From: Luteibacter sp.
GTDB lineage: Bacteria > Pseudomonadota > Gammaproteobacteria > Xanthomonadales > Rhodanobacteraceae
Assembly: GCF_009912395.1 (NCBI RefSeq)
Contig: NZ_WNDO01000013.1
Location: 62,001-126,000 of the forward strand
Direction of reading: 5' to 3'
DNA length: 64,000 nucleotides
The translations under genes were made by a program, and so were the position numbers. Below, one piece after another: positions 1 through 64,000 of this stretch. The notes beneath the pieces are model-generated. The model saw nothing but the letters and a program-made list of their open reading frames with translations, did no database searches and had not been told where the DNA came from. Within the stretch, counting starts at the first letter, position 1. Each line of letters opens with the position of its first letter.

Positions 1-1652
1 GGCGCTTCGCCTTCCTCGTGGGCGTATCGCACCTGCAATCGAATGGCCAACCCCTGGTGTACGCCACGCAAAACCAATCGACCCGCCCAGGCACGTTGAA
101 CCCGGTGACCGGCGCCATCGGCGATACCGGGGCCAATGGCCTGCCCCGCCAGGTGATCGGCATCAACAGCGAAGGCCAGGAGGCGACGAGCCAGGACGAG
201 GCACACCTGCGCCTGACCTATGACATCACGCCCGAGCTGACGGGCGGCGTCACGGCCGGTTACTGGAAACAGGATCTCTCGCACCGCACCGATACCTTCC
301 TGCGCGATGCCTCGGGGCAACCGGTCTGGTCGGGTCCGGTGAGCATTGGCGGTCGCACCTACACCTTGCCCGCGAACTTCTTCGCGCCCAGCACTCGACA
401 GAGCCGAAACTATCTCTATGGCATCTCATTGGGCACGCATCGCGACACGGGCTGGAACGTAGAAGGCAACGCCTCCTACTTCGACATGGATCGCAATCGC
501 GACCGCGTGGCATCCGCCTTTACCGACAATGGCCCAGGCCTGCTGACCGCCGGCGACGGCAGTCGCTGGCGAACCTTCGACCTGCGCGCCAGCCATACCC
601 CGGATACACAGGGACCCAACACGCACACCGTCAGCTTCGGCTATCACTTCGATGGCTATCGCCTGCGTAACGAGAACTACGCGCTCGACCAGTGGCGCGA
701 CGGTGGCGCAGGCGCGTTCACAGGCGGTAACGGCGGCAGTACGCAGACCCAGGCGGTCTATCTACAGGATGCCTGGCAGCTGGACGAACGCTGGAAACTC
801 ACCACCGGCGCACGCTACGAGCAGTGGCGCGCCTTCGGAGGCTCACGCTCCACCGCCGCGGCGACCACGGGTTACCCGGAACGAAAGGAATCGCATACCT
901 CGCCCAAGGCGTCGCTCAGCTACGCGGCCAGCGATTCGCTCACACTGCGCCTCTCCGGCGCGCGCGCCTATCGCTTCCCGACGGTGAGCGAACTGTTCCA
1001 GGGCACGTTCAATGGTATTTCACTGGTCAACAACGACCCGAACCTCAAGCCGGAAAACGATCTGTCGCGGGAGTTGTCCGCTGAGTGGTATCGCATCAAC
1101 GGCGTGGCGCGCTTCACCCTGTTCCGCAGCGATACCCGCAACGCGCTCTTCAGTCAGACGGACACAACGGTATTTCCCAATATCACCAACGTGCAGAACG
1201 TCTCGTTGGTGCGCACACGCGGTGCGGAAGCCAGTTACGACGGCGTGGGCGTGCTTTGGCCTTGGCTCGACCTGACGGCGAATGCGACCTATACCCAGGC
1301 AACGACCGTGCGCAATCCGCGCAACCCTGCCTCGGTGGGCAAGCAGTTCTATCGCATTCCACGCTGGCGTGCGAACCTGGTGGCCACCTGGCATGCGAGC
1401 GAGCGTATCGCGCTGACCTTGGCGGGTCGCTATTCGGGGCGGCAATACAACACGCTCGACCATAGCGACGTGAACCCCGACACGTTCGGCGGTGCCAGCG
1501 ACTTCCTCACCTTCGACGGCAAGCTGACCTGGAAAGCCAATGAGCATGTCGACCTCGGCGTCGGTGTCGACAACCTCACCAACCGCCGTTACTACGTTTA
1601 CTACCCCTACCCGTCACGAACATGGCTGGTCGAAGCAAAGTTTCACCTTTAA
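1..1652 (+). CDS. TonB-dependent outer-membrane receptor, 3' part (5' end outside window)
   Basis: The frame is open from the first bases of the window to TAA at 1650-1652, giving about 550 residues that match the beta-barrel half of a TonB-dependent receptor. It has repeated alternating aromatic/polar barrel strands, a mid-barrel RLSGARAYRFPTVSELFQG block, the late DLGVGVDNLTNRRYY motif typical of the last strands, and a C-terminal aromatic-rich strand ending in F-H-L. The plug domain, TonB box and signal peptide are outside the window. Known role of the family: proton-motive-force-driven uptake of siderophores, glycans or peptides across the outer membrane; the substrate cannot be told from this fragment. 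It converges on the lanthipeptide synthetase gene, with the two stop codons overlapping at 1649-1652, so the genes share no space for a terminator. Confidence 0.9.
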   Translation, partial: RFAFLVGVSHLQSNGQPLVYATQNQSTRPGTLNPVTGAIGDTGANGLPRQVIGINSEGQEATSQDEAHLRLTYDITPELTGGVTAGYWKQDLSHRTDTFLRDASGQPVWSGPVSIGGRTYTLPANFFAPSTRQSRNYLYGISLGTHRDTGWNVEGNASYFDMDRNRDRVASAFTDNGPGLLTAGDGSRWRTFDLRASHTPDTQGPNTHTVSFGYHFDGYRLRNENYALDQWRDGGAGAFTGGNGGSTQTQAVYLQDAWQLDERWKLTTGARYEQWRAFGGSRSTAAATTGYPERKESHTSPKASLSYAASDSLTLRLSGARAYRFPTVSELFQGTFNGISLVNNDPNLKPENDLSRELSAEWYRINGVARFTLFRSDTRNALFSQTDTTVFPNITNVQNVSLVRTRGAEASYDGVGVLWPWLDLTANATYTQATTVRNPRNPASVGKQFYRIPRWRANLVATWHASERIALTLAGRYSGRQYNTLDHSDVNPDTFGGASDFLTFDGKLTWKANEHVDLGVGVDNLTNRRYYVYYPYPSRTWLVEAKFHL

Positions 1653-4369
1653 GCGGACACCGCCTTTTGTGCATCCGCCATGGATGGCAGGTGCTCGTCG
1701 AGCATGAAGGACGCAAAACCACCCCGCCTCAGCCGATGGAAAAACATGGCGACGCCCGCGCTGCCGGTCGCAAGGTCGCAACTCAAGCGAAGTAACCGGC
1801 TCCCTGGAATGGCCAGTCCATCGGGCCGCCGGATCAGGAACGGCTCGATCCCGGTAGCCACCTTGCGTGCCTCGCGCAGATAGATGTCCGCGCGATCGGG
1901 AAGAAACGTGGCCAGGTCGAGCAGGGTCTCGCCAATGCCCGCCAAGCCCTCAAACAGACTCGGATGCATGGCATAGGGACGAAATAGGTCCGCTTCGCCG
2001 GTAAGCACCATGTCCTGGTAGCGCCGATCGCCCGTGACCGCGTACATGCGAGCCGCCACCGCGACGACACCCGCCGTTCCCTGCGCCAGATAGGGAGAGG
2101 GAATGCCGTACTCCAGCGATGACGGCCAACTGGGGTCCCCGTCGGGGTTCGGGCGCCGTTGGGCGAAGTCGAACTCCAGGGCGGACTGAGCCGCTTCGAT
2201 GAACGCCCGCTCGCCGGTCGCCACATGAAGATGCATGAGGAAAAGGGCGATGCCGGAGGCCCCCTGCGCCAGACCGACCGGCTGTCGCCCATTCATTGAC
2301 CAGTGCATACCCTGCTCGTGACGACCAGCCGCACGCAACAGCGCTTCACCCACGTCCTTTGCGTCCGTCAGGAAACCGGTGTTCGATGTCGCATGCCACG
2401 CCTTGATGCATCCAAGGCCCCACCCCGCCATACCCTGATACAAACCAGGCTCCACCCAGGCGGCTGGAGTCATCCCGGACAGATTGCGCATCAACGTCCC
2501 GGCCCTGTCATCCTCCCCCATATCGAACAGGACCCACGCGATACCGGTATCGCCCGTCATGAAACTGGCCCCTCGACCACCCGCCTTGACCGTACCCTCG
2601 AGAAGATACCGCCGGGTCTCGGGATGGACCTTGCCGGTGATCGTGCGGTAGGCATGCGCTATACCCGCCGCACCATGGGCGATACCCCAGGGATGGGTTT
2701 CGAATACACCGACATCCGCTGGCACAAAGCGATCGGGCCTGGACTGCGAGGCCCGTGCATCGATAAATCGCACCAGTTCAGCGACCGGCTCACAGACAGT
2801 GGGATGTTCTACCACGCGATGGGGAACCGGGAGAGTCCCTTCGTCCATCGTTGCCACCACCTCGCGCAAGCGAGCCATGACCCACTGCGGCCGGGGCCGG
2901 CTCGCTGGATCGCAGCAGGTCAACTGCTCCACCAGATCGATCAGGATGGGGGGATAGCCCATGCTGCGTACCATCGACGCGACGAAACGCGAGGCTGCCC
3001 CGCGGTCCAGGGTAAGCATGGTGTTGACCGGCATCACGGCTGCGAACAGATTGGCGCCGAATGCGTAGTAGTCCTCCTCGATCGCCAATGACAATTCTGA
3101 TCGGTCCGGGCAGAGCGACGTGAATCCGGGTGTCCGCAAATCGATCGGCGCATCCATGCCGTGTTCGATAGCCGCCTCCAGGTCGATGAAGCGGACACGG
3201 CCATCGGCATCGACGATGCAGTTGTCTGACGACAGGTCGCCAATGGAAATATTTTCGGCATGCACGCGTTCCATCGCGTCGGCAAGATGGGTGAAGACCT
3301 TGCAGATGTCCTTGAGATAGGACGTCACGTCGCCACGGGTCGCCCTGCACTTCACCCATGGATATCGCCGGCCCAACCAAGCTCGAAGCGTATTGCCTTC
3401 TAGGTACTCCTCCACGAGGAAGGTGTGCTCCCAATCCCGGAAGTGAGCGAAGGGCCGAGGCGTGACATCGAGCTCGGACAGGCGCTGGAGCAATCGAAAC
3501 TCCTTGCGCAAGGTAGCCGTGGCCCCGACACCTTCGCCCACGTTCGGCCGAGCCTCCTTGACGACGACGCGTCGGCCATCGTGGAGATCGTCGGCAAGGT
3601 ACACACCGCCCGCCGCGGAAAACGCCAGCGCCTTGTGAACCCTGAACCGCCCACCGCCGATGACGACATTCGACGTGGAGCCACCCGCCGGCTCGTTGCC
3701 GAAGGGATCTTTCAGCCAGTTGGGTAGCCAATACAGGGGCTGACGCGTATCCACGAGCTTGCTTCCATCCGGTGCGGTGATCAGCCACTCGCGCCGCCCA
3801 TCGGTACGAATCCGAGAGTCGGACACGATGCCGCCATACCGGTAATGCAGTACGCTGGAATCAAGATAGCGTCGGTCGGTCAGGATGCACGGACCCTCAT
3901 ATCCGGACAGGGAGGAATGCAGGTCCTCCATGACGCTGCGGAATTCGTGGATATCACGCGGGTAAATCGTGATGAACTTGCCGGAGGACGACCGCGAGCA
4001 ACGCTTTCCATTGATAGCACGAAGGAAAGGAAGATCCGCGGCGAACTTGAACGCGACGCCGCGCTCCACCAGAAGCGCGATGACGATGGAGAGCACGATG
4101 CGCGCCGTATCCTCCACCGAGGAGACGTGGATTTTCCAGCCCTGGGCGGGAAGGACGAGCGTCGCCGGCCGACAATGCATCCAGATATCGGAACGTACCA
4201 GCTTCCAGTCACGAAATCTCAGCGGATGTCCCGCACGACTGCATCGACGATCGAGAATGCTCTTCGCTAGATCGACGAAATCCTCATCCTGGATGAGCCG
4301 CTGGCTGGGAGAATCGAAGTAGAGCTTATCGACGCCGAGAAAGGGCGTGAAATCGACGCGAGGTTCCAT
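1649..4369 (-). CDS. lanKC: Class III lanthipeptide synthetase LanKC
   Basis: This 906-residue protein has the three-part layout of LanKC. The N-terminal ~210 residues resemble the OspF-like phospho-Ser/Thr lyase, with motifs GWKIHVSS, FKFAADLPFL, SGKFITIYP and GPCILTDRRY. A kinase domain follows, with VVVKEARP (Lys about 271), a GDLSSDN catalytic loop (Asp about 377) and FIDLEAA as the DFG equivalent. The C-terminal half (about 540-890) has the repeated G-x-x-G helices of LanC cyclases (AHGAAGIAHAY, LAQGASGIALF, FEGLAGIGE). I see no CHG or W-C-x-G zinc ligands, which points to class III rather than class IV. Family knowledge: such enzymes phosphorylate, eliminate and cyclise Ser/Thr/Cys in a cognate precursor. 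A precursor gene (4538-4663) lies 168 bp upstream on the same strand, separated by a strong hairpin. The ATG at 4369 is preceded by an AGGAATGGG stretch. Confidence 0.92.
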   Translation of the reverse strand: MEPRVDFTPFLGVDKLYFDSPSQRLIQDEDFVDLAKSILDRRCSRAGHPLRFRDWKLVRSDIWMHCRPATLVLPAQGWKIHVSSVEDTARIVLSIVIALLVERGVAFKFAADLPFLRAINGKRCSRSSSGKFITIYPRDIHEFRSVMEDLHSSLSGYEGPCILTDRRYLDSSVLHYRYGGIVSDSRIRTDGRREWLITAPDGSKLVDTRQPLYWLPNWLKDPFGNEPAGGSTSNVVIGGGRFRVHKALAFSAAGGVYLADDLHDGRRVVVKEARPNVGEGVGATATLRKEFRLLQRLSELDVTPRPFAHFRDWEHTFLVEEYLEGNTLRAWLGRRYPWVKCRATRGDVTSYLKDICKVFTHLADAMERVHAENISIGDLSSDNCIVDADGRVRFIDLEAAIEHGMDAPIDLRTPGFTSLCPDRSELSLAIEEDYYAFGANLFAAVMPVNTMLTLDRGAASRFVASMVRSMGYPPILIDLVEQLTCCDPASRPRPQWVMARLREVVATMDEGTLPVPHRVVEHPTVCEPVAELVRFIDARASQSRPDRFVPADVGVFETHPWGIAHGAAGIAHAYRTITGKVHPETRRYLLEGTVKAGGRGASFMTGDTGIAWVLFDMGEDDRAGTLMRNLSGMTPAAWVEPGLYQGMAGWGLGCIKAWHATSNTGFLTDAKDVGEALLRAAGRHEQGMHWSMNGRQPVGLAQGASGIALFLMHLHVATGERAFIEAAQSALEFDFAQRRPNPDGDPSWPSSLEYGIPSPYLAQGTAGVVAVAARMYAVTGDRRYQDMVLTGEADLFRPYAMHPSLFEGLAGIGETLLDLATFLPDRADIYLREARKVATGIEPFLIRRPDGLAIPGSRLLRLSCDLATGSAGVAMFFHRLRRGGFASFMLDEHLPSMADAQKAVSA

Positions 4370-4394
4370 GGATACCCATTCCTATACAAAGTAC

Positions 4395-4428
4395 CGGCAT
4401 GCAAGGGGCCGGACCCCCTTGCATGCCG
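4395..4428 (-). terminator. Perfect 14-bp inverted repeat between precursor and LanKC genes
   Basis: Arms CGGCATGCAAGGGG (4395-4408) and CCCCTTGCATGCCG (4415-4428) enclose a 6-nt loop. No U-tract follows on the minus strand, so it is better read as an attenuating or transcript-stabilising hairpin than a full terminator. Comparable hairpins between lantibiotic structural and modification genes make the peptide mRNA far more abundant than the enzyme mRNA; that role is inferred here. Confidence 0.6.
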
Positions 4429-4537
4429 CTTCCCTTATAAGGTCTTGCGTGACCTTTACGGTCCTACCTGACGGAATCCCTTGACCCCGCAGGTCGTCCC
4501 GACCCGTTTGTCATGCCTGGCGTTACATAGTCGGCGA

Positions 4538-4663
4538 TTAGCCGAAGCAACCAAGGCTGTACGTACTGGTATCGGTAACGGCCCACCATGCCGTCATGCC
4601 TTCTTCTTCGAACATCTGAAGCAACGGCACTACGTTTGCGCTGTCCTTGTCATGGTCATTCAT
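4538..4663 (-). CDS. lanA: Lanthipeptide precursor peptide (41 aa)
   Basis: A 41-residue ORF starts at ATG 4661-4663 behind a clear ribosome-binding site (GGAGG, 8 nt upstream) and ends at TAA 4538-4540. The N-terminal half is acidic and helical-looking and contains VVPLLQMFEEEG (residues 11-22). This fits the hydrophobic-x-x-L-Q recognition motif of class III leaders, such as ILELQ in labyrinthopeptin precursors. The C-terminal half is rich in Thr/Ser (T24, T30, T32, S33, T34, S36) with a single Cys39 near the end. S33-x-x-S36-x-x-C39 closely resembles the Ser-x2-Ser-x(2-5)-Cys labionin pattern, so one labionin or lanthionine ring is expected. It lies directly upstream of lanKC on the same strand. 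The leader cleavage site is not obvious; the Ala/Trp stretch at 25-28 is a candidate boundary. I infer the function from context and motifs. Confidence 0.8.
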   Translation of the reverse strand: MNDHDKDSANVVPLLQMFEEEGMTAWWAVTDTSTYSLGCFG

Positions 4664-4690
4664 GTCCTTATCCTCCGTGTCGGTATGGTC

Positions 4691-4765
4691 CCGTATTGCA
4701 CCACCTGGGAAGTCCGGGGGGTGCGGGGTGAATCTACGTAGCAGCGACGTGACGGAGCAATACGG
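4691..4765 (-). promoter_or_regulatory. Candidate lanA promoter with flanking 9-bp inverted repeats
   Basis: CCGTATTGC at 4691-4699 and its exact inverse GCAATACGG at 4757-4765 flank a weak sigma-70-like promoter on the minus strand. The promoter would be -35 TTGCTC at 4755-4760 and -10 TAGATT at 4731-4736, with an 18-bp spacer. One repeat overlaps the -35 and the other lies in the predicted leader about 28 bp before the start codon. Such paired sites suit a looping regulator, possibly the adjacent response regulator; this is inference. Confidence 0.35.
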
Positions 4766-4843
4766 CGCACATGCATTTCAATGAAAAGAAGGCCAGTACG
4801 ACCGACTTTCGGCGTCGCCTGGCCGAATTCGGTCATGTCGGGC

Positions 4844-4857
4844 GTCCGCGCGCGGAC
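4844..4857. promoter_or_regulatory. 14-bp perfect palindrome upstream of lanA
   Basis: GTCCGCGCGCGGAC is a perfect palindrome about 180 bp upstream of the precursor start and just past the sensor-kinase stop codon. A further GCGGAC half-site follows at 4872-4877. It could be an upstream activator site or the end-hairpin of the kinase transcript. In GC-rich DNA, chance is also possible. Confidence 0.3.
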
Positions 4858-4879
4858 AGATCCGTTCGCTAGCGGACGC

Positions 4880-6244
4880 TCAGGTGGGGATGCCAAAGGG
4901 AAGTCGCACCACCGCCAGGGCGCCTGGCCCCGCGTCCCGCGATCTCAGCTCGACCGAGCCACCGTGGGCTTCGACGATGAGCCGGCTCAGGCTCAAGCCA
5001 ATCCCCGCCCCGTCCGGTTTCGTCGTGAAGAACGGCACAAACAGGCAGTCGCTGGCCGGCAGCCCTACGCCTTCGTCCTCGATGGTCACGACGACATGCT
5101 CGATTTCGATACGCCAGTCGAGCCAGACCCGGCCTTCCGAATCCCGCGCAAGGGCCGACTCCACCGCGTTACGCAAGAGGTTGACGAAAGCCTGCCCCAA
5201 CTGGTCTTCGTCGCCATCGACCACGGCGGACCGCTGCCCGACCATTTCAACAACCAGACGAGACTCCAGCCGGACCAATCGTGCCAGCGATTCGTCGAGA
5301 CGAAAACGCGTGCGCTGCAACGGTGGCAGGCGCGCGAGTCGACCGTAACCGGCGAGGAACCGGGCCAGACCCGCGGCACGGCGCTCAATGGCATCCAGAC
5401 CATCCTTTACCGTCTGTCGCGCCGTCTCGGGGGACTCCTTGTCCAGCAAAACAGCCAGGCTCCCTGCAAGTGAACCGATCGGTGTCAGCGAGTTGTTTAG
5501 CTCGTAGCTCAACACGCGGATCAGCCGCTGCCAGGCGCGCCGCTCCTCTTCGCTCAGCGCAGCGCTCATGTCGTGCAGCATCACCAGGACATGCTCGCGT
5601 CCCGCGCTGTACCAGACGGCCCGTCTCACGACCCAACGCCCCCTCCCCGAGGGAAAATGATGATCCAGGATGCTGTCGTCACGGGCAGCCAATGCCGGAC
5701 CGAGACCGAGCTGGTCGGCGGCGCGGCCCACGACCGCCGTACGCTCGGCGTGCAAGAGTCGCCGCGCGGCGGGATTGATAAGCCGCAGGACCCCGGTATC
5801 GTCCACCACGAAGACCGCACTGTTAAGCGCAACCAACGTCTTTCCCAGGAAACGCGAGGCCTCGGTGCGTTTTCTCCGGCCATCCCTCAACTCGTCGGAG
5901 AGGGCGTTGATATCGGCGATCAACGCCTGTAGCGGATCGCGGCGCCATTGGACGTGACCACGCAGACCGTAATCGCCTTCGCGCAGCGAGGCCAGCAAAT
6001 CGAACGCCGTGCCCACGGATGCGAGCAGACGTCGCCCGAGGAAGCGCCCTACGAGACCGCTTCCCAGGGCACCTGCGAGCAAAAGCATGAGCCGAGCCGA
6101 TAGCGGCAGATCGTTCCGGCATACCAATACCACGGCCACGAGCGCCAGCGGTAAGGTGTACCAGAAAGCCCAGACCATGGCTCGACGACGAAGCAAACGC
6201 GGATGGGCGACAGATGCAGAGGGTACTTCCGACGGGGTCGTCAT
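4880..6244 (-). CDS. Membrane sensor histidine kinase (NtrY-like) lacking the phospho-acceptor His
   Basis: About 454 residues starting at ATG 6244, behind AAGAGG; a GTG two codons earlier is possible. Two transmembrane helices (about 25-70) are followed by a linker, a PAS domain (about 125-225, LVALNSAVFVVDDTG) and a C-terminal kinase core. The ATP-binding domain looks intact: N-box AFVNLLRNAVESAL, G1 DEGVGLP, F-box FFTTKPDG and G2 GIGLSLSRLI. The dimerisation helix reads VLSYELNNSLTPI, where the family has S-H-E-[LI]-N-N-S-L. Tyr (codon TAC, 5504-5506, residue 247) thus replaces the phosphorylated His. The gene follows the response regulator gene by a few bases and precedes the precursor gene, so it belongs to the lanthipeptide locus. 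It may act as a pseudokinase or phosphatase, or the TAC may be a recent mutation. Confidence 0.88.
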   Translation of the reverse strand: MTTPSEVPSASVAHPRLLRRRAMVWAFWYTLPLALVAVVLVCRNDLPLSARLMLLLAGALGSGLVGRFLGRRLLASVGTAFDLLASLREGDYGLRGHVQWRRDPLQALIADINALSDELRDGRRKRTEASRFLGKTLVALNSAVFVVDDTGVLRLINPAARRLLHAERTAVVGRAADQLGLGPALAARDDSILDHHFPSGRGRWVVRRAVWYSAGREHVLVMLHDMSAALSEEERRAWQRLIRVLSYELNNSLTPIGSLAGSLAVLLDKESPETARQTVKDGLDAIERRAAGLARFLAGYGRLARLPPLQRTRFRLDESLARLVRLESRLVVEMVGQRSAVVDGDEDQLGQAFVNLLRNAVESALARDSEGRVWLDWRIEIEHVVVTIEDEGVGLPASDCLFVPFFTTKPDGAGIGLSLSRLIVEAHGGSVELRSRDAGPGALAVVRLPFGIPT

Positions 6245-6253
6245 AAGCACCTC

Positions 6254-7630
6254 TTACTCGACGTGCTCGAAGTGGCCCTTCGATTTCATCTTCTCGATGC
6301 GCCGGTACAGTGCCTGGCGGGAAATACCCAAGGCATCGGCGGCGCGCTGAAGGTTATGGTCATTTCGTTCCAGGGCGTTGCGTATCAACATTTCCTCGGC
6401 CTCCGGAAGCGTAAGGCGGTCCAGGAGCAGAGGCGAGTCGTCCTGGTTCGAGCACAACGCCAGTCCAGACGCATCGATTTCGTCATGGCTCGCCAGCAGT
6501 ACCGCGCGCTCGATGGAGTGCTCCAGCTCGCGAACGTTTCCCGGCCAGTGATAGCCACGCATCAGACGCTCCGCTGAAGGGGTGAAGATCATGGCGCACC
6601 GGCCCAATCGCCGGCATTCGCGTAAAAGGAAGTGCCGCGCCAGCGGTACGACATCTTCCACGCGCTCGCGCAAGGGAGGCAATTTGATTTGCATTGCATT
6701 GAGTCGATAAAGCAGGTCGCGCCGAAAACGATTCGAACGAATCGCCGCTTCGAGATCGGCGTTAGTGGTGGAGATGACCCGGACATCCACGCGGCGCGTA
6801 CGTGCCGCCCCCTCCCGCTCCAGCTCACCCTCCTCCAGCACACGGAGCAACTTCACCTGGTGAAAGAACGGAATGTTCACCACTTCCTCAAGAATCAGTG
6901 AACCGCCATGTGCAAGCTCGAAGCGCCCCGGTTTCGGCGTGGGCTTGTCTTCGCCAAACATGTCTTCGACGAAACGGGCCTCGGACAGGCTGCCCATGTC
7001 GACGCGTATGACCGTTTCCTCGCTACGCGGCGAAAGCGCATGAATCTCTCGTGCGAAAAGCGATTTTCCCGTGCCATTCTCCCCCAGAAGCAACACATTG
7101 GAATGCGTTGACACCACTTTCGATATCAGGTCGACCACACGACGCATGGACGAGGATTCACAGACACGCACCACATCGGATCCCTGCCTGGCCAGCAAGG
7201 CTTCGCCGCGAAGGCGACGATTTTCCTCGCGCATTTGGCCGAGCGCTATCTGACTGCGCACCGAATGCAGCATTCGCATGTTGTTCCATGGTTTTTCTAT
7301 GAAGTCCGCGGCCCCCAGCTGCATCGCCTTGACGGCTATCTCGACGCTACCCCATGCCGTCATCACCAGTAGCGGAAGATCGGGATATTCCTCGCGAAGA
7401 CGGGCGACGAGCGCCAGTCCATCATGACCCGATGTGGTGTCTGCGCCGTAATTCAGATCCAGCACCGCACAGGAGAACACCTTTGTCGAAACGGCAACCA
7501 TGGCGGCTGCAGGCGATTCCACCTGGACCGACGCGATGTTTTCCGTGCGCAACAGCATGTTCAAGGCCAACCGCACATCGGGGTGGTCATCGACCACCAA
7601 GACGGGCAGGCGTTCGTAAGAATCATGCAT
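6254..7630 (-). CDS. NtrC-family response regulator without a GAFTGA loop
   Basis: This 458-residue protein has a receiver domain (1-125, phosphorylatable Asp58 in VLDLNYG, Lys in FIEKPW), an AAA+ domain (about 150-385) and a Fis-type helix-turn-helix (about 405-458, QRAADALGISRQALYRR). Walker A is GENGTGKSLFA, and the Walker B region is GGSLILEEV with Glu in place of the usual Asp. Where sigma-54 activators have FGHEKGAFTGA followed by GRFE, this protein reads FGEDKPTPKPGRFE. The sigma-54-contacting loop is therefore deleted. It probably regulates through sigma-70 promoters or as a repressor. It is encoded three to nine bases upstream of its sensor kinase and 43 bp downstream of the ABC permease gene, forming one transcription unit. 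ATG 7630 has GGGAG upstream. Confidence 0.9.
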   Translation of the reverse strand: MHDSYERLPVLVVDDHPDVRLALNMLLRTENIASVQVESPAAAMVAVSTKVFSCAVLDLNYGADTTSGHDGLALVARLREEYPDLPLLVMTAWGSVEIAVKAMQLGAADFIEKPWNNMRMLHSVRSQIALGQMREENRRLRGEALLARQGSDVVRVCESSSMRRVVDLISKVVSTHSNVLLLGENGTGKSLFAREIHALSPRSEETVIRVDMGSLSEARFVEDMFGEDKPTPKPGRFELAHGGSLILEEVVNIPFFHQVKLLRVLEEGELEREGAARTRRVDVRVISTTNADLEAAIRSNRFRRDLLYRLNAMQIKLPPLRERVEDVVPLARHFLLRECRRLGRCAMIFTPSAERLMRGYHWPGNVRELEHSIERAVLLASHDEIDASGLALCSNQDDSPLLLDRLTLPEAEEMLIRNALERNDHNLQRAADALGISRQALYRRIEKMKSKGHFEHVE

Positions 7631-7673
7631 GGCGATACTCCCGTCTCGTCGTACTCATATCGGTAGGTGTCGG

Positions 7674-10031
7674 CTAGCGGATAACGTGCAATGGATCGAT
7701 ACGGGAAGCTCTCACAGCGGGGATACCCACTGCGCCCAGGGTAAGCACGATCATGGCTATGCTGACGGAGGCGACGACACCGGCATCGACGATGCGCCAA
7801 TCGGTGATGCGCTCAAGCCACCCCCGGCCCGACAGCCACGCGGCGAGGACAAGACCACTGGCGACACCGGCAAATGCGGATCCACATCCCTGGGACAACA
7901 CGACACCAAGCACATCGGCTGGCGTCGCACCCAACGCGCTCATCATCGCGAAATCGCTTCGCCGCATGGCAACGTCGACCGACTGACTGGAATACAGGCC
8001 GATACACGCCAGTATCAGCGCCACCATCGCGAAGGCCGTCGAGAAGGCCGCGTCACGCAGCGAAGCATCCATCATGCGATCCACATCGGCCTGCAGTGAA
8101 CGGACGTTCGCCACGGCCAACTGAGGAGCTACCTCATGGACCAGGTCGTCAATCATCTTCCGATCAGGGCGATTCATATGCGTCCCACGCAAGAAGACGT
8201 GCATCGACAAGTAGGTCCTTATGTTGTCGAATGTTGATTCGGGTACCTGGGACAGCAGAACAAACACGGCGGGTGGCGGCTCCCTGTCCGGCCCCGATTG
8301 GCGTGTGTCTTCAACGACGCCGACTATGGGCGGAGGCGCATCATGCGCACCAAGCAGTGCCGGCCTCACCACGCTATCCTGTCCGAACGCACGTACATAC
8401 GCCTGGTTGACCAGCGCCACCGGCACGTTTTCAACCTCGTCAAACTGCCGGCCGAGGACAAGGGAAACACCCATGGCGTCGATGGCACCGGGCGTGACGA
8501 CACCGTATTGAACCTGATGTATCAGACCGTTCGCATCGGCGAACGGCATCACAAAACGGCCCGATATGGGCAACAGGCTGGACATGCCCACGCTGGTCAC
8601 CCCCGGCAAGGCATGAAGTCTCTGGCGTAGCTTTTCGAACAGCGTGGCCACATCGCTGACGGTCAGGTACTGCCCCGCATCGGGAGCGATGTCGAAGACC
8701 AGGGCATCCTTCGCTTTGAAACCGACCGGCACGCGATCGAGGTTCCACCAGCGGGCAATCATGCCAACGCTGAGCACCAACAGCATGGTGGCAAGCGCCG
8801 TCTGTGCGAGGGTAACAACCTGCCTCGTACGGCGACCGATGCCAGCGCCGGGGAGAAAGTGATGCGAACGGTGTCCCAACAAATCGGCCGACCGAGCCTT
8901 CATCGGATCACCGAGCATGGCCAAGGCGAGGACGATCGCCGTCACGATGATCGCAAAAACGTGTACGCGCCAGTTGATATGCGACAAGCTTTCGGGTGCA
9001 AACCAATCGTCGAGCAGGAAGCGTGTGTATATACCCGCGAGCAGCCCACCCAGTTGCAAACCAACGATGACCGTCAGGGTGGCGATCACGGCCGCCTCTC
9101 CCAACCCGGGCAACCAGAGTCGATAGCCACGCGCGCCCAACGCGACGCGCAACGCGACCTCTCGGGATCTCGACATCGTACGGACCAGCATCAGCGCAGA
9201 CAGGTTGAGACCGGCGATGGATATCACCAGTACACCGCAGCCGAGGAAGAGCAATAGCAGGGGACGTGCCGACACGGTGATCTGCGCTGAAAGCGTGGAT
9301 GCGCCAAACCCGGCTAACCGATTCTCCGAAATGTGCAACTCGACCGCGTGGCGACTTGCCACCGTCCTGACATGTGTCGCCAAAGACTCGACCGAGGCGT
9401 CGGGCGACAACCAGGCTACCGCCATCAGATTGGAGGTCAGATTCGAGATCGGACCATTAGGGTGCAATGGCAAAAGGAGATCCGCGTCTTCCCGGAAACG
9501 ATAGTCGGGAGGCAACACGCCACGAATGTGGAACGGCTTGCCATTGACCTCGATCGCGCGTCCAATGACCTCAGGACCACCACCGAGAGCCGCTTTCCAC
9601 AGGCGCCAGGAGACGATAGCCTCGTCATCGGCACCCGACAGAGGCTGGCCGGCTATCAGATGAATACCCAGCGTAGGCAGAAAATCCGGATCAACGCGCT
9701 GCGCCCGTAATAACAGGATCGACTCACCCAGTCGCGCGTTGACCGATTCCACCGTACGCGCGACGCCCGTCGATATGACGCCCGCTGGCCGGCCTATCAG
9801 TTCGTACAGACGCGGCGAGATCACCCGCAGAGGCGCGGACGACCCGTAAAAAACGACACGATCGTGATGTGGAAACGGCGGTGGTCGCAACAGTAACGCG
9901 TTGACGGGAATAAATGCGCACACCATGGCCGCCACACCCAGCCCCAGGGTGAGCGATGCAACAAGCAGGTAGGTGGGGCGTCGGAACAGGCCGCGTAGTC
10001 GTCCGACGAGATCCGGCAGTCGGCTGCTCAC
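7674..10031 (-). CDS. ABC transporter permease, FtsX/MacB family
   Basis: This 785-residue membrane protein has the duplicated MacB/FtsX layout. A first TM helix (about 22-45, LLVASLTLGLGVAAMVC) is followed by a ~220-residue periplasmic domain and three TM helices, then a second periplasmic domain and a final TM set. The GTG start overlaps the ATPase stop (GTGA), so the two are translationally coupled. Family knowledge: such permeases move lipoproteins, antimicrobial peptides or peptides out of or within the envelope, usually with an adaptor; no HlyD/MacA-type gene is next to it here. From its place in the same run of minus-strand genes as the precursor and LanKC, I infer lanthipeptide export or self-immunity. 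A role in defence against foreign peptides is the alternative. Confidence 0.87.
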   Translation of the reverse strand: MSSRLPDLVGRLRGLFRRPTYLLVASLTLGLGVAAMVCAFIPVNALLLRPPPFPHHDRVVFYGSSAPLRVISPRLYELIGRPAGVISTGVARTVESVNARLGESILLLRAQRVDPDFLPTLGIHLIAGQPLSGADDEAIVSWRLWKAALGGGPEVIGRAIEVNGKPFHIRGVLPPDYRFREDADLLLPLHPNGPISNLTSNLMAVAWLSPDASVESLATHVRTVASRHAVELHISENRLAGFGASTLSAQITVSARPLLLLFLGCGVLVISIAGLNLSALMLVRTMSRSREVALRVALGARGYRLWLPGLGEAAVIATLTVIVGLQLGGLLAGIYTRFLLDDWFAPESLSHINWRVHVFAIIVTAIVLALAMLGDPMKARSADLLGHRSHHFLPGAGIGRRTRQVVTLAQTALATMLLVLSVGMIARWWNLDRVPVGFKAKDALVFDIAPDAGQYLTVSDVATLFEKLRQRLHALPGVTSVGMSSLLPISGRFVMPFADANGLIHQVQYGVVTPGAIDAMGVSLVLGRQFDEVENVPVALVNQAYVRAFGQDSVVRPALLGAHDAPPPIVGVVEDTRQSGPDREPPPAVFVLLSQVPESTFDNIRTYLSMHVFLRGTHMNRPDRKMIDDLVHEVAPQLAVANVRSLQADVDRMMDASLRDAAFSTAFAMVALILACIGLYSSQSVDVAMRRSDFAMMSALGATPADVLGVVLSQGCGSAFAGVASGLVLAAWLSGRGWLERITDWRIVDAGVVASVSIAMIVLTLGAVGIPAVRASRIDPLHVIR

Positions 10032-10792
10032 AAGAAGGTTTCCAGAGCACGACGCTCATCCAGGCCGCACTCCGCTTCGCGTCGCAATTGCTGGAAGGTG
10101 CTCTCGTCGACGACGCGACCATCGAGCAGGCGAACCACGCGATCGGCCACGAAGCCGAAGCGCTCGTCATGGGTCACCATGCAGATCGTCCTGCCCGAGG
10201 CGTGCAGCCGCGACAGCAGGGCCATGACGGTTTCGCCATTGGGCAGGTCGAGATTGCCCGTCGGCTCGTCAGCCAGAAGGATCGCCGGATCGCCGGCCAG
10301 GGCCCGTGCCACGGCGACACGCTGCTGTTGCCCGCCCGATAACTGCGCCGGGTAGTGGCTCATGCGATGGGCCATGCCTACGCTGGAGAGCGACTCCGCG
10401 GCGCGCTCCATGCGCTCCCGACGTCCCATGCCATGGCGGAAGGTCAGGGGGAGCTCCACGTTCTCCGCGATGGTCAGGTCGGGAAGGAGGTTGAAGGTCT
10501 GGAAGACGAAGCCGATAAGGGTGTTCCTCATCGCCGCGCGCGCATGCCGCCCCAATCCCTGCACGGGACGGCCGGCGACGTGCAGCTCGCCGTACGTCGG
10601 CGTGTCGAGCAAGCCCATCAGGGACAGCAGGGTCGTCTTGCCGCATCCGGAAGGTCCGGCGATGGACACGAATTCACCTTGACGGATATCCAGGTGGATA
10701 TCCGTCAGCACGTGGTTTTCCATCGCACCGGCATGGAACACCTTACCGATGCCGCGCATCTCGACGACGGAGGGGACGGATTCCGTCAACAC
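10028..10792 (-). CDS. ABC transporter ATP-binding protein, MacB/LolD-like
   Basis: This is a complete 254-residue ATPase: Walker A GPSGCGKTTLLSLMG, Q-loop FVFQTFNLLPDLT, signature LSGGQQQRVAVARAL, Walker B ILLADEPTGNLD and switch His in VTHDER. I chose the GTG at 10790-10792 because GCGAGG lies 7-8 nt upstream; an in-frame TTG at 10816 is possible but lacks a ribosome-binding site. The gene is the first of the minus-strand unit that runs ATPase, permease, regulator, kinase, precursor and LanKC, and it is coupled to the permease by a 4-nt overlap. It energises the FtsX-type permease next to it. Confidence 0.9.
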   Translation of the reverse strand: MLTESVPSVVEMRGIGKVFHAGAMENHVLTDIHLDIRQGEFVSIAGPSGCGKTTLLSLMGLLDTPTYGELHVAGRPVQGLGRHARAAMRNTLIGFVFQTFNLLPDLTIAENVELPLTFRHGMGRRERMERAAESLSSVGMAHRMSHYPAQLSGGQQQRVAVARALAGDPAILLADEPTGNLDLPNGETVMALLSRLHASGRTICMVTHDERFGFVADRVVRLLDGRVVDESTFQQLRREAECGLDERRALETFL

Positions 10793-10851
10793 GGCATGAC
10801 CTCGCTTGTCAGGCAAGTACGATCGAGCCTACGCCCGGATCATGTCGGTTG

Positions 10852-11020
10852 TCGCGGTCCCGCGAACGCGGCGTGAAAGCAGTTTTTGCCTATATGCCGT
10901 TATTGCATATCGAATGCACGGTTACGGCAGGCAACATAACGAAAATTAACTATTTATTTACAAATAGATGGCAAGGGATGTCATAAGCAAAATCTAAGCT
11001 TACAATTCGCTTACGGGGTT
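10852..11020. promoter_or_regulatory. Divergent promoter region with inverted repeats
   Basis: This gap between the ABC operon (minus) and the kinase-like gene (plus) contains the only strongly AT-rich patch nearby (about 10930-11010). It holds several inverted repeats: TCGCGG-TC-CCGCGA (10852-10865), CTATTT-N6-AAATAG (about 10950-10967), and a CCGTTATTGC at 10897-10906 that resembles the CCGTATTGC repeats at lanA. Promoters for both directions probably lie here, but I could not place -35/-10 boxes with confidence. Confidence 0.35.
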
Positions 11021-11101
11021 GGGACGCAGTCATCTGGCTGTGGAGTTTCTTGGGAAATGGGCGGTTCATCGCCGGTTTGCCAGGTTCACGGAGAGCCCCG
11101 A

Positions 11102-11911
11102 ATGGTGCAGCAATTCAAGTTGGGCGGACGCACCGCCTGGCTAAAGCGTTACGACCCTGACAACTGGCTCAGGCCCTCACTGGTGCGCGTCTGGAACGCC
11201 CTGGCGTCCCGTCTCGACCTGATGGCACTGCGCTCGCCACCACGCTACTCGGGCGAACAGGCCAAGAACATCGAATTGCGCCGTCTCGAGGCGTTGCGTG
11301 CTTGCGGTGCACCCGTGCCGCGCATCCTGGGCGAAGGACCTCGCAGCCTCATCCTCAGCGACATGGGCCCGACCCTCGCCCACCGCCTGAAGCGTCTGAA
11401 GAGCGCCAACGACGCCGACATCCTGGTGCGGCAGACGGCACAGGCCATTGGCAAGCTGCATCGCCATGGTGGCTACCTGGGCCAGGCGTTCGCGCGCAAC
11501 ATCACGGTCGGCGACACCGGCGTGGGTTTCATCGATTTCGAGGAGGACCCCAGCGAGATCATGAGCCTTGCGCAGGCCCAGGCACGCGACTGGGTGATCT
11601 TCACGACCGGCGTGGGTCCGTATTTCACCGACCGTATGGATGTGCTGAGCGATCTTATCCGTGACCAGGCAAGCCAGGCCGAGCCGCAGGTCGCCCGCGA
11701 AGTCCACCGCATCGCAAGCCGGCTGGGCTTCCTGGAACGCGCAGGGCGCCTCCTGGGCCGCAAGGCGGCAGCGATGGGCGCGGCGATCGGTGCGATACGC
11801 AAGGGCTTCGCTACCTTGGCCATCGCCGCCGTCCTGATCGATGTACTCAGTGATGGCGACTGCGACATGTGGCTCGCCATGGTCGACGTGGTAAGTCACG
11901 CGGCCACCTGA
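11102..11911 (+). CDS. Kinase-fold membrane protein (LPS-kinase/RIO-like), probably degenerate
   Basis: About 269 residues from ATG 11102, chosen because GGAG lies 8-9 nt upstream; an in-frame ATG at 11057 has poorer spacing. It has the outline of a small eukaryotic-like kinase fold: a lysine in AWLKRYDP, a hinge-like ILSDMGPTLAHRL, QAIGKLHRHGGYLG, and FIDFEEDP as the metal-binding loop. At the catalytic loop, where H-G-D-x-x-x-x-N is expected, it reads L-G-Q-A-F-A-R-N, so the catalytic Asp is missing. A hydrophobic C-terminal segment (about FATLAIAAVLIDVLS) suggests membrane anchoring. Similar proteins are found in xanthomonads, but the function is unknown to me. It is divergent from the ABC operon and upstream of the hybrid kinase, with no obvious link to either. 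Confidence 0.6.
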   Translation: MVQQFKLGGRTAWLKRYDPDNWLRPSLVRVWNALASRLDLMALRSPPRYSGEQAKNIELRRLEALRACGAPVPRILGEGPRSLILSDMGPTLAHRLKRLKSANDADILVRQTAQAIGKLHRHGGYLGQAFARNITVGDTGVGFIDFEEDPSEIMSLAQAQARDWVIFTTGVGPYFTDRMDVLSDLIRDQASQAEPQVAREVHRIASRLGFLERAGRLLGRKAAAMGAAIGAIRKGFATLAIAAVLIDVLSDGDCDMWLAMVDVVSHAAT

Positions 11912-11967
11912 AACGCCCCGCACGCTACCATCGCGGGTCATCCATGTGATCCGCGAAGGCTCGCCGC

Positions 11968-14832
11968 ATGTCCGTAACGCCGATCGACCCGACCTGGTTT
12001 CTTCCCGCCGATCGCGAACTGGGGCGACTGATCCGCGACATGGACTGGCGCGCCAGTTCGCTGGGCCCCATGGACACCTGGCCGGACGCATTGCGCCACG
12101 TGCTCGCCACCATGCTGCGCACCGAAGCCCCGATGGCCCTGTTCCAGGGTCCGGAAGGCGTGCTCTTCTATAACGACGCGTATCGCGCCATCGCCGGACT
12201 GCGCCATCCTTCCGTGCTGGGCCAGCCCGTCACCCTGGGCTGGCCGGAGGTCGCCGACTTCAACCGCCAAGTGCTCGCCACGGTGTTCGCGGGGGGCACG
12301 CTTTCGTTTCGCGACCAGCACGTGATGCTCAACCGCACCGGCGAACCGGAAGACGTCTGGCTTCACCTCGACTACAGCCCGCTGATGAACGACGACGGCA
12401 AGGTCGGCGGCGTAGTGGTACTCATCAAGGAGACCACGCACCGGGTGGAGGTGGAGCAGCGCCTTCGCATCGCCCAGCAGGCCGGTGGCGTGGGCACCTT
12501 CGAGTGGTTCCCGGAAACCGGCCGGCTCGAGGTCTCCGACGAATACCGTCGCATATGGGGGCTCCCCGCGCAGGGGCCTGTCACCGACACCATGCTGTAC
12601 ATGATGCTCCATCCCGACGATCGCTCATCGGCGGCGATGAACCGCATGGAGCAAGGCAATCCACTGGACTACGTGGAATATCGCCGGGTGGATCCCGTCA
12701 CGGGCGAGATCCGCTGGATCGCCCGGCGCGGTGAGGTCGTCCGCCATGAAGGCCGCGCCCGGCGCCGTTACATCGGCATCGCCATGGACATTACGCATCG
12801 CAAGGCGGCCGAGGATGCGCTGCGCGCCAGCGAGCAACGCTGGCGGACACTGTTCGAGCAGATGCACGAAGGCTTCGTGATGGGCCGCGCGTTGCGCAAC
12901 GAAGCGGGACGCGTGACCGACTTCGTGATGACCGAACTCAACCCGGCCTTCGAACGGCAGACCGGCATCCCCACCGCCGACGCCGATGGCCGCCGCGTGC
13001 GGGAAGTGATCCCGGATATCGACGACGCGATCATCGAACGCTATGCGCGCCTGCTCGACGAGGGTGGTTCCACCGAGTTCGAGGTGAACGTCCCCGCGCT
13101 CGGCGGACGCTGGTTCGAATCGCGTGCCCGCGCCATCGGCGACGATCGCTTCGCCGCTCTTTTTGTCGATATCTCGGACCGTAAGAAGGCGGAAGCGGCG
13201 CTGGCCGATCTTGCCTCCACGTTGCAGGAGCGCGTGACCCAGCGTACCGCCGAACTCCTGCGCACCCAGGACGCCCTGCGCCAGAGTCAGAAGATGGAAG
13301 CCATCGGTAATCTCACCGGTGGCGTGGCACACGACTTCAACAACCTACTCCAGGTCATCAGCGGCAACCTCCAGTTACTCGCGGAAGACACGGCAGGCAA
13401 CGATCGGGCGAGCCGTCGCGTGTCCAACGCGATGGCAGGCGTGACGCGCGGCTCCAAGCTGGCCGCGCAGTTGCTCGCCTTTGGTCGGCGCCAGCCGCTG
13501 GCGCCCAAGGTGGTCAATATCGGTCGCTTCATCCGCGACATGGACGACCTGCTTCGGCGTACGCTCGGCGAGGCCATCGAGATCGAGACGATTATCGCCG
13601 GCGGCCTGTGGAACACGCTGATCGACCCGGGCAACATCGAGAATGCGCTCCTGAATCTCGCGATCAACGCGCGCGACGCCATGGACGGACAAGGCCGCCT
13701 CACGATCGAGGCGGGCAACGCCTATCTCGACGCCAATTATGTCGATGCCCTCGACGACGTGAGCGCGGGACAGTATGTGCTGCTGGCCGTCACCGATACG
13801 GGCCACGGCATCGACGCCGATATCGTCGACAAGGTGTTCGATCCCTTCTTCACCACCAAGCCGGAAGGACGCGGCACGGGCCTTGGTCTGTCGATGGTGT
13901 ACGGCTTCGTGAAGCAGTCCGGCGGCCACATCCGCATCTACAGCGAAGCCGGCCATGGCACGACGGTAAAGCTCTACATGCCGCGCACCACGCAGACGGA
14001 AGACGTCATCGTGGATATCGACGTCGGTCCGGTGACCGGTGGCAGCGAGACGATCCTCGTCGCCGAGGACGACGACGCGGTGCGGGAGACTGTCGTAGCC
14101 ATGCTCGCCGACCTGGGCTATCGCGTGCTGAAGGCACGCGACGCATCCAGCGCGCTTTCCATCGTGGATAGCGGCATTCCGATCGACCTGCTCTTCACCG
14201 ACGTGGTGATGCCCGGCACGCTCAAGAGCACCGAACTCGCCCGCAAGGCCTGCGAACGCCTGCCTGGGATGGCCGTGGTATTCACCTCAGGCTATACGGA
14301 AAACTCGATCGTCCACGGTGGCCGCCTCGACGAGGGCGTCGAACTGCTCAGCAAGCCGTATACGCGCGAATCCCTGGCCCGCAAGCTTCGCCAGGTGTTC
14401 GCCGCGCAGGCGCAACGCAACGCCGCCCAGCCAATGACAGTACCCTCCATCACGCCGCCCGCCCACCGGAAGGTACGCATCCTCGTGGTGGAAGATGACT
14501 GGCTCGTCCGCACCACGGTCGTCGAAATGCTGCAGTTGCGCGGACACGAGGTCTACGAGGCCGGTGACGCGAACCAGGCGTTCGACGTGCTGGAGAGGCA
14601 GGCCATCGACCTGCTTATTGCCGACGTGGGCCTTCCCGGCATGTCCGGTGTCGAATTGGCGACGCAGGCGCGGGGCCGCCGCGAAAGCCTGGCCGTGATT
14701 TTCGCTACCGGACACGCCAACGTGGCCTCCGTGCAGGCGGACTCCCGCACCGTGGTGCTCGGCAAGCCCTATGGCTCCGATGCGCTGGCCGGCGCGATCG
14801 CCCGCCTGTTCCCCGCTCGCGGCACATCCTGA
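11968..14832 (+). CDS. Hybrid PAS sensor histidine kinase with two receiver domains
   Basis: This is a 954-residue soluble protein with no transmembrane segment. In order it has three PAS-type domains (about 25-150, 155-275, 285-400), a coiled-coil stretch, a HisKA helix with VAHDFNNLLQVISGN (His about 455) and an ATPase domain (N-box NALLNLAINARDAM, DTGHGID, FFTTKPEGRGTGLGLSMVYGF). Two receivers follow, with phospho-Asp in LLFTDVVMPG and in LLIADVGLPG. The H-D-F-N-N-L-L box is typical of PAS-rich HWE-neighbour/cytosolic hybrid kinases whose partner is unlinked. No DNA-binding output domain is present, so the signal probably passes to another regulator. The gene stands alone and is followed by a strong hairpin. 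Confidence 0.92.
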   Translation: MSVTPIDPTWFLPADRELGRLIRDMDWRASSLGPMDTWPDALRHVLATMLRTEAPMALFQGPEGVLFYNDAYRAIAGLRHPSVLGQPVTLGWPEVADFNRQVLATVFAGGTLSFRDQHVMLNRTGEPEDVWLHLDYSPLMNDDGKVGGVVVLIKETTHRVEVEQRLRIAQQAGGVGTFEWFPETGRLEVSDEYRRIWGLPAQGPVTDTMLYMMLHPDDRSSAAMNRMEQGNPLDYVEYRRVDPVTGEIRWIARRGEVVRHEGRARRRYIGIAMDITHRKAAEDALRASEQRWRTLFEQMHEGFVMGRALRNEAGRVTDFVMTELNPAFERQTGIPTADADGRRVREVIPDIDDAIIERYARLLDEGGSTEFEVNVPALGGRWFESRARAIGDDRFAALFVDISDRKKAEAALADLASTLQERVTQRTAELLRTQDALRQSQKMEAIGNLTGGVAHDFNNLLQVISGNLQLLAEDTAGNDRASRRVSNAMAGVTRGSKLAAQLLAFGRRQPLAPKVVNIGRFIRDMDDLLRRTLGEAIEIETIIAGGLWNTLIDPGNIENALLNLAINARDAMDGQGRLTIEAGNAYLDANYVDALDDVSAGQYVLLAVTDTGHGIDADIVDKVFDPFFTTKPEGRGTGLGLSMVYGFVKQSGGHIRIYSEAGHGTTVKLYMPRTTQTEDVIVDIDVGPVTGGSETILVAEDDDAVRETVVAMLADLGYRVLKARDASSALSIVDSGIPIDLLFTDVVMPGTLKSTELARKACERLPGMAVVFTSGYTENSIVHGGRLDEGVELLSKPYTRESLARKLRQVFAAQAQRNAAQPMTVPSITPPAHRKVRILVVEDDWLVRTTVVEMLQLRGHEVYEAGDANQAFDVLERQAIDLLIADVGLPGMSGVELATQARGRRESLAVIFATGHANVASVQADSRTVVLGKPYGSDALAGAIARLFPARGTS

Positions 14833-14833
14833 A

Positions 14834-14867
14834 CGCCAAGACCTTCACCTCAGTGAAGGTCTTGGCG
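14834..14867 (+). terminator. 15-bp perfect stem hairpin after the hybrid kinase gene
   Basis: Arms CGCCAAGACCTTCAC and GTGAAGGTCTTGGCG enclose the tetraloop CTCA two bases after the TGA. There is no T-run, so it may end transcription with Rho help or protect the 3' end. Confidence 0.6.
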
Positions 14868-14881
14868 CCCAACGACGTAAT

Positions 14882-14896
14882 CGTTTACATGTAACG
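14882..14896. promoter_or_regulatory. Candidate LacI/GntR-type operator before bglX
   Basis: CGTTTACATGTAACG is a near-perfect 15-bp inverted repeat (one mismatch) about 85 bp before the beta-glucosidase start, within the only AT-rich patch of that gap. Its form fits a sugar-responsive repressor site. No regulator gene is adjacent. Confidence 0.3.
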
Positions 14897-14980
14897 CCAT
14901 TTACGTGCCCACCAAGCGACGCGATGCCGGTATCCTAGCCCGCTCCCGGCTACGGCCACCCGCTTTGCAGATCGACCGAC

Positions 14981-17155
14981 ATGACCCGTGATTCCCGCAT
15001 CGAAGACCTCATTGCCCGCATGACCGTGGAGGAGAAGGTCGGACAGCTCGGCGTCTTCGCCGATGCCGTGCGCCCCTTCGCTCCGGACATCAACCCCGAG
15101 GTGAACGCCAAGGGTGCCGCCGAAGTACTCGAGCAGATCCGCGCCGGCAAGGTCGGCTCACTGTTCAACGGCGTCGGCGCGACGGAAGGCCGTGAGGCGC
15201 AGCGGGTGGCCGTGGAGGAAAGCCGCCTGGGCATCCCGTTGCTGTTCGGCTCCGACGTGATCCATGGCATGCGCACCGTGTTTCCGATTCCGCTGGGTGA
15301 AGCGGCGACCTTCGAACCCGATCTCGCCGAGCGCACCGCCCGCGTCACTGCCGTGGAAGCGACCGCAGCCGGCGTGCACTGGACCTTCGCTCCGGCCGTG
15401 GACATCGCGCGCGACCAGCGTTGGGGCCGTGTCGCCGAAGGCGCGGGCGAGGACGTGGTGCTCGGCTCGGCGTTTGCCGCCGCCCGCGTGCGCGGCTTCC
15501 AAGGTCCCGACCTGACCGCGAAGGATTCGCTGCTCGCTACGCCGAAGCACTTCGCCGCCTATGGCGCCGTGGCCGGCGGTATGGAATACAACACCGTGGA
15601 TATCGCACCGCAGACGCTGCGCGATGTCCACCTGCCGCCGTTCAAGGCGGCGCTCGATGCCGGCGCCCTCACCATCATGAGCGCCTTCAACGACATCAAC
15701 GGCGTGCCCGCGTCGGCCAACCGCGCATTGATGACCGGTATCCTGCGTGATGAGTGGGGTTTCGATGGCTTCGTCGTCTCCGACTACACCGCCGACATGG
15801 AACTGATCGCCCACGGTTACGCCGAGGACGAGCGCGATGCCACGCGCCTGGCCTTCCTCGCCGGCGTGGACATGAGCATGCAGAGCGGTTACTACGCCGC
15901 TCACCTGGCCGACCTCGTGGAGAAGGGCGACGTGTCCATGGCCGTGCTCGACGAAGGCGTACGTCGCGTACTGCGCGTGAAGGATGCCATCGGCCTGTTC
16001 GACGATCCGTACCGCTCGCTCGATCCCGTTGCGGAAGCCGACACCTCGAAGCTGCCCGAGCACGATGCGCTCGCGCGCGATGCCTCGCGGCGCTCGATCG
16101 TCCTTCTGAAGAACGACGGCGTGCTTCCCCTGCGAAAGCAGGACACACGCATCGCCCTTATCGGCCCCTTCGCGGAAGACCGCGACAACATCGAAGGTTG
16201 CTGGACGTTGTTCGGCGACAAGAGCCGCTACGTCGATATCGCCACGGGTATCCGCGACGCCGTATCCGACGGTCAGCTCGACATCGTGGCCGGTAGCGGC
16301 ATCGAAGACCCCATCGACGGTGGCATCGACGCGGCCGTCGCGGCGGCTAAACGCGCCGACGTGGTGCTGCTCGCCATCGGCGAACCGCAGAACTACTCCG
16401 GCGAAGCGCAGGCGCGTACGCAGATCGTGGTGCCCGCCGCACAACAGGCCCTGGCCGAGGCCGTCGTGGCCACGGGCACGCCGGTGGTCGTGCTACTCAA
16501 GAATGGTCGCGCGCTTGCCCTGTCCGGTGCCGTGCGCGATGCAAACGCGATCCTCGTCACCTGGTTCCTCGGCACGCAGGCCGGCCCGGCGATCGCCGAT
16601 GTCGTGTTCGGCGACTACAACCCGTCCGGCCGTCTGCCGGTGAGTTTTCCGCAGGATTCGGGACAGCAACCCTTCTTCTACAACCACGCACGCACGGGCC
16701 GCCCGGAACTGTCCGACCAGCCACCCGCGTTCAAGGCGCGTTACCGCGAAGTGACCTTCGAGGCGCTTTATCCGTTCGGCCACGGCCTGAGCTATACGCG
16801 ATTCGGATACACCCAGCCGGTGGTGCAGGCCAAGGTCGGCTGGGACGAGACCATCATCGTCAGCGCCACGGTCACCAACACCGGCGAGTTGGCGGGCGAG
16901 GAGGTCGTGCAGCTTTATGTGCATGATCGCGTCGCCAGTCGTGTGCGCCCCGTGCGCGAGCTGAAGGCGTTCCGGAAGATCCTGCTCGCACCGGGCGCCT
17001 CCGAAGAGGTCTCGTTCGAACTGACCCGTCTGGACCTTGCCTTTACCCACGTCGACGGCCATACATTCGATGCGGAGCCCGGCGTATTCGATGTCTGGAT
17101 CACCGGTTCATCCACCACCGGCGACGCGAGCGCGTTCACCCTGGTCAAACCCTGA
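14981..17155 (+). CDS. bglX: Beta-glucosidase, glycoside hydrolase family 3
   Basis: This 724-residue GH3 enzyme has an N-terminal barrel (about 10-330), an alpha/beta sandwich (about 375-590) and a C-terminal fibronectin-III-like domain (about 630-715, NTGELAGEEVVQLYVHD). The nucleophile is the Asp in GFVVSDYTADME; AAEGAGEDVVLGSAFAAARVRGFQG and KHFAAYG are family signatures. Known reaction: release of terminal beta-glucose from oligosaccharides. It begins MTRDSRIEDLIARMTVEEKVGQ-like with no signal peptide, unlike periplasmic BglX of E. coli, so a cytoplasmic location is predicted unless the start lies elsewhere; no upstream in-frame extension with a hydrophobic segment was seen. It is followed 40 bp later by an SDR gene in the same direction. 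Confidence 0.9.
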   Translation: MTRDSRIEDLIARMTVEEKVGQLGVFADAVRPFAPDINPEVNAKGAAEVLEQIRAGKVGSLFNGVGATEGREAQRVAVEESRLGIPLLFGSDVIHGMRTVFPIPLGEAATFEPDLAERTARVTAVEATAAGVHWTFAPAVDIARDQRWGRVAEGAGEDVVLGSAFAAARVRGFQGPDLTAKDSLLATPKHFAAYGAVAGGMEYNTVDIAPQTLRDVHLPPFKAALDAGALTIMSAFNDINGVPASANRALMTGILRDEWGFDGFVVSDYTADMELIAHGYAEDERDATRLAFLAGVDMSMQSGYYAAHLADLVEKGDVSMAVLDEGVRRVLRVKDAIGLFDDPYRSLDPVAEADTSKLPEHDALARDASRRSIVLLKNDGVLPLRKQDTRIALIGPFAEDRDNIEGCWTLFGDKSRYVDIATGIRDAVSDGQLDIVAGSGIEDPIDGGIDAAVAAAKRADVVLLAIGEPQNYSGEAQARTQIVVPAAQQALAEAVVATGTPVVVLLKNGRALALSGAVRDANAILVTWFLGTQAGPAIADVVFGDYNPSGRLPVSFPQDSGQQPFFYNHARTGRPELSDQPPAFKARYREVTFEALYPFGHGLSYTRFGYTQPVVQAKVGWDETIIVSATVTNTGELAGEEVVQLYVHDRVASRVRPVRELKAFRKILLAPGASEEVSFELTRLDLAFTHVDGHTFDAEPGVFDVWITGSSTTGDASAFTLVKP

Positions 17156-17195
17156 TACCGGCTAAGCTTCGTCATCCCCTCGACGGAGCAGCCCC

Positions 17196-17972
17196 ATGCA
17201 GGAACTCGAAGGCAAGATCGCCCTCGTCACGGGCGCGGCCAGCGGTATCGGTCGCGCCATCGCGCAAGCCTATGCGAAGGCGGGCGCCCGGGTCGTCATC
17301 GCCGACCTCGCCGCCGACAAGGCGGAAGAGGCCGCCATCGCCATCGGTGGAAACACCATCGGCATCGCCATGGACGTAACGGATGAGGCACAGGTCGAGG
17401 ATGGATTCGCCCGTACGCTTCGCGAGTTGGGTCCTGTCGACATCCTCGTCAGCAACGCGGGCGTGCAGATCGTGGCACCGCTGGTCGACTTCCGCTTCGA
17501 CGACTGGAAACGCATGCTCGCGATCCATCTCGACGGCGCCTTCCTCACCGCGCGTGCCGCCATGCGCCAGATGAAGGACGCCGGCCGCGGCGGCTCCATC
17601 CTGCTGATGGGTTCGGCGCATTCGCACGTCGCCTCGCGCCTCAAGGCACCTTACGTGACCGCGAAGCATGGATTGCTCGGCCTGGCGCGTACCATCGCGA
17701 AGGAAGGCGCCCCGGACGGCATACGCGCCAACGTGATGTGCCCGGGATTCGTCCGCACGCCGCTGGTAGAAAAACAAATTCCCGAGCAGGCGAAGACGCT
17801 GGGCATCAGTGAAGATGCCGTCGTCCGCGATGTCATGCTTCGCGACACCGTGGATGGCGAATTCACCACGCTGGAGGACATCGCCGACACCGCCATCTTC
17901 CTCGCCGGCTTCCGATCCAATGCGTTGACGGGACAGTCGATCGTCGTCACGCACGGTTGGTACATGCACTGA
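17196..17972 (+). CDS. 3-hydroxybutyrate dehydrogenase-like SDR
   Basis: This is a 258-residue classical short-chain dehydrogenase. It has an NAD-binding [10 protein letters not shown] motif (15-24), a central NAG (SNAGVQ), a catalytic Ser (SAHSHVAS) and an active-site Y-x-x-x-K in PYVTAKHG. The C-terminal [11 protein letters not shown] closely resembles the end of bacterial 3-hydroxybutyrate dehydrogenases, as does the [21 protein letters not shown] insertion. The expected reaction is D-3-hydroxybutyrate to acetoacetate with NAD+, as part of ketone body or PHB use. The substrate assignment rests on these motifs only. The gene has GACGGAG upstream and may share a transcript with bglX. Confidence 0.82.
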
Positions 17973-18142
17973 TCCGGGGTCGATCCCGGGCGGCGCCGCC
18001 CGACCATCCGCCCACACGAACATCCGGCCCGCACCGCATCCCACGGCGGCATGGGCCGATGGGGTCGCACGATACAGCGGCCTAGTCTCTCCGTCCCTGC
18101 CCTGGGCACGACGCCCCGGCATCGACGGAGGGAACCATTCCC

Positions 18143-19729
18143 ATGACGCTTCGCCTCTTACGCCACCTCGGTGCCTTCCTGCCGGTCGCCGGTGCGCTGC
18201 TGGTCACCTTCCCCGCCTCAGCCACCCCGTCTGGAGCCGCTCCCCTTACCTGGTCGCCATGCCCGATCGCGCTTGTCGACAACGGACACGCCATACCTGT
18301 TGAACGCCTGGAATGCGCGTGGACCACCACGGCGCTCGATCACGATACGGCCGCCGATACAGGCGAGATCACGCTAGGCGTGATCCGCCTGCGCGCCGGC
18401 GATGCGCAGCGCCGCGAAGGCGCGATCTTCATGAACTTCGGTGGACCGGGCGCGTCGCCCTACGACTACCTACCCTGGCTGGCTGAAAGCTGGGTGAGCG
18501 CCGACAGGAATGATCCCATCGACGGCCCCAAGAAAGAACTGACGGAACGGTTCGATCTGGTCGCCGTCGTACCACGCGGCCTGATCGGTGGCGACGTCAT
18601 GGAATGCATCCACACCGGCAGGCGCGGCATGTCGTTAGCGGAATCCAGCGACGACAATGCCTGGGCCCAGGCGATCTTCGAAGCGGACACCCAGTCACGG
18701 GCTTGCGACCACCCGCTGTATCCCTACATCGATACGATGCAGGTCGTCGAGGACATGGAGCATGTGCGCCGCGCCATGGGCGAACCGGTGCTCAACTTCT
18801 ACGGCGTGTCGTATGGCACCTGGGTAGGATCGCGGTATGCCGCGGCGCATCCTGGCACGGCCGGCCGTTTTCTGCTCGACTCGAGTGCTGCGTTCCATCT
18901 CTCGTTCCAGCAGGTCGACGAACTGACCACACTGGAAAACGAACGCAGCTTCCTCCGCGACGCCGTGAGCCCGGCCTTGGCATCGCCCGATCGCTATGGC
19001 CTCGGTGAAGATCGGGATGTCCTGCTCGCCCGCCTTCGTGCCATGCCCTCGCCCTGGCGATCGCGACTGCTACCCAACGTGAAAAATCCCGTGGAACTGG
19101 TCGCCGCCGTCGCTCTCGGTGAATGGCGGGCCGCCCATCCAGATGCACCACTCGGCGACGAGATCGCCTGGCTGGATACAGCGGATTTCGGCGTGTTGCC
19201 GACCGAGCGGCAGGCTGTGTTCGAGCAGGCCCATGCCCTTCTTCCTTCGGTCTACCGTGTCTCTGGCCGTGACGCTTCCGAATACTTCGGCCCCGACGGT
19301 ATCGCCGTCAATCGCGCCACCACCTGTAATGACACGAAATGGCCCGACATCGACAGCTGGCGATCGATGGTCGCATGGCGTTCGGCCAACCTCCTTACAT
19401 GGAATGGTGACGATGTCGCACTGGGCCTGCTTTGTGCTCGCTCATGGTCAATGTGGTCCGCGCCTCTCAAGCTTGAAAAAATGGCCCAAGCGCCCGCCTT
19501 CATGATGATCCACGCCGAATTCGACGACGCCACGCCGCTTGGCGGGGCCTCCCGGGCAGCGGATACGGTGCCCAACGCACACCTGGTGGTGGTACGTGGC
19601 ATGCGCAGTCACGGCGTGCTGGGTGAATCGCGCAGCGTTTGCGCCGAGCGCGATGGCCCCCGATTCCTCCTCACGGGAGAACTGCCCACGCTGAAGCACA
19701 GCGAATGCACCTACGTTCCCCGCACATGA
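18143..19729 (+). CDS. Exported alpha/beta hydrolase, TAP/S33-like, paralogue 1 (triad intact)
   Basis: The precursor has 528 residues with a Sec signal peptide (LRHLGAFLPVAGALLVTFPASA) and mature start near TWSPC. It shows the full set of family marks: an oxyanion GGPG in FMNFGGPGASP, nucleophile Ser223 in GVSYG, Asp in HAEFDDATP, and His in MRSHG. Conserved cysteines occur in W-x-P-C, MECIH, TCNDTKW and SVC. Family knowledge: Streptomyces-type tripeptidyl aminopeptidases and related proline-type hydrolases with a TAP C-terminal domain act in the periplasm or medium. The exact substrate is unknown. The start is supported by GGAGGGAACC about 8 nt upstream. It heads a tandem array of four related genes ending at a terminator (24751-24784). 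Confidence 0.85.
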   Translation: MTLRLLRHLGAFLPVAGALLVTFPASATPSGAAPLTWSPCPIALVDNGHAIPVERLECAWTTTALDHDTAADTGEITLGVIRLRAGDAQRREGAIFMNFGGPGASPYDYLPWLAESWVSADRNDPIDGPKKELTERFDLVAVVPRGLIGGDVMECIHTGRRGMSLAESSDDNAWAQAIFEADTQSRACDHPLYPYIDTMQVVEDMEHVRRAMGEPVLNFYGVSYGTWVGSRYAAAHPGTAGRFLLDSSAAFHLSFQQVDELTTLENERSFLRDAVSPALASPDRYGLGEDRDVLLARLRAMPSPWRSRLLPNVKNPVELVAAVALGEWRAAHPDAPLGDEIAWLDTADFGVLPTERQAVFEQAHALLPSVYRVSGRDASEYFGPDGIAVNRATTCNDTKWPDIDSWRSMVAWRSANLLTWNGDDVALGLLCARSWSMWSAPLKLEKMAQAPAFMMIHAEFDDATPLGGASRAADTVPNAHLVVVRGMRSHGVLGESRSVCAERDGPRFLLTGELPTLKHSECTYVPRT

Positions 19730-19749
19730 GGCAGCGAACGGACTACCGG

Positions 19750-21327
19750 ATGCATCGTATGTCGAACAGATCTTCCGCCACGGCCATCTTCGTTACAGGC
19801 CTGTGCCTGCTCGGGCCTTGTCATTCGACGACGGCACCACTGGCATGGGATCACTGCGCCTGGGAGACCTCTTCGGCATCGGAAGATAGCGCCGTGCAAT
19901 GCGCCAGGCTCTCGCTCCCTGCCGACCATGATGGGCTACAGGACCAGCGCATCGAGGTCGGCATCATGCGCATACCCGCTCTCAGTGGCGCATCTCGTGA
20001 GGGAACCCTCTTCTTCCACTTCGGTGGCCCGGGCCTGCATCCCAGGGATTTCCTGCCCGAACTGAGGCGACGATGGTCGAGCTACGATGCCGACGACGCG
20101 TTGCACGGGGGCAAACGCCTCCTGGCCTAACGCTACGACTTTGTCGCCGTCATACCGCGTGGCCTGGATGGAGGCACCACGGTCGCCTGCGCTCCCATCC
20201 AGGCAGTGGAGCCGGAACCGCTTGGCGTCAAGCTAGACGACGCCACGTGGACCGCGGCGCTCACCTATACACGTGCCCTCGTCGACGCTTGCAGGCAGCA
20301 CCCACTGGCCCGTTACATCGATACACGTCAGCATGCCGGCGACATGGAAGCCGTTCGCGTCGCGCTCGACGAACCCGTGATCGACTTCGTCGGTATTTCC
20401 TATGGAAGCTTCGTCGGGCTGAGCTATGCATCGATCTATCCGGGCCATCTGCGCAGAATCCTTCTGGATTCGTCCCTCGACGCCACCACCGAACTCGACC
20501 GAACGCTTCAGGCTTCCACTGCCGATCGCGAGCGCATCGTCGGCCGCTTGGCGATCGGCGAAGCGGTCCGCCATCCGGATCGCTGGCATCTCGGTAACAA
20601 TCGGCAGGCGCTCTTGGACCGCCTACGACGTATACCGGCATCATTACGCGTCAGCCTCATGCCTGGTATCGACAGCCCTGAATCACTGATCGCCGTGTTT
20701 GCCTTGGCCGATACGCTCGACGATACCCCGGGCATGCCGGCCAGTGATCTTCGTGCCACGCTGGCGAAGAAGAGGCTAAACGACGACGATGCGTTGGACT
20801 GGCGTATCCACGAACGCCTACAGCAAATGATCGACGCACTTCTCGAATCGCCCGCTCCCGTCTCCGATGCAGAGTCCCGGGCCGGGGATCAGATGCTTGC
20901 GGTGAACCTCATGACGCTCTGCAACGACCACCGCTGAGCTCGAACACCCACCGGCTGGCGACAGCATGCACAAAGGCAGTCGTCGACCTATGCGACGTGG
21001 GAAGGACACGATGTGGCCCAAGGTCTGGTCTGCGCTCAGTGGCCCCATGCCCAGCACAATGCAGTGCGGCCGGCGACACTCTCCGCGTTACCTCCCTTCC
21101 TGATGATCCATGCCGAGTACGATCCCAGCACACCGCTTCGTGGCGCCGTACGCCTGGCGGACGGTATCCCGCAGGCGCACCTGGTCATGGCACGAGGCCT
21201 AAGTCTTCATTACCTGCTCGACCGTACCCATACGCCATGCATTGAGAAGGCGGCGAGCCACTATCTCCTCACCGGGCGCACGCCTGAACTCAAACATACC
21301 TCCTGCGACGTCTCGCTTCGACACTGA
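19750..21327 (+). pseudogene. TAP/S33-like hydrolase paralogue 2, broken by two in-frame stop codons
   Basis: One reading frame runs from ATG 19750 to TGA 21325-21327 with no frameshift, but it is interrupted by TAA at 20128-20130 and TGA at 20935-20937. The TAA stands where paralogues have Glu before R-Y/F-D-x-V-A-V-x-P-R-G (GAA to TAA). The TGA stands at the Trp of the conserved C-N-D-x-x-W motif (TGG to TGA). Otherwise all family motifs survive: the signal peptide, FGGPG, GISYG, HAEYDPSTP, His in LSLHYLL and VCAQWP. It would code for about 525 residues. Two single-base changes in an otherwise preserved frame suggest recent inactivation. Readthrough or assembly error should be excluded. It lies 20 bp after paralogue 1. 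Confidence 0.85.
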
Positions 21328-21457
21328 CAACGACGGAACCTCCCTACACCAAACGAGGGCTTCACCTATACGGAGACGCCATTGCCCCGGATAACCTGAC
21401 GGGCAATCGAAGATCGGCAAACGGAAATACTTCCTGTCCCGTCCGAGGAATACCGCC

Positions 21458-23032
21458 GTGAAGCCATCTGCCCTTCTGCACTCGTCTGCTGCTCTGTTCC
21501 TTGCCACGTCAGCCGTGGCGAGTCCGGCGCAGTCCACATCGCCACGCATTGAATGGCTGCCTTGCCAATCCGAGCCATCGACCGCGTCGTCATCGCAGGA
21601 TGCCATCCGCGTGCAATGCGGACGGCTTCGCGTTCCCGTCGACCACGATCGACCGTTGGCCGATTCGATGTGGATACCGTTCTATCGCGTGCCTGCCGCC
21701 GCGCCTTCCTCTATCGAAGGCACGGTGCTCGTCCTTCCCCTGGACCTTACAGGCGACACGCGCAATGCATTGGTAGACGTCGCGCAACGCTGGCGGTCCC
21801 ACCCGGCTGACGATGTCGACTTCGGGGATCTTCGTCGAGCTACCGACCGTTACGACTTTGTCGCCTTGCAGCCGCGCGGCGTTGGCACCACGCAGCTTCC
21901 TTGTGAACCGACGGATGGCGATCTCGCGGCGAACGCACTCATCACGGGGGATGCCGAAGCCTGGCGAACATGGGAGCGAGACGTACGCATGTTCGTCGGC
22001 GCCTGCGGAGATAATGCCCGGCACGTCAGCACTCGCAATTACGTGGCTGATCTGGACGTCCTGCGTGAAGCGCTCAGCGCGCCGACGTGGCATATCTATG
22101 CACGAGGACACGGCGGCTGGGTGGCTTCGTGGTATGCCTCGCTGCACCCGACACGTACCGAACGCCTTCTCCTGGACAACAGCCTGGGGTTCGGCAGCGA
22201 CGCATGGCCCGCCCAATCCGCCGGTAGCAGTATGTATGCCGAATCGGTCCTATGGAATGGTCCTGTCCGCGACGTCGTCTCGCATCCGTCCCGTTTCCGG
22301 CTCGGTACGTCGCCGAACACCGTCATGAAGCGTCTTCGGGGCATGCCGGTCGCGCTGCGACATCGATGGTGGGACCGCCTGATCACGGGAGACGATATCG
22401 CGGCGGCGCTGGCCATCGCAGAGGCATGGCCCCCGACGGCACGTCCATCCCTCCCATCGATAAAGGCATATGTCGCGGCCTATCGCTTCCATCCCGATGC
22501 CTCCATCGATGAATCGCTGCACGTGACGGCCCTGCGATTGCTGAATGACATGGTGGATGGCGGCCCTTCTTCCTCGAAGAAGTACGCACTTGATGGCGCA
22601 ACGATGGCTACGGCATGCAATGACATCGCGTGGCATGAAACGGCGAGTGAACTCATGGAGAAGCATCGGTTCGAGCTCGGCGTGTTCGCCCTACCCAATC
22701 CGACACGATCAATCCACGGTATCGCCTGCCAGGCGTGGCCTTACGTGGCATCCGGCCGCCCTGGGCCTGGCCCGCTCCATCGGATATCACCCTTTCTCAT
22801 GGTCCACGCCGCCGTTCATTACGCAGCCCCCGTGGATACAGCGATCCGTGTGACAAGGACATTCGGTACGGCTCGCCTTGTCGTACAACAGAACGCCTCG
22901 TCCACCTTCGTCGTCGCCGACGATCGAGCACGATGCGCTTCGAGGATGGCAGGCCACTACCTGCTTACGGGAGACGTACCATCCGCATCCGTCACCCGCT
23001 GCAACGACGGGCCGGCCCGCTCGATACCCTGA
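21458..23032 (+). CDS. Exported TAP/S33-like hydrolase paralogue 3, catalytic triad lost
   Basis: The precursor has 524 residues with a signal peptide (ALLHSSAALFLATSAVASPA). It aligns along its length with the neighbours and keeps their cysteines: WLPC, VQCGRL, LPCEP, ACNDIAW, IACQAWP, ARCAS and TRC. The catalytic positions have changed. GxSYG reads A-R-G-H-G, with Gly217 for the nucleophile Ser; HxEYDxxTP reads HAAVHYAAP, with no Asp; and the His region reads QNASSTFVV. The GGPG oxyanion loop is also missing (VLPLDLTGD). It should therefore be a folded, exported, non-hydrolytic protein, perhaps binding peptides; this is inference. A 130-bp gap separates it from paralogue 2, and the base composition is like its neighbours. 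Confidence 0.8.
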   Translation: MKPSALLHSSAALFLATSAVASPAQSTSPRIEWLPCQSEPSTASSSQDAIRVQCGRLRVPVDHDRPLADSMWIPFYRVPAAAPSSIEGTVLVLPLDLTGDTRNALVDVAQRWRSHPADDVDFGDLRRATDRYDFVALQPRGVGTTQLPCEPTDGDLAANALITGDAEAWRTWERDVRMFVGACGDNARHVSTRNYVADLDVLREALSAPTWHIYARGHGGWVASWYASLHPTRTERLLLDNSLGFGSDAWPAQSAGSSMYAESVLWNGPVRDVVSHPSRFRLGTSPNTVMKRLRGMPVALRHRWWDRLITGDDIAAALAIAEAWPPTARPSLPSIKAYVAAYRFHPDASIDESLHVTALRLLNDMVDGGPSSSKKYALDGATMATACNDIAWHETASELMEKHRFELGVFALPNPTRSIHGIACQAWPYVASGRPGPGPLHRISPFLMVHAAVHYAAPVDTAIRVTRTFGTARLVVQQNASSTFVVADDRARCASRMAGHYLLTGDVPSASVTRCNDGPARSIP

Positions 23033-23156
23033 CCTATCCCCTTTGTCCGCTGGCCAGGAGCGTCAGCGGACATGACCCACGCGCCCCTTGTCGTCTTCCA
23101 CCCCTGACAAGGGCGACGCGACAATCCCACCCTCACCGACAAGGACGTAAACGATC

Positions 23157-24752
23157 ATGCATGGATTGCTGAAACACACGCTGGCCCTCGCCGTGGTAGC
23201 CACATACCACGGCGTCTGCGCCAGCGACGCACCGACCATTCGCTGGGAGTCGTGCGACGGCATCATTCCCATGGATGTCCAGGAGACATTCGGCGCCCAC
23301 CTCCAGTGCGGCCAGCTGACGACGATCAGGGATCACGGCGACTCCAGCAGCCCAGCCGTCGCGCGGGATGTGATCCGCATTCGCGCCACCCTCGGCCAGG
23401 ACACGCCCCCTCCGACGCTCTTCGTCGACTTCGGGCGCCAGCGCTTCGAGACGATGCCATCGACCGTACTCGAATGGCGAACGTCGAACGCGGATGATCC
23501 CGAAACCTCCGGGTTCAGGAAGCTTGTCGATCGCTTTGACATCGTCTTCCTGTCCCATCGCGGCGACACGAAGACATTCCGGCAGCGCTGCGGCAAGTTT
23601 GACTATGCATCTGCCGTTGCCGTGCTCGCCATGCCGCCGGAAAGCGCCGACCATGACACCATGTGGGACAGCGTGATCGGCAACGCCCGCGATATCGCGA
23701 CGCGCTGCGCGCCGGTCACCCAGGAGGTCGATACCTGGCAGCAGGTTCGCGACATGGACGACCTGCGCCGGGCACTGGGCGTCGAACGTCTGGATCTTTA
23801 CGGTCAGGACCTCGGCGCCCGTGTCCTCACCACGTATGCCGTCACCTTTCCGCAGCACGCGGGGCGCCTGTTGCTACAGGGTGCCATGGACTTCACCGAT
23901 GGGCTCGATGCCGTCTATACCGGTACACCCTATGGCCTCGAACTCGTCCTTTGGCGCAACGCCTTCGTTCCCGCCGCGAACGACGAAGGGCGCTGGAAGC
24001 TGGGTGGGGACCCTTCCGACGTACGCGAGCGCTTCATGGAGATTCCGTTCGAACTGCGCTACCTGTGGTCTGGCTTGATGCGCCGTCCCGAACATATCCG
24101 CACGGCCATCGATATCGCCCACCTCTATCTGATGGTGCCCGTCGATGTTCGCGGGCGTGAGCGACTGATTCATGATGTCGCCTCCCATCGCTTCGCCGAT
24201 GATCCGGCGGTCGACGCCCTGGTCCGCAAGGCATCGCGCCCCCTCGTCGAGCGCCTTCCGCGGGAAGGCGGTTCGATCCTGGATACATTCAAGGCATTTG
24301 ATGGTTCGTACATCGCACCCATCTGCAACGATGCCCGCTGGAAGACCGAGCCTGAAGTGGTTCGCGACTGGTTGACGAAGGAAGTCGCCCTGAGGGCGGC
24401 ATTTTCGAAACAGGCGGTCGAACAGATGCTCGTATGCTCGCAATGGCCCGCGGCGACGCACGAAGGCCCTTCGCTGGACGATCTTCGACGGATTCCCGCC
24501 TTCGTCGTCATGCATGACGAGGAGAATCCCTGGCAGCCGCTATGGAACATCCAGCAAGCCACCGACAAGCTACCCAATGCGACGCTCGTGGTACGCGAAT
24601 CGGCCGGTGCGGATATCTCGGATCATCGCTTTTCCTGCTACCGGCACCTGGGTACGCATTACCTTCTGACCGGCGAATTACCCGGCGCCAGGAAAAACTA
24701 CTGCTCGCCGGGCGATCCACAGCCTCGGACCGCCTCTCGTCACGAAAGATAA
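23157..24752 (+). CDS. Exported TAP/S33-like hydrolase paralogue 4, Asp at nucleophile position
   Basis: The precursor has 531 residues with a signal peptide (LLKHTLALAVVATYHGVCA). It shares the family cysteine pattern (WESC, LQCGQL, QRCGKF, ICNDARW, LVCSQWP, FSCYRH, NYC). The nucleophile elbow reads G-Q-D-L-G, so Asp218 replaces Ser. The GGPG loop is replaced by DFGRQRFET, the HGEYDxxTP Asp is Asn (HDEENPWQP), and the usual catalytic His block reads GADISDH. Asp nucleophiles occur in haloalkane dehalogenases and epoxide hydrolases of the same fold, but the other residues needed for those activities are not evident. Loss of hydrolase activity is therefore more likely. It is the last gene of the first array, followed at once by a bidirectional terminator shared with glnA. 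Confidence 0.8.
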   Translation: MHGLLKHTLALAVVATYHGVCASDAPTIRWESCDGIIPMDVQETFGAHLQCGQLTTIRDHGDSSSPAVARDVIRIRATLGQDTPPPTLFVDFGRQRFETMPSTVLEWRTSNADDPETSGFRKLVDRFDIVFLSHRGDTKTFRQRCGKFDYASAVAVLAMPPESADHDTMWDSVIGNARDIATRCAPVTQEVDTWQQVRDMDDLRRALGVERLDLYGQDLGARVLTTYAVTFPQHAGRLLLQGAMDFTDGLDAVYTGTPYGLELVLWRNAFVPAANDEGRWKLGGDPSDVRERFMEIPFELRYLWSGLMRRPEHIRTAIDIAHLYLMVPVDVRGRERLIHDVASHRFADDPAVDALVRKASRPLVERLPREGGSILDTFKAFDGSYIAPICNDARWKTEPEVVRDWLTKEVALRAAFSKQAVEQMLVCSQWPAATHEGPSLDDLRRIPAFVVMHDEENPWQPLWNIQQATDKLPNATLVVRESAGADISDHRFSCYRHLGTHYLLTGELPGARKNYCSPGDPQPRTASRHER

Positions 24753-24784
24753 AAAAAGCCCCCGGTTCACCACCGGGGGCTTTT
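24751..24784. terminator. Bidirectional Rho-independent terminator
   Basis: An A-run, the stem AGCCCCCGG/CCGGGGGCT with a short loop, and a T-run form a classic terminator readable on both strands. It serves hydrolase paralogue 4 (plus) and glnA (minus). Confidence 0.9.
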
Positions 24785-24806
24785 CATCGAACCTTTCCGC
24801 GAATCG

Positions 24807-26219
24807 TCAGATCGCGTAGTACATCTGGAACTCGAGCGGATGGGTGCTCGCGCGGTAGCGGGTCACTTCCTGCATCTTCAGCGCGATGTAGCCATCGATG
24901 AAGTCGTCGGTGAACACGCCACCGGCCTTGAGGAAGTCGCGGTCCTTGTCGAGGGCGGCAAGCGCCTCGTCGAGGCTGGCGCAGACCTGCGGGATGTTCT
25001 TCTCTTCTTCCGGCGGCAGGTCGTAGAGATCCTTGTCGGCCGGCGCACCCGGGTCGATCTTGTTCAGGATACCGTCCAGGCCGGCCATCATCAGCACGGT
25101 GAAGGTCAGATAGCCCGACTGCATCGGATCCGGGAAACGGATTTCGATACGACGGCCCTTCGGGCTGGACACGTACGGGATACGGCAGGAAGCCGAACGG
25201 TTGCGCGCCGAGTAGGCGAGCATCACCGGGGCTTCGTAGCCCGGCACCAGACGCTTGTAGCTGTTGGTGGTGGAGTTGGCGAAGGCGTTGATGGCCTTGG
25301 CGTGCTTGAAGATACCGCCGATGTACCACAGCGCGATCTGCGACAGGCCGCCGTAGAGGTCGCCCGCGAACAGGTTCTCGCCATTCTTCGACAGCGACTG
25401 GTGCACGTGCATGCCCGAGCCGTTGTCGCCGACGATGGGCTTGGGCATGAAGGTGACCGTCTTGCCCTGCTGGTGGGCGACATTCTTGATGACGTACTTC
25501 ATCGTCATCAGTTCGTCGGCCTTCTTCACCAGGGTGTTGAAGCGGGTGCCGATCTCGCACTGGCCGGCGTTGGCGACTTCATGGTGGTGCACTTCCACCA
25601 CCTGGCCCAGCGATTCCAGCACCTTGCACATGTCGGCGCGCAGGTCGCCCAGGCTGTCGACGGGGCTGACCGGGAAGTAGCCGCCCTTCACGCCCGGGCG
25701 GTGGCCGGTGTTGGTGCCGTCGTACTTGTAGCGCGACGACCAGGCGGCCTCTTCAGAGTTGATCTCGTAGAACACGCGGCCCATGTCGTTCTGCCAGCGG
25801 ATCGAGTCGAAGATGAAGAACTCGGGTTCCGGGCCGAAGAAGGCGGTGTCGGCGATGCCGGTGGACTTCAGGAAGGCTTCGCCGCGCTTGGCGATGGAGC
25901 GCGGATCGCGGCCGTAGGCCTGCATGGTGCTGGGCTCGAGCACGTCGCAATGCAGGATCAGCTGCTTGTGGGCGCTGAACGGATCGAGGTGGGCCGTTTC
26001 CGGGTCCGGCATCAGCACCATGTCGGATTCGTTGATGCCCTTCCAGCCGGCGATCGACGAGCCGTCGAACATCTTGCCGTCTTCGAAGGTCGATTCGTCG
26101 ATGGCATGGGCCGGGAAGGTCACATGGTGGTGCTTGCCGAGCATGTCGGCGAAGCGCAGGTCGACGAACTCGATGCTCTCGTCCTGGATCAGGTTCAGCA
26201 CTTTGGAAGCGGCGGACAT
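24807..26219 (-). CDS. glnA: Glutamine synthetase type I
   Basis: The protein has 470 residues from ATG 26219, preceded by GAGG 7 nt upstream; an in-frame ATG further up has no such site. Standard GSI-beta features are present: an N-terminal beta-grasp, the [11 protein letters not shown] latch, the FFGPEPEFF metal site, the [10 protein letters not shown] and [10 protein letters not shown] nucleotide-binding segments, the NRSASCRIP and [11 protein letters not shown] active-site loops, and [10 protein letters not shown] with the adenylylatable Tyr. It forms a cytoplasmic dodecamer making glutamine from glutamate, ammonia and ATP. Regulation is visible in the DNA: a -24/-12 sigma-54 promoter at 26255-26270 and an NtrC-type box at 26345-26361, so it should be induced under nitrogen limitation. 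It stands alone, without linked ntrBC. Confidence 0.97.
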
Positions 26220-26254
26220 ACAAACCTCGAATAGGTATGGGGCGGAATGCATTT

Positions 26255-26270
26255 AGCAATCGCTATGCCA
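26255..26270 (-). promoter_or_regulatory. Sigma-54 (-24/-12) promoter of glnA
   Basis: On the minus strand TGGCAT-N5-TTGCT has the required GG-N10-GC spacing and is close to the TGGCAC-N5-TTGCA consensus. The predicted transcript starts near 26244, giving a leader of about 25 nt with the GAGG site. Confidence 0.75.
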
Positions 26271-26344
26271 GCGGCGCCGCCTGCGACGGACCGGCCTGGA
26301 TCAAGCCTGGGCATCATAGAACGGAGATAAGACGCCTGCATGAT

Positions 26345-26361
26345 TGCACCAGTATGGTGCT
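26345..26361. promoter_or_regulatory. NtrC-type enhancer site upstream of glnA
   Basis: TGCACCA-GTA-TGGTGCT is an almost perfect 17-bp inverted repeat matching the NtrC consensus GCACC-N5-GGTGC. It lies about 100 bp upstream of the predicted glnA start. A further GCACCA half-site is at about 26376-26381. Confidence 0.7.
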
Positions 26362-26464
26362 AAATAATTGCTAGCGCACCATTTCGGAAAATCCCAGGTG
26401 TCCCAGGCCAGGGCCGGCCCGCAGGGAAAAGCCGCCTACGATCCGCCCCTGATCCAATGGACCA

Positions 26465-26481
26465 CCCCGGCGTTGCCGGGG
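26465..26481 (-). terminator. GC-rich hairpin after the lipoprotein gene
   Basis: CCCCGGC-GTT-GCCGGGG lies 17 bp past the stop of the minus-strand lipoprotein gene. Only short T content follows, so termination strength is uncertain. Confidence 0.45.
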
Positions 26482-26497
26482 CGGTTTCCGGTCGAAC

Positions 26498-27088
26498 TTA
26501 CTGCGAGGCGGCCGAGTCGCTGCCCGTCGATGGCGTCACGATCGCATGCGTCGGTGCGATACATGCGACGAACTCGGGATCCTTGAAGAGAAGTTCGATA
26601 TTGCTCTTCATCACTTCGTTGAGTATCGCGAAGCCAGCGCCCGGGGTGAACTTGCTGGTATGACGCGAATGCTTCTGTTGCTTGTGATAGCAGACGCTGC
26701 CGTCGGCGTTATCAAGGACGTAGGTCACGTTGAGCGTCCAGTCGATGCTGAAGCCCAGATCGTCGATCAGGAATTCGTCGATCGATCCATGGAGGAGTGG
26801 GTACGTTCCACCGGTATCGATGCCCACGAACCGCGACTCGACGAAAAGCGCGTTGTGGAAGTATTCGGCAATGGGTTTTTCGAAATAGACGTGGCCGGCT
26901 GCCGTATTGTGGATTTCATTGGGAGTCACCTTACCGTTCTTGGCAGGCATGTACTCGAAATCGCCGACCTTCTCGACGCCCTTCACCGTCATGGTCGAGG
27001 AAGGCGCGTAATTGAGCGCCAGCGGCGCCGCGCAACCACCCAGCACGACGCACAGGCCCGCGAGGGCCAGTCTTTGTAGATACTTCAT
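26498..27088 (-). CDS. Putative outer-membrane lipoprotein, uncharacterised
   Basis: This 196-residue protein has a lipoprotein signal peptide (LALAGLCVVLGGCAAP, lipobox LGGC with Cys about 19). I do not recognise a catalytic motif in the mature part. It contains a predicted mixed alpha/beta region with VGDFEYMPAKNG, GHVYFEKPIAEYF and FLIDDLGFSIDWTLNVTYVL, and C-terminal Cys residues at CYHK and CIAP. The overall look resembles small lipoproteins that form dynamin- or secretion-linked assemblies, but no firm family can be named. Neither flanking gene suggests a function: glnA lies downstream, and an exported phosphatase is divergent upstream. Confidence 0.75.
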   Translation of the reverse strand: MKYLQRLALAGLCVVLGGCAAPLALNYAPSSTMTVKGVEKVGDFEYMPAKNGKVTPNEIHNTAAGHVYFEKPIAEYFHNALFVESRFVGIDTGGTYPLLHGSIDEFLIDDLGFSIDWTLNVTYVLDNADGSVCYHKQQKHSRHTSKFTPGAGFAILNEVMKSNIELLFKDPEFVACIAPTHAIVTPSTGSDSAASQ

Positions 27089-27315
27089 CCTTTTTCCCTG
27101 TTCCTGAATCAGATAAGTGTCGTCCGACCGATAGTTCTTGCGGTCTTTCGACAGGCGAGATCATGCGCCCGTGCCAGGGCATGTGCAACGAACCGATCGA
27201 CCACATGACGTTACCCCGACACACCTTTTCGTTTACCCTGCGTGGGCTCACGTGACCCATGCATGGATGGATGCGGACACCGCGGTCCCCACCACCTTTC
27301 CAAGCCAGATCGATC

Positions 27316-28983
27316 ATGAACAAACCCGAAGACGACAAGCCCGACGCCGGGCGACGCCGCCTCCTTGGCGGCATGGCCACCACCGGCGCGCTGCTGGCGC
27401 TGGGCGGTAGCGGTGAAGTGGTCGCGGCCGGCAAGAGCGCGGCCGCGGCACCCTCACCGACCGAAATGGATGCCCTGCTCGAAAAGCACATCCAGAACGT
27501 CGTGGTGATCTATGCGGAAAACCGCAGCTTCAACAACCTGTTCGGCAATTTCCCCGGCGTGAAGGAACCGCTCTCGGCGGTGTCGGCCGAGCGCTATGTG
27601 CAGCGCGATCGCACCGGCAAGGCGTTCGACAAGCTGCCCCCCATCTGGGGTGGCATGGTGCCCGAGGCGCAGACGGTCAATCACCGTACCTACAAGGTCG
27701 ACGAAAAGGCCATCCTCGACCTGCCTAATGCCCCGTGGGCCCTGCGCATGCCCGACGGCGAGCCGTTGCCCCATGGCGTGGTCACTCGCGATCTCGTACA
27801 TGCCTTCTATAACAACCAGTTGCAGATCAACGGCGGCAGGAACGACGGCTTCGTGGCCTGGGGCGACAACGGTGCGCTGACCATGGGCCACTACGACGAA
27901 GCCCCCGTACACCTGCGCCTGTGGCGCCTCGCCGAGCAGTTCACGCTCTGTGACAACTTCTTCATGGGCGCCTTCGGCGGTTCGTTCCTCAACCACCAAT
28001 ACCTCGTGGCCGCCCAGCCGCCGTTCTATCCGGACGCCGACAAGAGCCCGGCCCAGTTCGGTATCGCGGTGACACAAAGCGGCTCGGCCACCGACTACCG
28101 CCTGAAGATGGCGGACGACTCCCCGGCCAGCGCGATGCAGGGCAAGCCGAAGTTCGCCCACCACAACCAGCTCACCCCGGATTTCTACGCGGTGAACACC
28201 ATGGGTCCGCCGTACTCGCCGGGCTTCAACGTGGATCACAAGAATCCGGCCCTCGCCGACGCCAGCAGCCCGAACACCCTGGTGCCGCAGACGCACAAGC
28301 ACATCGGCGACGTCCTCTCCGCGAAGAACGTGGACTGGGCCTGGTACGGCGGCGCCTTCCAGGCGGCGCTGGACGGCAAGGGCGACAGCGAGAACGGCAG
28401 CTTCCCGTCCACGCCGAACTTCCAGGCGCACCACCAGCCGCTCAACTATTTCGTGAGCCTGGCGCCGGGAACCGACGCCCGCAAGAAGCATCTGCGCGAC
28501 GGCGGCCTGGGCGAGACGGCGAAAACCAACCGCTTCCTCGCCGACGCCAAGGCCGGCACGCTACCGCCGGTGGCGTTCTACAAGCCTCAGGGCGACCTCA
28601 ACATGCACGCTGGCTATTCGGACGTGGAAGCGGGTGATCGCCATATCGGCGCGATCATCCACGAGCTGCGCCAGAGCAAGCAGTGGAAGAACATGCTGGT
28701 GGTGATCACCTTCGATGAAAACGGTGGCTGGTGGGATCACGTGGCGCCGCCGAAGGGTGACCGCTGGGGTCCGGGCACCCGTATCCCCGCGCTGGTGGTG
28801 TCGCCTTTCGCCAAGAAGGGCCATGTGGAACATACGATCTACGATACCGGCTCCATCGCACGCTTCATCACGCGCCGTTTCAAACTGGAGAAACTGCCTG
28901 GACTGAAGATGCGCGAGGACGCCATGGTGGCCGCAGGGGGTCCTGCGCCGGGCGATCTGACTGAAACATTGGCCTTCTCGTAA
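27316..28983 (+). CDS. Tat-exported AcpA-type acid phosphatase / phospholipase C-like enzyme
   Basis: About 555 residues from ATG 27316. The twin-arginine signal GRRRLLGGMATTGALLALGGSG leads into an alkaline-phosphatase-superfamily domain. The start of the catalytic core is VVVIYAENRSFNNLFGNFPGV, with metal-binding Glu/Asn. Later motifs are GDNGALTMGHYD, GAFGGSFLNHQY and VVITFDENGGWWDHVAPP, which holds conserved Asp/Glu/His metal ligands. This matches the AcpA/phosphocholine-specific phospholipase C group, secreted respiratory-burst-inhibiting phosphatases in some pathogens. The exact substrate is undefined. Its 3' end abuts a 44-bp REP-type palindrome separating it from the convergent EmrB-like gene. 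Confidence 0.88.
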   Translation: MNKPEDDKPDAGRRRLLGGMATTGALLALGGSGEVVAAGKSAAAAPSPTEMDALLEKHIQNVVVIYAENRSFNNLFGNFPGVKEPLSAVSAERYVQRDRTGKAFDKLPPIWGGMVPEAQTVNHRTYKVDEKAILDLPNAPWALRMPDGEPLPHGVVTRDLVHAFYNNQLQINGGRNDGFVAWGDNGALTMGHYDEAPVHLRLWRLAEQFTLCDNFFMGAFGGSFLNHQYLVAAQPPFYPDADKSPAQFGIAVTQSGSATDYRLKMADDSPASAMQGKPKFAHHNQLTPDFYAVNTMGPPYSPGFNVDHKNPALADASSPNTLVPQTHKHIGDVLSAKNVDWAWYGGAFQAALDGKGDSENGSFPSTPNFQAHHQPLNYFVSLAPGTDARKKHLRDGGLGETAKTNRFLADAKAGTLPPVAFYKPQGDLNMHAGYSDVEAGDRHIGAIIHELRQSKQWKNMLVVITFDENGGWWDHVAPPKGDRWGPGTRIPALVVSPFAKKGHVEHTIYDTGSIARFITRRFKLEKLPGLKMREDAMVAAGGPAPGDLTETLAFS

Positions 28984-28987
28984 TCTC

Positions 28988-29031
28988 GTAGGAGCGCGCT
29001 GGCGCGCGATCGCGCGCAAGCGCGCTCCTAC
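28988..29031. repeat. REP-like palindrome pair (head-to-head)
   Basis: GTAGGAGCGCGCTGGCGCGCGA (split arms) is followed immediately by its inverse ending GCGCTCCTAC. The 44-bp near-perfect palindrome sits between two convergent stop codons. The same unit recurs at 53183, 53571, 53806, 55059, 55104 and 63096. Confidence 0.85.
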
Positions 29032-29043
29032 AAGTCGCGGGTA

Positions 29044-30588
29044 TCAGTGACCTGGCGAGCCGCCCGATGCAAAGGGCGGCTTCGCGAACCAGATGGCAAC
29101 CATCGCCAGGCCGAACAACAGGCCGAACAACCAGAACACGTCGTTCACCGCCAACGTCGCCGCCTGCACATCCACGATACGATTCAGCACCGCGTTGGCC
29201 GTGGGACCCTGCACACCGAACGCCTGGAACCGATCCAGGTATTCCATCGTGGTCCGATCACCCGACACCACATGCTCCGCCAGCGTCGCATGGTGGTAGG
29301 TCGTGCGATGCGAATACATCGTGGTGCTCACCGCCGTGGCGATGCTGCCTGCCAGCGTACGGAAGAAGTTCGATAGGCCCGATGCGCTCGCCACCTGCTC
29401 GTCAGGAATCCCGGCCAGGATGATCTGGTTCACCGGCACGAAGAACAAGGCAACCCCCGCACCCATCATCAATCGCGGTAAGGCCAGCTCGGCATAGGGC
29501 GCGGTCGTGTTGAGCGTCGCCATCCAGAACGAGGCGCCTGCGAAGATCGCAAAACCCACCGTGTTGAGCAGGCGCAGGTCGAACTTGTGCTGGAACGCGC
29601 CCACCAGGGGCGACATGAAGATCGCCAGGATACCGATGGGCGCGACCACAAAGCCCGCCCAGGTCGCGGTGTATCCCATCACCTCCTGCACCCACATGGG
29701 CATCACGACCGTACCGCCGAAGAAGGCGAACATGCCCATCGACAGGCATAGCACGCCAACGAAGAAGTTCCGTTTCCCCAGAAGGCGAAGCTCCACCACC
29801 GGATTCTTGTGCATCAGCTCCCAGGCGATGAGGAAGGTGATGCAGACCAGCGCCACGATCGCCAGCACCGTGATCGTCTTCGACGTGAACCAGTCGTCGT
29901 CGTTGCCGTTGTCCAGCATGAATTGCAGGCAGCCAACGCCCACGGCCAGAAGGAACAGACCGATGGCGTCCACCGGCATCTTCACCACCTTCGACTCGCG
30001 GCTGCGCAGCAACGTGATGGTGATGACCAGCGCGAACAGGCCCACGGGGATATTGATGAAGAAGATCCACGACCAGTGGTAGTTGTCGGTGATCCAACCG
30101 CCAAGGATAGGCCCGAACACGGGTGCGACGACGACGGTCATCGCCCAGAGCGCCAGTGCGATCGGCCGCTTCGCCGGTGGATAGTTGTTGAGCAGGAGGG
30201 TTTGCGACAACGGCACCATCGGGCCGGATACCGCGCCTTGCAGCAGGCGGAACACGATCAGCATCGGCATGCTCTGCGCCAGCCCGCACATCGCCGAAAA
30301 GATCACGAACAGCAGTACCGAGACACTGAACGTACGCACTTCGCCGAAGCGTTTGGCCACCCATCCAGTCAGCGGCTGCATGACCGCACTGGCCATGGAA
30401 TAGGCGCTGATCGCCATCGTGCCTTCGTTGCTGCTGACGCCGAGGTTGCCCGCAATGGTCCGGACCGACACGTTCACGATGGAGATATCGAGCACCTCCA
30501 TGAACGTGGCCAGTGCCACACCCGCCGTCAGCAGCGCAAGCTGCCCACCGCGCAGCGGCGACGGCGAACCGTTGCCATGGCCCGCCAT
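29044..30588 (-). CDS. DHA2-family multidrug efflux MFS permease (EmrB-like)
   Basis: This 514-residue integral membrane protein has about 14 predicted helices. Motifs include LDISIVNVSVRTIAGNLGVSSNEG in helix 1 and the following loop (motif D1-like), AKRFGEVRTFSVSV (motif A region) and RLLQGAVSGPMVPLSQ (motif B). The DHA2 hallmark of a long final helix precedes a short cytosolic tail. It is a drug/proton antiporter of the inner membrane. It is the third gene of a minus-strand operon: outer-membrane factor, HlyD adaptor, then this permease, with 3 bp between adaptor stop and permease start. The three should form a tripartite pump across both membranes. Confidence 0.93.
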   Translation of the reverse strand: MAGHGNGSPSPLRGGQLALLTAGVALATFMEVLDISIVNVSVRTIAGNLGVSSNEGTMAISAYSMASAVMQPLTGWVAKRFGEVRTFSVSVLLFVIFSAMCGLAQSMPMLIVFRLLQGAVSGPMVPLSQTLLLNNYPPAKRPIALALWAMTVVVAPVFGPILGGWITDNYHWSWIFFINIPVGLFALVITITLLRSRESKVVKMPVDAIGLFLLAVGVGCLQFMLDNGNDDDWFTSKTITVLAIVALVCITFLIAWELMHKNPVVELRLLGKRNFFVGVLCLSMGMFAFFGGTVVMPMWVQEVMGYTATWAGFVVAPIGILAIFMSPLVGAFQHKFDLRLLNTVGFAIFAGASFWMATLNTTAPYAELALPRLMMGAGVALFFVPVNQIILAGIPDEQVASASGLSNFFRTLAGSIATAVSTTMYSHRTTYHHATLAEHVVSGDRTTMEYLDRFQAFGVQGPTANAVLNRIVDVQAATLAVNDVFWLFGLLFGLAMVAIWFAKPPFASGGSPGH

Positions 30589-30591
30589 CGG

Positions 30592-31950
30592 TCAGCGCTT
30601 CGCCGGCACGGGCGCGGGCACGGTGACGGTGTTGGCCCGGATGATCTCCTGCGCGTGCTCGTCGGCCTCGTTCATTTCCTGCTCGTAGACATTGGTAGTC
30701 ATGAGCGGCTTGCTGCGTGGCGTCTCGGACAGCACCTTGCCGTCGCGATCATGCGTATCCACGGTGACGTCCGTGGACAGGCCAATGCGCAGCGGGTGCT
30801 TGCGCAGGTCTTCCGGATCGATCGCCACGCGCACCGGCAGGCGTTGCACAACCTTGATCCAGTTGCCCGTGGCGTTCTCGGCCGGAAGCAGCGAGAACGC
30901 GCTACCGGTGCCAGCGTTCAGGCCAACCACTTTGCCGTGGTACTCGATATCGGAATACATGTCGGTGGTGACCTTCACCGGCTGGCCAATGCGGATATGT
31001 TCCAGCTGGGTCTCCTTGAAGTTGGCATCCACCCACAGATCGGCCAGCGGCACCACCGTGAGCAGGTCCTGTCCCGGCTGGATGCGCTGCCCGACCTGCA
31101 CCTGACGCCGCGCGGCGTAGCCCTCGATCGGCGAGACGATGGCATTGCGACCGCTGTTGACCCACGCGTTGCGGAACTGCGCGCGCGCCTGCACCACTGC
31201 CGGGAAGTTCTCCACCGTGGTGCCATCCACCTGGGCATGTGCCGCGGCCGCCTCGCGCTCCGCGGCTTGCAGGCCAGCAAGTGCCTGCTGCATCTGCCGC
31301 TTGCCGGTATCCACTTCCTCCGCCGAGACCGCGCGACGTTCGAGCAGCGGATGGCGACGGTTGTACTCGTCGCGAGCCTGCTCGTACTGCGCACGACGCT
31401 GCGGTATGGCCGCGTCGGCCTGGTTGGCCTGTTGCATCTTTGCCTGCGCCTCGCGCACGGCCTGCGCCAGCTGGCCCTTGGCATTCATGAGCGACACGCG
31501 CGCGTCGACCGGGTCGAGACGGATCAGCACCTGTCCCGCATGGACGCGATCGGTCTCTTCCACGGCCACTTCGACGACGGTGCCGGCGACGCGCGACGAG
31601 ACAGTCACCATATCGCCTTTCACATAGGCATCGTCGGTGGTTTCGCGCTTGGACAGCACGAAAAGGTAGAGAAGCAGCCATGCCAGACCGGCCAGGATGA
31701 ACACGGCGGCGATGATCGATAGCACCAGGACCTTGCGGCGCTTCGCCTTCGGATCGTCACCTTCTTTCTTCTTGTCCTCGTCCTTTTCCTTGTTGGCCTG
31801 CTTGTCGTCGTCCTTTTTCCCGTCGTCGCCGTCGTGCTTTTCTTCGGGCGATGACTCCTCGCCGTACTTGTGCAGGTACTTGTAGCGATACTTGTATGGC
31901 AAGGGCGCGTTCGTGTCCCCGTCGCGCGGTTCGTCATTCTCGATGGTCAT
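30592..31950 (-). CDS. HlyD/EmrA-type periplasmic adaptor with a charged N-terminal tail
   Basis: The 452-residue adaptor has one transmembrane helix (about 73-97, VLVLSIIAAVFILAGLAWLL), barrel-sandwich halves (TVSSRVAGTVVEVAVEETDRVHAGQVLIRLDP and VSPIEGYAARRQVQVGQRIQ, each a biotinyl-lipoyl-like strand) and an alpha-helical hairpin rich in Ala/Gln between them. The unusual part is the ~70-residue cytosolic N-terminus. It contains a Tyr/Lys run (YKYRYKYLHKYG) followed by a low-complexity Lys/Asp/Glu stretch, far longer than in EmrA. Its start overlaps the end of the outer-membrane factor gene (ATGA). It links the DHA2 permease with the outer-membrane channel. Confidence 0.92.
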   Translation of the reverse strand: MTIENDEPRDGDTNAPLPYKYRYKYLHKYGEESSPEEKHDGDDGKKDDDKQANKEKDEDKKKEGDDPKAKRRKVLVLSIIAAVFILAGLAWLLLYLFVLSKRETTDDAYVKGDMVTVSSRVAGTVVEVAVEETDRVHAGQVLIRLDPVDARVSLMNAKGQLAQAVREAQAKMQQANQADAAIPQRRAQYEQARDEYNRRHPLLERRAVSAEEVDTGKRQMQQALAGLQAAEREAAAAHAQVDGTTVENFPAVVQARAQFRNAWVNSGRNAIVSPIEGYAARRQVQVGQRIQPGQDLLTVVPLADLWVDANFKETQLEHIRIGQPVKVTTDMYSDIEYHGKVVGLNAGTGSAFSLLPAENATGNWIKVVQRLPVRVAIDPEDLRKHPLRIGLSTDVTVDTHDRDGKVLSETPRSKPLMTTNVYEQEMNEADEHAQEIIRANTVTVPAPVPAKR

Positions 31951-33443
31951 CGCGAGGATTCCTCGCCGGCGGCGGTGGCCGGAAGAGCGGGCAGGTCATC
32001 GGCGTGGTAGCCGCCACCCAGCGCATGGATAAGGGAAAGATTGGCCGACAGCATCTGGCTGACGAGTTGCAGCCGCGCATCGCGCTGCTGGTCGACCTGC
32101 ATGTCGGCGTTGAGCCAGTTGCGATCGTCGATGAGGCCCTTGGAACGGCGATCGCCCGCCTTGCGCTTCTGCGCCTCGGCGGCGTCGTATTGGCGATCCT
32201 GCTGTTCGCGCTGCGCATCGAGTGCGCGCAGGGTCGCCACGCCCTGGGCGATATCACCTGCCGCCTGCACCACGGCACCGTCGTACTGGGCGACGGCGGT
32301 GTCGAGCTGAGCCTGCGCGCTCTCGTACTGTGCTTTCAGCCTGCCACCGCTGAAGATCGGCAGTTGCACGGACGGCCCGATGTTGCCGAGCGTGAGATCC
32401 GTGCGCGTGCCGGAGCCGAGGTTGGGGTAGGTACGCAGAAACGCGCCCAGGGCCATCAGGCTCACGTCGGGGTAATAAGCCTTGCGGGCCTGGTCGATCT
32501 GCCGCGACGAGGCCTCGATCTGCCAGCGCGCGGCGGCGATGTCCGGACGGCGGGCCAGCAGACCCAGGCGCGCGTCCTGGGGCAATTCGGTGTCGGGCGT
32601 CGGCAAGGGCGCTGGCGTGAGCGCGCCCAACACCGCCGGCGAAGCGCCTGCCAACGCGGCAAGCTGAACGAGGTCGAGCGACGCGGCGCCCTCCAGTTGG
32701 GCCACCGCGCGACGCTGCTGCGCCAGTTGACCATCGGCCTGGTCGAGCGTGGTGGGATCATCGAGACCACCATGCACCCGCAATGCCACCAGTTCGCGAT
32801 ACTGCGCGGCGCTTTCGGCCGCGTGTTTCGCGACGGCCAGCCGGGCCTGCTGCGCCTGCCAGTCGAAGTAGGTGTTGGCGACGTTGTACTGCAACGAAGC
32901 GGCCGCCGATGCACGCTCGGCCTCGGCGGCCCGGGCCTGGCCCACGGCCGCGGCGACGGCATCCTTCTGCTTGCCCCACAGATCCAGATCCCATGTCGCC
33001 AGCGCGCCTGCGACGCCGCTGTTGCTCCAGCTATGCCCGGGGCTCAGCTGGAATCCCTGGGCGTTGCCGGGCATGCCCGGCACCTGGCCGCGCAGGGTAA
33101 CGTCGCTGTAACCGTGCGAACCACCGAGCAGGCCGCGCACCTGGGGATTCAGCTCGGCTCGCGCGGAATCCACCGCGCGGGTCGCCGCACGGTAGCGCGC
33201 CTCGGCCTGCTCCATGTTCGGTGAACCCCACATGGCAAGGTCGACGACACGATCCAGCTGCGGATCGCCATAGCGGCGCCACCATTCGGGTTCGGGCCAG
33301 CCCGCCTTGCCGGTCGGCAGGCCCGCAAGCGGCACCTCGTCGCGGGGGACGAAGGCCGGTGGCCGCACCGGTGGCGCGCAGGCACCGAGAGCCAGGGTCA
33401 CCGCCACGACGGCGACGCGGATCCGGGAAAGGGGAAACGCCAT
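31947..33443 (-). CDS. RND/EmrAB-type outer-membrane efflux lipoprotein (OprM/NodT family)
   Basis: About 498 residues from ATG 33443, where a lipoprotein signal begins (LSRIRVAVVAVTLALGACAPP, Cys in LGAC). The upstream in-frame extension is Arg/Ser-rich and not signal-like. The mature protein has the duplicated alpha-barrel/beta-barrel repeats of TolC-like channels: WWRYGDPQLDRVVDLA, ATWDLDLWGKQKDAVAAA and LARRPDIAAARWQIEASSRQI are diagnostic. It is the first gene of the three-gene pump operon and gives the exit duct for the EmrB-like permease. The gene is divergent from uppP, with about 160 bp between starts. Confidence 0.92.
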   Translation of the reverse strand: MAFPLSRIRVAVVAVTLALGACAPPVRPPAFVPRDEVPLAGLPTGKAGWPEPEWWRRYGDPQLDRVVDLAMWGSPNMEQAEARYRAATRAVDSARAELNPQVRGLLGGSHGYSDVTLRGQVPGMPGNAQGFQLSPGHSWSNSGVAGALATWDLDLWGKQKDAVAAAVGQARAAEAERASAAASLQYNVANTYFDWQAQQARLAVAKHAAESAAQYRELVALRVHGGLDDPTTLDQADGQLAQQRRAVAQLEGAASLDLVQLAALAGASPAVLGALTPAPLPTPDTELPQDARLGLLARRPDIAAARWQIEASSRQIDQARKAYYPDVSLMALGAFLRTYPNLGSGTRTDLTLGNIGPSVQLPIFSGGRLKAQYESAQAQLDTAVAQYDGAVVQAAGDIAQGVATLRALDAQREQQDRQYDAAEAQKRKAGDRRSKGLIDDRNWLNADMQVDQQRDARLQLVSQMLSANLSLIHALGGGYHADDLPALPATAAGEESSR

Positions 33444-33602
33444 GGGCAGGTCCGTATGCGAGTTCTTGCGGACGGACGGCCAAAGGGGACCGCCCGCCAT
33501 GCGTCGACCGAAAGTAACAGCGCCCCGCGTGGGCACGATGTGACGATGCGACCCGCGCAGCGGCTAAGCTATGGCGCCGCCCCACAAGAGAAAGCGAGTC
33601 AC

Positions 33603-34397
33603 GTGAACGACCTCATCAGCGCCATCCTGCTCGGCATCGTCGAGGGGATCACCGAATTCCTGCCTGTCTCCAGCACGGGCCATCTGCTGATCGCGGAACG
33701 CTGGCTCGGCGCGCGCTCGGATCTCTTCAACGTGGCGATCCAGGCCGGCGCGATCCTCGCCGTGACCTTCATCTACTGGCGCACGCTCTGGAGCTTCGTG
33801 CAGAACTGGCGACGCCCGGAAACCCGCGCCTACATCGCCAAGCTCGCCGTGGCGTTCCTGATCACGGCCGTGCTCGGCCTCATCGTGACCAAGCTCGGCT
33901 TCAAGCTGCCGGAGAACATCACCCCGATCGCGTGGGCTCTCATCATCGGCGGCATCTGGATGATCGTGGCGGAACGGCTCGCCGCGAAGCAGCCCGATCG
34001 CACCGCCGTGACCTGGAAGGTGGCGATCCTCGTCGGCCTCGCGCAGATCGTTGCGGGCGTCTTCCCCGGCACCTCGCGCTCCGCGGCGACGATCTTCGTC
34101 GCCATGCTCGCCGGCACGAGCAACCGTGCCGCCGCCACCGAGTTCGCCTTCCTCGTCGGCATCCCCACGATGTACGCGGCCACAGGCTACGAACTGCTGA
34201 AGACCTTCCACAACGGGGGCGCGGCAGGTGAGGACTGGACCGGTCTCGCCATCGCCTTCGTCATCTCCACGATCGTCGCCTTCGCCGCGGTGAAGTGGCT
34301 GCTCGGCTACATCCGCTCGCATCGTTTTACGCCCTTCGCGGTGTATCGCATCGCGCTCGGTGCCGCGTTGCTGCTGTTCCTGCCCTCGGGCGTGTGA
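33603..34397 (+). CDS. uppP: Undecaprenyl-diphosphate phosphatase
   Basis: The protein has 264 residues from GTG 33603; nothing upstream is protein-like and AAGAGAAAGCGAG gives a plausible ribosome-binding site. It is a polytopic membrane protein of BacA type. The two signature segments are EGITEFLPVSSTGHLL near the N-terminus and FPGTSRSAATI in the middle, which hold the catalytic Glu, Ser and Arg. It recycles the undecaprenyl carrier for peptidoglycan and O-antigen synthesis. Length and topology are standard. The regulator gene downstream starts 17 bp after its stop and may be cotranscribed. Confidence 0.96.
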   Translation: MNDLISAILLGIVEGITEFLPVSSTGHLLIAERWLGARSDLFNVAIQAGAILAVTFIYWRTLWSFVQNWRRPETRAYIAKLAVAFLITAVLGLIVTKLGFKLPENITPIAWALIIGGIWMIVAERLAAKQPDRTAVTWKVAILVGLAQIVAGVFPGTSRSAATIFVAMLAGTSNRAAATEFAFLVGIPTMYAATGYELLKTFHNGGAAGEDWTGLAIAFVISTIVAFAAVKWLLGYIRSHRFTPFAVYRIALGAALLLFLPSGV

Positions 34398-34413
34398 TCC
34401 AGGAGCCGGCGGC

Positions 34414-35967
34414 ATGCCCTCGCGCTTCCGCCTGCACGACCTCACGATCGACCTTGCCCGGCAGCGGGTCGATCGCGACAGCTCACCCCTGGACGTACAG
34501 GGACTAAGCTTCCGCCTGCTGGCCTGCCTCGTCGAACGAGGCGATCGCGTGGTCGGCTTCGACGAGCTGATGGAAACCGTCTGGGCGCCCGCCGTGGTGA
34601 ACGAGGAAACCGTCACCCAGCGCGTGCGCCTGCTCCGCCAATCGCTCGGTGACGATGCCCGGGCGCCGCGCTATATCCGAACCGTTCGGGGGCGCGGCTA
34701 CCAGTTGGGCGAGCCGCCCATCGCCATCGATGACACCGCGACGAACAGAAGGCTCTCGCCATGGCCCGCTCTCGCGGCCGTGCTGTTGCTCGCCGCCGTT
34801 GCCCTGGGCGCGGGGTTTCTCGCTCGTGAGCAGAAGAAACCCGTGACCGGGCCGCAGCAGGAACTGCTGGAGCGCGCCCGCTGGTATGCCGCCATGGGCC
34901 AACGCGACAACAATGAGCGCGCCCTCGCCCTCTATGATCGCGCGTTGCGCCAGTCGCCGGACGACATCGCTGCGCTTACGGGTGCCAGCCGCGCACGCGC
35001 CGCGCGTACCTGCCTGTACAACCATGGCGCCGACGATGCCAGGGACGCCTTGCGCCTCGCGGAACGCGCGACGGGTTTGCGCAGCGACGATGCCGTCGCA
35101 TGGTCGGCCCTGGGATACGCACGCGATTGCCTCGGTGACGCACGTGGTGCCATCGCCGCCTACGAGCGCGCCGTGCGCCTCGATCCGAACGACGATGCCA
35201 CGCGTTCGTCGGCCGCGTATCTCTATCAGGAAATGGGGCGTCTCGCGGACGCGCTGCAAGCCAACCTCGACATGCGCGGCGATCCGTCGAAAGTGCGTTA
35301 CCGCGAAGTACAGATCGCACGCGAATACGAACTGATGGGCTTTATGGCGCAGGCCGAGGCGCATTACCGACACGCGTTCGATCTTGCGCCGGACAATGTC
35401 TTTGCCAATATCGCGTGGCCGGCCTTCCTCTTCGCCCAGCAACGTTTCGACGAAGCGGCCGCAGCCATCGCCGAAGCGCGCCAACGCGGCGTCTCGCGAG
35501 CCGAACTCGAACAGCTGGATGGCGAAATCGCCTTGCACAAGGGTAACCGGGACACCGCTACCCGATACTTCCGGCAAGCGCTTGCCCTGCGCCCCCAGTC
35601 CTCGGTGGCCAAAACACTGGCCGATCTGTACGCCTCTGCGCAGGTCGATACCGCGTGGGTCGGAACACGCATCGCGCAATTCAAGTCCACCCAGATCGAC
35701 AACCCGTGGCCGGCCAGCCGCCTGGAGCTGGCCGTGCTGTCGCTGGCGATCGACGATCGCCAAGGTGCCGTGTCCGCCTTATCGGATGCGGCCGATCTCG
35801 GGTGGCGCGATGCACGCTATCTCCAGGCATCACCGCTGTTCCGGTCATTATCCGGCGACCCGAGTTTTCAGCGCGTTCTCGATACGATGCGACGCCGGGC
35901 AGACGCCGATCGCATGCGCGTACTCACCGCAAAATGGTGTCCTTCCGAACTGCCTTGTTCGATGTGA
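34414..35967 (+). CDS. CadC-like membrane transcription regulator with periplasmic TPR repeats
   Basis: About 517 residues from ATG 34414, with AGGAG 9 nt upstream. An OmpR/PhoB-type winged helix (1-100; FDELMETVWAPAVVNEETVTQRVRLLRQSLGDD and IRTVRGRGYQL) is followed by one transmembrane helix (about 113-135). A C-terminal region of about 380 residues is predicted to be TPR-like helices (SALGYARDCLGDARGAIAAYERAVRLDPND, AEAHYRHAFDLAPDN). This is the layout of one-component CadC/ToxR regulators that sense in the periplasm and bind DNA from the membrane. Its target is unknown. It lies 140 bp upstream of the second array of exported hydrolases on the same strand, which suggests but does not prove a link. 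Confidence 0.88.
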   Translation: MPSRFRLHDLTIDLARQRVDRDSSPLDVQGLSFRLLACLVERGDRVVGFDELMETVWAPAVVNEETVTQRVRLLRQSLGDDARAPRYIRTVRGRGYQLGEPPIAIDDTATNRRLSPWPALAAVLLLAAVALGAGFLAREQKKPVTGPQQELLERARWYAAMGQRDNNERALALYDRALRQSPDDIAALTGASRARAARTCLYNHGADDARDALRLAERATGLRSDDAVAWSALGYARDCLGDARGAIAAYERAVRLDPNDDATRSSAAYLYQEMGRLADALQANLDMRGDPSKVRYREVQIAREYELMGFMAQAEAHYRHAFDLAPDNVFANIAWPAFLFAQQRFDEAAAAIAEARQRGVSRAELEQLDGEIALHKGNRDTATRYFRQALALRPQSSVAKTLADLYASAQVDTAWVGTRIAQFKSTQIDNPWPASRLELAVLSLAIDDRQGAVSALSDAADLGWRDARYLQASPLFRSLSGDPSFQRVLDTMRRRADADRMRVLTAKWCPSELPCSM

Positions 35968-36107
35968 CGACCTGACGAACGCGGAAGCTTGGGCTGAGCC
36001 CTACGCCACGCAGGAATGGGCCGCCTTATCACATCGTCGACGACCGATGCCATCGCCACCATGACGATGGATACCTTGTGTGCCCGATACGATAAAGGGC
36101 CCACCGC

Positions 36108-37697
36108 ATGCCACCTCATTCACTTCGCCGACGACGCGCGGCGATAGCGATCGCGCTGGCGATCATGTCCGCCCCCGTATACGCCAGCACACCTCCTCTC
36201 GAATGGCATGCCTGCGACAGGCCGGGTAGCCATATCGAAGATCGCCGTACGGATGTCAGCGTGCTCTGTGCCTCGATGACGGCACCTCGCGACTATGCAA
36301 AGAACGACGGTCAGACCGTGCCCGTGCAGGTCATGCGTGTGCGATTTGGCGACCAGCTCGCGCCCCGTGACGCTATCTTTTTCAACTTCGGCGGCCCGGG
36401 TTCGGACCCGCGCGTCCCGCTGGAGTTCACGGCCGGGCGCTGGATCGATGCCGCCCCCGACGACGAACTCATGAGCGGCTTCCACGCCGTCGCCAGGCGC
36501 TTCGATCTCGTCACCGTCGTACCCCGGGGTCTCGATGCGCAACGCCCGCTGGTCTGCGATTTCGACCGGGAACTGCCTCTGACCGATCTTTACGAAGATC
36601 GCGACAGCAACAAGACATGGCGGGCACTGATCGACACCACGCGGCGCTTCGCCAAACGTTGCGGCGCGGACCTGATGAACGTGGAGATGAACACGCGTAC
36701 CCACGTCGAGGACATCGAGACCTTCCGCACCACCGCCGGCTACGGCAAGCTCAGCTTCTTCGGCTCGTCCTACGGAACGACCGTCGCGCTCTGGTACGGC
36801 GCCCTGTACCCCGGGCAGGTGAAGCGGATGATGCTCGACGCCGTCGTCGATATCCGCCAGACATGGGAAGCCATGCTCAAGACCGGTCCGGAGTCGGCGG
36901 ACAGTGCGTTCATGGATTCCCTTATCCAGCCCGCCGTCGAAAAACCCTCCGTCTACGGGCTGGGCACGCGGAACGACGTGCTTCTCGGCCGCCTGATGCG
37001 CATGCCGCTGTGGCTTCGAATGGCGTGGCAGAACGACCTTCACCGGCCGGCGGACCTCATCGCCGCATTGACGCTGTCCGATTGGCTCGTCGAAGGAATG
37101 ACGATCCAGCAGGTCGGAGCGGCGATCCCCGCCAACACCTATAGCGTCTCGCCCGATATCCATCGACAGGCGACCCAGACAGCCCATCACCTTTACAGCC
37201 ACCTGGCCCGAAGCCACCTTTTTCCTGCGTACGCCAACGACTTCGATGAAGAAGATCGCCCCACTGCGACGGCCGTCAACCTTGCCATCCAGTGTAACGA
37301 CACACCATGGGATCGGCATGTCGACACCTGGCGTCGCTTCATCCTCAACCGCATCGGCTGGTCGTTCAACCTGGGCGAAGGGCATATCCTCACCTCGCTG
37401 ACGTGCGCGCAATGGCCCCGTCATGCGGTCGCGCTCCCGGATTTCCATGAACTGGCGAAGCTCCCACCCGTGCTTGTCGTCCATGGCGAATACGACCGAC
37501 GTACGCCATGGAGCGGTGCCCAGGCAACGATGAGCCTCATGCCCAAGGCCCGCGCGCTTCTCGCGCGCGGCTATACGCACCACGGCGTCGTCAACGACAC
37601 GCGCTCGCGCTGCATCGAACACACGGTAGCGCAGTACCTGCTTAACGGGCGCATTCCCGCGAGGGAAATCACGCACTGCCCCGTCGACACACCCTGA
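36108..37697 (+). CDS. Exported TAP/S33-like hydrolase, paralogue 5 (triad intact)
   Basis: The precursor has 529 residues with an Arg-rich signal peptide (RRRRAAIAIALAIMSAPVYA). It shows GGPG in FFNFGGPGSDP, nucleophile Ser221 in GSSYG, Asp in HGEYDRRTP and His in YTHHG. The family cysteines are WHAC, VLCASM, LVCDF, QCNDTPW, LTCAQWP, SRC and THC. First gene of the second array, followed 24 bp later by paralogue 6 in a tight co-directional run (5-6-7-8), so probably an operon. The similarity to paralogues 6 and 7 is closer than to array one, judging by shared phrases such as MRVRFGDQ/MRIRKGP and the THC terminus. Likely an exopeptidase; substrate unknown. Confidence 0.86.
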   Translation: MPPHSLRRRRAAIAIALAIMSAPVYASTPPLEWHACDRPGSHIEDRRTDVSVLCASMTAPRDYAKNDGQTVPVQVMRVRFGDQLAPRDAIFFNFGGPGSDPRVPLEFTAGRWIDAAPDDELMSGFHAVARRFDLVTVVPRGLDAQRPLVCDFDRELPLTDLYEDRDSNKTWRALIDTTRRFAKRCGADLMNVEMNTRTHVEDIETFRTTAGYGKLSFFGSSYGTTVALWYGALYPGQVKRMMLDAVVDIRQTWEAMLKTGPESADSAFMDSLIQPAVEKPSVYGLGTRNDVLLGRLMRMPLWLRMAWQNDLHRPADLIAALTLSDWLVEGMTIQQVGAAIPANTYSVSPDIHRQATQTAHHLYSHLARSHLFPAYANDFDEEDRPTATAVNLAIQCNDTPWDRHVDTWRRFILNRIGWSFNLGEGHILTSLTCAQWPRHAVALPDFHELAKLPPVLVVHGEYDRRTPWSGAQATMSLMPKARALLARGYTHHGVVNDTRSRCIEHTVAQYLLNGRIPAREITHCPVDTP

Positions 37698-37721
37698 CCC
37701 CGCGCACCATCGAGGAACCCC

Positions 37722-39317
37722 ATGTCTCCAAGGAACAGGATACGCCAGCGATCCGCATCGCTGCTGCTCGTGCTCATCGCCATCGCAGGCGGCGCACGTG
37801 CCGAATCGACCGATGCCACACGAATCACCTGGTCACGCTGTAGCGTGGACAGCGAGTTGCTCAAGCAGGTACGTCCGGACATCCGACTGGAGTGCGGCAG
37901 CCTGGCCGTCCCCGTTGATTACCGGCATGACGACGGTCGATCGACAGAAGTACAAGTACTTCGCATCCACACCGGATCATCTACCGATCGACGTCGCACG
38001 CTCTTCTTCAACTTCGGCGGCCCCGGTCTCGACCCTCGCTCGTCGCTACACGCCACGACGTACAACTGGGCCACGATGCCCCAGGACGACACCCTCGGAG
38101 GTTTCGCCACCCTCATCGATCATTTCGACTTCGTCACGATGGCTCCTCGTGGCACCGACATGACCTATCCCCTCTTGTGTGGCCAGAGCCTGCTTCCTTC
38201 CATCATGGATATTCTTCGCGATCGAAACGACGAGCAGGCGTGGAAAATCTTCATTGACGGCACGAAAGCCTTCGCCGAGCAGTGCGCCACCGCCGCGGCC
38301 GCGATCCACGTGGATACCGATACCCATGTCCATGACATCGAGCGCTTTCGCATCGGCCTCGGCGCCACGCGGCTCAGTTTCTATGGCGCATCGTATGGAT
38401 CATGGATCGCCCTGTGGTACGCGTCGCTCTTTCCTTCCCAGGTAGACCGCATGCTGCTCGATGGCGCCGTCAATTTCGGCTCTACGTGGTCGGATCAGTT
38501 CCGTCACGATATCCCGGTGCGCGACGAGGCAATGATCGACGCTGCGCTGCAACCCATTGCCGATCGGCCGCAGTACTACGGCCTGGGCGACAGTGTTTCG
38601 CGCGTCCTCGTCGGCCTGATGAAGGTACCGCTTCCCGTAAGGATGCTCTGGTACCCGGAACTTGCCCGACCGGAGACGATGGCGGCTGCCATCACCGTCG
38701 GTCGGTGGATAAGGGAAAACCGCTCGGTCGCCGAGATAGATGCCCTGGTCGCCAACCATACCTTCAGTCATTCGCCCGCCTACGATCGGCTTCTCAATGA
38801 TGAAGCCAAGCGCCTGCTCGGCATGGCGTTCCCCGGTTCACCATCGGCACAAGGCAAGGCCAACGTCACGAACCTCACCAGGCTCTCCGTCAATTTCGCC
38901 ACCTATTGCAACGATACGCCATGGGAACGCGACACGGCCGACTGGAGACGCTTCATCGAAGACAAGCTCGCCTTCTCGATGAGCCTGCGACCTAGCGAGC
39001 CGACGCTGGCGATGGTCTGCGCCCAATGGCCTGGATCCCCCGCATCCAAGCCCGATCCCTCGGCACTTGTCGGCGTCCATGCGCTGTTTCTTCATGGCGA
39101 GTACGACATCAGCGCGCCGTGGCTCGCCGCACAGCGTTCGTTGGAAATGATGCCGAACTCCCGCGCGATCCTGGTACGCGATACCTCCGAACACGTCCTC
39201 TTCGGACGCACGATGCTGCCTTGCATGGAGCGCAGGGCCGTCCAGTACCTACTCACGGGCGTCTTGCCACCCGAGCGGATCACGCATTGCGACGCCCATG
39301 CGTCCACCACCCTCTGA
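37722..39317 (+). CDS. Exported TAP/S33-like hydrolase, paralogue 6 (triad intact)
   Basis: The precursor has 531 residues with a signal peptide ending near GGARA. Catalytic parts are present: FFNFGGPGLDP, Ser224 in GASYG, Asp in HGEYDISAP and His in DTSEHVLFG. Cysteines follow the family plan (WSRC, LECGSL, LLCGQ, YCNDTPW, MVCAQWP, LPC, THC). A helical cap region between the elbow and the Asp carries the usual RMLW...RPE pattern. 22 bp separate it from paralogue 7, consistent with cotranscription. Confidence 0.86.
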   Translation: MSPRNRIRQRSASLLLVLIAIAGGARAESTDATRITWSRCSVDSELLKQVRPDIRLECGSLAVPVDYRHDDGRSTEVQVLRIHTGSSTDRRRTLFFNFGGPGLDPRSSLHATTYNWATMPQDDTLGGFATLIDHFDFVTMAPRGTDMTYPLLCGQSLLPSIMDILRDRNDEQAWKIFIDGTKAFAEQCATAAAAIHVDTDTHVHDIERFRIGLGATRLSFYGASYGSWIALWYASLFPSQVDRMLLDGAVNFGSTWSDQFRHDIPVRDEAMIDAALQPIADRPQYYGLGDSVSRVLVGLMKVPLPVRMLWYPELARPETMAAAITVGRWIRENRSVAEIDALVANHTFSHSPAYDRLLNDEAKRLLGMAFPGSPSAQGKANVTNLTRLSVNFATYCNDTPWERDTADWRRFIEDKLAFSMSLRPSEPTLAMVCAQWPGSPASKPDPSALVGVHALFLHGEYDISAPWLAAQRSLEMMPNSRAILVRDTSEHVLFGRTMLPCMERRAVQYLLTGVLPPERITHCDAHASTTL

Positions 39318-39339
39318 ACGTTCGACAGGGAGATACACG

Positions 39340-40956
39340 ATGTCCTTACCTCATGCACGCCATGCGCTGGCCTTCGGCCTGTTCGTCGCGTTGTGTATGG
39401 CGCACCCGGCTCAGTCGGCTACCACACCACCCGATCTGGATTGGGATACCTGCGAGCGTTCGAATCCCTATATCGGAGAGCAACACGACGGGGTAAGCGT
39501 GCTATGTGCCTCCATGACCGTGCCTCGCGATTACCGGACCGAGGATGGCACCACGGCGCGGGTCCAGGTCATGCGTATCCGGAAAGGGCCCATGCATGCC
39601 ATTCGCCCCGCCATCTTCTTCAACTTCGGTGGTCCGGGCCACGATCCGCGCGACCAGATGGAACGCACCGTCGTCAATTGGCTGGACATACCGGCCCAGG
39701 ACGACGTGCACGGCGCCTACCGTAGTATTCCCGATCACTATGATCTGGTCACCGTCGTGCCGCGCGGGATCGATGCCGCTCATCCGCTTGAGTGCGACTT
39801 CGACAAGGACCCGGGCCTCGATGACATCTATGAGAAACGCAACGACGAGCGTGCCTGGCAGCGGCTGATCGATGCCACCCGGACTTACGCGGCCAACTGC
39901 GCGCCCCGTGCGAAGCATGCCGGTATCGATACCACCACCTACGTCGGTGATATCGAGATGTTCCGACAGGCCGCCGGCTACGACCGGCTGAGCTTCTATG
40001 GTGCGTCGTACGGCACGAAGGTGGCCCTGTGGTACGGCGCCACCCATCCGGAGAAGGTACATCGCGTCGTGCTCGACGGTAGCCTGGACGTGACTCGCAC
40101 CTGGGCCCAGCTCACCAAGGCGTGGCCCGAGCAGCGGAGCATGGCTTTCTACGACGCAGCCCTGCAACCGGCCACCGACGATCCGAGGGCTTTCGATCTA
40201 GGCACGCACCCCGGCGTGGCCTATACGTGGCTCATGCGCATGCCGCTATGGCTGCGCATGGCCTGGCAGGAGGCGATTCAGGGCCCGGAAGACGTATTGG
40301 CCGCCGTGACGATGGACCGCTGGATGCGGGCCGGGAAAACCACGCCGCAGATCCGGGCCATGCTGGACACATACGATTTCAGCGCGGTTCCCGAGGTGAA
40401 CAATGCGGCCATCCATTCGGCTGCGCGACTCTATCGCCTGATGCATCGAAGCCACCTTCTTCCGGGTCAGGGCATGGTGCAGCAGGCCGCTTCCGCCATC
40501 GCCGATACCTCGGGGCCGGTCAACCTCGCCGTGCAATGCAGCGACTCGCCGTGGGACGGCAACGTTGCGAGCTGGCGTCGCTTCGTCGTCGATACCCTCG
40601 CCTATACCTTCACCCTGGCCGAAGGTGACATCGTCGGATCGCTCGTCTGTGCCCAGTGGCCGAGAACGGATATCGTCGCGCCCGACATCGCTTCGGTCGC
40701 ACGCCTGAAATCCGTGCTGATGATCCACGGTGAATACGATCGCCGCGCGCCCTGGGCCGGCGCGCAGAAGACACTCGCCCTGATGCCGCAGGCCCGAGTC
40801 CTTCTTGCGAGGGACACCACGGCACACGGCCTGCTTAACACGAGCCGCTCGCGATGCATCGAGCCCACCGTGGCGCAGTTCCTTCTCCATGGCACGGTTC
40901 CGGTGAAGAAGATCACGCATTGCGATGACTACCTTCCGCTGTACGCGGACCGATAG
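39340..40956 (+). CDS. Exported TAP/S33-like hydrolase, paralogue 7 (triad intact)
   Basis: About 538 residues from ATG 39340, preceded by CAGGGAG. A signal peptide (HALAFGLFVALCMAHPAQS) is followed by WDTC. The motifs FFNFGGPGHDP, Ser223 in GASYG, HGEYDRRAP and His in DTTAHG make a complete triad. It is the closest relative of paralogue 5 in this window by eye (VLCASMTVPRDY, VTVVPRGIDA, MRMPLWLRMAWQ shared), so these two look like a recent duplication. It lies between paralogues 6 and 8 in the run. Confidence 0.86.
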   Translation: MSLPHARHALAFGLFVALCMAHPAQSATTPPDLDWDTCERSNPYIGEQHDGVSVLCASMTVPRDYRTEDGTTARVQVMRIRKGPMHAIRPAIFFNFGGPGHDPRDQMERTVVNWLDIPAQDDVHGAYRSIPDHYDLVTVVPRGIDAAHPLECDFDKDPGLDDIYEKRNDERAWQRLIDATRTYAANCAPRAKHAGIDTTTYVGDIEMFRQAAGYDRLSFYGASYGTKVALWYGATHPEKVHRVVLDGSLDVTRTWAQLTKAWPEQRSMAFYDAALQPATDDPRAFDLGTHPGVAYTWLMRMPLWLRMAWQEAIQGPEDVLAAVTMDRWMRAGKTTPQIRAMLDTYDFSAVPEVNNAAIHSAARLYRLMHRSHLLPGQGMVQQAASAIADTSGPVNLAVQCSDSPWDGNVASWRRFVVDTLAYTFTLAEGDIVGSLVCAQWPRTDIVAPDIASVARLKSVLMIHGEYDRRAPWAGAQKTLALMPQARVLLARDTTAHGLLNTSRSRCIEPTVAQFLLHGTVPVKKITHCDDYLPLYADR

Positions 40957-40993
40957 CCTGCTCCCTACGGAGTACCACTCGAAAGGAATCACC

Positions 40994-42558
40994 ATGGCAA
41001 AGCAACGCGTTTCCCGCCCCTTTTCCCCACTCATCCTTGTCGCGGCACTGTCGTCCATCGGAACCGGCCCCGTCTTCGCGGCACCAGCCTCCGTTACGTG
41101 GCGGCCCTGCGATGAATCCATCGCCGATGCGGCGTTGCCGGCCGATAACGATATCCGTTGCGCGTCCTTCGAACGGCCCGGCACGGAAGACGGACATCGA
41201 AGTTCGACGACCATCGATGCCATGCGTATCCGTGCCGGCCACACCGATGAATCGCGCAAGGCGCTGGTCGTCGAGATCGGCGATCCTGGCAACGATCCCT
41301 TCGTGGCGCTTGGCAGCACAGCTTCTGCGTGGCTCGCCGCACCGGCCACCTCGGATACGTACCGTGCGATCGCGGATCGCTTCGACCTCATCGCGATCAT
41401 GCCGCGTGGCATGAAGGGCGCGGACCGGCTCGACTGTCCGTTCCTCGGCGTGTCGCCGCTCAACGCCATCTACGCGGATCGGAACGATAGTGCCGCCTGG
41501 CGCGGACTGATTGACTCGGCCCGGGATCTTGCCGGTCGTTGCGCGACGAACCCTACCAGCACAGGCATCGATACGGCGACGCGCGTGAGCGACATCGAGG
41601 CGTTCCGCGAGGTCGCCGGCTACAAAAACTAAGCTTCTACGGCGCAGGCCACGGCAGCCTGCGGACGCTATGGTATGGCGCCATCTACCCGGATCGTGTG
41701 GAGCGTACGATCCTCGACGGCACGATGGATGTCAGCATCGGCGAGGAGGATCAGCTCAGCCAAGGTATGGACCTGCGTGACGGCATCCTCATCAACGCCG
41801 CGTTGCAGCCCGTCACCGACGCGCCGCATTTGTACGGCCTGGGCACCGACATCAATCATCTCAGCGGCCGTCTGATGCGGATTCCCCTTGCTACGCGCGT
41901 GGTCTGGCAGATGATGATCGCCGAACCGGCGGACGTACTGGCCGCGCTCACGCTGGCGGACTGGCTCAAGGAAGGACGCATGCTGCGCCAGATCGAACCC
42001 GCGATCGACACGCACCGCTTCAGTCCATCGCCCGAGGTCGACCTCACCGCGCGCGATTCCGCCAAACGCCTCCTGCGTGCACTTACCGCCCCCATGGTCG
42101 CGGGTACGCAGGAAGAAGCCGGTAACTCGTCCTTCAGCGTCACGCTGGCGACACGCTGCAATGATGGTGCCTGGCGGCGTCGTGTGGACGAGTGGTCGGC
42201 GTTGTTCCGCAAGGGCATGAGCTGGTCCCTCAGCCTCGATGAAGCCGACATGGTCACGGCCCTGACCTGCGCACAATGGCCCCGACGCCCCTCGACGGCA
42301 CCGGACTTCACCCGGCTATCGCTTCTTCCGCCCGTGCTTGTGCTCAACGGCGAATACGACAGGCACACGCCATGGGATGGTGCGCAGAAGACCATGGGCC
42401 TGATGCGCACCTCCCGTGCGGTGCTGTTGCGGCGTGGATCGGGACGGGTGATCGATAGCGGTCCATCGCGCTGCGTCGAACATGCCGTCTCGCATTACCT
42501 GCTTACCGGCCTCGCGCCGTTGAAGAAGGTGACGAACTGCCGCGTTCAGCGCCCTTGA
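40994..42558 (+). pseudogene. TAP/S33-like paralogue 8, single frameshift and catalytic residues lost
   Basis: The gene starts at ATG 40994 with a signal peptide (PFSPLILVAALSSIGTGPVFA). The frame ends at TAA 41630-41632, directly after a run of five A (41624-41628). Adding one A restores G-Y-K-K-L-S-F-Y-G and joins it to the next frame, which runs to TGA 42556-42558 (about 521 residues in total). Even when repaired the protein lacks the nucleophile: GASYG is G-A-G-H-G (Gly codon 41647). GGPG is EIGDPGND, and the His block is RRGSGRVID, although HxEYD is kept as NGEYDRHTP. Cysteines are conserved (WRPC, IRCASF, TRCNDGAW, LTCAQWP, SRC, TNC). The 3' end overlaps the convergent beta-lactamase-like gene by 13 bp. 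Confidence 0.82.
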
Positions 42559-43655
42559 GTCGTAGCGCTCGCAGGCGAGGCTTCCAGCACGATGTCACGG
42601 AAGATCGCCTGCGACTGCGGATGCGCGTAGGACTGGTTGTAGGCCTGACTGGTGATCACCACGACCAGCCCCCGCTCGGGCGACACGAAGACATAGTTTC
42701 CACCGTTGCCGCTCATCGCCCAGATGGGCGTCTCCACGCCGTGGATGGGGAAACGGAAACGCCACCATAGGTAGCCGTAGTCCGCGTCGTCGCGCGCCTT
42801 GGCGTGCGGCGTGAGCATGGCGTCGACCCAGGCCGACGGCAGCACTTGCCGCCCCTGCCAGCGGCCACCGTCGGCAACCATCACGCCAAGGCGGGCAAGG
42901 TCACGCGACCGATATCGCGTTCCACCGCCTCCCATGCCGATCCCTTCGCTGGACACGTTCCATTGCGAGGTCGCGATGCCCAGTGGCGCTTCCAGCACCT
43001 CGCGGGCGAAGGCGGCCAGGGGACGCTTCGTGGCGCGCTCCACTACCGCACCCGCGACGAAGGCACCTGCCGTGCAATAGGCGAAGGTGCGCCCATACGG
43101 TGAATCCTTTGGCCTGCTCACCCAGGGCGCGTAACCGCGCACCGGCAGGTTCAGGGCGAAGTCCAGCCATCGCTCGCTGACATACATGCGCTCCTCGTTG
43201 CCCGACGAAAACGGATTGTCGTCGTCGCACTCCCAGATCGAACTCATCGTCAGCAGGTCCTCCAACGTAATCGCGGCCCGACGAGGGTCGTCCCGCTCCA
43301 GGTGCACGTCGGGAAAGAACGCGTAGACCGGCGCATGCACGTCATGGATCGCACCACGTGCGATGGCCGCACCGACCAGCATCGCCGTCAGGCTCTTGCT
43401 GGCCGAACGGATATCGTTGAGCCGATCGACGGCGCTGCCGTTGTAGTAGCGCTCGAACACCAGCCGCCCGTGGTCCACCACCAGGACACTGGTGATCTTC
43501 TTGTAGGTGCCGTCGGCGATCTTCGCGTCTAGGGACGCGAGTCGGTCGGCATCCCAACCGAGGCTGACCGGACTGGCTGTCGGCCAGTCCGGCGGGGTGC
43601 CGGCGAAGGCGGCGGTGCTGGCCAGGAACAGCAGGCAGGTGAGGAAGTGACGCAT
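42546..43655 (-). CDS. Exported class C beta-lactamase-family serine hydrolase
   Basis: The precursor has 369 residues with a Sec signal peptide (FLTCLLFLASTAAFA). The S-x-x-K motif is S-A-S-K in IRSASKSLTAM, the Tyr motif is in FAYCTAGAFVAG, and further family marks are DLLTMSS, RDLARLGVMVADGG and YGYLWWRF. Members of this group (AmpC-like, esterases, D-aminopeptidases) are often not true beta-lactamases, so resistance should not be assumed. The D-aminopeptidase or esterase option fits the surrounding exported peptidase-like genes. It is inverted within the second array and converges on paralogue 8. Confidence 0.87.
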   Translation of the reverse strand: MRHFLTCLLFLASTAAFAGTPPDWPTASPVSLGWDADRLASLDAKIADGTYKKITSVLVVDHGRLVFERYYNGSAVDRLNDIRSASKSLTAMLVGAAIARGAIHDVHAPVYAFFPDVHLERDDPRRAAITLEDLLTMSSIWECDDDNPFSSGNEERMYVSERWLDFALNLPVRGYAPWVSRPKDSPYGRTFAYCTAGAFVAGAVVERATKRPLAAFAREVLEAPLGIATSQWNVSSEGIGMGGGGTRYRSRDLARLGVMVADGGRWQGRQVLPSAWVDAMLTPHAKARDDADYGYLWWRFRFPIHGVETPIWAMSGNGGNYVFVSPERGLVVVITSQAYNQSYAHPQSQAIFRDIVLEASPASATTQGR

Positions 43656-43841
43656 GGTTCGGGTCTCCGTGTGGGAAGACCGAGTGCACCGCGATGCCGG
43701 ATGAAGTGCCTGAAATCTCCATGAAGTTTCATGAAGCGCGCCTGGAGCCGTTGGCAGCGGCCGTACCGGACACGAATGTCGGCGCGCGCCGCTTCAGGAC
43801 GACGCCTGTCGTTACCTACAGTGACGACCGTTTTTTTGTCC

Positions 43842-45371
43842 ATGAATCCCATGAACTCTTCCAAGCACCACGCATGGCTTTACCTGGTCGCCCTGGCCTG
43901 CCTGCCGACCCACGCGACCACGACACCCCTCGACTGGGTAGCCTGCCCACCTTCTGACCTCCCGCGCCCTGGCGCCTGTCCACGCCCCGGACCGGCCCCC
44001 ATATCGGAGACCGTCGAATGCGCCCGCATCGTCGTTCCTCTCGACCACGGGCATTCTTCGCCTGGAGATCACACCCTCGACGTATGTCGTCTCCAGGCCC
44101 CCCAGGCGACAAGGCGCGGCACCCTGCTCCTGTTGCCGGATGAGATCGACGAATCGCCCGGTGACGCGTTGCGTCGGCACGTGGGGCGCTGGCGCGCCAG
44201 CCAGGTCGACGGCTGGAACGAGATCGGACACGCCTTCGACGTCGTCACGGTCGCACCGCGCGGCCTCACCCCGGGGCCAGACGCGAATTGCGTGGCCTCG
44301 GGCGGCCTCGGCGAGCTACATCCACACCACCGTTTCGGTATCGATACCTCCGAGGCGAATCTCACGGCCGCCGCCAATCGCGCCCAATTGATCGCCTTCG
44401 TCTGCGGCGACGACCCGGGTGCTGCCTTCGCGGGTATCCGACAACGCGTCGGCGATCTCGACGCCGTCCATCAGCGGCTCGGTAGCCGGATCGATGCCAT
44501 TATCGCCGTCGGCCAGGGCGCCTGGACCGCCGCCCGTTACCTGGCGATCCACCCCCATGCGGTGCAGCGAGCACTTCTCGTGCGACCCGTCGATTTCACG
44601 AACACGCGCTGGGGCGTGATGAACTCCGCCATCGCCGCACGCGGAGAACACTACGCCACCGCTCTGTCGCGCCTGCCCGCGACGACCGACCCGGTGGCCG
44701 CCTTCGGTGCCCTGCCCGAATGGTTCCGTCTGTTGACCGACGACCACATCGCCCATCCCTACATGCTGCGCAACGCGCTCGATGCGGGTCGCTGCGTGGC
44801 GGCGGCATCCCCGTGGACACGTCGATACTGCGTACATGCCTATGGTGGCTCCGGCGCCGACTACATGCCGGTCGAAACGGCCGAGCTGATCGCGGCCCCA
44901 CCTCGGGAACCTCGCGAAAACCTGCTGGGAAGCGGACACAAGGCGAACACCAACGCCTTTACCCGCGACTATCTCGCCCGCGCCTGCGTCGACGACGACT
45001 CGTTGCGCGCACCGCTGGCGACGTGGAAGCGACGCATCGTCGATCTCGGTCGCGCCTTCCCCCTCGCCCAGTACAGCGAAGGCTTCGCCGGCCTGGTCTG
45101 CACGCACTGGCCGGTGCCTCCGACGCCGGTGCATCCCACGTTCGGCGATACGCCGGTGATGGCGCTGCGTTGGCGGCACGACGACAACGCGCTGCATGCG
45201 GATATCGTCAAGGCCATGGAAGCGACGATGCAGGGCGACCTGGTGGTGGACGAAGCGTCCGCCACCCATGCCCATCCCGACGATGGCGTATGCAGCGCGG
45301 CCTACGCACGGGACTTCCTGCTCGACGGTCGCCGCCCCGCCACGTCCAGCGTGGCCTGCGGCGGCGACTGA
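43842..45371 (+). CDS. Exported TAP/S33-like paralogue 9, nucleophile lost
   Basis: About 509 residues from ATG 43842 (a second in-frame ATG follows at 43851), where the signal peptide (HHAWLYLVALACLPTHATT) begins. Family landmarks remain: WVAC, VECARIVVPLDH, VVTVAPRGL, LVCTHWP and GVC. The nucleophile elbow is A-V-G-Q-G with Gly224 in place of Ser, and the GGPG loop is LLPDEIDESPG. The Asp-block is altered (RWRHDDNAL), and a His is present in ATHAHPDDG. It is therefore a probable pseudoenzyme, the most divergent of the nine. It is separated from the array by the inverted beta-lactamase-like gene and converges on the LysR gene. Confidence 0.78.
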   Translation: MNPMNSSKHHAWLYLVALACLPTHATTTPLDWVACPPSDLPRPGACPRPGPAPISETVECARIVVPLDHGHSSPGDHTLDVCRLQAPQATRRGTLLLLPDEIDESPGDALRRHVGRWRASQVDGWNEIGHAFDVVTVAPRGLTPGPDANCVASGGLGELHPHHRFGIDTSEANLTAAANRAQLIAFVCGDDPGAAFAGIRQRVGDLDAVHQRLGSRIDAIIAVGQGAWTAARYLAIHPHAVQRALLVRPVDFTNTRWGVMNSAIAARGEHYATALSRLPATTDPVAAFGALPEWFRLLTDDHIAHPYMLRNALDAGRCVAAASPWTRRYCVHAYGGSGADYMPVETAELIAAPPREPRENLLGSGHKANTNAFTRDYLARACVDDDSLRAPLATWKRRIVDLGRAFPLAQYSEGFAGLVCTHWPVPPTPVHPTFGDTPVMALRWRHDDNALHADIVKAMEATMQGDLVVDEASATHAHPDDGVCSAAYARDFLLDGRRPATSSVACGGD

Positions 45372-45386
45372 GCGGCCGGCCGGCGG

Positions 45387-46370
45387 TCAGGCGACCTTCG
45401 CCACCGCCGGCAGTACCTTCTTCTGGAGCTTCATCAGCTCGGCCTGCTGCTGTTCCACGATCTTGCACTGCGGTTCGCTGGTGCGCTGGAACAGCTCGCT
45501 GGTCCACTCGATGAAGGCCTGCACGCGCGCCGAGAGATGACGCTTCTGCGGGTAGACGATCCACAGGTTGGAGCCGGTCGAGATCGTGTCGGTCATGATG
45601 ATCTCGAGCATGCCCTTCTGCAGTGCGCAGGCGGCAAGGCAATGCGGTGCCTGGATGATGCCCAGGCCCGCGACGGCCGCCTGGATCACCGACTCGCCGT
45701 CATTGATCAGCATGTGCGCGTCCACGTCCACCGAGACGCGGCCGCCCGGGGTGTCGAACTGCCACTGCGACGGCTTGCCCGTGCTCGGGTGCACGAAGTT
45801 CACGGTCTTGTGCTGGCGCAGTTCCTCGATGGTCGAGGGCGTGCCATGGCGGGAGAGATAGCTCGGCGACGCACAGAGCACGTTGCTGAAGTGGCCGATC
45901 TTGCGCGCGATGAGGCTGGAATCGGCCAGTTCGCCCATGCGGATCGCGCAATCGAAACCTTCCTCGTTCAGGTCGAACGGGAAATCGCACATGGTCATTT
46001 CGAGGCGGATATCGGGGAAGCGCTGCTCGAATTCCGCGAGGTTCGGGATGAGCGCCGCGCGCCCCACGGCCGACGATGCGGCCACCCTCAGCTTGCCCGC
46101 CGGCTTGGTCCGGGCATAGCCCAGGGCCTCGGTCGCCTCAGTGAGATCCGCCAGGATCTCCTTGCAACGCGCGTAGAACGCGGAGCCATCGTCGGTCAAA
46201 CGTAATGAACGGGTCGAACGGAAGAAAAGCCTCGCGCCGAAGTTTTCCTCCAGCCGGGAGATCGCCCGGCTCACCCCCGAGGGGGTCATCTCCAGATGCT
46301 GCGCCGCGGCGGAAAAACTCTTCGCCTCGACCACCCGGACAAACACGCTGATAGCGGAAAAGTCTTCCAT
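45387..46370 (-). CDS. LysR-family transcription regulator
   Basis: The protein has 327 residues. An N-terminal winged helix (1-60, SFSAAAQHLEMTPSGVSRAISRLEENFGARLFFRSTRSLRLT) is followed by a periplasmic-binding-protein-like effector domain with FDCAIRMGELADSSLIARKI, a segment common in the AaeR/DmlR subgroup. The C-terminus has an extra Gln/Lys-rich tail (CKIVEQQQAELMKLQKKVLPAV). It is divergent from an RND efflux operon that ends with an SDR. That arrangement recalls mexT/mexEF-oprN with the oxidoreductase mexS in Pseudomonas, so control of the pump is likely but unproven. Confidence 0.93.
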   Translation of the reverse strand: MEDFSAISVFVRVVEAKSFSAAAQHLEMTPSGVSRAISRLEENFGARLFFRSTRSLRLTDDGSAFYARCKEILADLTEATEALGYARTKPAGKLRVAASSAVGRAALIPNLAEFEQRFPDIRLEMTMCDFPFDLNEEGFDCAIRMGELADSSLIARKIGHFSNVLCASPSYLSRHGTPSTIEELRQHKTVNFVHPSTGKPSQWQFDTPGGRVSVDVDAHMLINDGESVIQAAVAGLGIIQAPHCLAACALQKGMLEIIMTDTISTGSNLWIVYPQKRHLSARVQAFIEWTSELFQRTSEPQCKIVEQQQAELMKLQKKVLPAVAKVA

Positions 46371-46483
46371 CGCCGACTCCCCAGAGGATGCATTCGTGAC
46401 TGGCCGTCACAGGCGAGGTGATTGTAGACCCATTTTTCGCTTGACGGGCAAGACCTAGATTTCGCCACCTGAAGCGGACCGCC

Positions 46484-46514
46484 TTGACCTCAACTTAAGT
46501 TGAGGCTCGATGAT
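46484..46514 (+). promoter_or_regulatory. SoxR-type operator and MerR-spaced promoter of the RND operon
   Basis: CCTCAACTTAAGTTGAGG (46488-46505) is a perfect 18-bp palindrome of the form CCTCAA-STTAAS-TTGAGG, as in soxS and mexGHI promoters. It sits between TTGACC (-35, 46484-46489) and GATGAT (-10, 46509-46514). The spacer is 19 bp, the length used by MerR-family activators. The adaptor start is 43 bp downstream of the -10. Confidence 0.78.
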
Positions 46515-46556
46515 GCGGCACCGCAACGCCAATCCGATCAGTTCACCAGGACTCCC

Positions 46557-47756
46557 ATGAAGAAGAAAATCCTGCTCGGTTCGTCCGCCCTGGCGGTTGC
46601 GGTTGCGTCGGCCCTCTGGCTGAGCGCAGGCGGCCCCAGCCATGCCGCCGAACCGGCGGCCGCCATGCCGACCCCCGAAGTGACGGTCGCCCAGGTGCTG
46701 TTGCGCCCGGTCGCCGACACGGCAGCCTTCACCGGCCGCATCCAGTCGGTGGACACCATCCAGATCCGTCCGCGCGTCAGCGGCTACATCGACTCGGCCC
46801 ACTTCCGCGAAGGCGCCTCGGTGAAGAAGGGCGACCTGCTCTTCACCATCGATCCGCGCCCGTACAAGGCCGAAGTGGACCGCCTCGCCGCCAACCTCGT
46901 GCAGGCCAAGGCCGAGGCGAAGCTGGCCGACGCCAACGCCGCCCGCGGCAACAAGCTGGTGGAGCAGCATGCCGTGTCGCGTGAAGAGGCCGACCGCCTC
47001 GACACCGCCGCCGCCAGCGCCCGCGCACAGATCGCCTCGACGCAGGCCGCGCTCGACGCCGCTCAGCTCAACCTCTCGTTCACCCAGGTGCGCGCACCGG
47101 TGGACGGCAAGGTCAGCAACCAGCAGATCACCCCGGGCAACCTCGTCACGCCGACCGACACGCTGACCAGCGTCGTCAGCGTCGACCCGATGTACGTCTA
47201 CTTCGACGTGGACGAGCAGACCTTCCTGAAGCTCGACCGCCTGCGTCGCCAGAACGGCCGCGCGCCGGAAGTGGAGATGGGCCTGGCCGACGAAGACGGC
47301 TACCCGCACAAGGGCAAGATCGACTTCGTCGACAACCAGGTGCGCACCGGCGCCGGCACGATCCGCCTGCGCGCGGTGTTCCCGAACGCCGACGGCTCCT
47401 ACACCGCCGGCCTGTTCGCCCGCATCGAACTGCAAAGCGGCAACACGCAGCCGCGCGCGCTCATCGACGACAAGGCCGTGGGCACCGACCTCGGCAACAA
47501 GTTCGTCTACGTGCTCGGCAAGGACAAGAAGGTGGAATACCGCCGCGTGTCCACCGGTGCGCTTGTGGACGGCCTGCGTGTCGTCGATGGCGTGAACGCC
47601 GAAGACGTGGTGGTGGTGAACGGCATCCAGCGCATCCGCCCGGGCGTGGAAGTGAACGCCAAGCGCGTCGCGATGGCTTCGCTCACGCCGGACAACGGAC
47701 GCAGCGTCGCGTCGCGCCCGGCGGGCGTCGACAGCGTCGCCCAGAACCAGGACTGA
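46557..47756 (+). CDS. RND efflux periplasmic adaptor (MexE/AcrA-like)
   Basis: About 399 residues from ATG 46557, with a signal peptide (ILLGSSALAVAVASALWLSAGGPSHAA). It has the membrane-fusion layout: lipoyl half-motif IRPRVSGYIDSAHFREGASVKKGDLLFTIDPRPY, an alpha-hairpin (NLVQAKAEAKLADANAARGNKLVEQHAVSREE), and a second lipoyl half with LSFTQVRAPVDGKVSNQ. The beta-barrel and membrane-proximal domains (about 200-370) follow. No lipobox Cys is present, so it is probably not lipid-anchored. It works between the pump and channel encoded just downstream, with 7 bp to the pump gene. Transcription probably starts at the SoxR-type promoter. Confidence 0.94.
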   Translation: MKKKILLGSSALAVAVASALWLSAGGPSHAAEPAAAMPTPEVTVAQVLLRPVADTAAFTGRIQSVDTIQIRPRVSGYIDSAHFREGASVKKGDLLFTIDPRPYKAEVDRLAANLVQAKAEAKLADANAARGNKLVEQHAVSREEADRLDTAAASARAQIASTQAALDAAQLNLSFTQVRAPVDGKVSNQQITPGNLVTPTDTLTSVVSVDPMYVYFDVDEQTFLKLDRLRRQNGRAPEVEMGLADEDGYPHKGKIDFVDNQVRTGAGTIRLRAVFPNADGSYTAGLFARIELQSGNTQPRALIDDKAVGTDLGNKFVYVLGKDKKVEYRRVSTGALVDGLRVVDGVNAEDVVVVNGIQRIRPGVEVNAKRVAMASLTPDNGRSVASRPAGVDSVAQNQD

Positions 47757-47763
47757 TCCTTCC

Positions 47764-50700
47764 ATGAAAATCGCCCAATTCTTCGTCGAACGGCCGATCC
47801 TCGCGGGTGTGCTGTCGGTGCTGTTCCTGATCGCGGGCGGTATCGCCGTGTTCAAGCTACCGATCAGCGAATACCCCGAAGTGGTGCCGCCCACGGTGGT
47901 GGTGAAAGCCACCTACCCCGGCGCGAACCCCAAGGTGATCGCCGAAACCGTCGCCACGCCGCTCGAAGAGCAGATCAACGGCGTGGAAGGCATGCTCTAC
48001 ACCTCCTCGCAGTCGACCAGCGACGGCGCGATGACCCTCACGGTCACCTTCGCCCTCGGCACCGACCTGGACAACGCCCAGGTGCAGGTGCAGAACCGCG
48101 TGTCACAGGCCCTGCCCCGCCTGCCTGAGGAAGTACAGCGCCTCGGTGTCACGACCAACAAGAGCTCGCCCGACCTGACGATGGTGGTCCACCTCACCTC
48201 GCCGGACCATCGCTACGACATGCTCTACCTGTCGAACTACGCCCGCACGCACATCAAGGACCAGCTCGCCCGTCTCGACGGCGTGGGTGACGTGCAGCTG
48301 TTTGGCGCCGGCGAGTACAGCATGCGCATCTGGATGAATCCGGAGAAGCTTGCCGTGCGCAACCTCACCACGGGCGACGTGGTGAAGGCGATTCGCGAGC
48401 AGAACATCGAAGTGGCGGCCGGTGCGCTGAACGCGCCCCCCGGTCCGAACACCAACGCGTTCCAGGTCAACATCAACACCCGCGGCCGCCTGGTCACCGA
48501 GGATGACTTCCTCAACATCATCGTCCGCAGTGACGCCAGCGGCTCGGTCACCCACCTGCGCGACGTCGCGCGCGTGGAGCTGGGCTCGAACAGCTACGCC
48601 CTGCGCAGCCTGCTGAACAACCGCGAGGCGGTGGCGATCCCCATCTTCCAGCGCCCGGGTTCGAACGCGATCGCGATCTCCGACGAAGTGCGCGCCGAGA
48701 TGGCCGTGCTGAAGAAGGACTTCCCGCAGGGCGTGGACTTCTCCATCGTCTACGATCCGACCGTGTTCGTGCGCGGCTCGATCGACGCCGTGGTGCATAC
48801 GCTGTTCGAAGCCATCATCCTCGTGGTGCTGGTGGTGATCCTGTTCCTGCAGACCTGGCGCGCGTCGATCATCCCGCTCGTGGCGGTGCCCGTCTCGCTG
48901 ATCGGTACCTTCGCGGTGATGTACGTCGCCGGCTTCTCGCTCAACGCGCTGTCGCTGTTCGGCCTGGTGCTGGCCATCGGCATCGTGGTCGACGATGCCA
49001 TCGTGGTGGTGGAAAACGTCGAGCGTCACATCGAGCACGGCCTCGATCCGAAGATGGCCACGCGCCAGGCGATGACCGAAGTGACCGGCCCCATCGTCGC
49101 GACGGCACTGGTGCTTTGCGCGGTGTTCGTGCCGGCCGCCTTCATCAGCGGCCTCACCGGCCAGTTCTATCGCCAGTTCGCGCTGACCATCGCCATCTCC
49201 ACGGTGATCTCGGCCTTCAACTCGCTGACCCTGAGCCCGGCGCTGTCCGCCATCCTGCTCAAGGGCCATAACGAGCCGAAGGACAAGCTCACGGTCTGGA
49301 TGGACAAGAGCCTCGGCTGGCTGTTCCGTCCGTTCAACCGCACCTTCGAACGCGCGGCCAACGGCTACGTCGGCGGCGTGCAGAAGATCCTGCGTTTCTC
49401 GGCCATCGTACTGGTGCTCTATGCCGGTCTTGTCGGCCTGGCCTTCCTCGGCTTCTCGAAGACGCCGACCGGCTTCGTGCCGCCGCAGGACAAGCAGTAC
49501 CTGGTGTCGTTCGCGCAGCTGCCCGATGCCGCCTCGCTCGACCGTACCGAGAACGTGATCCGCCGCATGGGCGACATCGCCCTCGCCCAGCCGGGCGTGG
49601 AAAGCGCCGTGCAGTTCCCGGGCCTGTCGATCAACGGCTTCACCAACAGCACCAACGCCGGCATCGTGTTCGTCACACTGAAGCCCTTCGAGGAACGCCG
49701 CTCGGCCGACCTGTCGGCGGGTGCCATCGCGGGTGCGCTCAACGCCAAGTTCGCCTCGATCCAGGATGCGTACATCGCGATCTTCCCGCCGCCGCCGGTC
49801 AACGGCCTCGGCACGATCGGCGGTTTCCGCATGCAGATCGAGGACCGTGGCGACATGGGCTTCGAGGAACTGTACAAGCAGACCCAGGGCATCATCGCGG
49901 CCAGCCACAAGACGCCCGAGCTTGCCGGACTGTTCACCAGCTACCAGGTGAGCGTGCCGCAGTTCGACGCCGACATCGACCGCGAGAAGGCCAAGTCCGA
50001 AGGCATCGACCTGGGCGACGTGTTCCAGACCATGCAGGCCTACCTAGGCTCGCTCTACGTCAACGACTTCAACCGCTTCGGCCGCACCTATCAGGTGAAC
50101 GTGTCCGCGGAGCCGTCGTTCCGCCATGAGCCGTCCGACATCGTCGGTCTGAAGACGCGCAACGCCGCCGGCGACCTCGTGCCGCTGGGTTCGTTCCTCA
50201 CCGTGCGTCAGTCCAACGGCCCGGATCGCGTACAGCACTACAACGGCTTCCCCACCGCCGAAATCAACGGTGGCGCGGCGCCGGGTTACAGCACGGGCCA
50301 GGCGCAGGACGCGATGGAAGCGCTGGTGAAGGCAAACCTGCCCAACGGCATGACCTTCGAATGGACCGAGCTGACCTATCAGCAGATCCTCGCCGGCAAC
50401 ACCGCCGTGCTGGTCTTCCCGCTGTCGGTACTGCTCGTGTTCCTGGTGCTGGCCTCGCTGTACGAAAGCCTCACCCTGCCGCTGGCCGTGATTCTGATCG
50501 TGCCCATGGTGCTGCTGTCGGCGATCTTCGGTGTGTTCATCACCGGCGGCGACAACAACATCTTCACCCAGATCGGTTTGATCGTGCTGGTGGGCCTGGC
50601 GTGCAAGAACGCGATCCTGATCGTGGAATTCGCCCGCGAAGCCGAAATCGAAGGCATGAACCGCGTGGACGCCGTGCTCGAAGCGGCCCGCCTGCGACTG

Positions 50701-50955
50701 CGCCCGATCCTGATGACCTCGTTCGCGTTCATCATGGGTGTCGTGCCGCTGGTCACCTCGCACGGCGCCGGTGCGGAAATGCGTCATGCCATGGGCGTGG
50801 CCGTGTTCTCCGGCATGCTCGGCGTCACCTTCTTCGGCCTGATCTTCACCCCGCTCTTCTATGTGCTGATCCGCGCGTGGAACGAGCGCACCGAGGCCCG
50901 TCGCGCGGCACGCCGCGAACGCCGCCTCCTCGACCATGCAGCACGGGAGTCGTAA
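47764..50955 (+). CDS. RND multidrug efflux pump, HAE1 family (MexF/AcrB-like)
   Basis: The inner-membrane transporter has 1063 residues and 12 expected helices. It starts FFVERPILAGVLSVLFLIAGG as usual for HAE1 pumps. The proton-relay Asp pair in helix 4 is in GLVLAIGIVVDDAIVVVENVERH. Porter-domain motifs such as GDVQLFGAGEYSMRIWMNPEKL and the second-half LVGLACKNAILIVEFARE are present. It takes drugs from the periplasm and membrane and passes them to the OprM-like channel, using the proton gradient. It is central in the adaptor-pump-channel-SDR operon. Length and domains are normal. Confidence 0.96.
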   Translation: MKIAQFFVERPILAGVLSVLFLIAGGIAVFKLPISEYPEVVPPTVVVKATYPGANPKVIAETVATPLEEQINGVEGMLYTSSQSTSDGAMTLTVTFALGTDLDNAQVQVQNRVSQALPRLPEEVQRLGVTTNKSSPDLTMVVHLTSPDHRYDMLYLSNYARTHIKDQLARLDGVGDVQLFGAGEYSMRIWMNPEKLAVRNLTTGDVVKAIREQNIEVAAGALNAPPGPNTNAFQVNINTRGRLVTEDDFLNIIVRSDASGSVTHLRDVARVELGSNSYALRSLLNNREAVAIPIFQRPGSNAIAISDEVRAEMAVLKKDFPQGVDFSIVYDPTVFVRGSIDAVVHTLFEAIILVVLVVILFLQTWRASIIPLVAVPVSLIGTFAVMYVAGFSLNALSLFGLVLAIGIVVDDAIVVVENVERHIEHGLDPKMATRQAMTEVTGPIVATALVLCAVFVPAAFISGLTGQFYRQFALTIAISTVISAFNSLTLSPALSAILLKGHNEPKDKLTVWMDKSLGWLFRPFNRTFERAANGYVGGVQKILRFSAIVLVLYAGLVGLAFLGFSKTPTGFVPPQDKQYLVSFAQLPDAASLDRTENVIRRMGDIALAQPGVESAVQFPGLSINGFTNSTNAGIVFVTLKPFEERRSADLSAGAIAGALNAKFASIQDAYIAIFPPPPVNGLGTIGGFRMQIEDRGDMGFEELYKQTQGIIAASHKTPELAGLFTSYQVSVPQFDADIDREKAKSEGIDLGDVFQTMQAYLGSLYVNDFNRFGRTYQVNVSAEPSFRHEPSDIVGLKTRNAAGDLVPLGSFLTVRQSNGPDRVQHYNGFPTAEINGGAAPGYSTGQAQDAMEALVKANLPNGMTFEWTELTYQQILAGNTAVLVFPLSVLLVFLVLASLYESLTLPLAVILIVPMVLLSAIFGVFITGGDNNIFTQIGLIVLVGLACKNAILIVEFAREAEIEGMNRVDAVLEAARLRLRPILMTSFAFIMGVVPLVTSHGAGAEMRHAMGVAVFSGMLGVTFFGLIFTPLFYVLIRAWNERTEARRAARRERRLLDHAARES

Positions 50956-50958
50956 GTC

Positions 50959-52392
50959 ATGAAAACGCTGTTCCGCAGTACCGCCCTGTTCACTGCCCTC
51001 GTGCTCGCCGGTTGCGCGAGCGTGGGGCCGGACTACCACGCACCGAAGCAAGCCCCGGTGACCCTGCAAGGCGTCGACACGACGCAGCAGCAGGCCACCG
51101 ACTTCCAGGCGCAGTGGTGGAAGCAGTTCGGTGATCCCACCCTGGATTCGCTGATCGTGCGCGCCGCCAAAAACGCGCCCGACCTGCGCATCGCGGTGGC
51201 CCGGCTGAAACAGGCGCGTGCCGCGCTGGGCAGCGAAGAATCGCGGCAGATCCCGGATGTCTCCACTGGCGTGTCCTACTCCCGGGCACGCCAGCAGCAG
51301 CCGGGCTTCACCGATCAGCGACAGACCGTCACCAGCTACCAGGCCGGCTTCGACGCCTCCTGGGAGCTGGACCTGTTCGGCGGTATCCGCCGCTCGGTGG
51401 AAGCGGCCCGCGCCGATGCCGACGCCGGTGAGGCGGCGTTGCAGAACGCGCAGGTCAGCCTGTTCGCGGAAGTCGCGCGCAACTACTTCGACCTTCGTGG
51501 CACCCAGCTGCGCATCGACGTGGCCAAGCGCGACATCGCCAACCAGCAGGATTCGCTGAAGGTAATCGCCGCCCGTGTCGAGGTCGGCACCGGTGCCGAG
51601 CAGGATCTCGCCAGCGCCAAGGCTCGCCTCGCCGCCGTCGAAGCGCAGCTGCCCGTGCTGGAAACCCAGGCCCGCGCCGACCAGTTCCGCATCGCGGTGC
51701 TGCTGGGCGAGCGCCCGGGCGAGCTCGATGTCGATCTTTCCCCGGCCACGTTCAAGCCGATCGACGTCAGCCTCGCCATCGGCGGCGCCGACGAAGTGCT
51801 GTCGCGTCGTCCGGATATCCGCATCGCCGAACGCCAGCTCGCCGCCGCCAACGCGCGCATCGGCGTCGCCAAGGCCGACTGGTTCCCGCATATCTCGCTG
51901 GGCGGTTTCGTCGGTTTCCTCGCCGGCCGCAGCAACGACTTCGGTGGCGCACAGTCGCGCGCCTGGTCCATCGCCCCGAGCATCTCGTGGCAGGGCCTCA
52001 ACGTGCAGCGCGTCAATGCGGGCGTGAAGGGTGCCAAGGCGCAAGCCGAAGAAGCCCGCGCCAACTACGACCGCACCGTGCTAGCCGCGCTGGAAGACGT
52101 GGACAACTCGCTGGTGGGCTTCAACCTCCAGCGCGACCGCGTCGAAAAGCTGATCGTGCAGGCCGACGAAAGCCGCAAGGCCGCGCAACTCGCGAAGCTC
52201 CGCTATGACGCCGGCCGCACCGACTACCTCGAACTGCTCGACGCCGAGCGCACCCAGCTCTCCGCCGAAGACCAGCTCGCCGAAGCCGAAGCCGCGATCA
52301 ACACCCGTGCCGTCCAGCTGTACAAGGCACTCGGCGGCGGCTGGCAGGCGTGCGGTGACACCGCTTGTTCGCAAGTGGCCGCCGCCCCATGA
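50959..52392 (+). CDS. RND outer-membrane channel lipoprotein (OprN/OprM-like)
   Basis: The protein has 477 residues with a lipoprotein signal (STALFTALVLAGCASVGPDY, Cys in LAGC) and two TolC-like repeats. Family phrases: WWKQFGDPTLDSLIVRA, FDASWELDLFGGIRRSVEAA, LSRRPDIRIAERQLAAANARIGVAKADWFPHISLGG and YDAGRTDYLELLDAERTQL. It forms the exit duct for the MexF-like pump. The start is 3 bp after the pump stop, and its own stop overlaps the SDR start (ATGA). It is related to, but distinct from, the second channel gene in this window (31947-33443). Confidence 0.95.
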   Translation: MKTLFRSTALFTALVLAGCASVGPDYHAPKQAPVTLQGVDTTQQQATDFQAQWWKQFGDPTLDSLIVRAAKNAPDLRIAVARLKQARAALGSEESRQIPDVSTGVSYSRARQQQPGFTDQRQTVTSYQAGFDASWELDLFGGIRRSVEAARADADAGEAALQNAQVSLFAEVARNYFDLRGTQLRIDVAKRDIANQQDSLKVIAARVEVGTGAEQDLASAKARLAAVEAQLPVLETQARADQFRIAVLLGERPGELDVDLSPATFKPIDVSLAIGGADEVLSRRPDIRIAERQLAAANARIGVAKADWFPHISLGGFVGFLAGRSNDFGGAQSRAWSIAPSISWQGLNVQRVNAGVKGAKAQAEEARANYDRTVLAALEDVDNSLVGFNLQRDRVEKLIVQADESRKAAQLAKLRYDAGRTDYLELLDAERTQLSAEDQLAEAEAAINTRAVQLYKALGGGWQACGDTACSQVAAAP

Positions 52393-53162
52393 ACACGGCG
52401 AAGGTCCACCGCTTGCCCGTCAAGGACAAGCGTGCGTCACCGACCGCCGTGGAACCGCCCCTGACCCAGCGCATCGCGCTGGTGACGGGGGCCAACCGCG
52501 GCATCGGCCTTGAGGTGGCGAAGCAACTCGCCTCGCTTGGCATCACGGTGTTCATGGGCATGCGTGAGCCCGGCAAGAACGACAAGGCCGTGAAAGCAGT
52601 ACGCGAACTCGGCGGCGACGCCTACGCGTTGAAACTCGACGTGACGAAGGCGGCGGACATCGAAGCCGCCATCGCCAGCATCGACGGCAAGTACGGTCGC
52701 CTCGATATCCTGGTCAACAACGCGGGCGGATACTTCGACCATGACGCGCGCGCTGAGCGTCCGGACATCGAAGGCATCCGCGGCGCCCTCGACGTCAACC
52801 TGCTCGGCGCCTGGATGCTCACCGCCGCCGCCCTCCCGCTGATGCGACGCCACGGCTACGGCCGCGTGGTCAACGTCTCCAGCGAATGCGCCACCGTCGC
52901 CATGTGCGGCGACAAGGCCCCCGCTTATCGTGTCTCCAAGGCGGCGCTCAATGCGTATACGCAAGTCATCGCGCGCGAGATGAGCGGTAGCGGCATCCTT
53001 ATCAATGCCGTGTCACCGGGTTGGACCGCGACGACGATGGGTGGCAAGGGTGGACGCCCTGCTGCCGAGAGCGCCGAGGGCGTGGTGTGGGCTGCGCTTG
53101 TTTCCGAACGTGAGTCGGGGACGGGGCAGTTCTATCGGGATCGGGCGCGGATTGGGTGGTAA
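52389..53162 (+). CDS. SDR oxidoreductase in the RND operon
   Basis: About 257 residues from ATG 52389, which overlaps the channel stop (ATGA). NADP-binding TGANRGIGLEVAKQL, the NNAGGYFD motif, an active-site Ser in NVSSECATV and a Tyr-x3-Lys in AYRVSKAAL make it a classical SDR of the carbonyl-reductase-like group. An N-terminal basic leader of about 30 residues precedes the Rossmann fold. Coupled translation with an efflux pump and a SoxR-type promoter suggests detoxification of a redox-active or electrophilic compound that the pump also handles, similar to MexS beside MexEF-OprN; this is inference. Confidence 0.9.
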   Translation: MNTAKVHRLPVKDKRASPTAVEPPLTQRIALVTGANRGIGLEVAKQLASLGITVFMGMREPGKNDKAVKAVRELGGDAYALKLDVTKAADIEAAIASIDGKYGRLDILVNNAGGYFDHDARAERPDIEGIRGALDVNLLGAWMLTAAALPLMRRHGYGRVVNVSSECATVAMCGDKAPAYRVSKAALNAYTQVIAREMSGSGILINAVSPGWTATTMGGKGGRPAAESAEGVVWAALVSERESGTGQFYRDRARIGW

Positions 53163-53182
53163 AGCGTGGCGAGCCGCCATGG

Positions 53183-53206
53183 TAGGAGCGCGCTCTGCGC
53201 GCGACC
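53183..53206 (+). repeat. REP-like element, single unit
   Basis: GTAGGAGCGCGCTCTGCGCG starts here, 20 bp past the SDR stop. It is a variant copy with CTCTG instead of CTTG in the loop. Confidence 0.7.
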
Positions 53207-53570
53207 GTCTGAAACGTTGCGCTTCGTTGGAAGGGCTCGCCTCACGGCCTCGCATTCGGCGCTCGTACGTGGCGATGCAGAGACGGCGGGGGCGGCCCTT
53301 GGCGCGCCGGCCTGCGGTGTCCCTCGGGAAAGGAGAGCCGCTGACGCGGCTAGTGTCTTATGGCTGCGCCCCTTCGGGCACGGGTAGCGCGCGGGGTTTT
53401 CTGACTCGGCCTCCGTGCCTCGGCAGAAAAGGCCGGTCATCCTGACCGTCCCCCTTCGGGCCTTATCCGCCCGCTACCCTCACCTTCATCAAGTCGCGCC
53501 AAGGGCCGCCCCGCCGTCTCTACCCGACTCACGGCGCTCGTGCAGGAAAGCCTCCCGCCACCACCATCTT

Positions 53571-53609
53571 GTAGGAGCGCGCCTTGCGCGCGATCCCGCG
53601 CAGCGGGCC
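53571..53609 (+). repeat. REP-like element with extended tail
   Basis: GTAGGAGCGCGCCTTGCGCG followed by CGATCCCGCGCAGCGGGCCA; the second part adds a CCCGC/GCGGG hairpin. It is the first half of a 235-bp duplicated block. Confidence 0.7.
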
Positions 53610-53640
53610 AAGTCATCGTCACCGTCTGATCGCGCCTCCA

Positions 53641-53777
53641 CGTCGTTCCAGCGAACGCTGGAACCCAGCGCGATGCGATGGGTTGTCGCGACGACGTTAC
53701 CTACTCAAAAGCCGATGCAGCATCATCGCAGTGCTGGTCAACCGAGGCGCTGGGTTCCAGCGTGCGCTGGAACGACG
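53641..53777. repeat. TTCCAGCG-type interspersed repeat, copy A
   Basis: A 137-bp unit bounded by inverted ends: CGTCGTTCCAGCG at the left and CGCTGGAACGACG at the right. Hairpins TTCCAGCG-AA-CGCTGGAA and CCAGCGC/GCGCTGG form near the ends, and a conserved interior includes AAAGCCGATGCAGC. About 235 bp upstream of copy B. Confidence 0.8.
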
Positions 53778-53805
53778 GTGAGGTAAATGGCGAGGTATGC
53801 GACCT

Positions 53806-53843
53806 GTAGGAGCGCGCTTGCGCGCGATCCCGCGCAGCGGGCC
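53806..53843 (+). repeat. REP-like element with extended tail, second copy
   Basis: GTAGGAGCGCGCTTGCGCGC and the same CCCGCGCAGCGGG tail as the copy at 53571, exactly 235 bp apart. The whole REP plus TTCCAGCG block was therefore tandemly duplicated. Confidence 0.7.
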
Positions 53844-53875
53844 AGGTCATCGTCACCGTGGGATCGCGCCTCTCA

Positions 53876-54012
53876 CGTCGTTCCAGCGCACGCTGGAACC
53901 CAGCGCGATGCGATGGGTTGTCGCGACAACGTTACCTACGCAAAAGCCGATGCAGCATCATCGCAATGCTGGTCAACCGAGGCGCTGGGTTCCTGCGTAC
54001 GCAGGAACGACG
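53876..54012. repeat. TTCCAGCG-type interspersed repeat, copy B
   Basis: Same 137-bp unit as copy A with a few changes. The right-hand hairpin has diverged in a compensated way: TTCCTGCG-TA-CGCAGGAA replaces TTCCAGCG-TG-CGCTGGAA, which keeps base pairing. Confidence 0.8.
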
Positions 54013-54137
54013 GTGAGGTGACTTTGAGAATCCTTCCATATGCAAGCACGTACGTAATTTGGTACCGTGCGTGCGTTGTCTGCTCGCTCATGTCACGTGT
54101 CGTGGCAGACAACCATCGCTCGAAAGCGGTAAGAAGC

Positions 54138-54171
54138 GCGGGCCAGAGGTGTCTCACCACCTCCGGCCCGC
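54138..54171 (+). promoter_or_regulatory. Leader hairpin before a 29-codon ORF
   Basis: GCGGGCC-A-GAGGTG-TCTCA-CACCTC-C-GGCCCGC forms a 13-bp stem with one mismatch. It lies 30 bp upstream of the ATG at 54201. It may be an attenuator or a terminator of something upstream; no T-run follows. Confidence 0.45.
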
Positions 54172-54200
54172 TAACCAGCAATCAACCATAGGAGTTGACG

Positions 54201-54290
54201 ATGGCTAAGCCAAAGTCTAAGGCATTCTCACACCCACCGCCCGACCCACGCGGTCCACGGACGTCCCGGAGCCCTTCCGGACGCGGCTAA
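54201..54290 (+). CDS. Possible 29-aa basic, Pro-rich small protein
   Basis: ATG 54201 is preceded by a good site (TAGGAG, 7 nt spacing), and the frame gives 29 residues to TAA 54288-54290. It begins MAKPKSKAFSHPPP and is rich in Lys/Arg, Pro and Ser. There is no known motif. The clear ribosome-binding site and upstream hairpin favour a real product, perhaps a leader peptide for the two small genes that follow; short length keeps confidence low. It is too short for normal gene calling. Confidence 0.4.
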   Translation: MAKPKSKAFSHPPPDPRGPRTSRSPSGRG

Positions 54291-54415
54291 ACGCCCGGCC
54301 TGTCCGCTTTTCTCATGGTATTTCCCTCCGCCGAGCCTCCCGGCGCGTAGCGCCGTGGGCGAATGAGAACATCGGACAGTCGGACCCTGTGAGATCGAAC
54401 CGCCCGAGTCGATGA

Positions 54416-54439
54416 GGGGCACGGCCGTTGGCGTGCCCC
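54416..54439 (+). promoter_or_regulatory. Hairpin 31 bp before the 96-aa ORF
   Basis: GGGGCACG and CGTGCCCC enclose an 8-nt loop. It is the second strong hairpin in this leader-like region, directly before the start at 54470. Confidence 0.4.
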
Positions 54440-54469
54440 GCTCGGAAGCGGTGGATGAGGATTTGAGAA

Positions 54470-54760
54470 ATGACTGAACCGAAAGACGATAGCGTCCTTG
54501 GGGAGGGCAGCTTTGCCCTGAATTTAGAAGCTAGTGTCGACATGTTGATGAACGATGCGACGGCGATGCAGGCGTATGCCGAAGCCATGCAGGCGATGTT
54601 GACCGAGTACATGATGGAGAACGAGGTGCCGAATCGGCGGTATCTCACCCGAGCGATGTCGGGCGTGAATCTGCTTCACCGCATGAGTCTGCAATGTACG
54701 AAGCAGGCGAATGTCCGGCGCATGTGGGATGAGGTGCGCGCGTTGGGTGGTGCGAAATGA
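54470..54760 (+). CDS. Hypothetical protein, 96 aa, helical
   Basis: A small acidic, mostly helical protein rich in Met (DMLMNDATAMQAYAEAMQAMLTEYMM) with one Cys. I recognise no family. The gene starts at ATG 54470 after a GATGAGG-like site and overlaps the next gene by four bases (ATGA), so the pair is translationally coupled. The low similarity of codon pattern to shadows and the coupling support a real gene. Partner of the small membrane protein downstream; toxin-antitoxin or immunity-type pairs have this form, but nothing in the sequence proves it. Confidence 0.6.
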   Translation: MTEPKDDSVLGEGSFALNLEASVDMLMNDATAMQAYAEAMQAMLTEYMMENEVPNRRYLTRAMSGVNLLHRMSLQCTKQANVRRMWDEVRALGGAK

Positions 54761-55062
54761 CGATCGAGTTATGGGAGATCGCCATCGCCCTGATCCTGCT
54801 GCCAATCAATGTGCTGATCTTCATCGCGCGCCGCTACCAGTATTGTTCGTTGGCCATCGGCGCGAAGGTCTTCACCGGGATTTCCTTGATCGCCTTCATT
54901 GTCGCGGCCTTCGCGTTAGGCAGTTTCGCCGGTCGCTATGATCTACGTCCCCACCAATACGAATGGCCGGATAACTGGCTGGAATTCTCCGGCGCCTTGC
55001 TGATGGGTTCGACGCTGGGGGCGATCTGGATGTGGTTTATCTCGCGAGAACCCGAACTGTAG
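54757..55062 (+). CDS. Hypothetical inner-membrane protein, 101 aa
   Basis: It has three hydrophobic segments (about 4-21 WEIAIALILLPINVLIFIA, 30-52 AKVFTGISLIAFIVAAFALG, 75-95 LEFSGALLMGSTLGAIWMWF) separated by short charged loops. No known family is evident. It is coupled to the 96-aa gene upstream through ATGA. The stop codon TAG (55060-55062) lies inside the GTAGGAGC of a REP-like element, so the repeat supplies the stop and may have trimmed the original 3' end. Confidence 0.6.
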   Translation: MTIELWEIAIALILLPINVLIFIARRYQYCSLAIGAKVFTGISLIAFIVAAFALGSFAGRYDLRPHQYEWPDNWLEFSGALLMGSTLGAIWMWFISREPEL

Positions 55063-55125
55063 GAGCGCGCTTGCGCGCGATGCCAGGTTGCCGCGAGCAC
55101 CCATCGCGCGCAAGCGCGCTCCTAC
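55059..55125. repeat. REP-like pair, inverted, 22 bp apart
   Basis: GTAGGAGCGCGCTTGCGCGC at 55059 faces its exact inverse ending GCGCGCTCCTAC at 55104-55125. The pair forms a long cruciform or transcript hairpin after the small membrane-protein gene. The rest of the gap to dxs (55126-55305) shows only a short GGCTG/CAGCC hairpin. Confidence 0.85.
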
Positions 55126-55305
55126 AGTGGTTCCGCGATAGCGGGCCAGGGTGACTCAGTGTTGGGAGAGCCGGCGGCGGCCCGACGGCTCCGCCCGCCA
55201 CGCCCGAGCGCCGCGCGCGATGCCGCAGGCGAGCCAAACCTATGAAGCGGCTGTACGGCGCAAGCCGTAAAAAACACCGGCTGCACAGCAGCCAACCTTC
55301 GCCAA

Positions 55306-57201
55306 TCAGCTAGCGCTAGCCACCTGCGCCGCCACGAACTGCGGGAAGCGCTCCAGGATCGCCGTGCGGATCTGCGGCAGGTCGAGCCCCGCCATCGTCA
55401 GCACTTCCTCGCGGCTGCCATGCTCCAGGTACACATCGGGCAGGCCGAGGTGCAGGATCGGCAAGGTGACACCGTTCGCAGCGAGGCACTCGGCCACGCC
55501 CGCACCTGCGCCACCGGCAATGGCGTTGTCTTCGATGGTGACGAAGGCCTTGTGCGTGCGCGCCAGTTCGAGGATGAGTTCCTCGTCCAGCGGCTTCACG
55601 AAGCGCATGTTCACCAGCGTCGCGTCCACTTCCGCCGCGATGACGGCAGCGGGCGAAAGCATGGTGCCGAACGACAGGATCGCCAGGCCATGATGGCCGC
55701 GGCGACGCACCTCGCCCTTGCCGATGGGCAGGACATCGAGCGCTTCCGACATGCGCGCCCCCGGACCGGTGCCACGCGGATAGCGAATCGCGGCCGGGCC
55801 GTCGTAACGGAAGCCCGTGCTCAGCATCATGCGGCACTCGTTCTCGTCGGCCGGAGCCATGATCACCATGTTCGGCAGGCAACGCATGAACGACAGGTCG
55901 AAGCTACCCGAGTGCGTGGCGCCGTCGGGGCCGACGACACCCGCGCGATCGATCGCGAAGGTGACATCGAGATTTTGCAGGGCCACGTCGTGGATGGCCT
56001 GATCGTAGGCGCGCTGGAGGAAGGTGGAATAGATCGCCACCACCGGCTTCGCGCCTTCCACGGCCATGCCCGCCGCAAGCGTCACCGCGTGCTGCTCAGC
56101 GATGGCGACGTCGAAGTAACGCTGTGGGTATTCCTTCGAGAAACGTACCAGGCCCGAGCCTTCGCGCATGGCCGGCGTGATGCCGAGCAGGCGCTCGTCG
56201 TTCGCCGCCATGTCGCACAGCCAGTCGCTGAAGATGTCGGTGTACGTCGGCTTGGCCGGCGCACCTTTCTTGACCAGGCCGGCGACCGGATCGAACGGAC
56301 CCACGGCGTGGTATTCGATCTGCGCCTTTTCGGCCGGTTCGTAGCCCTTACCCTTGGTGGTCATCACGTGGATGAGCTGCGGACCCGGGAGATCCTTCAC
56401 CGTGTTCAGCGCGTTCACCAGCTGGGCCATGTTGTGGCCTTCGATGGGACCGGTGTAATGGAAACCCAGTTCCTCGAACAACGTGGATGGCACGAACATG
56501 CCCTTGGCGTGTTCTTCCCAGCGCTTGAAGAAGCGGCCGAAGAACGACTCGCGCGGCATCGCCTTCTTGGCGCGTTCCCGCCACGCGTTGAGGGTGCGGC
56601 TGGACATCGCGCGCGCCATCATCTTGGTCATCGCGCCGACGTTCTCGCTGATCGACATGCCGTTGTCGTTGAGGATCACCAGCATGTTCGGCTCGACGTC
56701 GCCGCCGTGGTTCAGGGCCTCGAAGGCCATGCCGGCGGTCATCGCGCCATCGCCGATCACGGCGACGACCTTGCGCTGGTCGCCACGACGCTGCAGTGCG
56801 ATGGCCATGCCCAGGGCAGCGGAGATCGAGGTGGACGAATGGCCCACGCCGAAGGTGTCGTACTCGCTTTCCTCACGACGCGGGAAGGGGGCGAGGCCGT
56901 CCTTCTTCTTGATCGTGGTGATGCGGTCTCGACGACCCGTGAGAATTTTGTGGGGATAGCACTGATGGCCGACATCCCAGACCAGGCGGTCGTTCGGGGT
57001 GTCGAACACGTGGTGCAGGGCCACGGTGAGTTCCACCACACCCAGGCCCGCGCCGAAATGGCCGCCGGACGAGGCCACGGCCTCGATCAGGTAGCGACGT
57101 AGTTCGTCGGCGATCGCCGGCAGTTCATCGGCCGGGAAACGGCGGAGGTCCTCCGGCGAGTTGATCTGCGCCAGATACGGGTAGCGGGAAAGGTCGTTCA
57201 T
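55306..57201 (-). CDS. dxs: 1-deoxy-D-xylulose-5-phosphate synthase
   Basis: The 631-residue thiamine-diphosphate enzyme is of standard length and complete. Motifs include [35 protein letters not shown] (ThDP/Mg site) and [16 protein letters not shown]. The pyrimidine-domain segment is [18 protein letters not shown] with the catalytic Glu, then [24 protein letters not shown]. It condenses pyruvate and glyceraldehyde-3-phosphate to DXP, the first step of the MEP isoprenoid route. It also feeds thiamine and pyridoxal synthesis. It stands alone on the minus strand. Confidence 0.97.
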
Positions 57202-57313
57202 ACGCGTATTGTTCGCCTACGGCGGGGCCGGGGCAAGGGACGTCGCGTGAAAAGACGGGGGCAGGACGCGGGCTGAGGCCGGATCGCGTCGGTTTGCCGC
57301 GCTGGAACGGGCC

Positions 57314-57922
57314 TTACAGGCGCCGGCGGTCCCTCGGCAGGTGACTTACCAGGAACTGCATCTGGTCGGCCAGGATGTTGCGATTGGACAGGATCAGGTG
57401 CTCGACCCAGCTCGGACGGTAGGGCACGGCCAGCAGGGGCATGTTGGCCTGCTGCGGGGTCCGGTTGCTCTTGCGCAGGTTGCAGGCCAGGCAGGCGCTG
57501 ACCACGTTTTCCCATTCGTCCTGGCCTTTCTTGGACAGGGGTACCACGTGGTCGCGGGTGAGTTCGTGGCGGGTGAACTGGGCGCCGCAGTAAAGGCAGA
57601 TGTGGCGGTCGCGGGCGAACAGCGCCGTGTTGGTCAGGGCCGGGGCGGGGTCGATCGCGTGTTCGCGGCAGTGGCCGGTGCTGGCGACGATGGGGTGGAG
57701 CTGGAGGCTGCTGCGCAGACCGCTGTCGCGGTTGGTACCACCGTGGACGGTGACGCATGGGTCGCCCAGGGTCCAGGCGACCACGCCGCGTACATAGAGG
57801 CAGACTGCGTCCTGCCAACTGATCCAGTCCAGGATGCGGCCTGCCGCGTCGAGGGAAAGCACCCGCGTTGCATGCAACGCGGTGACCCTTGGCAGGTCGT
57901 CATGGAGCACTTCCATCGTCAT
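57314..57922 (-). CDS. HNH endonuclease family protein
   Basis: About 202 residues from ATG 57922, chosen because the coding-like protein begins there (MTMEVLHDDLPRV); the open frame upstream is low-complexity. The C-terminal half holds an HNH domain: CLYCGAQFTRHELTRDHVVPLSKKGQDEWENVVSACLACNLRKSNRT-type arrangement, with two C-x-x-C zinc pairs and the D-H catalytic dyad. The N-terminal half (WISWQDAVCLYVRGVVAW) is shared by many stand-alone bacterial HNH proteins. Function is unknown and a restriction role is not shown. There are no methyltransferase or phage genes nearby. Confidence 0.88.
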   Translation of the reverse strand: MTMEVLHDDLPRVTALHATRVLSLDAAGRILDWISWQDAVCLYVRGVVAWTLGDPCVTVHGGTNRDSGLRSSLQLHPIVASTGHCREHAIDPAPALTNTALFARDRHICLYCGAQFTRHELTRDHVVPLSKKGQDEWENVVSACLACNLRKSNRTPQQANMPLLAVPYRPSWVEHLILSNRNILADQMQFLVSHLPRDRRRL

Positions 57923-58191
57923 CGTGTCTCGTCCTTCACATAAAACAGCGAAAGAGCGTTCCAGCAAGCCGAACTCCGTGCGGATCGCAGTGCGATCCCG
58001 GCCTCCAAAGGGGGCCTTGGCCCGAGCATAGCCCATAATTGCTACAGAAAAGCATCCGTCCGGTACGCTTCTTGCGGGGCTGTTGCAGCCTTGCGCCGCT
58101 GCTATAGTGGGCGTTCGCACATGAACCCGACGGGTTTGGAAGGGGGGCCGGGGTGGCTTCCCAGGTCCGCCGGGTCCCAGAGGGATAGACA

Positions 58192-58956
58192 GTGGCAGAA
58201 GTGCTTTTTTACGAGCGTCCGGTTCCCCTGAACCGCACCGCCCATCGCGACCTTCGCCTGAAGGCCGTGAACAACATCAATTTCGCGGTCAAGGCCCACT
58301 CCGTGCCGCTGACGGGCGTCGAGTTCGCCCCGGCCTGCCGCGATTTCCCGATCCTGTTCGCGGGTGAGAGCATCGAGACCGCCGGTCCGATGGCCCTTCT
58401 CGGTCTGCGTCAGAACGAGAACCTCCTCATCGGCGAAAACGGCTTCTGGGAGCAGGGCATCTACATCCCGGCCTTCGTCCGCCGCTATCCGTTCGTGCTG
58501 GCCGAGAAGCCGGCCGGCACCGAGGGCGACGATTTCACCGTGTTCCTCGACGAGGCCTATGAAGGCTTCAACGAGACGGACGGTGAGCGCCTCTTCAACG
58601 AAGACGGCACCGACGCCCCGGCCCTGACCAACGCCGTGAACTTCCTCGGCGAGTTCCAGGACCACGTCGCCCGCACCCAGTGGTTCATGGGCAAGCTGCG
58701 CGAGCACAACCTGCTCGAGCCGCGCACCATCACCCTGCAGAAGGAAGGCAAGGGCGGCATCAACCTCAACGGCCTGTTCGTCATCAACGAAGAGCGCCTG
58801 CGCGCCCTCGACGAAAAGGTGGCCCACGAGTTCCTGCGCGAAGGCGCCTTCGGCTGGATCTACGCCCACCTCGTCTCGCTCGCCAACATCGATCGCATGG
58901 CGGCTCGTCTTGACGCGCGTGAAGCGAAGGAAGCGCCGGCTGCTGTCGAAGCCTGA
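58192..58956 (+). CDS. SapC family protein
   Basis: 254 residues from GTG 58192. The sequence FYERPVPLNRTAHRDLRLKAVNNINFAVKAHSVPLTGVEFAPACRDFPILF is the signature opening of the SapC family, followed by LLGLRQNENLLIGENGFWEQGIYIPAFVRRYPFVLAE. It has no signal peptide or transmembrane helix. SapC was named for a Campylobacter surface-array locus, and in xanthomonads and Caulobacter it often accompanies TonB receptors and tryptophan halogenases; here it is alone. The biochemical role is unknown. It is followed by a clear terminator. Confidence 0.92.
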   Translation: MAEVLFYERPVPLNRTAHRDLRLKAVNNINFAVKAHSVPLTGVEFAPACRDFPILFAGESIETAGPMALLGLRQNENLLIGENGFWEQGIYIPAFVRRYPFVLAEKPAGTEGDDFTVFLDEAYEGFNETDGERLFNEDGTDAPALTNAVNFLGEFQDHVARTQWFMGKLREHNLLEPRTITLQKEGKGGINLNGLFVINEERLRALDEKVAHEFLREGAFGWIYAHLVSLANIDRMAARLDAREAKEAPAAVEA

Positions 58957-58977
58957 GCTTCGCAGTAGCGTCGTTTT

Positions 58978-59008
58978 CGAAAAGGCAGCCCTTGGGCGGC
59001 CTTTTTCG
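58978..59008 (+). terminator. Rho-independent terminator after the SapC gene
   Basis: CGAAAAGGC pairs with GCCTTTTTCG, with a T5 run inside the right arm, 22 bp after the stop. Confidence 0.8.
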
Positions 59009-59076
59009 TTGGCGATCTGGCGATGTCGCCGTGCCGATGGGTTCCTGTTTTCACAGAAACGACGAGGCTGGCGAAT

Positions 59077-59213
59077 CGTCGTTCCAGCGAACGCTGGAAC
59101 CCAGCGCGGGGCAATCAGTTGTCGCCTCGCGGCCTCCTACGCAAAGGCCGATGCAGCCCCCTCGCCGTGCTGGCGAACCGGGGCGCTGGGTTCCTGTTTT
59201 CATAGGAACGACG
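59077..59213. repeat. TTCCAGCG-type repeat, copy C
   Basis: Left end CGTCGTTCCAGCGAACGCTG, right end GTTCCTGTTTTCATAGGAAC followed by GACG. Same family as copies A and B; interior ACGCAAAGGCCGATGCAGC is conserved. Confidence 0.8.
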
Positions 59214-59225
59214 AGGCTGGCGAAT

Positions 59226-59362
59226 CGTCGTTCCAGCGAACGCTGGAACCCAGCGCGGGGCAATCGGTTGTCGCTTCGCGGTCTCCTACGCAAAGGCCGA
59301 TGCAGCGCCCTCGCCATGCTGTCGAACCGGGGCGCTGGGTTCCTGTTTTGACAGGAACGACG
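59226..59362. repeat. TTCCAGCG-type repeat, copy D
   Basis: Nearly identical to copy C and displaced by 149 bp. The right hairpin loop differs (TTTTGACAGGAAC). Confidence 0.8.
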
Positions 59363-59373
59363 AGCTCGCAAAC

Positions 59374-59475
59374 CATCGTTCCAGCGAACGCTGGAATCTA
59401 GCGCGGGGCAATCGGTACGCAAAGGCCAATGCAACGCCCTCCGAGGCGCTGGATTCCTGTTTTCACGCAACGACG
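59374..59475. repeat. TTCCAGCG-type repeat, copy E (internally deleted)
   Basis: A third tandem unit starting about 148-149 bp after copy D. It is shortened by a deletion of about 35 bp in the interior and has point changes at both hairpins. Confidence 0.75.
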
Positions 59476-59482
59476 AGCAAGC

Positions 59483-59959
59483 TCAGCGGACCGGTTTCGC
59501 CATGCGGATCAAGTCGGTGTCGAAGCCGTGCTTGATGTAGAGCTCGCGTGCGCGCTCATTGCCAGGGAACATCGCCAGCGTCACGAACTGGCAGCGATGG
59601 TCCTTGGCCCAGCCATAGGCGTGATCGAGCAGCACCTTGCCGACGCCGGTTCCTTCGTACTTTTCCGCCACCGCGATATCGGAGATATGGCAGTTGTCGC
59701 GGTGGGTGAAGAAGTCCTTGGTCTTTTGCAGGTGGATGAAGCCGACCGGGTCGCCTTCGTCGTTCTCGGCGATGAAGACGTAGCTGTTCGACGGTTGCTC
59801 GTCGAGGTGCTTTACGAGGTCGGCTTCGATGCCTTTCAGGCAGTCGGTCTTCGTGCGGCCGTTGGGCAGCGGGAAGTGGATGAATCGGTGGACAAGGCCG
59901 AGGATGAAATCGTCATCGTCGCTCTCGGCGAGACGGATAAGAAACGCTGGATCGCTCAT
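59483..59959 (-). CDS. GNAT-family N-acetyltransferase
   Basis: This compact 158-residue GNAT protein has beta-strand NSYVFIAENDEGDPVGFIHL, then HISDIAVAEKYEGTGVGKVLLDHAYGWA, which contains the acetyl-CoA pyrophosphate-binding Gly-rich loop (a variant R/Q-x-x-G-x-G/A as K-Y-E-G-T-G-V-G). The final strand region is CQFVTLAMFPGNERARELYIKHGF. It acetylates an unknown small molecule or protein amine. Standalone gene; the 3' side is a repeat tract. Confidence 0.93.
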   Translation of the reverse strand: MSDPAFLIRLAESDDDDFILGLVHRFIHFPLPNGRTKTDCLKGIEADLVKHLDEQPSNSYVFIAENDEGDPVGFIHLQKTKDFFTHRDNCHISDIAVAEKYEGTGVGKVLLDHAYGWAKDHRCQFVTLAMFPGNERARELYIKHGFDTDLIRMAKPVR

Positions 59960-60085
59960 CAGGTCGGGAACCGTTGGGTCGAAGGGTGTCCGGTTCGGTC
60001 AGTTCTACACCTGATGGATGGGCGGGGGGAAGTACCTGCCGCGTAAGTCGGAGGCTTGCGCCCCCTGTGAGTCGCGTTGCGCGCT

Positions 60086-60124
60086 GTGAACCGTAAGCTG
60101 CCGTTGGCGGGGCTTACGGTTCAC
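60086..60124. terminator. 13-bp perfect stem hairpin before acyl-CoA dehydrogenase stop
   Basis: GTGAACCGTAAGC and GCTTACGGTTCAC enclose a 13-nt loop that itself contains GCC/GGC. It lies 17 bp past the minus-strand stop at 60141 and lacks a T-run. Confidence 0.55.
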
Positions 60125-60140
60125 GCTTTGGCCTTACCTC

Positions 60141-61910
60141 TTACGCGATGTCCGGCAGCGTCGCCACGCCGGCCTCGATGCCCGCCTTGTGCAGCACGAT
60201 GCGGGGCAGGATGCGGGCGAAGTAGAAGTTCGCCGTGTCGATCTTGGCCTGCTTGCGCGCGGCAGGCAGGGTATCGGCGGCAACGACACTGCGAGCCCAG
60301 AAGTAGGCCAGGGTGATATAGCCCGAGAAGTACAGGTAGTCGACCGCTGCGGCGCCCAGTTCCTCCGGGTTGGCCTGGGCCTTCTGTGCGAGGTTCTGGG
60401 TGAGTTCGCCCCAGGTGGCGGTAGCGGCGGCAAGCTGCATCACCAGCGCCTTGACCGCGTCGTTGGTGACGTTGGCCTTGCAGAACGCCTGGATCTCGCC
60501 GAGGAAATGTTTCAGGCCTGCGCCCTGCAGCTGCATAACCTTGCGGCCGAGCAGGTCGAGGGCCTGGATCTGCGTGGTGCCCTCGTAGAGCGTGATGATG
60601 CGCGCGTCGCGCACGAACTGCTCCATGCCGTGCTCGGCGATGAAGCCGTGGCCGCCGAAGATCTGCAGGGCTTCCTTCGTGCATTCCTGCGCGGCCTCCG
60701 TCAGCAGGCCCTTGGCGATGGGGATGAGGAAGGACAGCAGCTCGCCGGCTTCCTTGCGCTTGTCGGCGTCTGGATGGCGGGCTTCGATGTCGCTTTGCAG
60801 GGCCGCATAGGCAGCGAGCACGCGACCGGATTCGATGAAGGCGCGCTGGGTCAGCAGCATGCGGCGCACGTCCGGGTGGACGACCAGCGGATCGGCAGGC
60901 TTTTCCGGCAATTTCGGGCCCGAAAGCGCGCGCATCTGCAGGCGCTCGCGAGCGTAGTTGAGGCTGTTCTGCAAGGCGCGTTCGGCCACGGCCAGGCCCT
61001 GGACGCCGACGCCGAGGCGAGCCGCGTTCATCATGGTGAACATCGCCATGAGACCCTTGTGCGGGGCGCCGACCAGCCAGCCCTGGGCTTCGTCGAAGTT
61101 CATGACACAGGTGGCGGAGCCCTTGATGCCCATCTTGTGCTCGATGGCGCCGGCGGCTGCGTGATTGCGCTCGCCCAGGGAGCCGTCCTCGTTCACCTTG
61201 AACTTGGGCACCACAAGCATCGAGATGCCGCGGCTGCCGGCCGGCGCATCGGGAAGGCGGGCCAGCACGAGGTGGACGATGTTCTCGGCGAAGTCGTGTT
61301 CACCGGCCGAGATGAAGATCTTGGTGCCGCTGACGCGGTAGCTGCCGTCGCCGTTCGGTTCGGCGCGGGTCTTCAGCAGGCCGAGATCGGAACCGGCCTG
61401 CGGCTCGGTCAGGCACATGGTGCCCGTCCAGCGGCCTTCGACCAGCGGCTTCAGGAAGCGCTCCTTCTGCCACTGCTCGCCATGATGGTCGATGGCGTCG
61501 ATGGCGCCGTGCGACAGCAGCGGGTAGATGCCCCAGGCCAGGTTGGCGGCGTCGATCATTTCCTTGGTCAGCAGGCCCAACACGGCCGGCAGGCCCTGGC
61601 CGCCGTGTTCTTCCTTCGCGGTGAGGCCAGCCCAGCCGCCTTCGGCGTACTGGCGATAGGCTTCCTTGAAGCCCTTGGGCGTGGTCACCGTGGCGGTGGC
61701 CTTGTCGTAGTGGCAGCCCTCGGCGTCGCCGGAGGCGTTCAGCGGGGCGAGCACCTGCTCGTTGAAACGGGCGGATTCGTCCAGCACGGCGTCGAGCAGG
61801 TCGCGCGTATGCGCCTCGCCGCCCGTGAGGCCGGCAAGCACGGCTTCGGCGCCGAGCACGTCGTAGAGCGCGAAGCGCATGTCGTCGAGCGGGGCTTTGT
61901 AGATCGTCAT
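60141..61910 (-). CDS. Acyl-CoA dehydrogenase, large C-terminally extended type
   Basis: About 589 residues from ATG 61910. The FAD-linked core has CLTEPQAGSDLGLLKTRA, KIFISAGEHDFAENIVHLVLAR, GVGVQGLAVAERAL and the active-site region RIITLYEGTTQIQALDLLGRK with its catalytic Glu. The length (about 590 rather than 380) and the C-terminal helical domain match the DmdC/AidB-like group including 3-methylmercaptopropionyl-CoA dehydrogenases, which in most bacteria act on medium/long acyl chains. Substrate is not determined. Start is preceded by GGACATCCC with poor purine content, so translation may be modest. No beta-oxidation partner genes are adjacent. Confidence 0.93.
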   Translation of the reverse strand: MTIYKAPLDDMRFALYDVLGAEAVLAGLTGGEAHTRDLLDAVLDESARFNEQVLAPLNASGDAEGCHYDKATATVTTPKGFKEAYRQYAEGGWAGLTAKEEHGGQGLPAVLGLLTKEMIDAANLAWGIYPLLSHGAIDAIDHHGEQWQKERFLKPLVEGRWTGTMCLTEPQAGSDLGLLKTRAEPNGDGSYRVSGTKIFISAGEHDFAENIVHLVLARLPDAPAGSRGISMLVVPKFKVNEDGSLGERNHAAAGAIEHKMGIKGSATCVMNFDEAQGWLVGAPHKGLMAMFTMMNAARLGVGVQGLAVAERALQNSLNYARERLQMRALSGPKLPEKPADPLVVHPDVRRMLLTQRAFIESGRVLAAYAALQSDIEARHPDADKRKEAGELLSFLIPIAKGLLTEAAQECTKEALQIFGGHGFIAEHGMEQFVRDARIITLYEGTTQIQALDLLGRKVMQLQGAGLKHFLGEIQAFCKANVTNDAVKALVMQLAAATATWGELTQNLAQKAQANPEELGAAAVDYLYFSGYITLAYFWARSVVAADTLPAARKQAKIDTANFYFARILPRIVLHKAGIEAGVATLPDIA

Positions 61911-61939
61911 GGGATGTCCTGGCAAAGGCTGGGTGATGG

Positions 61940-62434
61940 TCAGCGATAGGTGTCGGGGATGCCGGGGACGGGCGAGAGCCAGTCCTTGCCGCGCACGTCG
62001 AACGAGCGGGGCTTGTCTTCCTGTTCCGGGGTGCCGGTGATGTGCCCTTCGATGGTGTAGGGCAGTGTGCCCGCGCTGCCCTTGGCGGCCAGCTCGGCCA
62101 GCGCCTTGGACATGTCGGGCGTAGGCAGGATGTCCACCTGAGTGACGTCGGCGGCGAAGGAGGGGATGTCCTGGTCGATCTTCGCGTCGAGCAGCACGCC
62201 GCCCAACTGGCCGACCCGCAGGGTGCCCTGGAAGCGGTCGAAGGCCATGGAGCCGTAGCTGTTATTGCGGACGCGCAGGGTCACGTGCCAGGTACCGCCG
62301 GCCTTGGCGTGTACTTCCTGGAGCGAGAGGGTCGGTGGGAACACGCTCTTCTTCGCGGGGCCGCAGCCGGCGAGGAGGACGATGGCGGCGAGGGTGGCCG
62401 CTCGGACGGCATGCATGCGAATGATCGGGCTCAT
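61940..62434 (-). CDS. LEA-type-2-domain lipoprotein
   Basis: About 164 residues from ATG 62434, where a lipoprotein signal begins (AVRAATLAAIVLLAGCGPA, lipobox LAGC). The mature part has the immunoglobulin-like LEA14/water-stress pattern: TLSLQEVHAKAGGTWHVTLRVRNNSYGSMAFDRFQGTLRVGQ, then a second half LPYTIEGHITG. Such proteins are periplasmic or outer-membrane anchored and stress-associated; the molecular role is not known. It is upstream of, and may be cotranscribed with, the acyl-CoA dehydrogenase (29 bp gap), and divergent from the SET gene. Confidence 0.85.
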   Translation of the reverse strand: MSPIIRMHAVRAATLAAIVLLAGCGPAKKSVFPPTLSLQEVHAKAGGTWHVTLRVRNNSYGSMAFDRFQGTLRVGQLGGVLLDAKIDQDIPSFAADVTQVDILPTPDMSKALAELAAKGSAGTLPYTIEGHITGTPEQEDKPRSFDVRGKDWLSPVPGIPDTYR

Positions 62435-62583
62435 CCCTTGGGCTTCCGGCGTTGGGCGTCGAACAGAGGATCGATGGTAGCGTCCGTTCACGGCCGGCGC
62501 GAGACAGGCGTTTGAAACGCGGTTCCCAAGCGAAGGCCGAGCAGGCATCATGGCCGTTCCGCTTGACCAATCTCGAATCGCCC

Positions 62584-63066
62584 ATGACCCGACGCATCGC
62601 CGCCCGCCGTTCCCCCATCCATGGAAACGGCGTCTTCGCCACCGCCCACATCCAGGCCGGTGACGAAATCATCGAATACAAGGGCGATCACATCACCCAC
62701 GCCCAGGCCGACAAGCGGTACGGCGACGGTGGCGAAACCGGCCACACCTTCCTGTTCACGCTCAACGAGCGCTACATCGTCGACGGCAACAGCAACGGCA
62801 ACATCGCCCGCTGGATCAACCACAGCTGCGATCCCAACTGCCAGGCCCTGATCGAGGAAGCCGTCGAGGGCAAGCCGTCGAAGAAGGACCGCGTGCTGAT
62901 CGAGGCGATCCGCGACATCGCGCCGGGTGAAGAACTCACCTACGACTACGGCATCACGCTCGACATGCCGCACACGGCCCGGCTGAAGAAGATCTGGGCC
63001 TGCCGCTGCGGCTCGCCGAAGTGCATCGGCACCATGCTGAAGCCGAAGCGCAAGTCGGCGAAGTAA
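62584..63066 (+). CDS. SET-domain lysine methyltransferase-like protein
   Basis: About 160 residues from ATG 62584. It is a stand-alone SET domain: RSPIHGNGVFATAHIQAGDEIIEY at the N-terminus, the SAM-binding and knot motif RWINHSCDPNCQA, ELTYDYGI with the catalytic Tyr, and a post-SET zinc cluster CRCGSPKCIGTM. The C-terminal tail is Lys-rich (KPKRKSAK). The motifs needed for activity are intact, so methylation of a protein lysine is expected. Bacterial targets are poorly known. A REP-like element follows the stop. Confidence 0.9.
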   Translation: MTRRIAARRSPIHGNGVFATAHIQAGDEIIEYKGDHITHAQADKRYGDGGETGHTFLFTLNERYIVDGNSNGNIARWINHSCDPNCQALIEEAVEGKPSKKDRVLIEAIRDIAPGEELTYDYGITLDMPHTARLKKIWACRCGSPKCIGTMLKPKRKSAK

Positions 63067-63095
63067 GCTCAGGCACGGATCGCGCCGCTTGCCAT

Positions 63096-63119
63096 GTAGG
63101 AGCGCGCTTGCGCGCGATC
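63096..63119 (+). repeat. REP-like element, single unit
   Basis: GTAGGAGCGCGCTTGCGCGC, 30 bp after the SET gene and before the convergent EF-G-like stop. Confidence 0.75.
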
Positions 63120-63157
63120 GGCCTCGTTTCGCCGGTCGCACGCAAGCGACGGCCGCA

Positions 63158-64000
63158 TCAGTCCTCTTCCACCTTCGGCTTCCACGCCTCCACCAGCTTT
63201 TTCTGCACGCCCGGCGGTACCGCGTCGTAATGGCTGAAGGCCATCGCGTATCGCCCCAGTCCTCCCGTCATCGATTTCAGCTGGGTCGGATAGTCGGTCA
63301 GTTCCGCCAGGGGCACGCGGGCACGGATCAGCGTCTCGCCGCCGCGCAGCGAATCGGTACCCATGATCTGCGCACGTTTCGAGGCAAGCCCGCCAGTAAC
63401 GTCGCCGACGTAGTTGTCGGGAATGGAGACTTCCAGGTCCACCACCGGCTCCAGCACCTGAGGTCGCGCCTTCGACACGGCGTCGAGAAAGGCCTTGCGA
63501 CCGGCGCTCACGAAGGCCACCTCCTTCGAATCCACGGGATGGTGCTTGCCGTCGTAGACCACCACATGGACATCCTGGATCGGATAGCCCGCCACGGCGC
63601 CGCCATCGAGTGCCTGGCGGATGCCTTTCTCGATGGCTGGCATGAACTGGCCGGGGATCACGCCGCCCTTGGTGCCGTCCTCGAAGACGAAGCCCTTGCC
63701 GCGTTCGAGCGGTTCGACGCGGAGGAACACTTCGCCGAACTGCCCGGCACCGCCGGTCTGCTTCTTGTGCCGATGGTGTCCTTCGGCGGGTCCGCCGATG
63801 GTTTCACGATAGGCGATGCGCGGCGGATGCGTGGTCACGTCCACGTCATAGCGGGCCTTCATGCGCTCCAGCATGAGTTTCACGTGCAGGTCGGACAGGC
63901 CGTAGATCACCGTCTCGTTGAGCTCCTTGTGATGCTCGACCTGGAAACAGGGATCTTCTTCGGTCAGCTTTGACAGAGCCTGCGAGAGTTTCTGTTCCTG
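63158..64000 (-). CDS. EF-G-like translation factor, C-terminal part (5' end outside window)
   Basis: The frame is open to the window edge, giving about 280 residues to the TGA at 63158-63160. They match domains III-V of EF-G: KLSQALSKLTEEDPCFQVEH, TVIYGLSDLHVKLMLERM, GQFGEVFLRVEPL, GVIPGQFMPAIEKGIRQAL, YPIQDVHVVVYDGKHHPVDS, and domain V PVVDLEVSIPDNYVGDVTGGLASKRAQI. The lack of the usual EF-G wording (for example SHRKQTGGAGQF/HHRHKKQTGGAGQF, and a C-terminus EAWKPKVEED) fits the second EF-G class (FusA2-type), which often works in stress or ribosome recycling. The GTPase domain is not in view. Confidence 0.88.
   Translation of the reverse strand, partial: QEQKLSQALSKLTEEDPCFQVEHHKELNETVIYGLSDLHVKLMLERMKARYDVDVTTHPPRIAYRETIGGPAEGHHRHKKQTGGAGQFGEVFLRVEPLERGKGFVFEDGTKGGVIPGQFMPAIEKGIRQALDGGAVAGYPIQDVHVVVYDGKHHPVDSKEVAFVSAGRKAFLDAVSKARPQVLEPVVDLEVSIPDNYVGDVTGGLASKRAQIMGTDSLRGGETLIRARVPLAELTDYPTQLKSMTGGLGRYAMAFSHYDAVPPGVQKKLVEAWKPKVEED

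Follow-up and report, generated by a model that had tools for sequence, protein, structure and literature searches.

Does a cluster of six genes in a Luteibacter genome make a class III lanthipeptide, is it peculiar to one strain, and how might its expression be controlled? The DNA analysed here (termed "the window" throughout) is a 64-kb stretch that covers bases 62001-126000 of contig 5 in a genome of 5.39 Mb. Luteibacter is Gram-negative, and some members of the genus are associated with plants and fungi.

Gene content and gene order of the locus

The initial annotation had placed a LanKC, a small ORF, an ABC ATPase with its permease and a two-component pair on one strand. All six genes were found there, on the minus strand and with every reading frame open:

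1649-4369, minus strand: LanKC, assigned as class III lanthipeptide synthetase (lyase-kinase-zinc-less cyclase), 906 aa
4538-4663, minus strand: putative LanA precursor peptide, 41 aa; leader ..VVPLLQMF.., core ..TDTSTYSLGCFG
4671-4676, minus strand: ribosome-binding site GGAGGA of the precursor (sequence reading)
4880-6250, minus strand: histidine kinase; two hydrophobic segments, very short loop, PAS, HATPase_c
6254-7630, minus strand: NtrC-family response regulator; receiver, AAA+, Fis HTH
7674-10031, minus strand: FtsX/MacB-type permease, ADOP-like, 785 aa (Pfam and NCBIfam)
10028-10816, minus strand: ABC ATPase, 262 aa; overlaps the permease gene

The order ATPase-permease-regulator-kinase-precursor-LanKC is kept in all 21 genomes that carry LanKC (in G012 it is spread over two contigs). 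The six genes had been taken as one unit. A class III locus with a conserved six-gene neighbourhood is borne out, but it looks like two transcription units. Judged from the sequence, these are probably ATPase-permease-regulator-kinase and precursor-LanKC, and conserved promoter-like elements precede the latter. Pfam matched none of the six locus genes to a protease family, which agrees with the earlier statement that a dedicated leader protease is missing from the locus.

A TonB-dependent receptor gene adjoins LanKC in 19 of 20 relatives. On the other strand of the window, 11057-11911 (plus) is a conserved flanking gene with no Pfam match and with a weak kinase-fold match (TIGR03724, Bud32) far below the cut-off.

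The LanKC synthetase

By its sequence, the product of 1649-4369 is a class III lanthipeptide synthetase. It scores 700.8 bits against the class III model NF038151 (cut-off 575). Assignment as a class IV synthetase (LanL) was rejected because the score against NF038150 (543.9 bits) is below the cut-off of 650. RamC_N lyase, kinase and LANC_like domains were all matched in the chain; the Pkinase match (31.1 bits) falls just below its cut-off (31.7), and PK_Tyr_Ser-Thr is above its own cut-off.

The solved chains closest by sequence are those of ThurKC (8sao, 8sap, 8sam), for which residues important for lyase and kinase have been named (PMC10604976). The equivalents of K65, H67, K94, K108, K117, D152, R163, R191, K257, E279, D382 and E384 are invariant in 20 of 20 aligned LanKCs, that of the window included. 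Ser726, Phe770 and Asp771, which replace the zinc ligands in ThurKC, correspond to Ala762, Phe806 and Glu807 in the window protein. Among the 20 LanKCs, Cys occupies the first zinc-ligand place in one and the second in one, and His occupies the third in none. The assignment of lyase, kinase and zinc-less LanC domains made at the outset is thus upheld. The split LanKC of G012 (L048/L049) was excluded from the residue tables and from the identity medians given below.

Distribution in Luteibacter and beyond

A class III locus in a proteobacterium had been reported for this DNA. The locus proved to be real, but it is not one odd case: LanKC is encoded in 21 of 23 Luteibacter genomes (one genome per species, the window's own included). 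Counting only matches above the cut-off, LanKC is present in 21/233 genomes of the family (20 of these 21 are Luteibacter), in 29/398 genomes sampled from the order, and in 1/398 genomes sampled from the phylum, namely the window's own. From these counts, LanKC looks rare in Pseudomonadota and concentrated in Luteibacter. A loose search of the family gave matches in 223 of the 233 genomes, mostly partial ones to the kinase or cyclase part, and only the 21 above the cut-off were counted. When genome contigs were searched for related loci, L. anthropi was the sole match.

In a quick, midpoint-rooted tree of 33 rows, which has some long branches, the LanKCs of the syntenic Luteibacter loci are set apart from the others by a branch with an SH-aLRT support of 100. 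The sister of the window's LanKC in this tree is that of L. anthropi (L028). The tree was computed without the interrupted LanKCs L088 and L100 and without the split L048/L049. The LanKC gene of L088 (G112) is interrupted by TGA, and that of L100 (G450) gives two separate matches.

Two genomes have no LanKC. One of them, G016, shows an empty site, in which some 150 bp separate the ends of the matches to the two flanking genes (the receptor gene and the one on the opposite side). In G011, the second flanking gene is absent from the stretch examined. One Luteibacter genome has a second LanKC (L047, G008:C1:2268500-2285200, at 9018-11669), which is 30% identical to the window's and is associated with the precursor ..VLNLQSLEIDWEDLFHACLSIASSTSTANDGGC. 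In the tree, this second LanKC lies closest to L089 (G159), from a different genus.

The candidate precursor peptide

The ORF at 4538-4663 codes for MNDHDKDSANVVPLLQMFEEEGMTAWWAVTDTSTYSLGCFG. As described initially, it is a 41-codon ORF with a strong ribosome-binding site (GGAGGA), a VVPLLQ leader motif and a Ser-x2-Ser-x2-Cys tail (S33-x2-S36-x2-C39). The peptide has the hydrophobic-x-LQ leader and the (S/T)x2Sx(2-5)C core expected of a class III precursor, its x2 spacing falling within the Sx(2-5)C range of this class. The LxLQ leader motif and an Sx2Sx3C core are given in PMC7268733.

An ORF of 40-45 codons lies between kinase and LanKC in 20 of 20 relatives. The initial annotation had proposed to look at LanKC neighbours in related genomes, where the lack of a conserved precursor was to count against it; a conserved precursor is present in every one of the 20. 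Across the relatives' precursors, five positions do not vary: the first Met, the Leu, the Gln, the second Ser and the Cys. The 20 relatives have 20 different precursors, with 17 different eight-residue ring motifs.

The window precursor is unusual in this set. The core is (S/T)x2Sx3C in 20/20 relatives, and the Sx2Sx2C of the window differs from all of them. A C-terminal tail (..DGFEE or similar) is found in 19 of the 20; it is missing from the window peptide and from that of L. anthropi (L028). Pfam and NCBIfam gave no match to the window precursor. A profile built from the 20 other precursors and run against the window's whole genome missed it, the best hit (E 0.07) being elsewhere. At the DNA level, an alignment of the window ORF with the precursors of L028, L029 and L048 runs through start, leader and core. 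In 20,000 dinucleotide shuffles of the 512-bp gap, an ORF with Shine-Dalgarno sequence (SD), leader motif and ring motif did not occur (0), one with SD and leader motif occurred in 196 and an SD ORF alone in 3263, where the motif had been picked after the ORF had been seen. Given its position, its ribosome-binding site, its motifs and the DNA alignment, we consider 4538-4663 a credible though unusual precursor.

A one-ring peptide had been predicted, but Sx2Sx2C could give either a lanthionine or a bicyclic labionin.

The two-component pair and the state of the window copy

The regulator lacks the GAFTGA sigma-54 loop in 21 of 21 loci, and sigma-54 control of the locus was rejected on this ground. 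The phospho-acceptor Asp is kept (Asp58 in the window). NtrC proteins without GAFTGA have been reported to act at sigma-70 promoters (PMC10274813). Seven further matches to the regulator below 1e-40 are encoded in the window's genome, the best being 45% identical.

By hydropathy, the window kinase has two hydrophobic segments separated by a loop of about 7 residues, and thus no extracytoplasmic sensor domain is apparent; this is a crude scan, uneven in some relatives (only one segment in G008). Its H-box reads SYELNNSL, with Tyr249 (codon 5504-5506) at the phospho-acceptor position, which is His in 20 of 20 relatives. The kinase of the window strain may thus not autophosphorylate. The two-component pair had been assigned a regulatory role. 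It is a conserved part of the neighbourhood, but because of Tyr249 such a role is doubtful in the window strain itself.

These peculiarities raise the question whether the window carries a decaying or silenced allele, with open genes, a shortened precursor and a kinase without phospho-acceptor, so that the strain makes no peptide. The substitution in the kinase is confined to 1 of 21 loci, the precursor lacks the tail and has a ring one residue shorter, the profile of 20 precursors misses it, and one of the two palindromes described below carries a mismatch. Yet every reading frame is open, and the locus of L. anthropi, with its likewise tailless precursor, keeps the His. Compared to L. anthropi, the dN/dS of the five large genes is 0.06-0.18 (with dS near saturation). 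Relative-rate counts for window versus L. anthropi, with L029 (G002) as outgroup, are 66 vs 51 for LanKC and 29 vs 20 for the kinase, with a chi2 below 2 for both and hence no significant speed-up. Taken together, dN/dS values and relative-rate counts do not show a general decay of the locus, and such decay was rejected as sole cause of the odd precursor. We consider a silenced allele unlikely.

The ABC transporter

The permease resembles the ADOP family, with 422.3 bits against TIGR03434, which is below the cut-off of 622.3. It is the fastest diverging of the five large genes. Its median pairwise identity is 38.3% (190 pairs), compared to 68.9% for the ATPase (one row was dropped by the length filter, leaving 171 of 190 pairs), 67.7% for the regulator, 58.5% for the kinase and 58.1% for LanKC. 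Only one paralogue of the permease, a distant one (24% identical), is encoded in the window's genome. That the permease changes so fast next to a peptide that is itself variable suggests that the two may be in contact. The transporter had been described as the exporter of the peptide. An FtsX/MacB-type transporter is indeed present, but export is one reading, and sensing or self-protection are equally possible.

In Bce-type modules, an ABC transporter with an FtsX permease does the sensing on behalf of a kinase without sensor domain. The FtsX permease and, by hydropathy only, the short loop between the two hydrophobic segments of the kinase recall this arrangement. On this resemblance, and since ATPase, permease, regulator and kinase seem to be transcribed apart from precursor and LanKC, it might be argued that transporter and two-component pair form a module for stress or for the detoxification of peptide antibiotics and are only neighbours of the lanthipeptide genes. 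This is distinctly improbable, given that the gene order is kept in 21 of 21 carriers, that a pair of palindromes at the precursor occurs in 18 of the 21 and is absent from the two genomes without LanKC, and that the permease has a median identity of 38% vs 69% for its ATPase.

Palindromes and promoter-like elements

The gap between kinase and precursor contains two GTCCN6GGAC palindromes with a 20-bp period, followed by promoter-like elements:

4864-4877, no strand: palindrome 1, GTCCGCTAGCGAAC, one mismatch, 20 bp from palindrome 2; candidate regulator-binding site (pattern search)
4844-4857, no strand: palindrome 2, GTCCGCGCGCGGAC (pattern search)
4755-4760, minus strand: -35-like TTGCTC, 18 bp ahead of the TAGATT box
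4731-4736, minus strand: -10-like box TAGATT, 121 bp past the start of palindrome 2

The 23 Luteibacter genomes were searched for the palindrome pair with up to one mismatch. It was found in 18/21 LanKC carriers, always upstream of LanKC, and in 0/2 non-carriers. As to the three carriers without a passing pair, the period is 19 bp in G008, and G018 and G022 have one perfect copy each. Of the 18 genomes with the pair, 17 have it at a single place and the window's genome has it at two. The reversed control pattern matched in 1 of the 23 genomes.

Two side observations concern the window's genome. A further one-mismatch tandem-palindrome place lies outside the locus, on contig 25 (G000:C25:23444-23477). 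Within the window, a third, degenerate half-site, TGACCGAATTCGGCCAG, is found about 20 bp past palindrome 2 (4819-4835, minus strand), and similar ones occur in several relatives.

In 16 of 21 loci, the TAGATT box follows palindrome 2 at a distance of 118-120 bp; a strict box is missing from the remaining five. A TTG is found at +92 to +99 in 17/21 loci (control windows: mean 1.4, maximum 11, the last ones overlapping the site), and TTG-N17/18-TAnnnT in 15/21. Because the species are related, these counts of palindromes, boxes and TTG are not independent events. The regulator may bind the palindromes, and 4731-4760 is a candidate promoter.

Alternatively, the palindromes could work at the RNA level, either as hairpins or as a terminator for the kinase gene. 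Those of the window are found within 40 bp of the stop codon of the kinase and could pair in RNA. Such elements would hardly account for two copies with a 20-bp period held at 118-120 bp from the box in 16 of 21 loci, while the distance from box to ATG varies (42-74 bp, 15 loci scored). We regard this as very improbable and retain the palindromes as putative protein-binding sites.

Proposed mechanism

That the precursor was called wrongly and another ORF, such as 4464-4589, is the substrate can practically be dismissed: the negative profile of 20 relatives would fit, but 4464-4589 contains no Cys, for which reason it was rejected, whereas the DNA of 4538-4663 aligns with the precursors of L028, L029 and L048.

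We consider it highly probable that this is a Luteibacter form of a class III locus, with a peptide made by LanKC, handled by the transporter, and expressed from a promoter driven by the two-component pair. LanKC would bind the precursor via its hydrophobic-LQ leader, phosphorylate Ser/Thr residues of the core and then eliminate the phosphate. One thioether system, lanthionine or labionin, would be closed from S33/S36 onto C39, and the leader would be cut off by a protease encoded elsewhere. The FtsX/MacB-type ABC transporter would export the peptide, or sense and remove it; the direction of transport and the ring chemistry are given here as we infer them. The sensor-poor kinase and the GAFTGA-less NtrC-type regulator would drive the precursor-LanKC promoter, the regulator acting from the tandem palindromes, which precede a sigma-70-like -10 box by about 120 bp. 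The most likely function would be that of a species-specific signalling or competition peptide.

A more daring version is a self-sensing circuit. Here, the class III peptide of each species would be read or exported by the fast-changing permease, which would signal to the sensorless kinase and on to a sigma-70-type NtrC-like regulator with essentially one genomic target, the promoter of the peptide itself; the window strain would be a "deaf" variant. We offer this tentatively, as a rather unlikely idea. If it holds, members of a Gram-negative genus would use species-specific peptides as pheromones or for competition.

Apart from this, the varied precursors on one enzyme clade are a ready set for testing the substrate tolerance of LanKC, and also suit a test of whether ring size (x2 or x3) decides between labionin and lanthionine. 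The regulator with its proposed operator is a handle for turning on a silent peptide.

Comparison with known systems

Most LanKCs known in 2020 came from Actinobacteria and Firmicutes, and actinobacterial class III clusters usually have no dedicated protease (both PMC7268733). For Luteibacter, the only lanthipeptide entry that we found in the open-licence literature is a table of antiSMASH results for L. mycovicinus, which marks "Lanthipeptide Class III" in 4/5 strains and calls it uncharacterised (PMC11165876). The genus is the same; the passages of that paper used here do not give precursor, gene order, regulator or promoter, and identity with the window locus is only possible. In another paper that names Luteibacter, the lanthipeptide is one from Pseudomonas. 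Class III itself is known, but the open-licence papers searched yielded nothing on this precursor, on the gene order or on the operator, all three of which appear to be undescribed there.

A class III cluster listed under Pseudomonadota is LanIII of Myxococcus fulvus, where 7 dehydrations were obtained on expression, and where the cluster has no protease (PMC9576775). It differs in its lineage, and only a modified peptide is described.

Fourteen other class III loci of the order (L087-L100) have a LanKC that is 29-36% identical to the window's and LxLQ-type precursors in upstream gaps. Several similar precursors of this type may precede one LanKC: there are three in L092 (G334) and two each in L094 (G307) and L087 (G141). 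MacB/FtsX permeases are encoded downstream of LanKC in L087, and L098 has a regulator and a kinase upstream of LanKC (37% and 32% identical to the window's), so that such parts are not unique to Luteibacter. The full ATPase-permease-regulator-kinase order was seen in 0/14 of these loci. Ten neighbour proteins from five of them were scanned, which revealed ABC_membrane exporters, HlyD, one C39 peptidase and MacB/FtsX.

With the GAFTGA-less NtrC proteins of Caulobacter and Rhodobacter and with VspR, the regulator shares membership in the NtrC family and the missing sigma-54 loop; those proteins act at sigma-70 promoters (PMC10274813). In contrast to them, the proposed Luteibacter operator pair occurs at a single genome place in 17/18 genomes (two in the window's).

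With the class III lanthipeptides (SapB/AmfS, labyrinthopeptin, curvopeptin; ThurKC/andalusicin), the locus shares the three-domain LanKC, the residues of its lyase and kinase, a cyclase that lacks the zinc ligands, an LxLQ-type leader, the (S/T)x2Sx3C core (in the Luteibacter relatives) and a locus without dedicated protease. It differs from them in its occurrence in a Gram-negative genus, in the Sx2Sx2C core of the window, in a two-component pair and an FtsX/MacB-type transporter in fixed order, and in a palindromic pair upstream of the precursor.
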